The notes under the pieces were generated by a model. That model made no database searches, had not been told where the DNA came from, and worked only from the letters and a program-made list of their open reading frames with translations. The position numbers and the translations under genes are program-made. Positions 1-64,000 of a stretch of DNA of 64,000 bases are shown piece after piece. Position 1 is the stretch's first letter; every line of letters begins with the position of its first letter. Source of the DNA: Ailanthus altissimus (lineage: Eukaryota; Streptophyta; Magnoliopsida; Sapindales; Simaroubaceae); NCBI GenBank assembly GCA_946807835.1, contig OX327684.1:15710501-15774500 (forward strand), in the 5' to 3' direction.

Positions 1-37
1 AATCTCTTAACAAATATACATTTTCATGTGTTCATCA
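1..37 (-). mobile_element. LTR terminus (same family as elements C and D), cut by window edge
   Basis: Read on the minus strand this begins TGATGAACACATGAAAAT, the LTR start seen at 26755 (plus), 30853 (minus) and 41206 (minus). Only the first 37 bp lie in the window, so the element extends to the left. The adjacent bases 38-58 are purine-rich on the minus strand (AGAGAAGACGAG), which could be a polypurine tract. That would make this a 3' LTR with internal sequence to the right, but no coding match supports it. Confidence 0.75.
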
Positions 38-1100
38 CTCGTCTTCTCTAATTTATCCTTTAAGTTTTCATCATGGTTTGCGTGGCTAAACTTTATAATT
101 GGTCGAAGGAAATGGAGGTCTCAAAATCAATAAACTGTGAGATCTAACTTGTTTTACTGTTTAATTTATGCTTTGAGTATCGAATGTTCTTCTGTGCTTA
201 TTTTCATGATTGTCTCGGTTAATTACTAGGAGGCCTACTAGTTTTTTATTCGTTGAAATCTACTGCTAGGTTAAATATTAAATTCGTAATTGTTTGATCC
301 CTCTAATTTATGAAGCAACTAAGATTTAATGATTTGTTGCATCAGCAATTATTAGATTTTAAGAAGAATGCTTGACTAAATTAAATGCAACTGCTCGTGC
401 TCGTGTTGTTTAGCTTCATCGATCTCTCTAATGCTTAAAGCTGCTACTAGATTAAACCTTTGGTTATTGTCTTGGGTTGTTTAGTAGTTAGGGTTAATTA
501 GATTGTCTATTTTTTAATTAACTACGATTAATGAGAGATAGAAAAATAGTTCCAACGATGAATGTTCAAAGTATGAATTGATACATACTTGCATCGATGA
601 TTATTTGTAAAATTTTGATGGTGGATGTTGACTTAGACTAAGGTTTATTCTTTTGATTAATTTCGATACTTTAATTTGAATTATTCTTTAGTTTTTTTAA
701 AAAAACTTGTTTTTGTTATACTGAAACCCCATATTTGTTCACATAACATAAAACTAAGCTAGATATTCTCTATGGAAAGGATCCATACTCGCACCACTAC
801 ATGTATTTTTATAAGTATAGGGTTTATTTTTGGTTGCCTGTGATAACACACCACTTGTAATAAGTTGCCACTAATTGCATTTTGATTTGGTAATATGATG
901 GCACAATTTGCTATATAAAGGGGCCTTAATTCATTTGCATAATATAGAAAGTTAACAACAAGTGAAATAAGCAATATATATATATATATATATATAGCTT
1001 AAGCCAAGAGATTGAAAGTAAAAGTTGCTTTAAGCAACAAGTTTCTGCTGGAAAAAGAAAGCTACTATTCTAGCTCAAGGAATTCCACTACATTATCGAT
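38..1100. other. AT-rich non-coding stretch, possibly an old LTR
   Basis: No reading frame with recognisable similarity. Bases 60-700 have the texture of Athila/Tat LTRs (long AT-rich non-coding sequence with scattered CTAATGC and TAGATTAAAC-type words), but no matching second LTR is visible, so this is only a suspicion. A (TA)n microsatellite lies near 974-997. Confidence 0.3.
974..997. repeat. (TA)n microsatellite
   Basis: Uninterrupted alternating TA run of about eleven units. Confidence 0.9.
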
Positions 1101-1379
1101 TAAAATTGCCTAAATCATGCTTCAAGGGAGAGTTTTCTTTTATCTCATTAGTGTGATAAGATATATATTAATATTCCAATGTGTACATTTTACATGTATG
1201 ACGTATAAAATTAAATTAAAATATACACATTCAGCCTATGTACAATACAATATCAAATTACTATCAGAGCGCATATTTGTGTGCTGTTTGTGCTTAATTG
1301 AAGTATTTATAGCATAATTAGGATGTCTTGGGGATTCCAATTACGCAATTCAAATGTTAAAAAATACATAATCGTGGCA

Positions 1380-1560
1380 AGTTGAAAGGGACGCCGTAGT
1401 GGTGTCATTTAACGCCGTGGCACTGGGGTTGCCCAGGCTTCAGTGCTGACGAGAAGCGTTGCGGCGATGGGATTCTCAAGCCCCAACTCCACGTACGCAT
1501 TGAGTAGCACTAGGGTTTTTTGGCCCCAACGCCGCAACATTAGTAGCCTGAGTATCTTAT
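1380..1560. other. GC-rich island, probable LTR or leader piece of the copia relic
   Basis: A locally GC-rich segment with repeated GCACTGGGG/GCCGCAAC-like words in otherwise AT-rich DNA. A similar GC-rich block (GCACTGCGGTGCTGG) lies inside the copia LTR at 46290-47227, so it may be LTR sequence of the copia relic that follows. No ORF is supported. Confidence 0.3.
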
Positions 1561-2409
1561 AGAGATAAGATTAGTATGAGTAATCCGTTAATATACTTGA
1601 TATAGGCATACTGACTATAAGGTACCGAGAAATATTTTGACTTGTTAATGAATCTGAGAATGGTCCTAGATTCAGAAAAACTTGAATATATTATTAATCA
1701 GAATATAATGAAGATGTATTTATGATAACATCTCTTAGAAAGAAGTTAAAAATTTATCAGAAATGAATTAAGAATGATTTAAGAGTCAAATCACATATCT
1801 TGGCCTCAATGTCTAATGATCTTCAATATTAGCATATGCACAATGAAATGTGCAAATGGTACAGTGCTTCCTCTGAAAAATTATTTGATATATCCAAACC
1901 ACAAATAGAAAATAGTCACAATAGAAAGTGTTTCCACTTTGGTAAGGTTTGAAATAGTAAATTTTACTATTTAATGTACCTTACTTTAGGAAAGATAGAT
2001 CCATTATATATTTGTTTACCAATTATTAATGTCTCGTTAGCATATGATGCCAAAAGAGTAGGGGTATGAGATTCAGCATGCCCTTTTCATATCTATAAAG
2101 TATTGCATGATTTGAGAAATGCTAGGAAGTTATGAAAGGAGAAGTACAACATCGTGTAGGAAATAGAAATTTTCTAGACATGGTACCTATTATGACTTTT
2201 AAGTTACTTCTCCATAGAAGAATAACTTTGTATAATTGATATTTTGTACCAAACATTACTAGGCAAATTATATTACTCACTGTAATAGACAAAAGGGGTT
2301 ATCATGGATAAATCATAAATAGTTCATCGTGTATATATGATAATAATAATGTTTTGCTGGTTGAATGTCAGTTAATAAATAGCCAGCATATCTTAAATAT
2401 AGTGGGAAA

Positions 2410-3560
2410 TGTCTTAAGTCCATAGGTGAACAAAATATATGATAGTTCAGGAACTTTGAATAATAAAGATTTGTGGGACATAAGATTAGGTCATGTAGAC
2501 ATGAGACGACTAACTTGTCTGGATAAAATAACTAGATACTTGATTTGACTATGAAATCTTGGCCAATTCATGAAACTTAGATTCAAGGGATAATGACCAA
2601 ATACTTATGTAGGTATTGGATACTGGTCCACTGATTTATTAGAACTGGTACATAATGATGTATATGGTCCAATGAATCATACTCCCACCGAGTGAATTTC
2701 AATACTTCATTATCTCTATCGTGATTTGTCACGATATAAATATATGTTTTTAGGAAACATAGGTTAGAAAATTTTAAACTATTCAAAGAGTTCTGACTAG
2801 AATTACAAAAATAGTTCCGACTAGAATTACAAAAATAAACCCTTATGTATATTCAATGCCTTCGATTAGATTAAGACGAATTATACATGAGCAATAAATT
2901 CACAAATTATTTAAAGGAGAATATAGTTCTCGCTTAATATAGTCCTCCAGGTTCCCCTCAACCTAAAGGTGTTTTAGAGATGAGAAATTGGACTTTATTA
3001 GATATGATTCGATCGATGTTGAGCTTCACTAATCTTCTAGAATATCTATCGGATTGTTCTTTAAAAACTACTGTTTACTTATTGAACTGAGTTCTATCGA
3101 AAGTTGTTCCTTTTGTTTTATATGAGATATGGACTGGATGGAAACTATCTTAAATATTTTAAGATTTAAGGTTGTTTTGCTTATGTAAAAGTTACGCAAT
3201 AGGATAAACTTGCACCTAAATGGTACAAGTATTATTTCATTAGCTATCCCAAGTATTCTATGTGATACCAATTCTATGATCTTGAGGAACGAAGTGTATT
3301 CGTTGCTCATAATGCCACTTTTCTAGAGAAATGGTTTCTCATAGATCATAAAAATTGTAGAAAGATTGAAGTTAATCATAATGAAAATAAATCAATGATG
3401 GAACCACATGCTTAATCGAGCAGAATACCTTTGACACACACGCTCTATATAGGTAACAAAAGATATCAAGGCCACTTGAAAGGTATGGTATAATACCTGA
3501 AAATGGCTCTGAGGTTTTCATACTTGAAGACAATGATCCTTTAATCTACATTAAGGCACA
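2410..3560 (+). pseudogene. copia integrase pseudogene
   Basis: In a living element this protein inserts the cDNA into chromosomes. LWDIRLGH (2471-2494) matches the GAG-pre-integrase signature LWHxRLGH, with the first His replaced by Asp. ELVHNDVYGPMN (from 2642) matches the integrase core around its first catalytic Asp. PPGSPQPKGVLEMRN (about 2950-2995) matches the TPxxPQxNGVxERRN block with the third catalytic residue. At least ten stops interrupt it. It is followed in order by the RT relic. Confidence 0.75.
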
Positions 3561-3639
3561 ATTAGAAGTTGATTTGGAAAAATGACAAAATGCTATAAAA
3601 TCTAAAATTGATTCAATGCATCACAATCAATTCTGGACT

Positions 3640-4200
3640 TGGTTGAGCTTCCTAAAAGAATAGTTCCTATCAGTTATAAATGGATTTATAAGTAAATGTG
3701 TGGGCCTGATGGAAAGGTAGAGACCTTTAAAGCTCGACTGGTAGTAAAACGTTATACTCATTAATATAGGATCGATTATGAGAAAACCTTTGCACCAGTA
3801 GCGATGCTTAATCAATTCAAATTTTATTAGTTATTATGGCATATTAAGATTTTTAGGTTTGGCAAATGGATGTAAAGATGGCATTTCGGAATATATATCT
3901 TGGCTAAGAGATATAAATGGAATAACTTGAAGGTTTTGCATTTAGCTTGACTTCTAATTGATGTGTAAATTGAAGAAGTCTATATGGACTTAAGCATTTT
4001 TTCCAAAGCTGGACTTTTTGCTTGAACAAGAAAAATAGAGAGTCTGGTTTCATTACGAACAAATAGAAACATGTGTGTTTAGAAAGGGTAGTTGTAGCAC
4101 AATTATCTTTCAAGTTCTTTATGTGGATGATATACTTATTTTCTAAAATGACACTGGTATGTTCCAAGTCAGTCAATTAAGACTTATCTAAGTAAGAACT
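3640..4200 (+). pseudogene. copia reverse transcriptase pseudogene
   Basis: Copia RT landmarks read in the plus strand: SYKWIYK (about 3670), GPDGKVETFKARLV (about 3705-3745), YEKTFAPVAML (about 3779-3810) and LYVDDILIF (4117-4143) with the catalytic YVDD. Stops and frame changes between them make it non-coding. The same-strand RNase H-like relic follows at about 4440-4710 (YLKYLRG, then a block resembling the copia STSGYVF region). Confidence 0.85.
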
Positions 4201-4720
4201 TTTTCATAAAAGATTTGAGAAATACTTCCTAGATACTATCTATAAAGTGTTATAAAAATAGAGTAAGGAGCCTGCTAGAACTATCTAAATCTTCATATGA
4301 AAACTAAGTTCTGTAAAGGTACAACTTTAATAACTGTGAGATAGTTAAAGTACTTTTCAAACATAGAATTCATCTTTTTAGGAGGAAGTGTCATCGGCAA
4401 GAAGGTGAAAAGGTTAGAATGTCCAACATATCATGTGCTTCAGCTAGAGGTAGCTTGATGTATGTCATGTTATATATAAAACCCTAATCTAGATAGCTAT
4501 AAGTGTTATGAGCCGGTATCAGTTTAATCTAGTTAATGACGATTTAACAGCCGTAAAATATATTTGAAATATCTGAGAGGCAAAGAGGATAAATTTTCGT
4601 GTCATGGAGAAAGTTACTTGCATATGAGAGGAAACATGGACTTGGATTTTCAATTTAGTCCGGGTGCTTGAAAGTCTACATTTAGTTATGTATTTCTTCT
4701 CATCGGTACCTGATAAAGGC

Positions 4721-5600
4721 ATATTTATCATATATTTTCTCATGTTTTTATTTTGTTATTTTATGAGAATAAATGGTTATTTATGAATTTTATTGTTATT
4801 TATAAGAACTTAAAAAAAATTAAAATGTAAAGTTTTTAAAATATGGATCTATCACCCTAGTGCCATAAGGATTTTCGCCCCAGCACTATGGTAGATTAAA
4901 CTCCTAAAGCTTCTATTATTTGTACAACGCCTGAAATGGGTAATGCAGTAAAATTAAGTCTAGATAATATAGATAGTATAAATATCAAAGCACCGTTAAT
5001 ATATTAACCACTGGTGGAGTTTGAAGACTATAATATGGAAGATGGAACCACTCTAATATATACAAGGACAAATTTTGAATTCATGTTAATAGACCAAATA
5101 GATTTAGGATTCCCAATAAGTACCACTTGTATAATAATTTCCATCATGTGGTTATGGTTTCTTTTTCTAGTTAATAATATGGATCATGTTAAATTGGTTA
5201 TCTTGTTAAAAGAAGCAGAACATATAGAAACTTAATGAACCAAATTGACAATCTAGTCTCATTTTGTTACTATTTGGGATGTGAATGAACTAGTTAAAAG
5301 GCTTCATTTTCTTATCATAAAAATGTTTTAATTTTATCATTTTCCTTTATTTATTTTTGTTTTAATTAATACATTGATTGTATTTGTTGCATCACAATGT
5401 TAAATGTTGTAAATAACCCAAAAAATAAAATTCTAGATATATTCAAAGAGAACCAGATTATGTTATTCTATTACTTGTCCAGGTACTAGATTCTGTTATT
5501 CTTTTACTTGGCTGCTCTTAGTGTTGGCGGTGGCTACTTTTATAATTTATTAAAGTTTATAATCTTAAAAGTGCAGATTATATTTCTTACTTTAATTAAT
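4721..5600. other. AT-rich DNA without a recognised gene
   Basis: Contains a short GC-richer patch (4850-4905) and a CACTGGTGGAG string at about 5010, which resembles one class of CACTA terminus but does not match the right terminus at 9910. The open stretch at 5014-5235 has no similarity I recognise. Confidence 0.3.
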
Positions 5601-5729
5601 TATTCCTCTATTGTTCATAGGATGACAAAAAGTAAGAGCAGAGAGAGTAAGAGCAATACAGAATCTAATTATTCTACCTAGGTTAGTGGTAGACACACCC
5701 GAGGTTAACTAAGAAGACCAACCTCAAAA

Positions 5730-6790
5730 CCACTAAAGTCGAGTACAAAATTATAGTAAGATACAATAGATTTAAGGTGCCCAAATGAGAAGAGGGTATT
5801 GCATTGACTATAGCCATCGGCTTGATAATTCAACAATGGATACCCATTATTTACAATTATTGGCACAAGGTGCCATCTGAGTTGAAAGAATCACTTTGGA
5901 AGTAAGTGTAGGTAAACTTTCGTTATATCATTTTTATTTAGTATATTGAAAAAATTTAATATCATGTGTATGTAATTTAAATAAACTAATATATATAAAT
6001 TTATGACAATCTCGATTTGAGGTAGATCTGCATACCAAGATCCATGTTCTACATTCCATAGAGGTGGCCCATCGGACATTTAGATATCAGTTGATAGTGT
6101 ACTACATCATACCAAACAAGAATAACTAAAAACTTTGAGAAAGTCACCACTTGAATACAAGTGGATAAAACTAGACCATTGAAAAGCCTTTGTGAAATTA
6201 AGGCTATCAAATGAATTTTTGGGAAGTGTTGTAATATGTTTGTTACCTTATGATTGTGAAAGTTTAAATTAGTTATTGATATGTTTGTGGTTATGTGTTT
6301 CTTTTCAGAAAGTTATGGAATCTCATCAAATGAAAAGAAAGTCCAACAAGTACAATCACAGCTTAGGACGGAAAGGATATGTTGGGCTTACAGAAGAGAT
6401 AGTAAGCTACTGTTATTGTTATTTATCTTTCATATATTTCAGCTACTATTACTATTATTTAAACACCATTTTGTTATTTTAGATGCAGGAGACTGGTTTG
6501 TCAAAGACCCAAACTAATCGGAGTGTCACATAGAAGAGAGCGAGAAGAAGAAAAAATGAAACATACAATCCAAAAGTGCTACCAGTAATTTAGAAATTGG
6601 TAAGACTATATTTTAAAAAAATTATTTGAGCATATTGACAAAGTGTTACAAATTCAATTTTTTACATGTTTGTGTGTCTATTATTACAGGATGATCTTGA
6701 AAGTGCAGCAAGGAAAGGTTCAGCCACTTTTGAAGGGAAAATGACATTTTGTCTAACTCCTTCTAACGAAAGCCTAGTTCTGGGCATTTT
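5730..6790 (+). pseudogene. CACTA Transposase_24 (Ptta/En/Spm) protein pseudogene
   Basis: Blocks characteristic of the plant transposase_24 family appear in order, separated by intron-like AT-rich gaps. WHKVPSELKESLWK (about 5860-5901) corresponds to the family's W(R/K)xVPxELKxxIW motif. HRTFRYQL followed by YYIIPNK (about 6070-6122) matches its WRxFKxxLxxxYI block. AFVKLRLSNEFL and NKYNHSLGRKGYVGL (about 6340-6393) match the NKYxHxxSRKGYAGL block. A last segment (6690-6800) contains FCLTPSNES. The protein usually lies beside the Tnp2 transposase, which I do not see here. Stops interrupt it. The function (binding of element ends) is known for the family only in outline. Confidence 0.75.
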
Positions 6791-7879
6791 CAAGGGTAGA
6801 GAACTACTTTACCACTCATATTTACTTCAACTTACCTACTAGTGATCACTTGATGGAGTCAGAAAGATTGAAATATGCTAAGAAATTAGCATTTGTGTAT
6901 GCTAAAATAAATGATATAGAGAAAAAGATAATAAAAAATAGAAAATATTCATAGGGCGGCAGTTCTAACAAGTTTTTTTATTCAAAGACATTAAATATAG
7001 TGTAGAACTACAATTTCAAAAATAATTCAGTGTAAATAATTTCAGTATTGTCAATTCATGGAATAATTTCATTGAAATGTGTTGAATATCTAACAAATTT
7101 TTTAGGATGATGAAAACAAGAAGAAGTTTGGGAAAACACCAAAAAGAACTCATAAGAACACCGCCAGGAAGACCCCTTACAGGACCCCCCAATAAGCTGT
7201 CCCCTATTACAAATATGGTAGGTTTCTTTCAAAAACATTATTTGTTTATACTTGTATCAACCTACAATTGTGAAAATACTTATGTTACATCCTACAAGTA
7301 ATTATTAATGTTATTTGAGAAAATAACATGTTAAAATGATATTATGCTTACTGTTATGGGATAGAATGATATTTGGAAAAATACTTATGTGACAGCCTAC
7401 AACAAGACCCCCTAAAATGATATTATGCTTACTATTTTTAATGTTCACTTGGCTGCCTACTTATCATATTGATTAATTGGTTTGCATTGTCTATCAATAT
7501 TTAAAAAACCTTTGTTTTTGTGCAGCAATTTTTAAATTCTCCAAGGACAAAAATATATGACACTCCTAACCAAGGACAAGTATTTAGGAAGAGTAGCAGA
7601 TAAGAAGCAATATATAACATTGCTCGATGTCTGCAACTCTTAGTTTTTAAATCTTTAGTTGATAAATGTCTTTCCATTAGAGCAAAACAAATCAAATATG
7701 AGGAGAAAATATTTGAAAGAGAGTTCTCCTATTGGTTACAAAAACAGGACTCTGAGTTCATCATGTACCTAACTTCTTTGAGCGTGACATGTATGCATGT
7801 GCATATAATGTAAGTAATATTATTATTTTTCATTCATATTTTATTCTTACTTTGAATATGAAATAAAATACCAATATAA

Positions 7880-8780
7880 CTAATTTTTTATGTTTTCCTA
7901 GGTCATTTATGGAAAGATGAAGGAATCAAACTTGACAAAGAGATTTGGTTTCATTGATCCAATGCTAGTCTCCCTATCTAAAAAGACATCAGCTAGGGCA
8001 ATTGTCAACGAGCGATCACATGCCATTGCTAACCACCTCAAAAGCACGTCTCATAATAAGCTTTAGCTAGTCTCATATAATCCCATGTATCACCTCTTTA
8101 CATAATGCAACTTATGTTTTATTGTGATTTATTATGTTTTAGTTTTTATTTTTTTATTTTTCATGGATTTAGTTTCCATTGGGTTTTTACGATAATTGAT
8201 GTGTCCACTAAAACTATCTATCATATGGATCCTTTAGGAAATCATATTTATCATGACTTCCACACCATCTTAAACAAGTGAGTTGTGGTGTTCTATTATT
8301 TTGTTTTTCAAACCATAATATTTTATATTCGTATTAATGTAAATGGCAGTAGCATATCTATCTATTTTGCTCAAGAGTGTCTCAATAGTATATGATCTTC
8401 AATAAATTGGATTCAAGTTAAGGTAAAAGTGTCGATTATTTAGAAACTTGATTCCTCTAATTATTCAGAAACTTTATTCCTTTAAATTGCTTAACAGGCC
8501 GCTATTCAACCAGAAAGTGTAGAATGTGGTCTGTAAGTCATGGCTTACATGAGAGACATTATAACCGATGCCACGATACTTTTAAAAAAATGTAAGTTAT
8601 TTTAAGTTTATTTACCATTTAATGCATGATTGAAAAGTATGTATGTTTAATTTCTAACTTTATTTTCTCTTGCACTTTATATCATACAAGTTCATGAAAA
8701 AGATGGCGCACACCGAAGAAGAGATAGACGACGTACGTGTTGAATGGTCGTCTTTTATATTTTCTATGCTTTAAAATAAT
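7880..8780 (+). pseudogene. Ulp1-like (C48) cysteine protease domain of the CACTA element
   Basis: The exons read as a plant-transposon Ulp1 peptidase. FHWVFTIID (8174-8200) carries the catalytic His (codon 8177-8179). YHMDPLG has the Asp at 8228-8230. QPESVECG (8507-8530) has the oxyanion Gln and the catalytic Cys (8525-8527) with the spacing of the Ulp1 QxxxxDCG motif. MAYMRDII and EEEIDDVRVEW complete the domain. In host Ulp1 enzymes this domain cleaves SUMO; its role in transposons is not established. All four catalytic residues survive, but frame breaks between segments, unless they are introns, argue for a relic. Confidence 0.75.
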
Positions 8781-9469
8781 GGCAGGTTTATAATTTTAAT
8801 TATAATAATTTTGTATACAATTTTAAGATATTTTTGGGAAAATGTACTTAAAAAATTAAGCAATGTACTAATTTTGTAAAAATTACACATTGCATTTTAG
8901 AGCTACTGATCTGGGTATTTGTTGGGTATATAAATATTGCTGAATGTTTGTATTTTCATATTGTTGCTTATGAAACTTGTTGGGAATTGTTAAATGTTTT
9001 CGGATGTTGCGAATTATTAAATGTTGATGGATGTTGGTCAATATTTGAACTTCTAGCTACTAAAGGATTTGTTCTCATTATTTGTAATATCTTGTTGCTG
9101 CCAAAGGATTTGTTCATATTTAAAAGATGTATGCAAGATTTGTTGATGTTTGAAGGATGTATGTTGCTATATGAAGGATTTATTGATGTATGTTTAAAGG
9201 ATAAATGTCTGAAGGATTTGATGATGTATGTCTAAAGGAAAATATATTACAAAAATGTTATTGAATGATGTATGTTGAAGCTATTTGTTTCTTATTTCTG
9301 GATGTTACAAAAATGTACTATATATGTGGCTTATTTATGAATGTCACAAAAATATGTTGAAGTATAATATTTGTAAATTATTATTATTATACAAATTATT
9401 TAAATTATTATTATTATAAATATATGTTATAATAAAAAATATATAAAAGCAAAAAAAATCGTATATAGA
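8781..9469. other. AT-rich interior of the CACTA element with short imperfect repeats
   Basis: No gene seen. Bases 8940-9260 contain many imperfect repeats of GAAGGATTTGATGATGTATGT-like words. The open frame across them is repeat-driven and resembles no protein I know. Confidence 0.4.
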
Positions 9470-9910
9470 CATCTATCACAAAACTGTAATAGATATTATA
9501 CTAGGACGTCATCATATTTGACCTTATCATGATATCACGTGCCATGTCATAAGCCACGCCATTTGTCATACATCTTCGTCATCAACTATATAATGATGTG
9601 GCATATGACATATGTTGCTTGCCTCAATATGACGTCATCAATGATATCATCATGAAATCATTGCCATGTCATATGTCACGTCAAAAGCTATGTCAGAAGA
9701 CACGGGCATCCATTTGTAAATAAACTGCCATGTGGACATTTACATGTCACACATCTAAAATATAGTCACAAATTTATGATAGAATAATTATATCATAAAT
9801 TGGGAGTATTACAGATTTATGAGGGATTTTTAAGTGATTGAGAAAATTTATTATAAAACTCTATTTGTGATAGATAATAACTATCACGAAATCACTATTT
9901 TTTAGTAGTG
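9470..9910 (+). repeat. CACTA right subterminal region and terminal inverted repeat
   Basis: The last 440 bp contain several copies of GACGTCAT, CATGTCATA and TGATATCA-like words in both orientations, then the terminal ...ATTTTTTAGTAGTG. In CACTA elements, repeated subterminal words bind the transposase, so these are candidate binding sites. The bases after the end are TGA; a 3-bp target duplication cannot be confirmed without the left end. Confidence 0.7.
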
Positions 9911-9929
9911 TGAAAATAATGCTCGAGCC

Positions 9930-11790
9930 AATAAATTTACATTCTTTAAATCAATAGCATTAAAAGAGCTAATAGTCCCTGAAAAAATATAAGTCTCGAA
10001 AGAGACCTTAGCCCTATAAGAGGCATAGGAATTTCAAAATGAGAAAAATAGTACAAATTATACATACATATGAGAAATATGAAAACGTGATGAAATAATT
10101 ATTAATAATGTGTTCTCATTTGCAATAGCTACTGAAATTATGAATGATGATTTTATGCCACAAAATGTTGATTACTATTGAGAAAGACATGCCTAACTCT
10201 AATGAAAAGAGATAATTTAAATAGAGTTAACTTCTCCGGTGAAGCGTGAAATATTTGGACCTGTAATCTAGACAATCTAAAGATGAACCTATAAGACATA
10301 AATTGGTTTTTGTACTGAAATATAATGAAAATAATAAGGTCACCAAATAAAAAGTAAGATTTGTTGTTCAAAGTTTCTCACAAAGACCTAGTATTGATTA
10401 TGATAAAACTTATTCCCCTATGATGGACATATTTACATTTTAATTTTTAATAAGCTTAACAATCTCAAAAGAGCTTGATATGCATCTTATGAATGTAGAG
10501 ATAGTTTATTTACATAAGTCACTTGATACAAATATTTATATGAAAACTCTAAAGGATTCAACAAGCCTAAAATATATAATCGCAATTTTATTTGAATCAA
10601 ACTAAAAAGATTTTTGTATAGATTAAAATAATATGGGAGTATGTGATATAACTACTTAATCGACTACTTGATAAAAGAATGATATATTAATAATTCAATA
10701 TGTCTATGTATATTTATAACAAAGTTAGACCTTGAGTTTTGCCATTGTGGCTATATATATGGATGACATGAATTATTGAATCTGATCAGGACTTTTGAAG
10801 AGCTCCTGAAGATTGCAAAATACTTAAAAGAGAATTTGAAATGAAAGATTTGTGAAAGAATAAAAAAAGGTCTTAGTTTGTAGATCGAGCACAAATCAAA
10901 TAAAATTTTTATCTATCAATCTACCTATATTGAAAAGATTCAATATGAATAAAGCCCATTCATTAATTACTCTTATGGTTGTTCGATCTCTTGTTCCTAA
11001 AAAGGATCCATTTCTTCCTAAGGAAGATGATAAGAAAATACTTAGACTAGAAGTACTATATTTCAATGCGGTACTTTACTATATCTAACATAATACACCA
11101 AATCAAACATAGCTTTTGCATTAAGTTTATTGACAACATTTAGTTATACACCAACTCAATGTCATTGAAAAATGATGTCATATATATATTTTCTTACCTT
11201 TGTGGAACAAAATATTTTGAGACTTTTATTCTAATGAACATACAGAAAATTTGGTCTTGTTTATTATGCAAATATTAGGTACGTATCTAATTCTTATAAA
11301 GCTCGCTCACAAATAGAATATATTTTTACTTACAATAATATAATAATCTCACGGTGATCCACAAAGCAAATCTTTAATGCTACCGCCTCTAATCAATCTA
11401 ATATTATCGCACTACATGAAGCAAGCGGTGAATGCATATGACTATGATCTATATTTATCACATCTAGAGTACATGCAATTAACCTTCTGCAATAGATATT
11501 CCAACTATAATATATAAAAAAATAATGATATTTGTATTGCTTAAGTTAAAGATAAATACATCAAAGAAGTTAGAACTAAACATATTTCTCTAACATTCTT
11601 CTACACCTATAAACTGCAACAAATCCAAAAGATTAATGTTAAATATATACACTATACTGACAATTTTGTAGATTTATTTATCAAATCTCTATCAACATGA
11701 ATTTTTAAAAAATTGGTTTACAAGATTAGCATGCGTCGGCTCAACAAATTGACAAACTGATGGATATTACTCTGAGGGGAAGAATTTAAT
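9930..11790 (+). mobile_element. Second degenerate Ty1/copia relic (RT to RNase H and PPT)
   Basis: Plus-strand reading gives copia RT and RNase H blocks in order: FSFAIATEIMNDD (about 10120), LTSPVKREIFGPVI (about 10225-10265), SKFLTKT (about 10370), NKPKIYNRNFI (about 10560), LLKIAKYLKREFEMKDL (about 10805-10855), QSTYIEKIQ-like text (about 10915-10945), then the RNase H blocks SSNHAEI-like (about 11380-11430) and KLVYKIxMRRLN (about 11710-11745). A polypurine tract GAGGGGAAGAA follows at 11774-11784, where the 3' LTR should begin. Many stops. It starts abruptly just after the CACTA end, so its 5' part was lost or displaced. It is not a continuation of the first copia relic, because RT occurs in both. 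Confidence 0.75.
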
Positions 11791-14320
11791 CAGGATGAGC
11801 ACATCCTTCCAAAAAAAGAATTACATCAGTTACAAATGACACAACTCAAATAAAATAAGAAGATAGCAATATAAAGAAAGCCTAGGGTTAATTATTATCC
11901 TTTAATATGTTTTCTAATGATTAATTCTTTTAATATTTATATCCCTCAATTCTTATTATTGTTCAAGACACTAATGTATTCACAAACCTCTTCTAAGGTC
12001 ATGTAAGTATACCTTAATTTACCAAATACCTATATTCATATGGTGCTTGTAATAAATTAAGATTTATTAAGAACGAGTCTTATTGACCATACATGCCAAT
12101 TAGGTTTATTCCTATCCTAATTTGAAACTTGCATATGAACATTGAATATTACTGTACAATCATGCATCAAATTATCTAAGTCTAAATACGATAATGCATC
12201 TTCCAAGTTTATCAAAGTATTACCAAATCAATTATAATATTGATCAGATATAATAAAGTATTAGGAATAAATAATTTAAATAATAAAGAATTGAGTTCAA
12301 ATAAATATTAAAAAGATCTAACATTTAAGCTCACATATTGAGTTCAAGTAATAACCCTAGAAAATAAATTTAACTCATGATAACAAGAGAATTATGGCTG
12401 AAAAATAAAATAAACATGATATAACTAAAAGTAAATCAATATAGACGTCAATTCGTAGTTGGTTGATACGCCAAAGATTTGTCAATAATCTCTTGCTTAC
12501 TTGAATTCCTTTTGCTTCTCTCTCTAAAATTGCTCTTCTTTATTGTGTTTTGACTCTAAAAGCCCTAAATTGTGTGTTCTTTTAGGCCTGAAATAAAAAG
12601 TCTTTTATATAAGGATTGATTAGCGTATTTGAGTTGTATTTTGTTTTTACTGTAGTGTAATCACTATTCATACGTTATTTATACATACTGTTCATGCGTG
12701 ACTGTTCACCGCAAGAGCAAAAATCTGTAGGCATTGGAACTTTTCTGGGGTGAGGCTACTGTAGTGAATTACTGTTCACGAGACTGTAACTAATCACTGT
12801 GGCAATTTAAAATTTTGTCTTATGTTTTTTAGATTTTCATCTCCAATTATTTCATTGACTCCAAATTTACAAAATAATAATAAAATATATAAAAAATTTA
12901 ATATTTTTATTAAAATGAGTAATTAATCAAATTAAAAGAATAAAAATGACAGATATAATTTACGCTTATCAAAAGTATTATGAGGCAACGAGAGTGAGAT
13001 AATGAATTCTACCCAACTAGCGGTTTATCCCACCTATATATATATGTATACATATATGTGTAACCTTCCTATAATAGAAATATAACTTTTAATATTGTTT
13101 TAAAAATACTCCGATACTTCTTAAAAGAATTCTAATATTAAAGTTATATTTAATTCTTACTTTTTATATTATTTATTTAGAACATCTGTTAAAATTGAAA
13201 ACCGAAAGCTCAAATGAGGGAAATTTTCATTTACCAATTGGAGTTTTTTATATGTACTATTTATTTTGCCAATTTTTTTAATATTACCTCGTTACTTCCG
13301 ATTATCAAAATTGGAATCAGTAATCACGAGTTGGGAGGAATTCGAGACGTTGATAATCTTATGGAACATTTGATTTATGTTTTCCATAGGGGTCATTCTA
13401 TCATATTGTAACTTAATTATTAAATTATGAAGACAAACTTTTGAGTTTGTGCTTCTGTTATCGTTGCATTTGGAAGCTCGTAAACCCTATTGAATTGAAG
13501 CACGTACTTCATATATAGCTTTTCAGGCCAATTCTTGCAAAGCTTAATATATATAAGGAATGCTAAAACCCGTAGTAAGTAGTAACTCAACAAAACCTAA
13601 ATCTAAGAAAATTATTAGATGCAGAAATTTCATGATCTTTTTAAATTTTACCCTTTTATATTAACAAATAAATAAATAAATACCAAAAACTCTATTAATA
13701 CTGGAGATTTTTTTATAATTTTAAAAAGATACAGGAGATTAATTGATAATTTACCAAATAAAAATAGTCAACAAAACTTGATTTGATTTTCAGGCAGCAC
13801 CATCGTCCTCAACAAGAACAAATTTTTGGAATTATTAATTATAAATACTTCTACCAAATATTTTAATTTGTTGACAGAATCAGAAGGATTCTTTAGTTAT
13901 AAACTAAAATTATTTTTGGGAATAGTGATTTGGTCTCCCTATATTAGAAAAGTTGATTTCCTAAGTATTTGTCAATCTCCAAGATTAATACCAGTTACGT
14001 AATACTGGTGGTTATCTCTGAAAATAATCATTCCATACTTAAGGCAGCATACTCAAGTCAGCAATAATATTTTTATGAAAAAGAGAATTAAAAAATAAGA
14101 GTAATGAGAAAGATAGCCAAAAGTAAGGTTTTTGTGTTTTTGAAAGAATCTTTTCAAGTAGTATATCTCCCCTTATACATGCTAACACATGCTCTTTTGT
14201 TGTCTGAATCCTAAAAGAATTAGAATATGTTCATTTATTTTTGGAGTAGAATGTTCCCAACATTGCAAGAATATAAGGATATATATGAGATTTTTGAGAT
14301 ATTTCGAGATCTTCAGTAGA
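11791..14320. other. AT-rich region without recognised genes
   Basis: The first few hundred bases may be the eroded 3' LTR of the preceding copia relic. Bases 12480-12830 have an LTR-like texture, with a TATA-like TTTTATATAAGG (about 12600-12615) followed by repeated ACTGTTCA words. A TA-rich alternating tract lies at 13030-13065. Open stretches such as 13214-13411 show no similarity I recognise. Confidence 0.3.
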
Positions 14321-15897
14321 TGAGTATAATTTTAATATGTATTTTGGCATCGTTCTAAGTTTGGTTTTATTTTTTTTAAGTAATTGCATGATATTTATGT
14401 ATTCAAATATTAATTTTGTAGAATAGATGATAAAATGATAAATTAAAAGGAAAAACATAAAAATGGAGCCAAAAAGTATTAATTTAGACCGAGCCTCAAA
14501 AGAATGGAATGAACGCCCTAAGTTCTTTCATTAAATACGACAATATTCATCCATTTGGATGAATGCCCTAGTGTTAACTTGCCAATGCCCCTGCATTTTT
14601 GGAAAAGTAGATATTGTGGCGTAAGAATGTATATGAAGCTACATTATTTCTCGAGAATCCCTAAGATAGCCAATGCTCCCGCATTGGTTCAGTGGCCAGT
14701 TGTGTTATAACACCTTAGCATTGCATAACAAGAACGATGTAGTGTTTGTACAGTATAACTAGGAACGCCCCTGCATTCTAAGAGATAACACCATGACGTT
14801 ACTACTTTTCTTGGCACTATAAAAAGCGCCATTATTTTGAAATTTTTTGAGAAGTTAGACGTTTCAACTTTTGGTGCTTTATCAAAGTGGACTCTTCTAA
14901 GTAAAAAAAAAAAAATTCCTTTTTTTGTGAAAATAAAAGGCAATCAATGCTTGGAACCAACTAAGGAAAAGAAAAACACGATCAAAGTAGTTAGAGACTT
15001 CTCAAATGAGACATCCTTGGAGCTTGGACCTTGGAACACCACAAAGACTAAAGGCTTCAAGTGTGTCTACGGCTAGTTTTCATTCTCACTTAATCTTATT
15101 GCTTTTATTTGAAGTTTATATTTGTAGTTCTTGTTGTTTTAAATATGAGTACTTATATGAACCTTTGGATTGATGTATTTGACTATGAATAACTAAACTT
15201 TATGTTCTAAGGGCTTGATACAACTCTACTAAGTACTATATTTTGATGTATGTAATTGATTAATGACTATATTTTGCATTATTAATGTAATATTTTTCTT
15301 AATTTAATACTTCTAATCTAAATGAGAAATTGATTAAACGATTTAGACTTGTGATTTATGTGCTTGAAAAAATTTATCTCATTTGTTAGAGTTGATTAGC
15401 ATAGCCTTTGATTATATTGAATTGGGAGACTAATAGAAATAAGATGACCTCTAAAGGGTAGCATAATGTATGTATGGATGATCAAGTTAGATAGAGATAT
15501 CAACTTGTTTGTATATGCATAGAGTCTCACTTGACACTTGAGAGATAGTGAGCTTATTTCAAAACCCTTGATTAGTGGATTTGTAAATGTGGTTGTTAGT
15601 CATTATTACTAAATGACACAGAAAAGGTAGAGTGAATTCAAGACCCTAGGACCCATGCCATAAGAATTTGCATCCACTTGAACATGTTTGACTTGTAGTT
15701 AATTTTAGTAATTTTTAGTCATTAACTATTCTAATATTTTAACTAGCCTAGATAAAGTTAGGTTGTGAAGCTATAATACTTAATACTAATTTAGAAATCA
15801 ATCATTGTGGGACGATACTCTACTCATACTTTATTACTTGTTTACAATTCGTGGACTTACAATTTAATATTTGTGCGTGTTTAAAATACTTCAAACA
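14321..15897 (+). repeat. 5' LTR of element A
   Basis: Begins TGAGTATAATTTTAA and ends TTCAAACA just before the PBS, about 1.58 kb. The first 440 bp align along their length with 22024-22456 (shared words include ATTGCATGATATTTAT, GATAGATGAT, AAGATAGCCAATGCT and CATTGCATAACAAGAA), giving the direct-repeat pair. No coding potential is supported. Confidence 0.8.
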
Positions 15898-15903
15898 ATT
15901 TTT

Positions 15904-15921
15904 TGATACCATTGTTGAGGA
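15904..15921 (+). promoter_or_regulatory. Primer binding site of element A (tRNA-Asp type, mutated)
   Basis: TGATACCATTGTTGAGGA lies 6 bp after the LTR end. It corresponds to the Athila/Tat PBS TGGCGCCGTTGCCGGGGA, complementary to the 3' end of plant tRNA-Asp, with five changes, all G-to-A or C-to-T. The transition pattern suggests cytosine deamination after methylation. Confidence 0.75.
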
Positions 15922-16099
15922 TTGAAAGTTTTAAATTATTACTAATATTGTGGATAACCAACCTGATTTTAATTTATTTTATTTACAATTAAATTAGTTG
16001 TATTGAGGTTATTGAATGTGTATGTGAAGAACTCATAGTTTGGCATTACTACCTTTTAATCAGCAAGTTGAATGCACATTGTGAAGGCTTGTGAGAGAA

Positions 16100-17330
16100 A
16101 GAAGAAGTCTAGTTTAAGCTATGGAGGACTAAGATAACAACAACCAACAACCATAGGCATTGCGGGACTATTTCAGGCCTGTGGTTAATGAGAACTATTC
16201 GGGAATCTGGTGTCAAGAGGTTCAAGCTAACAATTTTGAATTAAAACTGGCCCTTATTAATATATTGCAATAAAATTAGTATAGAGGTTTACCAAGTGAG
16301 GATTCAAATTTTCATCTAGCTATGTTCTTGGAGATTTGTGACAAAATTAAGATGAATGGGATTTCAGATGATGCCATCTACCTGTGCTTGTTCTCAATTT
16401 CTCTTAAGGACAAGGCAAAGAAATGGCTTCAAAAAAACAAAGAAGCATTACAACATGGGAAGAGCTTGCACGAAAATTCTTCACCAAGGTTTTTCCATAA
16501 TTTAAGACTTCACAACTTTAGGGTGAGATAGTTCAATTTAGAAAAATAGACTTTGAGCCACTCTATAAAGCTTGAGAGTGGTTTAAGGATCTTATTCGAA
16601 AGTACCTGTATGATGGATACAAAGATTGGTTCCAAATTCAAGTTTTGTACAATGGACTAAATGACCAAAAAGAACCATTGTAGATATAGCGGTGGATGGT
16701 ACTTTGTTGTAAAAAAATGGCAGATGAAGCCCAAGTCTTGTTAGAGGAAATGGCATGTAACAACTACCAATGACCTAATAAGAGGTCTATGGTAAGGAAA
16801 GCCGCCAGAGTGTATGAAGTTGACCCCTTGGTTGTACTTTCAGCCAAGTATCAGCATTGGCAACCCATCTGCACTAAATCATAGAGAGGCTTTAACAAGT
16901 AAGGATCCGACCATAATAGCAAATGTATCCTACACAGGTGAATGAAGTAATCTAGAACAAGTACAATATGTTGACAACCGAAACTTCAACTACCAGAGTA
17001 ACAACTTGCCTACAAGGTTTTATCCAAGGCTCTGAAATCATAAGAACTTCTCTTATGGTAATACAAAAAATTCTCTACAACCATCATCGGGGTTCATTAA
17101 CTAATAGTTAAGAAGAAACTTTCATTAGAAGATCTTTTGTGTACTTTTATTGTTAAGACAAAAGAAAGGTTTAACAAAAAAGAAGCCCATATTGATAATA
17201 TTAAGACATATTGCTTCAATATGAATGCCACTATAAAGTTACTAGAGGTGCAAGTTGGCCAACTTCCAATGCAATTAAGGGCTAAGCATCCAGCAAGTTC
17301 TCAAATTACACGGAGCCCAACCTAAGAGAG
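16100..17330 (+). pseudogene. Athila-type gag pseudogene (element A)
   Basis: Gag forms the virus-like particle. FLEICDKIKMNGISDDAIYL followed by SLKDKAKKWL (16325-16420) is the Retrotrans_gag core as in Athila elements. After a frameshift come FKDLIRKYLYDGY (about 16580), VLYNGLN (about 16645) and LLEEMACNNYQ (about 16738-16770), then RKAARVYEVD (about 16795-16825). The tail at 17137-17325 contains LEVQVGQLPMQLR, matching the conserved ExQVGQLA block. Several stops, including one after NNYQ (Trp to stop), disable it. Confidence 0.85.
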
Positions 17331-17740
17331 CATTATAAAGCCATTACTCTTAGGAGTGGTAAGGAAGTTAAAGCTTCAAAAAAAATTATGATTGAGGGCA
17401 ATGAAGAATAAGCTATTGTAGAACCATCTAAGGTGAATCACAAACTCAACTCTGTTTCATTCCTGGATAACCCTCCTATCATTACTGCACCATTGCCATA
17501 CCTTTAACACTTCTAAAAAAAGACACTAATTGCTCAATTTTCCAATTTTCTTAAAAACTTTAAAAAGATTCACATCAATATTCCCTTCATAGAGGCCTTG
17601 TAGAAAAAGTTAGACTATGAGACGATGAGGCTAATAGAGGAATATAGTGCAATTCTTCAAAGAAAATTACCTCAAAAGATAATGGATCCAGGTAGCTTTA
17701 CTATCCTTGTAATATTGGGAATTTAACTTTTGAGAATGCC

Positions 17741-18130
17741 TTGTTTGAGGTAAAGCCCACAATGATTTCCTTGCAAATGGAGGATAGGTCCCTTATTTAT
17801 CCATGGGGTATCATTGAGGATGTATTATTCAAAGTGGGTAAATTCTTCCTACTATTGAATTTTGTTACCCTTGATATGGAGGAAGATCGAGAGGTTCCAA
17901 TTATTCTTAGTCAAAGATTCTTAGCTATTGTGGGAGTTCTTATTGACATAGGGAATGGAGAGATGGAAATGAGAGTGCAAGAGAAGGCAATCACCTTCAA
18001 TGTCTTTAAAGAGATCAAATTACCAATAGAGAAAGAGGAATGTTTTAAAATTGAGAGAATGCACCCAAGTAATGAACAAGGACCCCCACAAGTGATAAAG
18101 ATGGATGATGTTCATTCCCAAATAAAATGA
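17741..18130 (+). pseudogene. Aspartic protease C-terminal part, Athila type (element A)
   Basis: 129 codons open. MISLQMEDRSLIYPWGIIED followed by VLFKV (codons about 8-32) matches the MTLQLADRSxxxPxGIxEDVLVKV block that follows the protease active site in Athila/Tat elements. FVTLDMEEDREVPIILSQRF (codons about 42-61) matches VxDMEExxxxPLILGRPF, with GRP changed to SQR. The DLGAS active-site segment just upstream is out of frame or lost. The protease would process the Gag-Pol polyprotein. The reading frame ends 18130, where pol should continue but is deleted. Confidence 0.75.
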
Positions 18131-19329
18131 AAGGTAATGACATATAAAGTGAAAAGAAAGAAGAGGCAAGGCTCATATTTTAAGGAGAAGCTTGGAAATA
18201 CTAGTCAATGAGGCTCTTTATCTCATTCTCATTTTGAATCTTTGCTAGAAAAGCATAAGCTAAAATGGTTGCAATGTATTATGGGAACTTTAATCATAGA
18301 GTTAAAGAAGGTCAAGAAGAGGAGTGCTGGAAACCATGTATCTCAACATGCTTCGGACATCCAATTTAGCCCCTTAGGAATCCAGAATATATCAAGTAAA
18401 AGACGTTAAATCAAGCACTACTTGGGAGGCAACCCAAGGTATATCTTATTTTGTTTGGTTTTCTTTTGTTTTGGCTAACTTACAATTGTGTTGTTTATGG
18501 TGTTTTTATTAAAGAAGATGAGCATGACATAAATTGTTTTGAAGCAATACTCGAGCATTTAGATCTGGAACGCCCCAACATCATTTCCTAAGAACTCTAA
18601 AAATTTCAGATCATTTCAATACTAGGGCATCCAAATTCAATGCCCCCCACTTAAGGTCAAAGTTGGTCAAACACTACAGTGTTCTAGTGCACCAGTCCTA
18701 TATTCTCAACATAACTCAACACCAAGGCATTCACCCTCGAGCGTTCTAAGGCAACATTGGGGTGGTGATTTTCAGACACCCTCGCATCAATTTCAAAAAG
18801 TTCCAAGGGTTTTCAAAAGCTGGTAATGCCCCTATATTGACAAGTAATCCCCTATGTTAACTATTTACTTGGAAGGACAACCATTAGCAAATCAACAACC
18901 CAGCATTGCAATCAATTAATAGCTCGATGTTTGTCATTTTCACAAAATAATTCACCGCCAAATTCAAGATCCCCCAACGTTTAATAGTGTAATGCAACAG
19001 TATTCTCATGCCTCAGACTTTGAAAATTCAAATCAATTAATGCTTCTGTATACCTAAAGTATAATGCTACTATGTTCAATCCATAATGGCGTTCACTCAA
19101 AAATTATATTAAAACACCTATTTTCATTCATTTACTCTCATTTCCTCTCACATACTCTTATCTCCTCTTCAATCAACCCCAATCAAAGCTTTTGATTTAT
19201 AGATCTAACCTCAAAATCACATTTACCACCATCCTAACAACATTTTTAACGGATTAGAACAATAAATCATCACCACAACACCCAAACTTTGAACCACACT
19301 TATCGATTCATAAGACCCTCTAAAACCTC
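18131..19329 (+). other. Post-pol untranslated region of element A
   Basis: Near 18402-18440 the sequence reads ACGTTAAATCAAGC then ACTTGGGAGGCAACCCAAGG, a conserved segment found just after pol in Athila elements. It shows that the pol 3' end is present although RT and IN are gone. Bases 18550-19090 are full of imperfect repeats of GCCCCxACATT-like words resembling those in the LTR. No gene is supported. Confidence 0.55.
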
Positions 19330-20620
19330 ATGTGAGTTTTACATTGGGACCAAAGAGAAAGAGAACTAGTATGTCGAAGAGTCTATTTTATGACACCACT
19401 TAGTTCGTATCCCAAAATGCAACGGATCATTTCTACAACATAATCCTCTACAAATCGATCATTCTATAGAGAGAATTCAATTTGGATGAGGGGGACTTCC
19501 CCAACATTATTCGGATAATCACCGAGCGATATTTAGAAGCCTACTGTGAACTGCCAGCTGTGGGAGTTATGCTTTTTTTCAAAAAGTTTTATGTGAACGC
19601 AGCGGAGCAGGTTGCCCTACATGTACAAGTTTGAGGGAAGATTGTGCCTTTCGACTATGGCACAATCAATGACTTATTTAGGCTATGGTATAATATACTA
19701 GACGAGTACCTCGATATTAAAAGAGACACAAATTATGGGCTAATCATTTAGACTTTGTGTGAGTTAGGCACTAAATGAAAGACTTTCTATAATATATAAC
19801 TTAATTTCAAATCGAGCGTTCTGACCGAGGATGTTAAGGTATGGTATATGTTCCTCTCTTCATATATTATGCTGGCGATGTACACTAGTGACGCCAATAA
19901 GCCAAGGTTAGTGTTGCTCTATGCCATCATAACTAGGAGGCCAATTAACATTGGAAGGATCTTGCAGGTAAAGATTTTGGCTTGCTCGAATCTTATCAAA
20001 AACTATTTATGCCTACCATCCCTAATCACTATATATGTGCCAAAGTTAGAGTCTGTTGAGAGGTGTATAAAGACTTGATACATACACTGAAGGCTATTGA
20101 CTTTAGCACTATTCAGAAGCTACAAACTGCGAAGAGTTAGAGGCAAACACCATATCAGGGAATTCAGCCACCATCATTTGTAGCGGCTGATACAATAGTG
20201 CCCTATTCATTCACCGCAGTAAGCTTCAAAGCGCATGTCGACAACAACTAGATTGACTCACTTAGAGTCTAGTTTGAGCAGTTTAGAAAAAGCTTGATAG
20301 GACTTCATCATAAGTTCTCATCTTTTAGTGACTACTAGATCTAGTGGATGCAGATGTATGCAGCTCATTGGGATATGAACATCAATCATATCCTGCCACA
20401 ACAGCCATCTCACCCAACAATTGCCTCTATAGCACCTAAGGACAAGAAGACGCCATCACAAGATGACTTAGGCATTACTGCTTGAGAGCTGGAGAACCTT
20501 GCTAGAGATTCTTAGGCATTCAGGGAAGTATTTGATTCTCATTTTGTTACTACCATGGGAACCATGCCTATATTTATATTGAAGGCAGGGAAACACTTCT
20601 TGTGGCTATAATAAGATTAC
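19330..20620 (+). pseudogene. Athila second ORF, Transposase_32 (putative plant transposon protein) pseudogene
   Basis: Blocks of the plant-specific Transposase_32 domain occur in order: FYNIILYKSIILxRE-like text (about 19430-19470), FKKFYVNAAEQVALHVQV (about 19580-19633), VPFDYGTINDLFRL (about 19645-19685), then a long open segment 19848-20078 with VLLYAIITRRPINIGRIL and LCLPSLITIYV. This ORF lies downstream of pol in the Athila group, in the position once called env-like. No signal peptide or membrane segment is visible. Stops and a frameshift disable it. A paralogous fragment lies at 25848-26200. Confidence 0.75.
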
Positions 20621-22023
20621 TTTGCTATATATTTATTTTCTTAGTTTATTTTTTTATAATAGTTTATTTTTATCTTATATTATTCATGTTATAGTTTATG
20701 TCTTTTATTTAGAAAAAGAAAAGCATAAGTAATATAAGTATTTTTCAAGTTTAAAATATTGTGTATATTGCTTTGTTTTTCTTTCTTATGTTAGGTTTGA
20801 TGAAGATTACTTGTCCATGATGAAAAATTGATTAGATCACTCAGCTTTTCAATTCCCTAGGAAATGGTTATAATTGAAATGATTCATGCACTAAAAACTA
20901 GATAAAATTCAACTTTAGCTGTTGTTACCAATTTTGAGCACATATATAAACTCGTGTTAATTGAGTTGTGCCTAGAAAAGGCCATACTTAAGTAGTACAC
21001 TTCAGTTTCAATGATCGAGCATACTAGAATTAGTTTGATTATAGCTCGAAGTGAAATCCTAAGAAACAAGTAGGGAAAGAAAATTAGGCAATTTTTGAAC
21101 TGTTTGAACTTTTCTAGCCTACCTGAGTATACATTGAACCTTAGTCACCCCATTTGAGCCTAAATTACCCTTTCTATTAAATAATCACATTACAAGCCTA
21201 AGATATAAGTTTAAATACCCTAAACAGCCTTAACATCATAAACGTGGAGCTCATTGACAAATATTGAGATTGTGTTAAGTTAAGTGATGGAAAAGTATAA
21301 ACATTTAAAATTTTGGCAAAGTGACAAATTTAATAAGTATAGACTCTAAGTTTGGGGGAGTAATGTTGATTTTTGTATTTATGTTAAAATAAATTATAAA
21401 TCTCTCTTGTTATATAAATAAAAGTAGTTTGTGGTTTAAGTTTGGGGGAAAAATTCAAAAGTAAGGCTAGAAAGTCCAAATATTAAGGCTTAGTGTTCAT
21501 GGTGTAATTTACACCCAGTTCTTAAGTAATATTCCACCTTAACCCTAACCCTGCATTACAAGTTGATTAAAATCCTAATTGATCCCTATTTACGTTTTAC
21601 ATTAGTGGAGAGTTGTATGAAAAAATAGCTTATAGTAGTGTTATATTATGAAAAATTATGCCAATACAATACTTTTATGTGAACACTTAAGTTATTGGGC
21701 ATATCTAGGTAGAATCCATTTACATTTACTTATTTCACATATACACAGTTGATTACTTATAGGGAATTAGGAAAATGGTTAATTGTAGTGCTGTGGATTA
21801 TTGAAAATTATTTACCAAATTTGAATGAGTTGAAGTAGAGTGAGATAATCCCTAAGACAAGTAAATTATCATCAATCCAATTCAATCTTGTCGTAGTGTT
21901 CTTAACTTTTTATTTTTCTTATTTTGTAATTCTGAATGTTTATTAGTTAGTTATTATTTTGAGTGTATTTCTCTTTCTCTCCAATTACTTGAGGACGTGT
22001 AATTATTTAAGTTTAGAAGAGTT
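20621..22023 (+). other. 3' untranslated region of element A with repeated AAGTTTGGGGG motifs
   Basis: No gene seen. AAGTTTGGGGGAG occurs at 21348-21360 and AAGTTTGGGGGAA at 21439-21451. Such G-rich polypurine-like words are typical of the 3' non-coding part of Athila/Tat elements. The final purine-rich stretch before the 3' LTR is AAGTTTAGAAGAG at about 22010-22022, a candidate polypurine tract. Confidence 0.5.
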
Positions 22024-22456
22024 TGATGAGTATGATTTTAACCTATATTTTGGCTTCGTTTTGACTTGAATTCTTGTCGTTTTTAAATAATTGCATGATA
22101 TTTATATACTTAAATCTTGTTTTTGCAGGATAGATGATCAAATGATAAATTGGAAGGAAAAGTATCAAAAATGAAGCCAAACAGTAAAAATTCAGATTAA
22201 GCCTCAAAAGAAAGGCATGAATGCCCTAAATTTCTATCAATAAACACGACAATGTTAACTTCCCAACGCCCTTGCATTTTTGAAAAGTGGACGCTGTGGT
22301 GAAAGGTTGTGTATGAGGCTACATAATTTCTCAAGAATTCCTAAGATAGCCAATGCTTCAACATTAGTTTAGTGGCACTAGCCATGTTGTGATGCCCCAA
22401 CGTTGCATAACAAGAATGCCACAGCATTCGTACAATACAAAATGCCCATATTTACC
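22024..22456 (+). repeat. Truncated 3' LTR of element A
   Basis: Starts TGATGAGTATGATTTTAA and aligns to the first about 440 bp of the 5' LTR at 14321. It stops at about 22456, where minus-strand gag sequence of element B begins. The remaining about 1.1 kb of LTR is absent from the window. Confidence 0.75.
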
Positions 22457-24125
22457 TATTTGAAGATTTTAAAATTTTTAAGATTGTGATTCATCTTTTT
22501 ATCATTATGTAATGCATATGGAAATGGGGGTGGAGGTGAGGGTTTGGTGTTTTCTTCACGAAGTATAGGTTCAACACTTTCCTTACCCTTAGAGATTGAT
22601 TCCTCGTTATCATGAGGTTCAAGAATGTGTTTTTCAACAATCTTACCATTCCAAAGAGTGATAACCACTTTAACTTCATCCATGTGTGGGCTTCCTAAAC
22701 TATATGCATTTGAGTTATATTGTCCTTTAGGGTTTGATCATGATTGAGAAGGAAATTTTCCTTTCTCATGAATGTTCAGTATGGATGCAAATTTATCAAG
22801 AGTGTCTTTCAAATCAGGAAATGTTTGAGCATTTTAAGAATTAATAGACTTTTAGTGCATAACCTTGATGGTTTTAAAAATTTTGGTGTGGTTGGAAATG
22901 TGGTTTTGAAGCCTGTGCTTAAGTGTCATACCTCTAACTAAAATTAGGGTGATTTCTCTAACTAGGATTGTAATTTTGTGAATATGGGTTATTGTTTGAC
23001 CGCTTGAACATATTTAGAGCATTGACTTATTCACATAGACATTTCTTAAATGTAGACAAAGTTGGGCAATCATTGGTAGAGCGATAATGGGTTTCACATA
23101 TGTGACACACAATTTTTTTAATAGATTTTAATTAATCACTCCTTTTCATTTCTAAGGTTTTGACTTTTCTAGCTAGAGGTGCTAATTTAGTTTAAAGGTT
23201 ATAGTCTTCCTTAAGATGATAATACCCCCACTAGATGTAGTGGTTTGAGTTTTGCTAGGTGACTCACAGGTACCAGCAATGTCTCAATTTTGAGCACTTT
23301 TTGCTAGTAAGTCTAGACATTGCCTCTTCTGAGTCTTTGTCCTCAAATGTTCAATTACACATCATTTCTACCATTTGCCTAACTTGGGGCGTTAAGCCCT
23401 CGTAAAAATTTGAGACTAATCTCTAAGTTTCAAAGCCATGATGAGGACATGTATTAAATAGTTCTTTATACCTTTCCCAACATTAGTAAAGGGTCTCTCC
23501 TAGTTTTGGGCAAAAGTGGTAATTTATCTTTTGAAAGAATTTGTTTTGTAGGGAGGAAAAAATTGTTTTAGGAATTTTTGTTGCATCTCATCCCATAAAG
23601 AAATAGATCCTAGCCTAAGGTTTTGTAGCCATGTTTTAGCTTTATCTTTTAAAGAAAAAGAAAAAACTTAAGTCGAATTGTGTTCATGCTACAATTTTAG
23701 TCATTATACATGTTACACACTTCTTCAAATTCTCTTAGATGTATGTAAGGTTTCTCTGCATCTAAGCCATGAAAAGTGGGTAAATTTTAGATAATGCTCG
23801 ACTTAAAATTAAAGTGTATTGCATTTGGAGGAAAAACTAATCAAAATGGTGCACCGGTTCGTGTAAGGCTCATGTGGTCTCTAAATGTCCTAGGTTAGTT
23901 ACGGTCATTATATTGAGAATGATTGTTTTCCGAGTCTATGAGTCCCTTAATTTGATTATCATTCATAGTGTTAACTAGTGGAGAATGAGAAGATAAAGGA
24001 GAATCTAACAAATTATCAAAAGAAGTTCCGAAATTACCTTTCATCAAACGATGAGAATTAGGATCTCGAAACCAACCACTTATACAAAAAAATAAAACAA
24101 AATACAATAACAATAAATAATACAA
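22456..24125 (-). pseudogene. gag pseudogene of element B
   Basis: Minus-strand reading starts with an open 77-codon stretch (24125-23895). Further along it gives FSLKDKAKTWLQNLRLGSIS (about 23665-23606), KFLKQFFPPYKTNSFKR, FTNVGKGIKNYL (about 23500-23465), and a zinc knuckle CHICETHYRSTNDC (23107-23066). The CX2CX4HX4C His position is Arg. The last block, VVITLWNGKIVEKHI (about 22670-22625), matches the TLRSGK linker before protease. Multiple stops. Gene order and similarity to element D gag support the call. Confidence 0.8.
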
Positions 24126-24389
24126 ATAAAAGGGGAAAAAAGAAAAGAAAATATTAAATAAAGATAAATAAAATATGCAAAGCTAAAAATAAAATAAAAG
24201 TTAGATAAATAGTTACAAGTTAGATTAGATTAGTTAATGTTAGATTAGGATAATAAAAAGTTAGTAAATAAAGAGTAAGAGACTTAGTCTTCCATGAAAA
24301 TAATAAGTGAAGAATAAATAAAGTAAAGTAAGTTAAAAGACTTAGTCTTCCATGAAAATAAAACAAGCAAACAAATTATTAAATTCACT

Positions 24390-24407
24390 TCCCTGACAAC
24401 GGTACCA
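24390..24407 (-). promoter_or_regulatory. Primer binding site of element B (tRNA-Asp type)
   Basis: Minus strand TGGTACCGTTGTCAGGGA lies 6 bp inside the LTR end, against the expected TGGCGCCGTTGCCGGGGA. The three differences are transitions. Confidence 0.8.
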
Positions 24408-24413
24408 AAAACT

Positions 24414-25847
24414 TGATACGTTCAGAATATATGAGTTTATTCTCAAGTGCAGGATTGTTGAAGTAATAAATAACCTTGTGAGAATAGGGTCGATTCACAG
24501 GGAAGTGAAATTAAAATTACAAACTATAAATACTTTAATGACAATTAAAGCAATATAAGATGTTTACAAATAATAATTCAATTAATCAATTAAAATAAAA
24601 GTTAAAGTTAGGGGGATCCACTATTGCCGTATGAAATAAGAATATATTCAACTCTTTTTATAATTCAATTAGAATCCTCACACAAAGGATGTTCCAATCG
24701 AAAGATATAATAATTAAAGTTTATCACCATTTATATATTAACTTATATTTATTTCTTTTAATTATTATACACCAAATCTTATAAATGGGTTCAAGTATTT
24801 ATTATGCCAATATTTATATTTGTGTACAATAAATCAAGACTCACATTTTACAAGAAATGGTATCTACGCCAAATCTTGTAAATGGTTTTAAGAATTTATT
24901 GTGCCAACTATAAAAATTATCTATAATAAATCAAGATACACTACTTTATAAGAAATGATATTAATATTGCAAACAAAATAAATACATCATATATAAATTT
25001 GCATAACTTAATAATGAAATATTAAATTCATGAATAAGAGTTAAATATATCTTATTACCTTGTCAAGAGTTTCACCCTTTCACCTTAGAAAAAATGAAAT
25101 TACTTGGATATAATAAAATTAAAAAAAAAAGTAAAGAGGTGGAAGAAGAGATAACATGACTTTAGAATAGTAAATAAGAGAAATAATACTATAAAGAGAT
25201 AATAAAAAAAGACAAGTATTTTAAACTAAAATCTAGCTCTCTAATTACATGCTTTGAGCATAAACATGCTACTTATTTATATAAAAACATAGATAAATTA
25301 AGACAAATGAAGAGAGAACCACTTGAATGATAGAAGTCACGAGGGGTGGCAACTAATTTGCATTGATTATTATTAATACACCCATTTGATTATCCAATTT
25401 GGAATTGATGTAGTCCGAATTAGCTTTTACTTAAAAAAGTAAAGTTGTAGATAAGTCTTTTTTCTTTCCAAATTGAGATATCGCATACATATTAGATACG
25501 TATATCTATAGTTATAGGCCAAATACTGATAACTTTTCGAACTGGGCCTATACTGCAGATCAGTTCTGTTCTAGGCCATTTTCACCATCTGAACGCTCGA
25601 ATTTCAAATGCCTTGTGAAATAAAATATGTTATCCTATTGAGTCAGATCTTCACAGGATCAAGAATCACTTCAATTGTATTCCTAAGTAGAAAGTTATGC
25701 TCATTTCACCGAACCTACCACAAAACAGTTAAAAGCTAATTAAGTACAATATTGTAAACATACTTAAGTTAGGGGGGTTAAAAATACTACTAATACAAAA
25801 CAATGATGTAAAACTCTTATTAAATATGTAATTTCAAATGTTCATCA
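24414..25847 (-). repeat. 5' LTR of element B
   Basis: On the minus strand it starts TGATGAACATTTG at 25847 and ends CGTATCA at 24414, 1434 bp, directly followed by the PBS. TG...CA termini are present. No paired 3' LTR is in the window. AT-rich with no ORF. Confidence 0.75.
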
Positions 25848-26600
25848 ATCATCCAAAGACTATGCAATCCTGGGACCTAGTGGACAATGATATAGGATGT
25901 CCAAATGAAATTCCTCTCCAAATATATATGCATCAAGACTAAGGCACGGTATAGCTTCCTTGTTGCTCACTTGATGTTGATATCCTATAGAGTGACATCA
26001 CCAAACCCTGAGTGGTATTCCTTTACGCCATTATAATGGATCGCTCTTTCAACATTAGGCAATTCATTCAGACTAAGATACTGGCATATGCTCGCCTCAC
26101 AAAGGCAAGTTTATTCTTCCCATATTTGATTACTACCCTTTGTGCATACGTTGAGAGAATATTGCTAAGTCACAGATGCCAGCCCATGCTATTGACATAA
26201 ATACAATTCAAAGGATGTTTGCAGTTGAGGATCTGAAACAAGGTCCACCACCAACAACTGCCTCACCAGCCAATCCACTTGCTGCCTCTTCTTCAAAATT
26301 GATGACCATGCCTACCACACTTACACAGACAGAGATGAAAATTATGGAACAACATCAAGATATGGTTGGTTTTTAAGAAAGACTCACGAGTCTAGTCTTA
26401 TATGATACAATGGATGCAACTTTATACTCCATTTTGAACTTAACACAAAGACACTTCCTCCACCATTAACCATATCGCCCGTTGCTGCTGCTGAGGATAA
26501 AGACGGGGATCATAATAATTTAACGATCGGGCCATATGATATTTTCATTTATTTTTCTACCATGGAGACTATTTCGAGTGTAAGTAACAATTCCTATACT
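25848..26600 (+). pseudogene. Fragment of an Athila second ORF (Transposase_32)
   Basis: VFLYAIIMDRSFNIRQFIQ and LFFPYLITTLCAYVE (26012-26166) are the same block as VLLYAIITRRPINIGRIL in element A, at different sequence. A proline/alanine/threonine-rich tail (26176-26375) follows, as in the family. Stops and a frame change at about 26170 mark it as a relic. It lies between element B and element C and is probably the flank into which both inserted. Confidence 0.7.
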
Positions 26601-26754
26601 GTCTTTTATTTTTTGCTTCCATTATTTATATTTATGTTTTATTTTATGTTAATTTTATGTTATTTATTGATTTTAGAGTCAGTTGTATAACAGGAAAAGC
26701 AAAAGTTAATAATATGACTTTTTTTTGTATTTTTTCATTCTTTGTTTGTATGTT

Positions 26755-28318
26755 TGATGAACACATGAAAATCTATATTTATTAAGAGATTCATTCACTA
26801 TTTAATGTCACTAATTTTAGCATTTTTGTACTTTTAGCTTGAAATAAAGTGTTCTCCTTAAATTGTGATTAATGAATGTTATTTGCACAGGTTTAGGTAA
26901 AATACATATAACTCTCAATGTAAAAATCAAAATAAAGAAATTCTTAAACTTGGAGTAATATGACTCAATCTTACACAAACTTGAAGAACAGTGAAAAAGC
27001 CAAATCCAACATGTTATGGGCCAAAACTTGAGATACAATAGAATCGGGCTATAACTTCTACCCAGCTTGACCCAACTCATGTATTTGGACTGTATATCAC
27101 CAAATACGTACTCAATTGGTATAATTCTTAAAGATGTGAAATACTGACTTAATTATTAATAACTCTTATGTTTATGGTAAAGTCCAAATCAGCCGTTATC
27201 ATGGACCAAATTGCATTGCAAGTGGCTAAAATGATTGTTGGCCGAAATCTGATGTATCTTTAAATTTTTGCACATATTGCATTGGATACTCATCCAATTT
27301 GCATGAACTTGGTGCCTATGGAAACGAGACAAAATGATACAACTTTTATGTCGGCTATAGAGACTACATCGATCATTTACATTATAAAAAATGTGCTGCA
27401 AGTGGGTGAACGAGTTATTGGCCTAAAATTATTAAAGATTAATGTCACACATGACATATTTCTATTCATTGCCTATATAAGGAGACTCTTAGGACGTTTT
27501 CAACATTAGATAATTCTTTCTTCTTTTTTTCTCATTAATATGTATTGTAATTTGGTTAGAGTTCTTGGCAAGGCTAAGAGATGAACTTTTATGTATAATA
27601 AATCTACTTCTATACTTTGATTCGTTGTTAACAGTTACAAATGTTTGTAAATTTGGTTTTGATTAAGCTCTTATCTATTTTATTTTCTATAATCTAGAGG
27701 TTATAATTCTCATGTCTCATATATATTCAGTCATACCTTTCTTATGTGATTCTTGTTGAATTATAATTGTTATTGGTTACATTATTTTATATGTTATTCT
27801 TTTACTGCAATATTGTCGATTGATATATTGTCAATTTTGGATAACATATAAAGACAATAAATATTTGATATTCAAGTTGATCTTCTACTGCAATATTGTC
27901 AAAATGATATATTGTCGATCTTATACAACTTGTATAAATGAACATGATTTGTGTTAATATTTGCAAAAGAGTTTAGTTATATCAAATGCATGTGTTATCA
28001 AATGTGTTATATTTTACATATCTTTCGATTGATTGTTTAGATGTAAAACTGTCAATTGAGTTATAAACATTGAATTAAAGTATAGAGTAGATTTATAAAG
28101 CATAATTGTAATTCTCGAAGCCTTGTTTAAATCATCATAAGACATTTTTCTCAATTCATAGACAATTCTATCTCATCCACTTAAACCAATTAATTAATTT
28201 TCTCATTTGCTACTGCTTTAATATTTTACTTCACCAACCTATTTTGTCAAAAGCTTCCTCATGGGATCGACACATCAATCTATACTACTATAGTCGCGTT
28301 ATATTTTGAGCATAAATA
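26755..28318 (+). repeat. 5' LTR of element C
   Basis: Starts TGATGAACACATG and ends CATAAATA (mutated from GTAAACA in D), 1564 bp, almost the same length as the 1562-bp LTR at 29292-30853, to which it is the inverted copy. Divergence from D is visible by eye throughout, so C is older. Confidence 0.9.
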
Positions 28319-28323
28319 AAATT

Positions 28324-28340
28324 TAGCGTTGTTGCTGGGG
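28324..28340 (+). promoter_or_regulatory. Primer binding site of element C
   Basis: TAGCGTTGTTGCTGGGG, five bases after the LTR end, corresponds to TGGCGCCGTTGCCGGGG (tRNA-Asp type) with four transition-type changes. Confidence 0.8.
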
Positions 28341-29098
28341 AGGCACACTAAGCGAAAGTCGGTTGCGTTTATCATTATTAAAGCTGTAACTTTATACATT
28401 TTCTTTTCTTTGTAAAATCTTGATTTTATTTTTTTTTGTTGTAATTCATTTTATTGTTTATGGTTGGTTCTACCACCTAATTTATTTTATTTTCTTTAGT
28501 TAATTTGTTATATTTTATATTATTTTAATGACTGATTTTACCGTCTAACTTAGTTCATTTTTTTTATTTATTTACTGTACTTTACACTTTATTTTCTTTT
28601 GTTTATTTATCACTCTTTACTTTTTATTTATTTATTATTGTACTTTACTTTTTTTTAAAGTTAATTTGTCGTATTTTATTTTATTTTAATGGTTGGTTCT
28701 ACCGCCTAATTTAGTTTTTTTTTATTGCACTTTTTTTTTTAGTTAATATGTTAAGTTTTTTTATTTTAATGGTTGGTTTTACCGCTTAATTTTTTTTATT
28801 TACTTATTGTACACTTTTTTTTATTGTATTTTATTTTATTTATTTATTGTACTTTGCATTTTATTTTTCTTTATTGTACTTTCTTTTCTTTTATTTACTT
28901 ATTGTACTTTTTATTTATTTATTTTTTGTACTTTTTATTTATTTATTTTTTGTACTTTTTATTTATTTATTTATTGTTCATTTATTGTATTATATTTTAT
29001 GGTTGGTCTTATCACCTAACTTATTTATATTTCTTGTTGTGTTTTAGTTTACTTCTTAATTTCCTTGAACATTTCCTTATTAAAAACAAAAAAAACAA
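28341..29098 (+). repeat. T-rich leader of element C with a repeated GGTTCTACCGCCTAA-like motif
   Basis: Untranslated leader between PBS and gag. A motif like ATGGTTGGTTCTACCGCCTAA occurs five times (28461, 28528, 28689, 28769, 28999), separated by TTTATTTATTGTACTTT-type low-complexity sequence that expands into a small tandem array at 28850-28980. The element D leader carries five copies of the same motif. Open frames here are low-complexity Phe/Leu/Tyr strings and not genes. Confidence 0.7.
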
Positions 29099-29286
29099 TT
29101 GTTAGGATATATACATCGATTTGGAGACAAACGAGGGAGATTTCTGAGAGAAGTAGAACTAGAACCATCACCACAATTTGTAAGGGAAGAGAATTCATCA
29201 TCTAGTTCATCTTGTAATTCTAACACAATGAGCCAACACGAAGATAACACCGTTAGGACTCTAAAAGATTACTTGCATCCTATTCG
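29099..29286 (+). pseudogene. gag N-terminal part of element C, split by element D
   Basis: About 60 codons matching the start of D gag: DKRGRFLREVE, SSSSCNSNTMSQHE and TLKDYLHP are shared. The frame is broken after HPIRT by the D insertion at 29287-29291 and resumes on the other side of D at 41212 (TPSCIIFP-like text). D therefore inserted into C after C was already present. Confidence 0.9.
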
Positions 29287-29291
29287 CACAG
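29287..29291. repeat. Target site duplication of element D, left copy
   Basis: CACAG directly before the D LTR terminus TGTTTACGC; the identical CACAG follows the other terminus at 41207-41211. Confidence 0.9.
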
Positions 29292-30853
29292 TGTTTACGC
29301 TCAAAATATAACGCGGCTATCGCAGTATAGATTGAGGTGTCGATCCCACGAGGAAGCTCTTGGCAAAATAGGTTGATGAAGTAAAATATTAAAGCAGTAG
29401 CAAAGGACAAAATTAATTGATTTAAGTGGATGAGATAGGATTGTCTATGATTTGAAGGAAATGTCTTATGATAATTCAAACAAGGCTTCGAGAATCACAA
29501 TTATGCTTTATAAATCTACTCTACACTTTGATTCAATGCTTATAACTCAATTGAAAGTTTCACATCCCAAACAATCAATCGGAAGATAGGAAAATATAGC
29601 ACATTTGATAACACATGTATTTGACGTAATTAAACTCTTTGCAAGCATTAACATACATCATGTTCATTTATACAAGTTATCTAAGATCGAAAATATATCA
29701 CTTTGACAATATTGCAGTAAAAGATTAACTTGAATATCAAACATTTATTGCCCTTACATGTTATCCAAGATCAACAATATATCAAATTGACAATACTGCA
29801 GTAAAAGATTAACATATAAAATAATGTAACCAGTAACAATTATAAATCAACATGAATCACATAAGAAAAGCATGACTGAACATATATGAGACATGAGAAT
29901 TATAACATCTAGATTATAGAAAATAAAATAGATAAGAGTTTAATCAAAACCAAACTTACAACATTTGTAGCTCTTGACACCGAATCAAAGCATGAAAGTA
30001 GATTTATTACACATAAAAGTTCATCTCCTAGCCTTGCCAAGAACTCTAGCCTAAATTACAATACATGTTAATGAGAAGAAAATAAGAGAGAATTATCTAT
30101 TTTTAAAAACGTCCTAAGTGTCTCCTTATATAGGCAATGAATGGACATATGTCATGGATGACATCAATCTTCAATAATTTTAAGCCAATAACTTGTTTAT
30201 CCACTTGCAGCACATTTTTGATAATGTAAATGACCGTTTTAACTTCTACAGCCGACATGAAAGTTGTAGAATTTTGACTCTTCTTTCCATAGGCACCAAT
30301 TTCATGCAAATTGGATGAGTATCCAATGAGAAATGAGCAAAATTCCAAAGATACATCAGAATTCGGCCAACAACCATTTTACCCACTTGCAATGCCATTT
30401 GGTCCATGATAACGGTTGATTTGGACTTTACCATCAACATATGAGTTATTGATAGTTAAGTCAGCAATTCACAGCTTCAAGAATTATACCAATTGAGTAC
30501 GTATTTTGTGAGATACGGTCTAAATACGTGAGTTGGGTCAAGCTAGGCAGGAGTTGTAGTCCGATTCTGTTGTATCTCAATTTTTGGCCCATAACATGTT
30601 GGATTTGGCTTTTCCACTATTCTTCAAATTTGTGTAAGATTGAGTCATGTTGCACTAGATTAAAGAATTTCTTCATTTTGATTTCTACATTGAGAGTTAT
30701 GTCTATTTTACCTAAACCTGTCCAAATAACATTCATTAATCACAATTTAAGGAGAACACTTTATTTCAAGTTAAAAATACAGAAAATACTAAAATTAGTG
30801 ACATTAAATGGTGATTGAATCTCTTAACAACATGCATTTTCATGTGTTCATCA
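29292..30853 (-). repeat. 3' LTR of element D
   Basis: 1562 bp. On the minus strand it starts TGATGAACACATG at 30853 and ends GCGTAAACA at 29292. It keeps about 375 bp (roughly 29905-30280) that are deleted from the 5' LTR. It is the inverted counterpart of 26755-28318. Confidence 0.92.
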
Positions 30854-30866
30854 CAGCCCCCAACCA
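30854..30866 (-). promoter_or_regulatory. Polypurine tract of element D
   Basis: Minus strand GGTTGGGGGCTG lies immediately 5' of the 3' LTR start TGATGAACA. This is the expected place for plus-strand cDNA priming. Confidence 0.7.
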
Positions 30867-32227
30867 GCTTTTTGTTAGCCTCTAACAATTCAAGCGTAAA
30901 TAGAATATGTAAAACTACCTAAGCATTTCAATCAAAACGTCAGTTCGAGATCACTATTGCTATCATGGTTTTTTTAATTACAACTTCCATAATTTGTGTG
31001 TGTGTGAACTAAGCCATAACCATCTAACCACAAACCACAATAGATATAGCCTTGAGAATTTCTCCAAGTAAAAGCCTCAACTCCATATCCTCACAGGTGT
31101 ATGGCTGTTTAAAAGGTTGGGACTTCTCTTATAGAGTTGGAAAACAGTTAAGCACTCAAGAAAAAGTCAATTTTAAGGACAGACATATAAACTAACATTG
31201 ATCCAAAGATAGGAAAATTATTTGTTTAAAAATTAATTATTCATATCATACGCCAGCTTTAGAACTTTAATTGGCTTGTGAGAATAATACAATTATAATT
31301 TGGTGAGAAAACTGTTTTATAAAATATTTGTCTTCTAAAATTGAATGAAGATTTTATTAAACTGAATTGCTTCTTTTTTTTTTTTGGTATTTTTGCTCTT
31401 TTTTTTTTTTTAGTATTTTGCTCTTTTTTTTTTTTTGTATTTTTGAAGAATACAAGGAAGCATTACAAAGGTTTCTCACCAAATTACATTATACACAAAT
31501 GCAACCAACTTATACCTTAATTCAAATAATATCATTCTAAACAAAAATTAACCAATTCAAATGATCAATGAAGGTTCATAAGCTGTTTTCTCAACCTTTC
31601 CACTTACTCACAAAATATATGTGAGATTTAGAAAAATATATACTTAAACATGAAAATTCTCTTGGCTATATAAATTGAATCATCCTATTACCACAAGGCT
31701 TAGTATTGTGTTTAAAAATATTTTGAAAGTCATTCTTTAGTAACCTAGATAGAAACAGTGACTCAACATAAACAATTCTGAAATCATACTTAGGCAGAAA
31801 AGTAAATTCTTTTATACAAGAATTACCGAGACTACAAGCAGTAAATGACAATGCATGAAATATAAAATAAAATAACAAAAAGTTAGTTAAAATGCATTTC
31901 AAAAGTTAGTACTAAAACTCCTTACTCTGCCATTCTAATTTGACCTAGAATGCGTCTCAAGAGTTCAAGAATGAACTCTTTACTCTGCCATTTTAATCAA
32001 ATGTCGGATCACAATTGTTTTTTTTTTTTTGCAAAATGCAACGTATGTCTACTATCCTCCCTCCAAACCAGATGAAACATTGTCCTCAATGTTTAAATAG
32101 AAAGAGATAAAGTATAGGAGACATTACCTGAAATGCCAGTTATTTGAAAGAAACAAACATGGGAGACACTTAAGCAAATATAAACTAAAATGATGATACT
32201 AATAAATAAATAAATAAAAAGAAAAAT
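30867..32227 (-). other. 3' untranslated segment of element D with A-rich tracts
   Basis: No gene recognised. Three A-runs (minus strand) in tandem lie at 31374-31436, each about 13-15 bases and separated by GAGCAAAAATACC-type spacers. A further A13 run lies at 32018-32030, about 200 bp after the LOG-like stop codon. Bases 31915-31995 hold an imperfect direct repeat (CTCYTTACTCTGCCATTYTAAT, twice) around ATGCGTCTCAAGAGT, a string also present in the Cys-rich ORF at about 33289. The open stretch 31902-31666 starts with a hydrophobic run but has no homolog I know. Confidence 0.5.
32018..32030 (-). repeat. A13 tract 3' of the LOG-like gene
   Basis: Run of 13 A on the minus strand, 198 bp downstream of the LOG-like stop. 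Its place and orientation fit a relic of a poly(A) tail from a captured mRNA, but A-tracts are common in this DNA. Confidence 0.35.
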
Positions 32228-32822
32228 TTACAAACGAAGTGTCAGATCTAATTTTCGCTTGTTAAGGCCCACTGACCAATCAATCCGAGTTATTGCTGGG
32301 TCAAGTTCGTAGGTAACTGCCTGTAATTTGTTAATCAATTCATCCGCCTCAGTAGCAGAAATCAAGATCTGTCGCGCTGAATGTGAAATAAAATTCTGTT
32401 CCACAGCTTGATCAAGAAAACAAAGTAAGCAATCAAAATAGTTATCAACATTCAACAAACCTATGGGTTTTCGGTGGATATTCAGTTGGGCTCAAGAGAC
32501 AATTTGAAAATTTTCTTCCAAGGTACCAAAACCACCTGGTAAAGCAATAAAAGCGTCTGCATTACAAAGCATTCTAGCTATATGTTCATGCATGGATGAG
32601 ACTCGTAATTCTTCCCCTATTGTTTTCCCGGTCAGGTTTCCCACGGCCAAAGCTGTAGGAATAATACCTAAAACTTGACTTCCTCCTAAATGTGCAGCTG
32701 TTGACACATACCCCATTAGCCCAAGGCTGCCTTCTCCATAAATCAAATGAATTTTTCTTGTAGCTAATGCTTTTCCTAGATTGTTTGATATTTCGAAATT
32801 GTCGAACTTGGGTTTCCTCCAT
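32228..32822 (-). pseudogene. LOG: LOG-like cytokinin riboside 5'-monophosphate phosphoribohydrolase, captured in element D
   Basis: LOG enzymes release active cytokinin bases from their nucleotides in the cytosol. From a start at 32822, after an early frameshift, the text reads LGKALATRKIHLIYGEGS (LOG: the GGGSVGLMG nucleotide loop, here GEGSLGLMG), GIIPTAL, SMHEHIARM, ADAFIALPGGFGTLEE (the lysine-decarboxylase-like family signature PGGxGTxxE at 32539-32513), then HRKPIGLLNVDNYFDCLL and FISHSARQILI. It covers about 195 codons against 210-225 in plant LOGs; the N-terminal VFCGSS strand is missing. Defects are a frameshift near codon 5 and a Trp-to-stop TGA just after FQIVS. No introns, unlike host LOG genes. 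In the family's MHQRKAEM helix the Arg-Lys is His-Ile, so activity is doubtful. A TATA box lies 53 bp upstream of the start. Confidence 0.88.
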
Positions 32823-32874
32823 ATCTACACTCACCTTTATCTCAATATATGAAAATGAAGAAAATGAGGTGCTG

Positions 32875-32882
32875 TATTTATA
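32875..32882 (-). promoter_or_regulatory. TATA box upstream of the LOG-like gene
   Basis: CTATAAATA on the minus strand, a consensus plant TATA box, with the first ATG of the LOG-like frame 53 bp downstream. This is the spacing expected of a short-leader promoter. Use as a promoter is inference. Confidence 0.5.
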
Positions 32883-33137
32883 GAGTACCAAATGATAACA
32901 ATGATTATGGTAACCCGACAGTTTGTCAAAAGAGAGTTAAAAATAAAACACAAAAATTTAAACATAATGACCTACATGCATTATTGAACTAAAAGATTTG
33001 AATTTAAGACATCTACATGAGTAGCCCTACTATTCATAAAATAAAGTTTGAAATTAAAACACATGTATTTACAAGTAGTTGTGATTGTGGCTCACATCTT
33101 CCTCTGGTTTTACGTCTTGTAACGGCTTAAACGCCTT

Positions 33138-33686
33138 TTATGGGTCGGGGATAGGCTTTCCATCCAATTTTCTTATAAATTGGCAAACATGGTCTTTTAG
33201 AGTCAGATTCCCGAGACTATACCGTTGATGTTCATTTTTGAATTTGTTCCACAAATCGAGAAGTTCACGTTGCATGAGCCCACAGGGATGCGTCTCAAGA
33301 GTCAATAGGATATCATCCAAAGACTCCTTACTCAGTCCATCCTTAATGAACTGAATTTTGTCTTCTCGATTTCTAGATGCGAATCCTAAAGAATGACAAC
33401 TCCGATTACAATTCCATCGAGCACATTTATGACAGACTTGTAACCTTTTTCCTCGTCGCCTTTTGACATAAGAGCTTCTTCTAAGACCAGGCATATGAGA
33501 AACAAAATCATTTTCAAACTCACCAAACAACCGAACCTTGGCTTCAATTAACCAACGAAGGTCCACAAGGATATTACCCAACACCAATAACCTTAGTCTT
33601 TCACACCGTGCTTTGTAAATCTTAAGTAGAGCATTTTGAGGCAATGAAGGAAAACGTTTTTTAAGGTTGGCAAGGATGCGATCCAT
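33138..33686 (-). CDS. Unknown Cys-rich basic protein encoded by element D
   Basis: Intact ORF of 182 codons if started at MDRILANLKKRF (33686); an upstream ATG at 33752 would add 22 residues with no relation to the rest. Pyrimidine-rich leader just before the ATG. Residues 73-82 are strongly basic (KRRRGKR). A Cys/His cluster CHKCARWNCNRSCH occupies residues 85-98 (CX2CX4CX3CH), which suggests zinc and nucleic-acid binding. The C-terminal part is helical and acidic-basic mixed (LSKESLDDILLTLETHP). No membrane segment or signal peptide, so it is not an envelope protein. It lies after integrase, in the position of the Athila second ORF, but does not resemble Transposase_32. I do not recognise the family. 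It is the only long ORF of D without a stop or shift, which hints at function or recent capture. Confidence 0.6.
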   Translation of the reverse strand: MDRILANLKKRFPSLPQNALLKIYKARCERLRLLVLGNILVDLRWLIEAKVRLFGEFENDFVSHMPGLRRSSYVKRRRGKRLQVCHKCARWNCNRSCHSLGFASRNREDKIQFIKDGLSKESLDDILLTLETHPCGLMQRELLDLWNKFKNEHQRYSLGNLTLKDHVCQFIRKLDGKPIPDP

Positions 33687-33752
33687 TTTGAAAGAAAGAA
33701 AAGAGATGAATGCACAGTTTGAGGGACAGTTTTTAGAGAACTGAGAAACCAA

Positions 33753-33934
33753 CTTTAATAGTCACGGAGTACCGTATCCGCCACTTGACCGGAAAATAAA
33801 ATCACACTGAAGAAAAAATAAAAAGAAGAAAATAAAATAAAATAAAATGTGCAAGAAAATAAAAGCAAAAATAAAAAGTCAAAAGATAAAATATAGACAA
33901 AATATAAAATATGGTACAGATAGATTGAACCTGA
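33753..33934 (-). other. Spacer between integrase and the Cys-rich ORF
   Basis: Low-complexity T-rich (minus strand) stretch, then GGTACTCCGTGACTATTAAAG about 60-85 bp before the Cys-rich ORF start. ACTATTAAAG could act as a weak TATA element. A GGTACTC string also precedes the TATA box of the LOG-like gene. Confidence 0.3.
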
Positions 33935-34985
33935 TCAATCATGATAGACAGGATCCATAAGAGGGATCTCGCCTAGGTACAAAGAGTCGTCTACCTTTTC
34001 CACGTTGCTTTTTAGCCGTTGTCCATTCACTTTGAAAGTCCGTCCATCAGTGGGGTCTTCTATTTCAACAGCACCATTAGAAAAAACATGTCTTACCATA
34101 AATAGACCAGTCCATCGAGATCTCAACTTTCCAGGGTGTAAATGCAATCGAGAATCATAAAGATAGACCCGTTGATTTAGCTTAAAGTGTTTCCTTAAGA
34201 TCTGTTTATCACGAGCTACTTTCATTTTAGCTTTGTAAATTCTGGAGTTTTCATATGCGTCATTTCGTAGCTCTTCTATTTCTGACAATTGTAACTTTCT
34301 CTAGAGACCTGCAGCATTCAAATCAAAGTTAAGGGCTTTGACAGCCCCATAAGCTTTATGTTCTAGCTCAACAGGTAAATGGCAAGCTTTCCCATAAACA
34401 AGCCGGTATGGAGACATTCCTAAGATGGTTTTGTATGCAGTGCGATATGCCCATAATGCATCAGAAAGGCGTAGAGACCAATCTTTGCGATTTGGGTTAA
34501 CTGTCTTTTCCAAAATCTGTTTAACCTCTCTATTTGCTAGCTCGGCTTGTCCATTTGTCTGTGGATGGTATGCAGTGGAAACTTTGTGAAGAACACCATA
34601 CCTGCGCATCAAAGCTTTAAAAGAACGATTACAAAAATGTGTTCCTTGGTCACTAATGATGACACGTGGCGTACCGTACCTAGATAACACATTTTCTTTT
34701 AAGAATTTTACCACAGTTGTATTATCATTAGTACGACAAGCTACAGCCTCCACCCATTTTGATACATAGTCAACAGCTAAAAGGATGTAAAGATAGCCAA
34801 AAGATGAAGAAAAATAACCCATAAAATCGATACCCCAACAGTCAAATATCTCGATAATAAGAATAGGGTTAAGAGGCATTATATTTCTTCGAGATAAAGC
34901 ACCTAACTTTTGACATCTTTCACAGGAACGACAAAAATTATTAGTGTTTTTGAACAAAGTGGGTTAATAAAGACCACACTGTAAA
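33935..34985 (-). pseudogene. Integrase of element D
   Basis: Integrase inserts the cDNA. The HHCC zinc domain starts in the preceding frame ([15 protein letters not shown]) and ends CRSCERCQ in the 218-codon stretch 34957-34301. The DDE triad there is D44 (WGIDFMG), D103 (ISDQGTHF) and E139 ([12 protein letters not shown]), with 35 residues between the second and third, as is standard. The C-terminal domain (34288-33935, 117 codons) has YDSRLHLHPGKLRSRW and ends at TAG. Two stops interrupt the domain: one in the zinc finger (LY*PTL, Trp expected) and one after NAAGL, where element C has CAA. No chromodomain is visible. Confidence 0.92.
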
Positions 34986-36733
34986 ATTTTCACAGCTGTC
35001 TTCTTCATAGAAAAATGGCCACCGCAAACAGCACTATGGAAAAAATTTAAGACACTAGAAACTTCACTTTCAGGAATGCAACGTCTCATGATTTGGTCAG
35101 GACAGTATTTGAAAAGATATAGATCATCCCAATAAAAATTAGGTACCTCAACCAAGAACTTACGCTTATCTTGTGCACTCCAGTCAGATGGAAGTTTACC
35201 ACAAACCAAATAATTTACGATATGTGCATACCAAGGTATTTGGCTTATAGCAAAAAGATGTTCATCCGAAAAATCGTCTCGAATGGGTGGCAATTCAGTG
35301 GAGTCAGTGAACTCAAGGCGAGATAGATGATCAGCAACAACATTTTCAACGCCTTTCTTATCTTTGATGGTTATATCAAATTCCTGCAAAAGAAGAATCC
35401 ACCTAATTAAACGGGCTTTAGCATCTTTCTTAGAAAGAAGGTACTTAAGGGCTGCGTGGTCAGTAAAAATAACAATAGGTGAACCAATCAAATAAGAACA
35501 AAATTTATCTAAGGCAAAAACAACAGCTAATAGTTCTTTTTCAGTAGTAGTGTAATTCATTTGAGCATCATTCAAAGTCCTACTAGCATAATAAACAACA
35601 AAGGGTTTTCCCTCCCTCCGTTGCCCAAGAACTGCTCCTACAGCATAATTATTTGCATCACACATAATTTCAAATAGGAGGTTCCAATCCGGTGATTGCA
35701 TAATAGGAGAGGTGGTGAGTTTGGCAATGAGTGTTCGGAATGCCTCCTCACACTCTTGTGTCCATGTAAATTCTGCATCTTTTACCAAAAGGTTACACAA
35801 TGGTCTAGATATGGCAGAAAAATTTTGTATAAACCTTCTGTAAAAGCCAGCGTGTCCAAGAAAGGGTTGGACATCTTTTACCATTTTAGGTGTAGGTAAT
35901 TTAGAGATTAATTCAATTTTTGCCTTGTCAACCTCTATCCCTATTTCAGATACAATGTGCCCTAAAACGATTCCTGAAGATACCATGAAATGACATTTCT
36001 CCCAATTTAGCACAAGTCTTTTTTCTTCACACCTACTCAAAATAGATTTCAAGTTAAGTAGGCATAAATTAAAAGAATTACCAAAAATAGTCAAATCATC
36101 CATAAAGACTTCCATGCATTTTTCAACCATATCAGAGAAAATACTCAACATGCAACGCTGGAAAGTAGCTGGTGCATTACATAATCCAAATGGCATTCTA
36201 CGAAAAGCATAAGTACCAAAAGGGCATGTAAAAGTAGTTTTTTCTTGATCTTCTATAGCTATCTCAATCTAGTAATACCCTGAATACCCATCAAGAAAGC
36301 AATAAAAAGGATGTCCAGCTACACGTTCTAAAATTTGGTCAATAAAAGGCAATGGAAAATAGTCTTTCCTAGTGGTTGTGTTTAACTTTCTATAATCAAT
36401 ACACATTCTCCAACCACTTACTACCCTAGTTGGAACAGGTATCCCATTCTCATTTTCAACAACAGTAACCCCAGATTTCTTAGGAACTACTTGAGTTGGA
36501 CTTACCCATTGATTATTAGAAATTGGGTAAATTATACCCGCATTTAATAGTTTCAAGACCTTTTTCTTCACTACTTCTTTCATTGTTGGGTTAAGTCTTC
36601 TTTGTGGGTCTCTACGAGGTTGGGCACCTTCCTCTAAATGAATTCTATGGGAGCATATCAATGGAGAAATACCTTTAATATCAGCTATGGTCCAACCTAG
36701 TGCAGACTTATGTTCTTTTAACAATTTTATCAA
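34964..36733 (-). pseudogene. Reverse transcriptase and RNase H of element D
   Basis: RT copies the RNA genome and RNase H degrades it. Frame 36733-36269 has the RT entry: LLNAGIIYPISNNQWVSP, VVPKKSG, WRMCIDYRKLN and FLDGYSGYY. A single stop (36268, Gln expected) separates it from the rest in the same order. The 410-codon stretch from 36196 holds [13 protein letters not shown], catalytic FMDD (36106-36095), [18 protein letters not shown], then RNase H with [39 protein letters not shown] and [13 protein letters not shown] in place of YxDD is common in the Athila/Tat branch. Nearly full-length domains; only scattered stops spoil it. Confidence 0.93.
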
Positions 36734-36934
36734 TTTTACCTCCTATTCAGCACTAAGTTCAGAAGAAATGATGATAGGAAAGGTATCACCTGATCTCAAG
36801 AATGCGTGTTTCAAACATTTGGGCAGTTGAGAAAGCTCAACTTGTGGTGTCTCGAGGTTTGATGGTTTCGGTCTCTCCCTCTCTCGTGGCAACTCTTCAA
36901 AGCGTGGCTACCAAAATTAAGTCCCTTTATCCTG

Positions 36935-37876
36935 TTAGTCAAAAATACTAAACACATCAGTTGTTACATCAGGATAATACAATTCTTCAAAATCAAAATT
37001 AAGAAGGTTTTTCGAAGAATCATAGCCATAATTTTTATAAGCTTCCTCTGCTACAAGTGTGTCTATCATATATGAATGATAGCACTCGTCTTCTTCTCGT
37101 GGTTGTTTGCCAATGTTGAAAATGTTCACCTCAAGAGTCATATTCCCAAAAGATAATTTCATTAGACCATTTCTGCAATGAATAAGAGCATTAGCAGTGG
37201 CTAGAAAAGGTCTCTCCAAAATAAGAGGGATTTTTGACTCCATGTTAACAACAGAATGAGTATCTAAAACAAAAAAATCAACAGAGTAGTAAAATTTATC
37301 AATTTGCAACAATACATCTTCTACTATTCCCCGTGATTTCTTGATTGATCGGTCAGCTCATTGTAGGACTACAGATGTTGGTTTAATCTCACCAAGTCCC
37401 AATTACAAGTAAATAGAATAAGGCATTAAATTTACACTTGCTCCTAAGTCCAATAAAGCTTGACCAAACTCATGTGTCCCAATTTGGCAGGAGATTATGG
37501 GACATCTTGGGTCTTTATACTTGGGTGGTGTCTTTTGTTCAATCACTGCACTTACCTGTTCTGCCAAAAATGCAGTTTTCTTCACATAGTATTTTCTTTT
37601 GATAGTGCATAAATCCTTGATGACTTTGGCATAAGTTGGAACCTGCTTAATCAAATGTAACAAGGGAAGATTAATTTTAACTTGTTTCAAATGTTCTAAA
37701 ATCTCACCTTGAATTTCTGAATTTTTCTCAACCGGTCGAAGAGCTTGAGGAAAAGGCACTGGGATTGAAAACTTACTTTCGGGCTCTTTTTCCACTTTGG
37801 CCTCTTTTTCAAAAGGGGCATCTTTACTACTCATAGATATGTTAATTTCAGGAGTAGACTCACTTACAATCTTACC
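36935..37876 (-). pseudogene. Aspartic protease region of element D
   Basis: The retropepsin-like protease cuts Gag-Pol. The stretch 37834-37403 begins with a charged linker and contains PVPFPQAL, KINLPLLHLIKQVPTYAKVI and the active site ALLDLGASVNLMP (D at about 37448-37450). A stop after YSIYL (TAA, where element C has CAA) interrupts it. The stretch 37312-36935 continues with DFFVLDTHS and PLILERPFLATANALI, the second half of the fold. Further stops lie before and after this stretch. Confidence 0.88.
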
Positions 37877-37879
37877 ACT

Positions 37880-39347
37880 TCAAGTAGTAATGGCATTGAC
37901 TTCTTTGAAATTTTGAACATCAGAAGTAGAAGCTTGTGCCATGAATTGTCCCTTTGGATTGGATTGAGGTTGAGATGAAAACTTACCTCGCTCTTGTACA
38001 GTTAAGGCACTGGTCAACTTTGTGATTTGACTTTTGATTTCTTTGTTTTCGTCTACCACCTGTGCAAGAATTGTTTCAAATTTTTTATTAGTCTTACTTT
38101 GTGCCTCCATAAATGCTTGTAATGTATCCTCTAAAGAACTTCTAGTTGGTCGTGCATTATATTGAGGTGCAACATAAGACTTGGGTGCTTGTTATTCTTG
38201 TTTCCACTGGTTGTTGGCTTGTTGGTCAGATTTCCAACTAAAATTTGGGTGGTTTCTCCAGCTAGGATTATATGTTTCAGAATAGGGTGAATAAGGCTTC
38301 TTGTACATCCCTAGGGCATTACATTGTTCCTCATATATCCCTCTCATCTCACTATAAGTGGGGCAATCCTGAGCTAAGTGTTCCGCTCCTCCACAGACAA
38401 AACAGAAATCGTGTGACTCAACTCTAGCAACCGTGTGGGTGACCCTTCTATCTTTGGTTTTCAAGGCCTCTAACTCCCTAGTTAAGACCTCTAATTGGGC
38501 TTTGAGGTTATCCTCTTCCCTAAGATGGAAAACTTCATTGGGTCGTGACCTATTTGTGTTTTCAGTAATGCTAGGTCCAGTCCATGTATGGGCTTTTTCG
38601 GCTAAGTCATTAAGGAATTCTATGGCTTCCTCGGGATCTTTGTAAAGGAACTCCCCATTACACATCATCTCAACAAATTGGCGCTCTCTAATTGTGAGTC
38701 CTTCATAGAAATAACTAACCAAACACCAATTTTCATACCCATGGTGAGGGCACAGATTTAGCAACTCTTTAAACCTTTCCCATGCTTGATATAAGGTTTC
38801 ACTGTCTTTTTGGGAGAAAGAAGAAATTTTTCTTTTCAGGCCATTAGTTTTGTGTTGTGGGAAGTATTTATTTAAAAATGCTTGGGTCATTTCTGCCCAA
38901 GTTCCTATAGACCTCGGCCTCAAAGAGTATAGCCAACTTTTTGCTTTGTCTTTCAAAGAAAAATTTAAGTCTAACAGTGTCTATGGCTTCAGGTTGGCTA
39001 TGGAAGGTGGCAATTACCTCTTCAAATTCCCTAACATGTACATAAGGATTTTTATTATCTAGACCATGAAAAGTGGGAAGAAGTTGTATCATTCCAGATT
39101 TAATATCCGAATGTGGTGTGTTAGGTGAAAATATAATGCATGATGGTGTGGCTGTGCGAGTAGGATGCAAGTAATCTTTTAGAGTTTTAACGGGGTTTTC
39201 TTCGTGTTGGCTCATTGTGTTAGAATTACAAGATGAACTAGAAGGTGAATTCTCTTCACTTAAAAATTGTGGGGGTGGTTCTCGTTCTAGTTCTCTCACA
39301 AATCTTTCTCGTTTGTCTCTAAGTCGATCCATACATCCTAACAACAA
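37880..39347 (-). pseudogene. gag of element D
   Basis: Capsid/nucleocapsid protein. Starts MLLGCMDRLRDKRERF at 39347. The N-terminal half is open to about 38900, where a small deletion in a T-rich run (after VRLKFF) shifts the frame. It continues in 38956-38192: DKAKSWLYSLRPRSIGTW, NKYFPQHKT, LYQAWERFKELLNLCPHHGY, and a zinc knuckle CFVCGGAEHLAQDC (CX2CX4HX4C, 38404-38363). A stop after NNQWKQE precedes a last 76-codon stretch (38110-37880) with ETILAQVVDENKEIKSQI (coiled-coil-like) and NAITT, where the expected TLRSGK linker has Arg changed to stop. Confidence 0.92.
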
Positions 39348-39977
39348 TATATATATATTTTTTTAAGGAAAGAAATGCTTAAGGAAAATTAAGAAGTGGA
39401 ATAAACACAACAAGAAATAGAAATGAGTTAGGTGGTAAGACCAACCACGAAATATAAATACAATAACTAAACAAAAGACTGTAAAGTACGGAAAAAAAAG
39501 TACAATAAATAAATAATAAAAAGAAAATACAATAAGTAAATAAATAAAAGGTTAGGCAGTAGAACCAGTCATTAAAATAAAAAGAAAATACAACATATTA
39601 ACTAAAGAAAATAAAGTGCAATAAATACGTAAAAGAAAATAAAAATAAAGTACAATAAATAAATAAAAGAAAGTGAACGAAGTTAGGCGGTAAAACTAGC
39701 CATTAAAAAAAGTGCAATAAATAAACTAAAGAAAATAAAGTGGGTTAAATAGATAAAAGAAAATAAACTAATTAGGCGGTAAAACCAGCCATTAAGATAA
39801 TATAAAATATAACTAATTAACTAAAGAAAATAAAATAAATTAGGTGGTAGAACCAACCATGAATAATAAATAAATTACAACAATGGAAATAAAACTAAGA
39901 TTTTACAAAGAAAAGAAAATATACAAAGTTACCACTTTAGTATTTGTAATCGCAACCGACTTTCGCTTAGTGTGCTT
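39348..39977 (-). repeat. Leader of element D with five repeats of the GGTTCTACCGCCTAA-like motif
   Basis: Between PBS and gag. Motif copies on the minus strand lie at 39840-39860, 39772-39793, 39683-39703, 39552-39573 and 39428-39449, spaced by A/T-rich TATTTATTGTAC-type sequence. Number and arrangement match the element C leader. An AT microsatellite sits at 39348-39362, next to the gag start. Confidence 0.7.
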
Positions 39978-39995
39978 CCCCGGCAACGGCGTCAA
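39978..39995 (-). promoter_or_regulatory. Primer binding site of element D (tRNA-Asp type)
   Basis: TGACGCCGTTGCCGGGGA on the minus strand, five bases (AAATT) after the LTR end. It matches the complement of the plant tRNA-Asp(GUC) 3' end, TGGCGCCGTTGCCGGGGA, with one G-to-A change. Confidence 0.9.
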
Positions 39996-39999
39996 ATTT

Positions 40000-41206
40000 T
40001 GTTTACGCTTAAAATATAACGCGGCTATCGCAGTATAGATTGAGGTGTCGATCCCACGAGGAAGCTCTTGGCAAAATAGGTTGATGAAATAAAATATTAA
40101 AGCAGTAGCAAAGGACAAAATTAATTGATTTAAGTGGATGAGATAAGATTGTCTATGATTTGAAGGAAATGTCTTATGATAATTCAAACAAGGCTTCGAG
40201 AATCATAATTATGCTTTATAAATCTACTCTACACTTTAATTCAATGCTTATAACTCAATTGAAAGTTTCACATCCCAAACAATCAATCGGAAGATAGGAA
40301 AATATAGCACATTTGATAACACATGTATTTGATGTAATTAAACTCTTTGCAAGCATTAACATACATCATGTTCATTTATACAAGTTATCTAAGATCGACA
40401 ATATATCACTTTGACAATATTGCAATAAAATATTAACTTGAATATCAAACATTTATTGCCCTTACATGTTATCCAAGATCGACAATATATCAAATTGACA
40501 ATACTGCAGTAAAAGATTAACATATAAAACAATGTAACCAGTAACAATTATAAATCAACATGAATCACATAAGAAAGCATGACTGAATATATATGAGACA
40601 TGAAAATTATGTCTCATATATGAGACATGAGAATTCTTTCCATAGGCACCAATTTCATGCAAATTGGATGAGTATCCAATGAGAAATGAGCAAAATTCTA
40701 AAGATACATCAGAATTCGGCCAACAACCATTTTACCCACTTGCAATGCCATTTGATCCATGATAACGACTGATTTAGACTTTACCATCAACATATGAGTT
40801 GTTGATAGTTAAGTCATCAATTCACAGCTTCAAGAATTATACTAATTGAGTACGTATTTTGTGAGATACAGTCCAAATACATGAGTTGGGTCAAGCTGGG
40901 CAGGAGTTGTAGTCCGATTCTGTTGTATCTCAATTTTTGGCCTATAAAATGTTGGATTTGGCTTTTCCACTATTCTTCAAATTTGTGTAAGATTCAGTCA
41001 TGTTATACTAGGTTCAAGAATGTCTTCATTTTGATTTCTACATTGAGAGTTATGTCTATTTTACCTAAACCTGTCCAAATAACATTCATAAATCACAATT
41101 TAAGGAGAACACTTTATTTCAAGTTAAAAATACAGAAAATACTAAAATTAGTGACATTAAATGGTGATTGAATCTCTTAACAACATGCATTTTCATGTGT
41201 TCATCA
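40000..41206 (-). repeat. 5' LTR of element D, with internal deletion
   Basis: 1207 bp. It aligns with the 3' LTR end to end except for about 375 bp missing at about 40610-40635, where a short filler repeats the neighbouring TATATGAGACATGA words. Elsewhere the two LTRs differ mainly by transitions. The element must have inserted with a full LTR, so the deletion is later. Confidence 0.9.
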
Positions 41207-41211
41207 CACAG
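41207..41211. repeat. Target site duplication of element D, right copy
   Basis: CACAG, identical to 29287-29291. Removing D and one CACAG rejoins the C gag frame as in D gag. Confidence 0.9.
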
Positions 41212-42240
41212 CCACACCATCATGTATTATATTTCCACCTAACACACCACATTCGGATTTTAAACCTTGAATGATACAACTTCTGCCTACTTTTCATAGT
41301 CTAGATAGTGAAAATCCTTATGTACATGTTAGAGAATTTGAAGAGGTAATTGCCACCTTCCATAGTCAACCCGAAGCCATAAACACTGTTAGGATTAAAT
41401 TTTTTCCTTTTCTTTGAAACACAAAGCAAATAGTTGGTTATACTCTTTGAGGCCGAGATCTATAGGAACTTAGGCAGAAATAACCCAAGCATTTTTCAAT
41501 AAATACTTTCCACAACACAAAACTAATGGCCTGAAAAGAAAATTTTCTTTCTTCTCCCAAAAAGATAGTGAAACCTTATATCAAGCATGGGAAAGGTTTA
41601 AAGAGTTGCTAAATCTGTGCCCTCATCATGGGTATGAAAATTGGCGCTTAGTTAGCTATTTTTATGAGGGACTCACAATTAGAGAGCGCCAATTTGTTGA
41701 GATGATGTGTAATGGGGAGTTCCTTCACAAAGATCCTGAGGAAGCCATAGAATTTTTTAATGACTTAGCCGAAAAAGCTCATACATGGACTGGACCTAAT
41801 ATTACTGAAAGCACAAATAGGTCACAACCCAGTGGAGTTTTCCATCTTAGGGAAGAGGATAACTTCAAAGCCCAATTAAAGGTCTTAACTAGGGAGTTAG
41901 AGGCCTTGAAAACCAAAGATAAAAGGGTCACCCATACGGTTACTAAGGTTGAGTCACACGATTTTTGTTTTCTCTGTAGAGGAGCAGAACACTTAGCTCA
42001 GGATTGCCCTACTTATAGTGAGATGAGAGGGATATATGAGGAACAAGGTAATGCCCTAAGGATGTACAAGAAGCCTTATTCACCCTACTCTGAAACCTAT
42101 AATCTTAGTTGGAGAAAGCACCCAAACTTCAGTTGAAAATCTGACCAACAAGTCAACAGCCATTGAAAACAAGAACAATAAGCACCTAAGTCTTATATTG
42201 CACCTCAATATAATGCACGACCAACCAGGAGTCCTTTAGA
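41212..42240 (+). pseudogene. gag of element C, right part
   Basis: Continues the gag begun at 29099. Early part degenerate (41212-41600). The open stretch 41606-42136 holds LNLCPHHGYENW, RERQFVEMMCNGEFLHKDPE and a zinc knuckle CFLCRGAEHLAQDC (CX2CX4HX4C). A stop after PNFS (TGA, Trp expected) and further breaks follow. Closely similar to D gag but with an independent set of defects. Confidence 0.9.
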
Positions 42241-42300
42241 GGATACATTACAAGCATTGAGCCTACTTTTGAAACTAACACATCTACGAGTAGTAAAGAC

Positions 42301-43250
42301 GCCCTCATTGAAAAAGAGGCCATAGTGAAAAAAGAGCCCAAAAATAAGTTTTCAATCCCAGTGCCTTTTCCTAAAGCTCTTCGATCGGTTGAAAAACATT
42401 CAGAAATTCAAGGTGAGATTTTGGAACATTTGAAACAAGTTAAGATTAATCTTCCCTTGTTGCATTTGATTAAACAGGTTCCAACTTATGCCAAAGTCAT
42501 CAAGGATCTATGCACTGTCAAAAGAAAACACCATGTAAACAAAACTGCATTTTTGGCAGAACAGGTAAGTGCAATGATTGAACAAAAAACATCACCTAAG
42601 TATAAAGACCCAAGATATCCCACAATCTCCTGCCAAATTGGGACACATAAGTTTGGTCAAGCTTTGTTGGACTTAGGAGTAAGTGTAAATTTAATGCCGT
42701 ATTATATTTACTTGCAATTGGGACTTGGTGAGATTAAACCTACATCTTTAGTCTTACAATTAACTGACCAATCAAACAAAAAACCATGGGGAATATTAGA
42801 AGATGTGTTTGTTGTAAATTGATAAATTTTACTATCTTATTGATTTTCTTGGTTTAGAAACTCATTCTATTGTTAACATTGAGTCAAAAATTCCTCTTAT
42901 TTTAGGGAGACCTTTTCTTGCCACTACTAACGCTCTTATTAATTGTAGAAATGGTCTAATGAAATTATCTCTTAGGAATATGACTTTTGAGGTGAACATT
43001 TTCAATATTGACAAACAATCACGAGAAGAAGACGAATGCTATCATTCATATATAATAGACACACTTGTAGCGGAGGAAACTTATAAAAATAATGGCTCTG
43101 ATTCTTTGAAAAAATTTCTCAATTTTAATTTTAAAAAATTGTATTATCCTAATGAAACAACTAATGTGTTTAGTATTTTTGACTCACAGGATAAAGGGAT
43201 TCGATTTTGGAAACCAAGCATTGAAGAGTTACCACGAAAGAGGGAGAAAC
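42301..43250 (+). pseudogene. Protease region of element C
   Basis: Collinear with D: KINLPLLHLIKQVPTYAKVI, ALLDLGVSVNLMP (active site DLGVS instead of DLGAS), LQLGLGEIKP, then a frame break at about 42822 (VVN stop) and continuation through PLILGRPFLATTNALINC (about 42895-42945) and EEDECYHSY. Here the frame is open where D has a stop (YLQLG). Ends just before the pol deletion at about 43271. Confidence 0.88.
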
Positions 43251-43256
43251 CAAAAC

Positions 43257-43585
43257 CATCAAACCTCAAGACATCACGTGTCATCATTAGTGACCAAGAA
43301 ACACATTTCTGTAACCGTTCTTTTAAAGCTTTGCATGCTGCAGGTCTTCAAAGAAAGTTACAATTGTCAGAAATAGAAGAGCTACGAAATAATGTATATG
43401 ACAACTCCAGAATTTATAAAGCTAAAATGAAAGCAGCTCATGACAAACAGATCTCAAGGAAACATTTCGAGCCAAATCAATGGGTCTATCTTTATGATTC
43501 TCAATTGCATTTACACCCTGGAAAGTTAAGATTTAGATAGACTGGTCCATTTATGGTAAGGCATGTTTTTCCTAATGGTGTTGTC
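43257..43585 (+). pseudogene. Fused remnant of integrase in element C after two deletions
   Basis: The frame runs from the protease-RT linker (KPKPSNLKTS) straight into the integrase core [19 protein letters not shown], so all RT, RNase H and the first half of IN are missing. A second jump leads into AAGLQRKLQLSEIEELRNN, then HLHPGKLRFR and a stop (TAG, Trp expected). Junctions at about 43271-43280 and 43328-43336 show 3-4 bp microhomology when compared with D. The sequence stops in FMVRHVFPNGVV at the foldback terminus. Confidence 0.88.
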
Positions 43586-45135
43586 AAATAACATTTTAAT
43601 CCTTTATTTTAAAAGTATATACTAATATAATCTCTCATATTTTAATAATTATCACGTTAATCTCTGCCGTTAGAAATTTATTGTTAAATATTTATTTTTT
43701 TTGTTACTTTTGTCATAATACCCTTAGTCAAATGTCTACTAATCATCTAACACGTGTTATGACATGTGTCATCACTTAATTAGTTTAAATTTTATTAAAT
43801 ATTTTTAAAAATAAATTAAATTAAATTTAAAATTTTAAAAAGAACTGTCACCGTCGCCGAAAAATGACAATAAGCCGATTGCCAGCCATAATTTTTCAGC
43901 GATATTTTGATGGTAAAATTTATCTAATTTTACATTATTAGACTCTATTTTTTCTAATCTATACAATGATGGGGTCTTTTTTTTTAAAAAAATGTAAAAA
44001 AATACCAAAAATAGTTGGAGAGAGATGGCGTCCACCGCAGCTCGCCGTCAAACAGGGAGGGTGGTGACTTACACCGGCCCATTTGTTAAAAGGCCAACTA
44101 TCAATCTATTCATAAGTGAGGGCGGTGTAAGTCACCGTATCCCCATTTGACGGTGAACAGTAGTGACCACCACCCCTCCCCTTTTCTGCATTTTTTGTAC
44201 AAAAAAAAACCCACCATTATCTAGATCAAGCACAATAGAGTCAAATGATATAAATTGAACAAATTTTACCATCGAAATATCGCCAAAAAAGGCGGCAGGC
44301 CGATCGCCGTTTTTCGGCAACGGCGGCAGTTCTTTTTTTAATTTATTATTTATTTTATTTTTAAAAATATTTATTAGAAATTTAAACCAATTACGTGATA
44401 ACAAGTGTCATTTGTAACTAATCATATTATGACACGTATCCTCTATTTATTAAATATATATTTATTAAGTTACTTTTAAAAATATTTTTCTTAAAAAAAT
44501 ATGTTTATTAACATATAAACCAATTACATGATAACATGTGTCATTTGTAATTAATCATATTATGACATGTGTCCTTTATTTATTAAATATATATTTATCA
44601 ATTTAATTTTAAAATATTTATTCTTTAATCATATATGTTTAATAAATATAAATTATTTATTAAACATATAAACGAATTACATGATGACATGTGTCATTTG
44701 TAACTAATCGTATTATGACATATGTCATTGATTTATTAAATATCTATTTATTTTAAAATATTTATTTCTTAAAATATATATTTATTAAACATATAAACTA
44801 ATTACATAATGACATGTGTCCTTTTTTTATTAAAATATATTTATTAATTGACTTTAAAAATATTTATTCTTTTAAAAAAATATATTTATTACAAATATTA
44901 ACCAATTACATGATGACATGTGTCAACATTAACTTATCATATAATAATACGTGTCATTTTTTATTTATGAAACAGACATTTGGCAGTTTTATTTTAAAAA
45001 TGACAAATATTATTTTACCCTTAAAGAATCCATTTAACAAGAAGTTTATGACAACAAGGATTAACGTGATTATTATTGAAATATGGGGAACTACGTTGGT
45101 ATATACCCCTAAAATAAAGAATTAAAATATTATTT
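43586..45135. mobile_element. Foldback-type inverted-repeat element E
   Basis: Left end AAATAACATTTTAATCCTTT and right end AAAGAATTAAAATATTATTT are inverted copies. The arms then match inward: CACGTTAATC; GCCGAAAAATGACAATAAGCC with its GC-richer partner at 44285-44330; TTTGATGGTAAAATTT; and GGTGACTTACACCGGCCC (44060) with GGCGGTGTAAGTCACC (44121). The turn lies at about 44095-44115. The right arm is longer because of a tandem array (44385-44960). No transposase ORF. It lies at the break of element C; the rest of C does not continue on its far side, so insertion plus deletion is likely. A clear target duplication was not found. Confidence 0.75.
44385..44960. repeat. Tandem array inside foldback element E
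   Basis: Five imperfect units of about 113-152 bp, each starting AAACCAATTACATGATGACA followed by TGTGTCATTTGTAACTAATC and an AT-rich tail (unit starts about 44385, 44517, 44671, 44796, 44909). Only one copy of the TGACATGTGTCAT block is present in the left arm (about 43758-43775), so the array expanded on one side only. Confidence 0.75.
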
Positions 45136-45198
45136 TTTCTATAAAATAAATGGAAATAATAATATTAAATAATATATGAAAATATATATATATATATA

Positions 45199-46071
45199 TA
45201 TAAGGGCAGGATTTATGGCACCTCTTTTTTACACATAAGTTTTGACACAATTTTTTATCTATTAGATTATTTTTTATTTAATGGTTAAGATTAAAGTTGA
45301 GGTGCACTTATTATATTTTTAAAAGTTAATTAATGATTAATAGATCCCACAATAATAATGTATTATTTTCTCTCTCCCATTTTATTTCTCTTTTTGTTTT
45401 TATCTCATCTAACTTATTTTCTCTCATATTAATGCTTTCATCATTTTTTGTGTACAAATATCATATTTAACTAAGTTTAATAATTTTTCCTTTTAAAGTT
45501 GTATTTATAAATTTTATAAATTATATAGAACTCAAATTAAAATTATTTACTATTTTTTAAATATATTTAAATTTATAAATTAAAATCATGCCCAAGTGAA
45601 TTTGTTTGAATTTATAAATTTTGAGAATGTATATGTATGAATACAAACATATTTATATAGTAATTTATAGATACAAACATATTTCATTTGTCATGATTTT
45701 AATTTATAAATTCAAATATATTTATAAATAATAAATAATTTCAAAAATGAGTCCAATATAATTTATAAAATTTATAAATACAATTTTAAAAAGTGAAATT
45801 GTTAAACTTTGTTAAATATTATATTTGTACACAAAAAAAGAATGAAAGTATTAATATGAGAAAGAAAAATAAGTTAGATGAAATAAAAAGAGAAATAAAA
45901 TGGGAGAGAGAAAATAATATATTATGATTACTATAGGGGTCCATTAGATATTAATTAACTTTTAAAAATATAATAAATGCACCCCAACTTTAATTTTAAC
46001 CATGAATGAAAGGTGATTTAATAACTAGAAACTTGTGTAAAAAAAAAAGTGTCATGAATCCTACCCTATAT
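45199..46071. mobile_element. Long inverted-repeat element F (MITE-like)
   Basis: Termini TATAAGGGCAGGATTTATGG and, inverted at 46071, TATAGGGTAGGATTCATGAC. The arms pair over more than 300 bp each: TTAAAGTTGAGGTGCACTTA, ATTTTTAAAAGTTAATTAAT, CTCTCTCCCATTTTATTTCT and TTTGTGTACAAATAT all recur in inverted order. The centre (45600-45720) is also palindromic. No coding capacity. Flanked by TA-rich repeats on both sides, which hides any target duplication. Confidence 0.75.
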
Positions 46072-46289
46072 ATATAGAGATATGGGATGAATTAGTAGAA
46101 GGGATGGAATCCACCGCCTTATAATAAAATAATATTATTTTGTAATTCCTATTTTATTATTACAATATTCTTTTTTTTACCATTTACCCTTTTCAGGGTC
46201 GAATTTGGATGGTAAAATAGCATAAAGGACTAACAACCACCAGACCAAGCCCTTAAATTATTTTTAGTTAAAATTTTTATAAAGTAAAT
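46072..46289. other. Short AT-rich spacer
   Basis: No gene or repeat pair recognised. Confidence 0.4.
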
Positions 46290-47227
46290 TGTTGGAGGAA
46301 TCACCATTCTCTTTGTGAAATTAGGTTAAAATGAAGAACCCTAACCATGTTCAACATTGAATTATAACTTTTTTGCGTAGCGGAATAATCTGTATATCAA
46401 GCAAAAATAGTAAGAATTCAAAGTAGAAAATAAAGAGCACAACACAATCACTTACATAGTTCGGCCAAATTGCCTATGTCTATAGTGGATCTAATGATGC
46501 TAACCTCTCTTATTAACTTCTTAAAGATTTTACAAGAACAACCCAATGAAGAACCTTAAAAAAGATCTAATATTTAGTGTACCTTTACTCTACCACGAGC
46601 AATGAATACTTAAATAACGGTTTTACCCTAGTGCATGTAAACAACGGTTTCACCCTAGCGCACACAAACAACGGTTTCACCCTAGCGCACACAAGCACTT
46701 AGTATCTACCCAGTTCTTCCCTCTCTTAGAGTTTCTCTTAATGCTTGATCTCAACTAAAGGGTTTACATAAGGGTTATTTCGTGCCTATTAAACCTAATC
46801 CTTATTGGTGTAAGAGTCTACTTGTTTTGGAAGTCCAAAACTTCCCAAAACTCATAAATCTAAAATAAAAACAGAATCTGTCTGCTCTGTCGCCGCTATG
46901 CTGAGGTCCTGGCGCCACAGCGTTGAGTGTATCGCGCTTAGCACTGCGGTGCTGGTACACTGCAGCGCTCAGCCCTGTCACTAGCTCCGCACTTTTTTCT
47001 TGTTTCCTTTACATCTTTGAGTCCCATTTCATTTTCCTTATCGTGTCTCACAAGTCCTAGTCTTTCTCATGTGTATCCCACATGTTCTAAACTTCTTGTG
47101 ACTTTCTTCTTTGATATTCTTCTCAATTCTTTTCTAAACAAGATTGTTGAATCACCAAATCTCCAATAAACCCTTCCTTGATTCAAAATCTTCCAAATCA
47201 AAAGGTTTCTGGATTCGACCCACACCA
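46290..47227 (-). repeat. Probable copia LTR
   Basis: On the minus strand it starts TGGTGTGGGTCGAATCC (47227) and ends GATTCCTCCAACA (46290), 938 bp with TG...CA termini. It lies directly 3' of copia protease/pre-integrase text on the same strand, so it would be the 3' LTR of a deletion derivative. Contains TTCGGCCAAATTGCCTATG (plus strand) and a GC-rich block at 46890-46990. No partner LTR found. Confidence 0.55.
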
Positions 47228-47304
47228 ATACACTATCACCTAGAATTGAGTACAGTTAAGTCTCCACCAAGACTTAACTTTTTATGAGCTAGTGACTTTA
47301 GTCT

Positions 47305-47830
47305 CTAAAGGTATTTGTGCACCTTACATAAGATATAGATGCGTTGTATTCCTTTTTTACCCTCATTACCTTGGTGAGCACAGTTTAGATGTCGCCTAGT
47401 GGTCTGCATTACCCCAACACCTCGCATTGGGCCACTCATAACCATCCTAGTAAGCACATAGAGCCCCTTATTGTACTTCTTACCCTCAAACCTTATATAT
47501 CTTTTCTCTACCTTCAGTTTTTCTTTTTTTGCTCTAGTCAAATACCCCTCCTCATTGAGCTTGCCTATGGATATCAAGTTCCTCCTCAAATTTGGAATAT
47601 GCCTTACACCATGTAAGTCTCTAGTTTCTCCACCTTACATCCTCAACCTTATGTCACCAACTCTCATAATCTCACAAGTCATGTCATTCCTCATTAAAGC
47701 TTTACCTCTCTTGGCTTTGTAGTTGGTAAACATCGATCTGTCGGGATATATATGGACACTACACTCTGAATGTAGTATCCATTTACCAGGGTACTTTCTT
47801 CTTGAGGCAAGACACATATGATTTCATAAG
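47305..47830 (-). pseudogene. copia protease and pre-integrase pseudogene
   Basis: Minus strand. 47817-47635 reads WILHSECSVHIYPDRSMF, matching the copia protease WILDSGCSxHMxxxxxxF; the catalytic Asp is His and the following Gly is Glu, so it cannot be active. Then 47589-47305 reads RRNLISIGKLNEEGY, RYIRFEGKKYNKGLYVL and HLNCAHQGNEG, the GAG-pre-integrase block. Integrase, RT and RNase H that should follow are missing, and the next landmark is the LTR at 47227. A deleted copia element. Confidence 0.75.
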
Positions 47831-47839
47831 TCATGTCAT

Positions 47840-48900
47840 TCCTACTCTTATGATAAGGGATATGGAGAGGTACTTGACTCTAGCCTAGGTAGGTCAGGTA
47901 TCTTTTCTAGACCCAGTCATGGGGTTCTATGTTGCAATGGGGTCTGCCTTAGATGTAAGTCTTCCGCTTCTTACTCTGTTCTGTTTTATTCACTTATTTA
48001 TGTGTTCATCTGTTATAAATTTTCTTTATTTCGTGCAGTCCATCTATCTTCTCTCTCGATTCTGGTCGAGGTGCTTGACATAACAGCCTGAGCCTAAAGT
48101 GCTAAGAATGATCTTGCTCAATCCAAAGCAAAAACTTTACGGGCAAAGAGAATTGTTGAGCAAGAGAGAAAAATGGAGGATGAAGAGAGCGCCAAGTTAG
48201 AGAAGATGATGACCGCCCATGCCACAATGGAGAGTAAGCTGTCATAGCTTGAGCACTAGAGGAGGTTGGTCGAGCAGAAGATGACCAACTCTCTGGCCAC
48301 GACGGAGAGCCGTATTGTCGAACTGACATGCCAAAATGAAGAACTTTAGACCCAGCTCTTGATGGCTCTGCGAGAGATGGAGCTGATCAAGCAAAACAAG
48401 AATTCCTTGGTGGCGTAACTTGATTAGCAGAGGAATCACTAGTCTACTGGTCATGAAAAAGGCTTCTGCCGAGGAGCGATGGAAGGGTTCCAAAGGTAGA
48501 TCACCCTTTTCAAAGAGCACTACCCAAGAATTGACCTCCAGTGGTTGTGAAGCCTAGCCACTGAAGAATCATAACATGAATGGGAGACCTCTAGAGCTCA
48601 AGATGCCAAATAGGCATTAATGCCTTCTGGTGCTAGTACTGGTGCTGATACTAATGATGCTACTCCTATCGATGCAACTACTGTTGCTGGTGGTGTTACA
48701 GTTGTAGGCACCAGCGAGGCCACTCCTCCCGCTGACTAGGGCCAAACTACTGTTGTTGCTACCGTTCAGCCTCTTAGGCTAGTTAAAGCTCCAGTCGATC
48801 ATCTTGCCCCAGCCAACTCCGAGATGGTTCTTGTTGTGGATTTAGAGGTGCCCGACATGGCTCTGGCAGCATGAGCTCTTGCCTTGTCTTTTACCTTCTC
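47840..48900 (+). pseudogene. Coiled-coil gag-like relic
   Basis: Plus-strand reading gives a charged helical protein: KTLRAKRIVEQERKMEDEES and AKLEKMMTAHATMESKLS (about 48125-48245), QKMTNSLATTESRIVEL (about 48275-48325), then FKEHYPRIDLQWL (about 48510-48550). These resemble the C-terminal part of plant gypsy gag-like or transposon proteins in which a coiled coil precedes a PGxDxSxL block. An Ala/Thr-rich tail follows. GTAAGT at about 47955 and GTGCAG at about 48035 could be old intron borders. At least eight stops. Family identity is uncertain. Confidence 0.45.
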
Positions 48901-50298
48901 TTCTACTTTCTTTTCTTTCTCTTTTTTATAAAGCTTGGAATTCTTGTAATGTTTAAAACTTCTTGTAATACCTTTTGCCAATGAATGTAAGTATTTTTCA
49001 TTCTTCTAGTTCTTATGCTGATCTATTCTTCTTATAACTATTTGCAGTGAATTTATTTTCTCATATAGGTAAGAGTACAATAATATAACTGGACCACTTA
49101 TAATATTGAATTTGCAATATGAGAAGTATGTTAGTATAACTGAGCTGCTCATAATAATTGTAATCTGTAATAATAGTATTTTAGTAGTAGCCGAACTGTT
49201 CAAGATAATAAAATTTATAATAAGAAAAGCTAAATGAATTGCCGAACTGCTTCAAATAATAGCAATAGTTCATGAATAACTTGATGAGTTTTTGTTGCAA
49301 ACAAATAGTTCCTCTACTGCCATAAGGCATCAAGCTAGGTCATTTAAGCACCAATAATAACTATACGAGCTTGATCCCTTATAATAATTTAAAATAGAAA
49401 CCCGCTTGGCATGCCTTATTGTAATAGCCAGTTTGGGAAACAGATGTGACAAATAACAGTGGGCTCGGCGTGAAAATATGACAATAGTTAGTAAAACTCA
49501 AGATAATAACCAACCCGTTGTTGCGATGAAAATTATCCTGTAAAGACTTAGAAGTTATAAATAATAATACCTCGCATGATTGAGGCGCGATTGAGCAATC
49601 GTTAACAACAAAGTGGACATAGTATAATAGTTGAGCTAGCGTGATGCCGCTAAACGGACAGCTTGCGGCCACTTGAGAAATCATTGAAAAACATGGCCAG
49701 CTTAGAGTAATAATACTGAACAAGTAACTTGCATGTGTATTTCTCTCTCTTTTACAGTTTTAATCTTCAGAGGACTTTCTGGACATATTCCCAGCATATT
49801 CCTTGACATGCTTCTAACTCTACTTCTGCTGCACTTCTATCATTTGCCAAATATCCTTCTACTGATCTTTTTCTAACATGCTTCTATTACACGCCAAGTA
49901 TCTTTGTGACATATATTAAGCATATTCTTGGCATATTCCTTATGCTTGTTTTCGCTAGTGGATTTAGTTAAGTGTGAGTTAAGTTTGATCTGCTCAAATC
50001 AGTTTTCTAATAGTCTCTTTCTATTCAACTCGGTCGTGGTTCAAGTTATTTTCAAAGAGTTGGTCTTTTGATGACTTCACTGGCTATACCTGGTTAGCCT
50101 GTTTGGCATACAGCCAACTAGTGTCTGTTTTAACCAAGTTTCTTCGTTGATCACGTAGGCATTAAGATGAACCGATCTTGTTAGTATGTAAAGGGTGGTT
50201 TTAGCCATATCTTAGCCTGTCCTACTGAGCAGGTGTTTCAGATTGTCGATCAGGTTCTTTGAATCCGAGCAGGTTCTCCATTGTCTAGCCTTGCTAGG
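48901..50298. other. Non-coding stretch with diffuse repeats
   Basis: No gene recognised. Bases 49080-49280 contain imperfect repeats of TAATATAACTGRRCCRCTCATAATA-like units of roughly 60 bp. Bases 49780-49950 repeat CATATTCCTTGACATGCTTCT-like words. Such text is common in retrotransposon 3' non-coding regions. Confidence 0.35.
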
Positions 50299-50787
50299 TG
50301 TCACGGACCTTTCAAGAACTATGCCACCTTAGACGCATTATGCACTAAGCAACCTAGAAAACCACATAAAGAAGAGAAGAAACACGCTCACAAAATGTTT
50401 GAGAAAAAGCTATCTATATTGCCGAAGAAAATACAAGCTATGAGATTATATTGTGCTTTATACAACTGAAGGTCTCCTCTTTATATACTAACAGTCCTAT
50501 ACAATTGATGGATGAGATCTAAACGATCTAACGGTATACATACAAGATGGAATAATATTCCATGGAATATTTCTAGATGCCATCACATATGCTATGGAAT
50601 ATTTCCCTTCCAAATAAGGGTTAACAACTTTAATAAGTCATATACTTGGCCCAGATCTTCACCCATGTCAGTGGGTCTTCGAGAAGCACTGACCCGTAAA
50701 CCACTTCAGCAACCCATATAGCTTCTAAAAGGCTTTGTCACACACAAAGTGTTCAAAAAAATACTTGAGAACACTTGGGGCATGACA
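50299..50787 (-). repeat. 3' LTR of element G
   Basis: 489 bp, TGTCACGGACC...GGGGCATGACA in plus reading (inverted-repeat ends TGTCA/TGACA). It aligns with 57729-58220 throughout. Confidence 0.88.
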
Positions 50788-50799
50788 TTCTCCCCTGCC
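50788..50799 (-). promoter_or_regulatory. Polypurine tract of element G
   Basis: Minus strand GGCAGGGGAGAA directly before the LTR start TGTCATGCCCC. Confidence 0.8.
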
Positions 50800-51180
50800 A
50801 AATTCACGCGACGCCCTTGTCGCGTTTTCACTAGAAACTGTGCACCTCGTTCTTCAATCTGCCGCTATGCACTCTCGTATTTCTAGCATGCACCAATATC
50901 GGGTAACTCTTTCCACCAATATCGAGTAACTCTTCACTGTCTCGAAAGTATTCATACCTTATGTGAGACATTGCCAACCCTCTTAATAATAGAAAATGAC
51001 CACTCCTCCCTACGATCAAGGACCTTGTGAAGTGGGCGTGCTGTCTTACGTTATGGTGAAAGATCATCTCTATCACCAAGAGTTTGGGTCGGTGCTTACG
51101 TGCCATCCTTAAATATACATATACTTGTGTATTAATACAAGTGTATATTTTTATTAAATAGCTAATACTCATTTATATGG
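50800..51180 (-). other. 3' end of element G internal region
   Basis: A minus-strand open stretch (51172-50831) lies next to the PPT where the end of integrase or a chromodomain would be expected. Its text (for example RNTRVHSGRLKNEVHSF) does not match a domain I recognise. It may be the eroded C-terminal end of pol or 3' untranslated sequence. Confidence 0.3.
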
Positions 51181-52490
51181 TATTATGCATGTAACGTTAC
51201 AGATCTACAGAAGTTTGGATCAGATCTAAAGGATTTTGGATCAGATTTAAAAGAGTTTAGATAAGGGTTTATAGTTAGCCACGCTGAGAGATATAAATCC
51301 TAAATGTTAGCACAGTTAAGGGTTAGTTAGTTATAATACTTAGCAAATCTAAGAGTTTGAGCCTTGTCTGTAATAGGATATAGACCTGAGAATATACTAG
51401 TAACTATATAGTTGCAAGAGTTACAATCGGGTGCCAGAAAATGCTAGTTGACGCAAGTATGTGAGACTTGCGAGTCTGTCGGTGGATATCTTTTTATATA
51501 GATCAGCATATGTTGTACCTATAGGGTATAGATGGTCGTTCCTAACCGACCGTAAGCTTGGAGCTAGTCTTAACATATGGGTATCCAGTCAGGACTAGAT
51601 ATGGGACATTCACGAGGGTCTCCGATAGATACCCAATGTAAGCCGTCAATGGAGAGTCCTGTCGAGTTAAGTAGTATACGCGATCCTTTGACCTGAGTGC
51701 CACGGTGGGCTTGTAAGTGATCCACCATACTTTAGTTCCACGCATGTCACAGACCTTTCATGGTGTGACCGTTGGGTGTCGCTGGGTATGATTTGATGCT
51801 TATGGAGTCTGGTGTGTATAGATATGGGATCCGTCAGCTCTCTCATGGAGTTAGATAACCAGATGCTTCAAGATTATATCTCAGAAAGTCTTGTAGCTAC
51901 AAGCAATCATTCCGGGAAAGAGTTCCGCCAAGGTGGAACAATATGGCAAAGGAGTTTGCGCATATTATTCAGTGAGATACAAGTTTAGAGATAGGACATG
52001 AATGAGCACTAGGAGATTTGACAGCGATAATCTATATCCCCAGCACATCCAGGATATCATGACGGAAGGACTATACGTATACATTGTAACCTTAGCTTAT
52101 ATGGTTCAACGTGTTGATTTGTATATCTGTGACGTGTACGTGAGACATTGCTTATGGACTCATGGAATAGTTTCATTTGATGAATCAGGCGTAGGACCTA
52201 GGGAGTTCCGTGATATGGAGTGTACTCGTTGTGCACTAGGGCAGCGTACCAGATTAAATTATTTAATCCAACAATATTCAGTACTACTACGGGAGTACGT
52301 GCATGTCTGTATTTAAGTGTTAAATACAACAATTAATCAATAATTATTATTTACTAATTGTATAATGATACATAGCATATTATGGACCCTCAGTTGAGTT
52401 TACCTAAGTGTGAAATTTGTGAGACCCACTAGAAGGTAGAGTTGGTAACTATTTATGAGGTATAAAATAGTCATTTCACACTATAATTAT
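51181..52490. other. LTR-like segment of unidentified type inserted in element G
   Basis: A less AT-rich block with no protein similarity. Its phrases (GGGACATTCACGAGGGTC, TGTGACCGTTGGGTGTCGC, GGGATCCGTCAGCTCTC, TTCCGCCAAGGTGGAACAAT) have the style of long plant LTRs, and I have the impression of having met such text in copia LTRs, without certainty. No paired copy is in the window. Open stretches 51542-51745 and 52002-52316 are not supported as genes. Confidence 0.35.
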
Positions 52491-52882
52491 TTAATTGTTA
52501 AATAATCATTCTCTCTCTTATTATATTATATTTATATTATTATTATTAATCTATATATATAAAAAGAGAGAGAGAGAGAAAAAAAAAAAGAAAAAGAGTG
52601 TGCAAGTGTATGGGTGTATAGCCATTTGGCCAAGAGAAAAGGGAAGAAGAAATGGAGAAAAAGAAAGAAAAAAGAAGAAAGAGAAAAAAAAATAAGAATA
52701 ATGAAATGGTTTCATTTTTCTTTATGGTTCCATTTGAAGCAATGGTAGATTGGATGTTTCAAATTTTCTATTTCTTATCATTTTAGAGAAAATGATATAA
52801 ACAGACACCCTGCCATTTTAGGGATTAAGAGTTAATCCCGTGCTAAATATAAGGTTGCTATTCTAGCTCACCAAACCCATCG
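52491..52882. other. Low-complexity and unassigned spacer
   Basis: A purine-rich low-complexity tract (GA repeats then A/G runs, about 52558-52700) that produces Lys/Glu-only open frames, followed by about 180 bp without recognised features. Confidence 0.5.
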
Positions 52883-55027
52883 TGTTTGACAGGACCCGAC
52901 CTGAGACCCTCTACTATAAATTCCAGCGGCCCTGCCAGGCACCCCGACGGAAATTCCTCCGAACCTAATTGGATAAGTTAAGAAATTCCGCGAGGCGAAT
53001 CCCTTTTTCTATTATTGTTACTACTAAGAAGATCTAGTAATATACATGAAAACGACTTTTTAGTTTTAAAAACAAACGGACAGAGTTTCCCCTATTTTTT
53101 CAAAAATCCACATAAACCTGCAAAGAAATTTCACTTCTAATTCCAACACATCTCAATTCTACCAATTCGGACCTCCGGTCCTTTTCAAATCAAATCCAAC
53201 ACAACTCAATTATTTCGTGTAAATCATAAAACAAGCATAATCATAAAAAGTAAAAACGATCATCATAAACTGGAAATCTCTTCTTCTTGATTCAACACAT
53301 ACTTACAAATATACATGCCTATAACTATTATGCATAAAGTAAAGAGTGCTATTAGCACATTTACATGTACAAAAATTATCTTTGGATTCGGCCCACTACT
53401 CGGCGATAGGAGAATCAACAGCTTGCGTTCCGAGACCTGCACCTGGGAAAGGGGTTTAAAACATAAAACATAAAACGAGTGAGCTAAAGAAGCTCAGTGA
53501 GTGTAAATGAGAATTCAATTACTAGAATATTATACAAAGATAGCAATTTCTAAAGTACATGCAGAATTTATGCTTCTAAAACAGATGTAAAATTGTAAAA
53601 CGGTTTCTAATATCATATGCTAATGAAATCTTGCCGAGCGGGTTTTATCTACATATTTGGAAAACTATATTCAGAATCTGTATAACATAATAACTACTGT
53701 GTGCATATAAAATGCATAAATGCTATCGGTAAATCGAAAACTAGTAAAATCCTCGCTCGGCCATTTTCTTTCTAAATTGTACCAATGGTAACCCTAAAGC
53801 TCTATACCCACGCAGCGACTCAACTAGCACCGCATACGTGAGTAGGTCACGGGGCACCTCAACTAGCAGCACCCACAGTGACATCTCAAGACATCTCACT
53901 GGCTACGCAGCGGAATCCTACATCGCATGCATATAGCTAGACAATATCCCGTACACATAGAGCGACTCACATGACTCGACATCCCGACTTCCCGGAGTTA
54001 GTGACACACCCCCAAGACCTGCCCATGTGCACGGGATATACTGGCCGGGTCTAATACAATCATCACCACTATAATCTGAGGGTACCAATGGCTTTAAAAC
54101 AAATGCAGAAATTTTAAAACTGTTTCACAATCTATCATGTAAAAGCATGTCTATGAATATATCAAGATCATAAATCATGTTTATGCATCGAAAGCTCATA
54201 AAACATACATAGTCATTGTGCGAAAACATAATAACCGAAAAGTAAAAGAAATGGCAGATTTCCACTCACTACCGCTCCGCGCTCAATTTTGCTCCCGATT
54301 CCTGCTCCTGTTAACGCTCTCGGTTATCCTCACCTCTTTTTCTTGAATTTCCACTAATAGAGACTTCAATTGAGCTTAGGGATTGGTTTGTAACCTTAAT
54401 TTGGCTTGATTACACATGAAAAATCATGAAAAAAAAACTTGAATAGTCACTGTAGCAGCACCCCCTTTGAAGCTCGAATTTCTCTCTTTTTTTTGGCTAA
54501 GTGTTAGTTTGATCTCTCTTCCAATTTCTACACACTTCTAACATATATATAGTGCTCCCTCAATTTATCATTTTGCCCTTCAACTTACTTAAAACTTCTA
54601 ATTTGCCATTAGTTAAAAACTAATTATGTAATTAGTTCATTTGTAACTATTTAGTTAGAATAGTTCAAAGAACTAACTAGAACTTCCAACTTGGCAATCC
54701 ATGAGATTTCTTCTAATTGGTCAATTCTCTAATATATGGATTATGTTTCTCAACAAAGGCTTGTTCCATTCATAATCCTTAAATGGAAATTCATGTAGTA
54801 AATTAAAATTTTCTTTTCCAAACCAATAGAGAAAAATTCTAAAAATATTCTAGGGTCGTTCGGCGCACCGATCAAGTGTGAAATTACCAAATTAGGTCTG
54901 ATATCTCTCACGTGCACTATAAAGAAAATATTTCTAATAGGGTTAAAATCGAGTAACCCTACGGTGTCTTATTTGTTCTATACCAAAATCTAGGCGCCAA
55001 TACTACTAATAGGGATTGGATATTACA
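52883..55027 (-). repeat. Candidate gypsy LTR (solo or fragment)
   Basis: On the minus strand it would start TGTAATATCCAATCC (55027) and end GGGTCCTGTCAAACA (52883), about 2.1 kb. The TGTAAT start, the GGTCGGGTCCTGTCA-like end and an internal CTCACTGAGCTTCTTTAGC stretch (minus strand, about 53490) are of the kind seen in Tekay/Del LTRs. No partner, and the flanks (CATCG, ATTTT) do not match, so a solo LTR with target duplication is not shown. Confidence 0.4.
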
Positions 55028-55044
55028 ATTTTGCGCCTTTTTAT

Positions 55045-55385
55045 TGTGGGCCCCCACCCCTCTACTAGCAGGGTGGGGTCCACCCCTACTCGGTGGGCCC
55101 ACTCAAAGGAATATCGGAGTCCCCCCTCCTTTCTTTCGCCTTTCCGAGGCTCGAACCCAGGACCATATGGGGTTCTAAGACCACTGGGGAGCACCTCTGG
55201 TACCACTTGAGCTAGTAGCTCAAGTGGTACCAGAGGTGCTCCCCAGTGGTCTTAGAACCCCATATGGTCCTGGGTTCGAGCCTCGGAAAGGCGAAAGAAA
55301 TGAGGGGGGACTCCGATATTCCTTTGAGTGGGCCCACCGAGTAGGGGTGGACCCCACCCTGCTAGTAGAGGGGTGGGGGCCCACA
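55045..55385. repeat. 341-bp near-perfect palindrome with tRNA-like A and B boxes (inverted SINE-like pair)
   Basis: Centre at 55215 (GAGCTAGTAGCTC). The two 170-bp arms are inverted copies with a single mismatch (55129 against 55301). Reading outward from the centre, each arm has TAGCTCAAGTGG (right 55216-55227), matching the Pol III box A consensus TRGCNNARNNGG, and GGTTCGAGCC (right 55273-55282), matching box B GGTTCGANYCC, 45 bp apart. This is the internal promoter layout of tRNA genes and tRNA-derived SINEs. The segment between does not fold into a normal tRNA by eye, so a SINE head is likelier. The outer half of each arm is G/C-rich (GGGTGGACCCCACCC). The mirrored 67-codon frames over the arms are by-products. 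Confidence 0.75.
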
Positions 55386-55770
55386 GTGTTGGTGATTAGA
55401 ACTGCACACAAGTTGATCTCCATGCAGACTCTTAAGAAATACGTGTATAATGTTACACGTTGAGGTGAGTTCTCTATCCTATAAATATATTAATACAATT
55501 AATATATTTTATTTATTGTGTTTATTGCAAGTTTCACGCTTCTGTCAGACTTAAATATGTATTTGATATATATTTAGGCAATAAACACAATAACACATGT
55601 ATACACCCACGTGTATTAAGATCCTCGACAATAACAAGTCCCTCGCACGATGCTTGACATGCCGTTGTTTGTCTCTACCCAACTTTTTGTGCTGAAAGTG
55701 CACACCATATGACGTCTTGAGTTGTTGAACGATACCCACACTCGACAACTCCTTGAGCTACCCCCACAAC
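55386..55770. other. Spacer between palindrome and element G pol
   Basis: AT-rich 55490-55600, then text that may continue element G (minus strand), but no domain is recognised in the open stretch 55748-55551. Confidence 0.35.
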
Positions 55771-56097
55771 TCACCTAATTTCGCTTGAGGCATCTATGTT
55801 GTAGTTGGTAGCGTAAACCCCAGCTTCAACTTTTCTCCTTGCTCGGTACCACCCTGATGTGGTTGCACCTGGTATGACAGTTGGCACAACCCCCTTGTGC
55901 TCTCCGAGCATTTCCGCAACCCTTGTTGGTAGTTTACCCTTGATTTTTTTAGCCTTATCATCCATCTCATTAACTATGGATGGATGTGCTTCTCCTTTAC
56001 ACTTAGTAACTCTCATTAGTTGAATGGCAGAAGGGATCTTAGTGTTGGCTTTTGGCTGAGATTGCCCACCCTTGGGCTTGTCTATCGTCAGTATCAT
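55771..56097 (-). pseudogene. Protease-RT linker of element G
   Basis: 108 open codons. SAIQLMRVTKCKGEAHPS and LPTRVAEMLGEHKGVVPT correspond to the SAxQLKRGxKKGEPTFL and LPxEVxEVLEEFKDVMPxELP segments between protease and RT in chromovirus-like elements. The frame stops (TGA) where RT proper should begin, and no RT is found downstream. Confidence 0.6.
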
Positions 56098-56111
56098 GTA
56101 AGGTCCTCATT

Positions 56112-56450
56112 TTATGATGCAACCGTAATCGAGTCGAAGAAGTGGCACCGCGTCATATTGCTCAATAACTTCATACTTAACACTACATCAAAATCATCAA
56201 GAGGTGCTATAGAGAAATTTACCTTGTCGGGCCATTTTCCTAGGTGGATATCGACCCCTCGAATCACTCCAACCAGTAGCTTGGCCACTGCGTTTACCAA
56301 TTTGAGTAATCCCTCTTCTTTCTCTATATAAAGTCCCAAGCGCTTCACCTCTACATGCTTAATGAAGTTGTGCGTTGCACTTGTATCTATCAACACTTGA
56401 ATTTTTATGCAGTTGATGTAGACTTCAACATACATGAGCACCTTTTCCAT
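56112..56450 (-). pseudogene. Aspartic protease of element G
   Basis: 112 open codons. IQVLIDTSATHNFI (codons about 18-31) is the retropepsin active site, normally LxDSGATHNFI or LVDTGATHNFI; here DTS-A replaces DTG-A, losing the usual Gly. VIRGVDIHLGKW and DDFDVVLSMKLL (normally DDFDVVLGMxFL) follow. It would process Gag-Pol. Lies between the gag knuckle and the RT linker in the correct order; single-base stops separate it from both. Confidence 0.85.
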
Positions 56451-56465
56451 TGGCTCGTTTGCAAT

Positions 56466-57680
56466 TCATTTGGTTTTCATTATGTTGAGTAGTTGTAAAC
56501 ATCCCATTTGACCCTGCTCACAAGCCTCGTGTGCCGAAACCATTGCATTAAGAGTCTTCTTGTTCGGACAGTCCTTAACCCAGTGATCCCCATCGCAAAG
56601 GAAGCAGCTTATCTTTGGTCTATTCCCTCTATGGTCGTTGAGCTTCTGTTTTTCCCATTTGGGCGGCTTACTTTTCTCCTCCTCATCCTTTGGAGGGTAA
56701 AACTCCTTAGCGCCCCCACCTTTACTGTGATTGGATCTCAAATTCCTGGACTTCCCCACACTACTATTCCTATCATCCATAAGCGTTTTCGCCAATGTAA
56801 AAGCATCGGATATTCTCATCACCCCACACCGCTTTAATTATTAGACACCCATGTTTGCAACTTGTCTAAGAAATTGAACAAAAGTCCTCTTCGCTTATGT
56901 TGAGGATTTGGAGCATTAACAGGGAGTACTCCTCCATATATTCACTGATAGACTTAATTTGCTTCAATTTCTTTAACCATTTTCAAGCGTCGTGTTCTAC
57001 ATTCTTCAGATAGAACTGGTGCTTCAGCCCCCATTGTAATTCTATCCAGATGTTGATTGTGGAAGTACCATTTCGTATCTCTTCAGTTTTTCTGCGCCAC
57101 TATAGAATTACATGATCAAAAAAATATAAGGCCGCAGTATTTACCTTGTCTTCGTCTCGTCTGCCCATGGCTTTGAAGTATCTTTCCATTTGCCAAAAGT
57201 AGTTGAGCTCCTTGGTGTTTTGCTTGCTACTAAACTCATTCAATTTAGAAGCCTTAACTTTTGGCGTCTCTTGAGTAGCAACAGCCCTATTTGTTACCGC
57301 TCGCTTGCACAACACCATATCCTCATTTATTGTATCAAACCCTCTATGAAAATCTTCACTTGAGCTTGAACTCTGTCCATGATGGTGTATACCTTCTCTT
57401 AAAAAGCCTTGACCCAGTCATGCTACCGATCAGTGTAACTCTCAATGGATTTATCGATGAAGGAACGCAGCTCATCCCCTTAAGTGTTGAGTCCCACCTC
57501 GAGCTTCTCTACCTACTGCTCCAACTCTCCAAGATGATCCGTCGCCTTTCCCATAATACCACCGAGCATTTTTACCATGTTTCCTAACTCATGGCCTAGA
57601 TCAACAGACTTATTGCGAGGTACATTGTTGTGCCTCTTAGCTTTGGGGTTCCTACCCCTTTCTTCAGTCAACTCTGACGA
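56466..57680 (-). pseudogene. gag of element G
   Basis: Starts with a helical segment containing LGHELGNMVKMLGG (about 57590-57550), then KELNYFWQMERYFKAM and EDKVNTAALYFFDHVILWW (57200-57100), the capsid core of this gag type (KELENFLWDMEQYF). Next ISEYMEEYSLLMLQIL, FTLAKTLMDDR, KSRNLRSNHSKGG and a zinc knuckle CFLCDGDHWVKDC (CX2CX3HX4C) at about 56605-56567. One spacing residue less than the usual CX2CX4HX4C is normal for this lineage. Stops near 57100 and 56830 and frame breaks disable it. Confidence 0.85.
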
Positions 57681-57714
57681 CATTGCAGCGTCTTTTTCCA
57701 TCTTCTTTGAACCC

Positions 57715-57726
57715 GCTCTAATACCA
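57715..57726 (-). promoter_or_regulatory. Primer binding site of element G (initiator tRNA-Met)
   Basis: Minus strand TGGTATTAGAGC, two bases after the LTR end, matches the complement of the plant initiator tRNA-Met 3' end (TGGTATCAGAGC) with one C-to-T change. Confidence 0.88.
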
Positions 57727-57728
57727 AA

Positions 57729-58220
57729 TGTCATAGACCTTTTAAGAATCGTACAACCTTAGACGCGTTACGAGCTAAGCAGCCTAAAAAAACACACTTA
57801 GAATAAAAGAAACATTCTCACAAGGTGTTTGAGAAAAAACTCTCTATATTATTAAAGAAAATACAAGATATGAGATTATGTTGTACTTTGTACAACTGAG
57901 GGTCTTCCATTTATATACTAATAGTCCTATACAATTGACGGTTGAGATCTAAATGATCTAATGGTGCACATACAAGGTAGAATAATATGTCATGGAATAT
58001 TCTTAGATGCATCACATATGCTATGAAATATTCCCCTTCCAGATAAGGGTTAACAACCTTAATAAGTCGTGGGCTCGGCCTGGATCTTGACCCATATCAA
58101 CGGGTCTTATAGAAGCTCCAACTCGTAAACCGTTCCAACAGCTCATATAACTTTTAAGAGGCTTTGTTGCGCAATAAGTGTTCAAAAAAATGCTTGAGAA
58201 CACTTAGGATATATAGCATG
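57729..58220 (-). repeat. 5' LTR of element G
   Basis: Starts TGTCATAGACC (plus reading). The far end is eroded: it reads GGATATATAGCATGGCCC where the other LTR has GGGGCATGACA, so the outer border is approximate and no target duplication can be confirmed. Confidence 0.85.
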
Positions 58221-61200
58221 GCCCGATCAAGGACTTATCTTCAGAGTGACCTGTCCTATAAGAAATGGTGGACTTTAAAGAGGACTGTTCTATAAGAAAA
58301 CATTTGGCTAAACCTTTAGAAGCTGATTTCTTTTACGCATAAAAGCTTTAAGTTCAAAAGTGATTTTTTTTTTTTGGAGAATAACTTTCTTTCTGTCAAT
58401 ATTATGGAGCATGAATTTAGTGAGCGTAAGATTATGAGAATAAACCGAAGATTATATATATAATCTTCACTTAATATAATTAGGCTGTCGGGATGTAAAA
58501 CAATATTAGCGTGAAGCTATGGGGTGTTGAATGATATGATTTATGAGAAATTTTATTCTTTCATGTGTTTGAGATCGAGTTTGATTAAAATAAACTATTT
58601 GGCTCCTACTATGATTAAAATATTATCTCTTAATTATGTTTATTTCACGTGTTTTAATTAGTACGAAAATACTATAAATATCACTTTTAAATAAGATAAA
58701 AGTTTTATTTTATTTTATTTTGATTTAAACTACTTAGCAAGGAATGAATTTGGATAGAGAAAGGCTGGTTATTTTGCTTTGAAATGATATAGTCTAGAGT
58801 TTTGTTTTAAAAGAAAAAACTAAGATTGAAGTAATTGTTTTAGATTTGTGTTTTTTTATTAACTTGTTTATATTTTTTTTGGGAGGGAATATTTTGGTAC
58901 ATTTTCTAACGAATAATGTTATGTTTTATATGTATCAATTGTTGATTAATATTAATATAATTACTATATATTAATAAAGAGTAAAAAATTAATAATTAAC
59001 TGATTAGTCGTAGTCACCAATTAGTGATACATTAATTACAATACATAATTTGTATCACAACTATGTAAATATAGTACTACTCTTTTCTAATTTAGCCAAA
59101 TATATAATTTTTAATTTTTATAGACAAATAATTAGAAAATAGATAAAAATGCCTTTGTCTTGTATATGCAATCTCACCCATCAAATTTACTTTAAATTTA
59201 AACTTCATATTATATTATATATATATATATATATAAACTCACAGAGACATACTTGAGACTTGGGAATCAAATTAAATTATTCAATAAGAATATATAAACT
59301 TATGAAATAAAGGTGAGATTTTATGTCTTTTTTGTTATTTTATTTTATTTTTGTTTAGTATTATATAAAATTTATGCCGATTTTATATATTTAGATGAGG
59401 TTTCTTTTGTATGACTAGAAAATATAAAAGTAGGTATCAACAAGGCTTTCAAAATAAATATATTGTGAAATGTGAATTAAATAGTGATGTTTTTGTATTT
59501 AAAAAGAGAGGAAAGAAAATTCAGGAAAAAAACATAAAAAAATCGCCTAGGAAGTTGTTTCTAACAAACCTATCAAGATGGGTCGCATGACATGTTAATC
59601 GCATGATTAAGGCACTAAAAGGCCCATCGCATTGCGCGGCTCATCGTACATCGTTTTAATGTTTTAAATTTTATTTTTTGTATTTTTTTCTCCATTTTTT
59701 TTTTGTTATAAATACCATGGAGAATAAGCCATGTTTTGAAAAAAAATTGAAAAAGTTCAATAATCTAAAAAAAATAATATACTGTTGGTCAATGACTAAG
59801 ATGTGCAGTTTTTTTTTATGGAGAATAATAAAAAAGGTTTGGTACTTTTATCCCTTAATATAAATTTTAGATATTATATAATTAATGAGATTGCACAAAC
59901 ATTTGTAAGAAATCAACAAATTTGTCATAATCACTTTATGTTCAAAATAGTATTAACCAAAGTTAGTAGTACATCACCAACAATATTAAACATAATGTTT
60001 TTGATTAACACTATAGTTGACTACTAATATTTTTTAATAAAATATAATGATATTTCAACTCATGCTTATTATGTTTGTTAAATAGATTAGGATATTCGTA
60101 ATGTCAAAAATGCAAATAATGATAAAGAAGTGAGTGGGTTGAATGATATAGGGTCGCCAATGCTACTTGTCTTATACCGATAATATGTATAATTCGAATA
60201 CAAGAGAATGTGAAACATTACATAATTTATGTTTAACTTTTTTGAATGAGTAGGACAATATTATTGAAGCACAAAATTCATTTTAATTTCTCCTTTTAGT
60301 ACCACTTTCGAACTTGAATCCATCAAATAGAGTATCATACTTAAAAATGAACGAAATTGTTGTGAGAAGTTATTTCCTAATAAGAATGCATTATACGATA
60401 TTAGCAAATTTAAACTAAAAGGTAAATGAAGTTTAAAAGTTTATAGGTTCATAAAAAATTAATTTAAAGTAAAATATGATGATGAAATATAAGTGGTGAG
60501 TATATACTACATCCCTAAATATTCGAAAATATTTTATCGTGTGAAAATTTACAAAGAGCATATGTTAATTGGACCGTTTATATAATGGTCATTATCAAAT
60601 CAAGAGTTGAATTATTATTACAATAATAAAAAAAATAATTTATCAAATATCAATAAAATTTACAAACTAAAACAAATCAAAACTAATGTGCATATAAAAT
60701 TTGGTATGAATTTGATATACATGATAGATTATCAAGTAAAAGAGCATTCATTGAAGTTGATAGGTGATATTTTAAAAGATTCATTCATACTACTTCTTAC
60801 ATATTGTTATGTGATATAAAATAAAAATTAAGATACTTTAACTCATTTGAAGGCAAATAATAATAGATATTTTTTGTACCGTTTTGCTCTATCCATTCAA
60901 TGCTTTTTTCAATAAATTACGAGTAGCTTCTAATAAAATGTTTCTCTAAGGATATTTATTAAATTTTTTAAAATTATCTATTATTTGGAGTATACTTTTA
61001 TCAATACGACTATGTTTTCTATAACCCAACAAGACACAATAAATAAAATAGAATAATTATAGTTTCATCACATTTTTATTATCCATTTCCTTGATGTCTT
61101 ATGTCCTGCAAACAACGTATCAAATTCCTCTAGCGGTAAATATTTTATTCATAAACGATATCCAAATTTTTTTTGGACAATTATTTCACGGGTGAATATT

Positions 61201-61262
61201 CACCCATCTTTAAAGATGTAATGCAAACTCAGGTCAATATGAATTGCTTATTCTTCACCAAC
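58221..61262. other. AT-rich intergenic DNA without recognised genes
   Basis: Includes (TA)n at about 59213-59236 and several A/T runs. Open stretches at 59678-60027 and 60607-60819 are rich in Asn, Ile, Lys and Tyr, as random AT-rich DNA gives, and match no family I know. Confidence 0.4.
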
Positions 61263-61407
61263 TATCACAATTCATCATTGAGATCGCTGGTTCGAATTTT
61301 ACTAAATATCAAATAATGGACTCATAGCTTTAAATACTACCACAATTCATCATTGAGATCGATGGTTCGAACTTTACTAAATATCAAATAATGGATTCAT
61401 AGCATTG
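61263..61407. repeat. Tandem duplication, 74-bp unit, with a GGTTCGAA box
   Basis: Two copies (61263-61336 and 61337-61407) of a unit containing CACAATTCATCATTGAGATC, then GGTTCGAA and ATATCAAATAATGGA. A few substitutions separate them. GGTTCGAA resembles a Pol III box B, but no box A is seen. Confidence 0.85.
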
Positions 61408-62030
61408 GATAGCATAATATTGTTGCCTGAAAATGGTTTGCAACGAGATTTTCAATTTCTTAGAAATTGCCTTCTTCCTACTAATAAAAAAATAATTAAA
61501 TTCAAAATATGTAATATTACAATTATATTAAAAAAACATTTAAAAAATCACAATAATAAAGAAGCACAATAACAATTATAATATTTAAAAATATATTATA
61601 CAAACAAATTACAAATTATAAATTATAAATTGTTATTTTCTATAACAAGAATTCGCAATAAGAAAGCACAATAATAATAATAAAACTATTTTTTTTAATA
61701 AAACTACATAACTGAATAATCAAAATTAAATTAAACAACTAACAAATAATAAAATATTTTGAATATTCTATTTTTTTGAAAATGGTATGGCTTTGTTAGA
61801 GAAATATTTTGTATATTTTATTAATTATTAATAAATAAATAAATAATAATTATACCTCTTATTTAGAGACGATAAAATTACTCGCAAATTCATTCATATT
61901 GAAAAAGATTTTATAAAGTTTAAAGTGGGTTTAATATACAAAATTAAAACTCGCAACAGATTTAAAAAAGGTATAAGTTTGATAAAAAAAATTCGTGGAT
62001 ATCCTTTGCATTTTCTTTTAATTTTTTTTA
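61408..62030. other. AT-rich spacer
   Basis: Nothing recognised; A/T-rich with ATAA repeats near 61820-61850. Confidence 0.4.
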
Positions 62031-62580
62031 AAAAAAGTAATACGCTGCATATTGTATGCCTAATGCGTTTAATATACGTGCTAAGAGCGCACATTGTGTG
62101 CTTAGCATGCACTCTTAGCATACATATTAAGTACTAGGCACGCAACATTGCGTGCTTAGCGTATGCTTTTAACACACATACTAAGTGTGTGCACAATGTT
62201 GCGCGTTTTTAGTGTTTACTACTAACACATATGCTAAGCGTTATGCACTTAGCATGTACGCCTAGCACATATACTTAGTGCGCGCTAAGCGCACAATGTT
62301 GCATGCTTTTAGCATTTGCTCTTAGCACACATACTAAGTGTTGCATATTTAGTATACCCTCTTAGCATAAATGCTAAGCGCACTAGGCATACAATATTAA
62401 GCGCTTTTAGCGTTCACTCCTAACATGTATGCTAAGCGTTGCACAATTAGCATGAGCTCTAATATGGGTGCTAAAAATTGCGTGCTTAGTGTGTATTCCT
62501 AGCACGCATGCTAAACACTAGGCACGTAACGTTGCGCACTTAACGTGTACTCTTAGCACACATATTAAGCGTTATATATT
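62031..62580. repeat. Degenerate minisatellite of palindromic GCTAAGCG/CTTAGCAC words
   Basis: Around a dozen imperfect units of about 40-55 bp built from CTTAGCATGCACTCTTAGCA, CACATACTAAG and GCACAATGTTGCGTGC-type words, markedly richer in GC than the flanks. Many units contain short perfect palindromes (GCGCGCTAAGCGC-like, GCATGC, TTGCGCAC). Units diverge strongly, so the array is old. No ORF. Confidence 0.8.
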
Positions 62581-63164
62581 TATTATCAAATTCGCTTAAA
62601 ATTTACAAATAAATTATTGCGGGTATGGTAATGAGTACATACCTACTAAAATAGATTTTGTATCGAAACTCCAAACTTGTAATAAATTTAAAAAATATTT
62701 AATATTTTATTTTTAAAATAAATACAAATACGAATTTAAAGATATTTATCTCAAACTTGATCTGTTGTCATTCTTACTCTTATTCTAATGAAGTAGCACC
62801 CTCTTCTTGTGAAGTTGTTGATTCAGGTGGGTGAACCTAAATGTGTACGTGATGATAATAGTATCCGAGTAGCTCTCTAATTGTAAATATCAGTAATTTT
62901 GTATTACTAACATAATTAATTTAATAATGCAAAAAATATTGACAAGTGAGTGAACGAGAGTTGGAAAGCAGAGTGCAATTAGCCCGAGTATTTCATTCTT
63001 CTTTCATTACCATTCCATACACCGTCTTTCAATCAAAGAAATTGGCAGTCAAAACCGACTAAACAAAGTATTACAAACAATATGCAGCAGCACATCCTCA
63101 TCATACCAAACTCGAAAGAAAAGAAGCCCCTCGTCGTACCTTACAAAACTATGACCATGACATT
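62581..63164. other. AT-rich intergenic DNA before the host gene
   Basis: No gene recognised. The 3' flank of the DUF4378 gene probably begins around 63000-63165. Confidence 0.4.
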
Positions 63165-63170
63165 TTTATT
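63165..63170 (-). terminator. Candidate polyadenylation signal of the DUF4378 gene
   Basis: AATAAA on the minus strand, 277 bp after the stop codon, a plausible 3' UTR length. Plant signals are loose, so this is only a candidate. Confidence 0.4.
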
Positions 63171-63446
63171 ATTTAATGTAAAAATATGATTGTGTATACA
63201 ATGAATCCAAGCCTAGCCATGACCAAAATTCTCCTATATACATACATCTCTCTTGTGATAAGACAATCATGTGAACGCAAAAATGAAACAACAATGAAAA
63301 AATCCATCCTAAATCCTATCTTTCATGCTTTTTTGTGGTTCTGATAAAAAATGGAACACACCCGTGCAAAAGCTCTTCTTGTGGTGCTGACAACTCAAAA
63401 CACACGAATGTATGCCTACAACAGCCAAAAATCAAAATTCTACCAA

Positions 63447-64000
63447 TCAGAAACAAAAAGTCTTCGTGCTAACAACCTCTTCGGCTAGCTGATCAACCAA
63501 TGAATTTTCTATTTCTCTAACAAGTACCTCAATATCCTCTCCCAACTCTAAACACCCGTCATCTTTTCCCAGTACTTTCACAGATGCATCCTTGTTTGCT
63601 TGCTTATCCTGATGATCAAGCAACATCCACAGCTCTTCTTCAATCATGTCAATGCTCTTGGCAAGGCAAAGCCTCATGGATAGAGGCTTCATCAAATGGA
63701 TCCCAATGCTTGGCTGGAGAATCTCCATCAACTCTGAATTTATACGATCAAACAGAAGCCTCCTCTCTGACCTCTTCCAAGACATCTGCTCACCATATTT
63801 CTTCTCCAGCATCTCAAACACTGCAGGGCTTATTGGGCATTCTGGTGAATGCCACATCTCATAGGTCATCCGACCACGTAAACCTGCCTCAGTAAAGACA
63901 TCAACCAGGTAGGAAAAATCCCTGCTCTCTTCAATGCTGGATATTCCCATGAACTCCTCATTTTTCCTCAAATTGCTGACAGAACCTTCCAATTCATCAT
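63447..64000 (-). CDS. DUF4378-domain protein, C-terminal exon (partial; continues beyond window)
   Basis: The only clear host gene here. 183 codons are open from the window edge to TGA at 63447. The text matches the conserved C-terminal DUF4378 domain of plant proteins related to TRM/LONGIFOLIA: FSYLVDVFTEAGLRGR, CPISPAVFEMLEKKYGEQ, SWKRSERRLLFDRINSELME, IEEELWMLLDHQDKQANKDA, LGKDDGCLELGEDIEVLVRE and VDQLAEEVV. TRM-type members act with TON1 on cortical microtubules and cell shape; which subgroup this is cannot be told from the C-terminus. The frame is open at the edge (no start needed), so the upstream exons lie to the right. No stops or shifts, unlike every transposon gene nearby except the Cys-rich ORF of element D. 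Confidence 0.85.
   Translation of the reverse strand, partial: DELEGSVSNLRKNEEFMGISSIEESRDFSYLVDVFTEAGLRGRMTYEMWHSPECPISPAVFEMLEKKYGEQMSWKRSERRLLFDRINSELMEILQPSIGIHLMKPLSMRLCLAKSIDMIEEELWMLLDHQDKQANKDASVKVLGKDDGCLELGEDIEVLVREIENSLVDQLAEEVVSTKTFCF

Follow-up and report, generated by a model that had tools for sequence, protein, structure and literature searches.

We found that a LOG-family gene lying inside an LTR retrotransposon of Ailanthus altissimus is, almost certainly, an integral and selected accessory gene of the element family. The stretch of DNA analysed (the window) comprises 64,000 nt of assembly GCA_946807835.1 (OX327684.1:15,710,501-15,774,500, forward strand).

The LOG-bearing element, D (29292..41206, minus strand), was identified as a Ty3/gypsy LTR retrotransposon by Pfam matches and by self-comparison of its LTRs. 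The LTRs begin and end with TG...CA, and the element is bracketed on both sides by the target site duplication (TSD) CACAG (29287..29291 on the left, 41207-41211 on the right). Read along its own strand (minus), D starts with a 5' LTR (40000..41206) that has lost about 0.38 kb internally and is adjoined by a primer-binding-type site, TGACGCCGTTGCCGGGGA (39977..39994). This is followed by gag and neighbouring ORFs (37403..39362; PF03732 and a weak zinc-knuckle match below cut-off), by part of pol (33935..36742; RT, RNase H and integrase in a single frame with three internal stops), by the two accessory ORFs described below, by the polypurine tract GGTTGGGGGCTG (30854..30865) and by the 3' LTR (TGATGAACAC...GTAAACA; 29292..30853). 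The LTRs, the CACAG duplication, the polypurine tract and the primer-binding-type site confirmed that the LOG gene resides inside D, as the initial annotation had stated. The two LTRs differ at 46 of 1207 sites (K2P 0.039), which, at a rate that we take to be 1.3e-8, places the insertion at about 1.5 My. We presume the primer-binding-type site to be of the tRNA-Asp type, which would fit the putative Athila-like identity of D. The Athila ORF-1 domain PF03078 gave no match in the nine ORF pieces that were scanned; this is weak evidence against an Athila identity because, according to the accessible text of PMC6317226, the domain occurs in only 16% of Athila elements.

D is itself inserted in a relative on the opposite (+) strand, the halves of which flank it at 26751-29291 and 41207-43584. 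The match of this relative to D stops at the end of integrase, so that its own accessory region is not recognisable. Rfam snoR71 (RF00097) matched at 38736-38842 (+, 68.3 bits) and at 41528-41634 (-, 70.4 bits), each antisense within a gag ORF, the first in D and the second in its opposite-strand relative; either gag DNA of retroelements has been taken into RF00097 or gag harbours a snoRNA.

The LOG gene of D (32228..32822, minus strand), located between integrase and the 3' LTR, is broken: the coding sequence for its LOG-family protein is split by one TGA into two open pieces. Both pieces matched PF03641 (E 4e-17 and 1e-11), and the closest solved structures for both were Arabidopsis At2g37210 and At5g11950, which we take to be LOG3 and LOG8, respectively. 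These matches bear out the family assignment made at first sight, and together with the LOG-like predicted fold they ruled out chance similarity or a different Rossmann family. The initial annotation had also described one frameshift and one TGA. The TGA stands, at the position of a conserved Trp. What was read as a frameshift is a net loss of 53 bp close to the 5' end, a deletion that takes away the first strand and the phosphate-loop region; in 37 of the 39 other copies found by the DNA search described below, the match is broken in two at this gap, with about 53 bp intervening. The catalytic Arg of the window copy is replaced by His. A tblastn search of the window for a second LOG found none (next best match, E 0.40).

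The genome holding the window (939 Mb, 37 contigs) was searched with the LOG DNA and with an Arabidopsis-type LOG protein. In the DNA search the best 40 of 1951 candidates were scored; one was the window copy itself, and the other 39 matched at 96-97% identity. The protein search scored the best 150 of 5682 candidate places, all matching as a single block with 51-53% identity; an internal stop was present in 12 of these and absent from 138, a ratio skewed to intact genes because the best-scoring places were taken. The copies split into two divergent subfamilies, A (that of the window) and B, and the set analysed further consisted of the window copy, 38 of the remaining 39 A copies and 30 B copies. 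LOG was uninterrupted in 26 of the 39 A copies (window included) and in 23 of the 30 B copies, giving 49 of 69 in a sample which favours intact copies because top-scoring ones were chosen; the gene noticed in a single element thus proved common to other copies of the family and often intact. All 49 uninterrupted copies end in LDLTLRL or IDLTLRL when checked without a tail filter, and one of the 26 A copies has a His in place of the catalytic Arg.

Comparison of LTR pairs in five A and three B copies showed 0-2 mismatches over 360-2245 aligned bp (99.6-100% identity); in three of the A copies the match was limited to 360-451 bp of the 5' LTR region, and a fourth A copy belongs to a tandem pair that shares an LTR. 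TSDs were readable in, and flanked, four LOG-bearing copies. The near-identity of the LTR pairs and the readable TSDs indicate that the family moved very recently. At C3:33582750-33596100, two LOG-bearing A copies lie about 10.8 kb apart on one strand with a shared LTR, forming a tandem array, and a similar spacing was observed at C1:28385083 and 28395936.

Purifying selection on LOG between copies, a point raised by the initial annotation, was evident from the comparison of the two subfamilies. The median dN between A and B was 0.228 and the median dS 1.733, giving a dN/dS of 0.132 (range 0.119-0.151), while that of the neighbouring NABP-like ORF was 0.204 (NG86, 15 random pairs of intact copies per gene; the set of 49 LOG ORFs was picked with a tail filter). 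The gag-pol part of one A and one B copy gave 0.153 at a dS of 2.9 over 749 codons, so that LOG appears constrained like the element's own genes, to be read with caution because dS is high. The NABP-like ORF compared with that of contig L001, described below, gave a dN/dS of 0.217 at a dS of 0.91; the RNaseH-integrase comparison with L001 and three of the four pol blocks were saturated and yielded no value. Variants among the A copies showed only weak constraint. LOG singletons comprised 33 nonsynonymous, 22 synonymous and 3 stop changes (neutral expectation of N/S, 2.30), variants present in two or three copies comprised 11, 4 and 5, respectively, and NABP singletons, with 57 nonsynonymous and 21 synonymous changes, were near neutral (2.36). 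These variants are too few and too young, which gives this test little power.

When placed in a tree of LOG proteins, the element-type sequences formed a single separate clade, containing 61 of 61 in one thinned set (support 0.985) and 24 of 24 in another (UFBoot 100). The sister of this clade (UFBoot 100) consisted of two Xanthoceras sorbifolium proteins, P0003 and P0036, which keep the host-type Lys and Glu discussed below, have no LxLxL tail and may represent a stem or donor stage. The stem branch of the element clade is long (0.79), its nearest host LOG type is LOG7 with weak support (66) and, in the tree with a bacterial outgroup, the element clade and the Xanthoceras pair lay outside all other host proteins. 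The intronless LOG was likely captured as a processed transcript, in an old event.

Named hosts of element-type LOGs, among the best 120 of 3233 hits, were Diplodiscus, Reevesia, Melia, Populus and Paulownia, and in Reevesia and Diplodiscus the clusters of these LOGs were many and spread over many chromosomes. Location in an element was deduced from copy number for most of the other hits; three were also placed in elements by a contig of the same size with an NABP match (8723, 4511 and 2128). Two element-type proteins, P0065 and P0082, carry the database name LOGL10 as host genes of Populus trichocarpa and P. nigra, and these are probable misannotations of retrotransposon genes.

We then compared the substrate pocket of 119 element-type proteins, i.e. 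the best 120 of 3233 hits plus P0001 and minus the two Xanthoceras proteins, the genomic context of most being deduced, with that of 118 host proteins from the best 120 of 7999 scored. Positions follow the numbering of CgLOG, the LOG of C. glutamicum, as given in the accessible text of PMC4979012. Lys100 was retained in none of the 119 element-type proteins, being replaced by Met (52), Ile (41), Leu (25) or His (1), and Glu125 was likewise replaced in all of them, by Gln (75), His (41), Gly (2) or Arg (1), while both residues were retained in 118 of 118 host proteins. The catalytic residues were largely conserved in the element-type set, Arg99 in 111 and Glu122 in 118 of the 119. H97 of the pocket was also replaced in 66 of 119, and this loss, with variation at other pocket positions, makes a generally relaxed pocket possible.

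The replacement of the adenine/prenyl-pocket residues Lys100 and Glu125 in all 119 proteins makes canonical substrate use doubtful, and it speaks against the earlier suggestion that the element LOG frees active cytokinin. In CgLOG, Lys100 is among the adenine-site residues, and Ala at 'these crucial residues' almost abolished activity, except for S19A, with the residues that were substituted singly shown in a figure only (PMC4979012, accessible text).

The second difference between element-type and host LOGs lies at the C terminus, which in the window copy reads KRKLDLTLRL (32231..32260, minus strand), a basic stretch followed by an EAR-type LxLxL tail. LxLxL occurred within the last 12 residues of 106 of the 119 element-type proteins and in none of the 120 of the host set (here including the two Xanthoceras proteins), and a basic cluster preceded it in 104 and 1, respectively. 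Several of the 13 element-type proteins without LxLxL are truncated or one residue off. In 105 full-length element-type proteins, Lys at -10 and Leu at -5, -3 and -1 were retained in 102-104, after a variable linker; these proteins were picked by a tail-like ending and the Leu figures are partly due to this selection. LxLxL is an EAR-type motif and recruits TOPLESS. The AlphaFold model of the element LOG was LOG-like (pLDDT 84) with residues 202-215 below 50, and the tail is thus predicted to be disordered and exposed. The model aligned to 2a33 with a TM of 0.93 (target-normalised) or 0.76 (query-normalised), and the LOG/lysine-decarboxylase-like fold, PF03641 and the PGGxGTxxE motif are present.

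Directly upstream of LOG we identified an open ORF of 182 codons that had been missed in the first reading (33138..33686, minus strand; PF05515, PF01623). It is cysteine-rich, of the carlavirus nucleic-acid-binding type, and is designated NABP-like. In the 40 copies where neither ORF is disrupted, the NABP-like and LOG ORFs are direct neighbours on one strand. The NABP-like ORF had 558 relatives at E 0.001; among the 120 listed, many of which represent more than one member sequence, the named plant hosts were Xanthoceras, Populus, Acer and Rhamnella. Among eight chosen relatives, all eight exceeded the Pfam cut-off for PF05515 and seven that for PF01623, P0122 scoring 33.8 bits against a cut-off of 23 and 28.5 bits against 20.9, respectively, while the window copy stayed below the PF05515 cut-off (21.0 against 23). 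At 0.001, PF05515 matched 16 and PF01623 matched 14 of 22 members.

The NABP-like protein and the carlavirus cysteine-rich proteins share a basic stretch directly before a four-cysteine motif, but the spacing is C-x2-C-x4-C-x3-C in the former and C-x2-C-x12-C-x4-C in the latter (viral spacing from the accessible text of PMC8839810). Unlike the viral proteins, the NABP-like protein, 182 aa in length, has a C-terminal half that is long, conserved and its own, and it is borne by an LTR retrotransposon. According to the same portion of PMC8839810, carlavirus cysteine-rich proteins suppress silencing and determine symptoms, and one of them is linked to a host transcription factor and to cell proliferation. 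The AlphaFold model of the NABP-like protein (pLDDT 55) was too poor for a fold search. Scans of viral contigs for DNA context, three with proteins or profiles and one with a pattern, gave no confirmed relative. The NABP profile scan of genome contigs returned a single contig, L001 (DAIEQH010000041.1), from a Candidatus Nomurabacteria MAG; its 3330 bp hold RNase H and integrase sequences together with an NABP-like ORF, all resembling those of plant retrotransposons, and it is probably plant DNA contaminating the bacterial MAG. No LOG ORF was present in the 983 bp between the NABP-like ORF and the end of this contig, so that NABP may predate LOG.

The DNA between the NABP-like ORF and LOG was mostly poorly alignable between A and B apart from two islands. 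The first is a TATA box, CTATAAATA (32875..32883, minus strand), kept in both subfamilies; among copies with both ORFs intact, it precedes the LOG ATG by 61 nt in A (21 of 21) and by 73-74 nt in B (19 of 19). Its conservation points to a promoter of LOG's own, from which the gene is probably transcribed.

The second island, an ultraconserved stretch (33071..33212, minus strand), takes in the final 24 codons and the stop of the NABP-like ORF and runs on for about 67 bases. The stop and the 67 bases following it differed at 1 of 70 positions between A and B and at 3 of 70 between A and L001. Codons for the same residue differed at 1 of 24 (A-B), 2 of 23 (A-L001) and 1 of 23 (B-L001) within the last 24 codons, against 41 of 114, 46 of 119 and 44 of 117, respectively, upstream. 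A 27-base core occurred 1221 times in the genome (585 + 636), counted irrespective of LOG, while the reversed control gave 0. No Rfam family was found for the stretch, the only two matches (E 2.7 and 3.4) being far below cut-off; its folding surpassed that of shuffled sequences by no more than a modest margin (z -1.85 to -2.08), and the longest complementarity to it within D was 11 bases. Read-through of the NABP stop was considered and rejected: 22 codons of open frame follow it in A and L001, but the few substitutions are not restricted to third positions, which favours constraint at the RNA level. We infer that the stretch may serve as a packaging, export or splicing signal.

The family of D, large and recently active, thus has two accessory genes in sense orientation after integrase and ahead of the 3' LTR, the NABP-type gene first and the LOG-derived gene second, and both are shared by the divergent subfamilies and under selection. 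We propose the following roles for them. The LOG protein would have kept its fold and catalytic Arg and Glu while its base pocket was re-tooled, and could thereby bind or hydrolyse a nucleotide other, or less specific, than cytokinin riboside monophosphate. The basic and LxLxL tail would take the protein to the nucleus and to TOPLESS-type co-repressors. NABP and LOG would together form a host-manipulation module, acting on transcriptional state, RNA silencing and cell proliferation, that might favour transposition in dividing or germ-line cells. Own transcription, nuclear action via the tail and altered substrate use are what we infer for the LOG protein. A nuclear mechanism through the EAR-type tail and the altered pocket is plausible from the sequences, although we put it forward tentatively, and the motif LxLxL, being short, could have another role. 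We hold with greater doubt the wider reading of a virus-like module, in which a carlavirus-type zinc-finger protein (a possible silencing suppressor or transcription factor) would be paired with a nuclear EAR-tagged LOG whose pocket accepts a new nucleotide (e.g. a modified AMP or an immune nucleotide signal), with its own promoter and with the ultraconserved RNA as a cis element.

The changed pocket makes it less likely, though possible, that the LOG of the element functions as a cytokinin-activating phosphoribohydrolase, which would provide more active cytokinin and promote division of the cells where the element is active. The LOG fold, PGGxGTxxE, the conserved catalytic Arg and Glu and the strong purifying selection agree with this activity, as does the resemblance of the neighbouring protein to a viral class with one member linked to proliferation (PMC8839810, accessible text), but the loss of Lys100 and Glu125 in 119 of 119 proteins and the near abolition of CgLOG activity by Ala at adenine-site residues, S19A excepted (PMC4979012, accessible text), leave it unlikely. 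A non-enzymatic role, in which LOG binds a nucleotide as a SLOG-type sensor or sponge (e.g. of an immune signal) or is a dimeric scaffold for the EAR-type tail, would explain why the pocket is altered while fold and tail are conserved; we consider it unlikely, and the catalytic residues, with Arg retained in 111 and Glu in 118 of the 119 proteins, would not be expected in a pure scaffold. That LOG is a neutral passenger, a functionless host cDNA copied along with the element, is very improbable. The window copy is broken and transduction of host genes by retroelements is known (PMC7264820, accessible text), but a dN/dS of 0.13 at a dS of 1.7 contradicts neutrality, the tail is conserved in hosts as distant as Populus, Reevesia and Paulownia, and the promoter and the NABP-LOG adjacency are conserved as well. 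A chance later insertion of LOG into D alone is refuted by the 39 other copies of the DNA search and the 150 places of the protein search that carry LOG across the genome, with TSDs flanking the four LOG-bearing copies where these are readable.

The presence of a LOG/YgdH domain in plant Gypsy elements is already known. Alvarado-Marchena et al. 2022 (PMC9289625), citing Steinbauerova 2011, report a YgdH domain in Gypsy consensuses of Citrus sinensis and C. clementina and, with a filter off, of Populus trichocarpa. This is the same LOG-type extra domain, and Populus element-type proteins are also among our hits; the accessible text of PMC9289625 describes the domain only and makes no mention of a switched pocket or an EAR-type tail, of a neighbouring NABP-type gene, or of the promoter, the ultraconserved stretch or selection. 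Element LOGs share the Rossmann-like fold, PGGxGTxxE and the catalytic Arg and Glu with the plant LOGs (LOG1/3, LOG7, LOG8), but differ in their separate clade (UFBoot 100), in the replacement of Lys100 and Glu125 and in the added LxLxL tail. The AlkB-type 2-ODD gene of Phalaenopsis Gypsy elements is likewise a host-type nucleotide/RNA enzyme fixed as an accessory gene of a Gypsy lineage, but it is a different enzyme, for which RNA demethylase activity was shown (PMC9289625, accessible text). Gene23 of maize Grande, cited in PMC7264820, is also an accessory gene between pol and the 3' LTR with its own promoter and a nuclear protein, but it is antisense whereas LOG and NABP are sense. According to the accessible text of PMC7264820, plant LTR retrotransposons often bear accessory ORFs of unknown origin. 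A large survey used eORFs 'of at least 250' (PMC6317226, accessible text) and could have missed the LOG and NABP-type genes if 250 refers to codons. Our literature search for NABP-type or suppressor-type genes in retrotransposons found no relevant report, and the accessible part of the 2025 Retand paper (PMC11963269) does not name LOG.

For each of the two accessory genes relatives can be recognised, a host hormone enzyme in one case and a plant-virus protein in the other, and this, together with purifying selection between subfamilies and near-identical LTRs, makes their role for the element testable in a living plant. The two element-type proteins named as host LOGL10 in databases call for caution on the part of annotators. 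If the proposed reading is true, the altered pocket and the EAR-type tail would represent a new use of a cytokinin enzyme. The pairing of LOG with a viral-type gene blurs the boundary between retrotransposon and virus, and with two extra genes, one hormone-enzyme-like and one RNA-virus-like, the element may manipulate its host cell.
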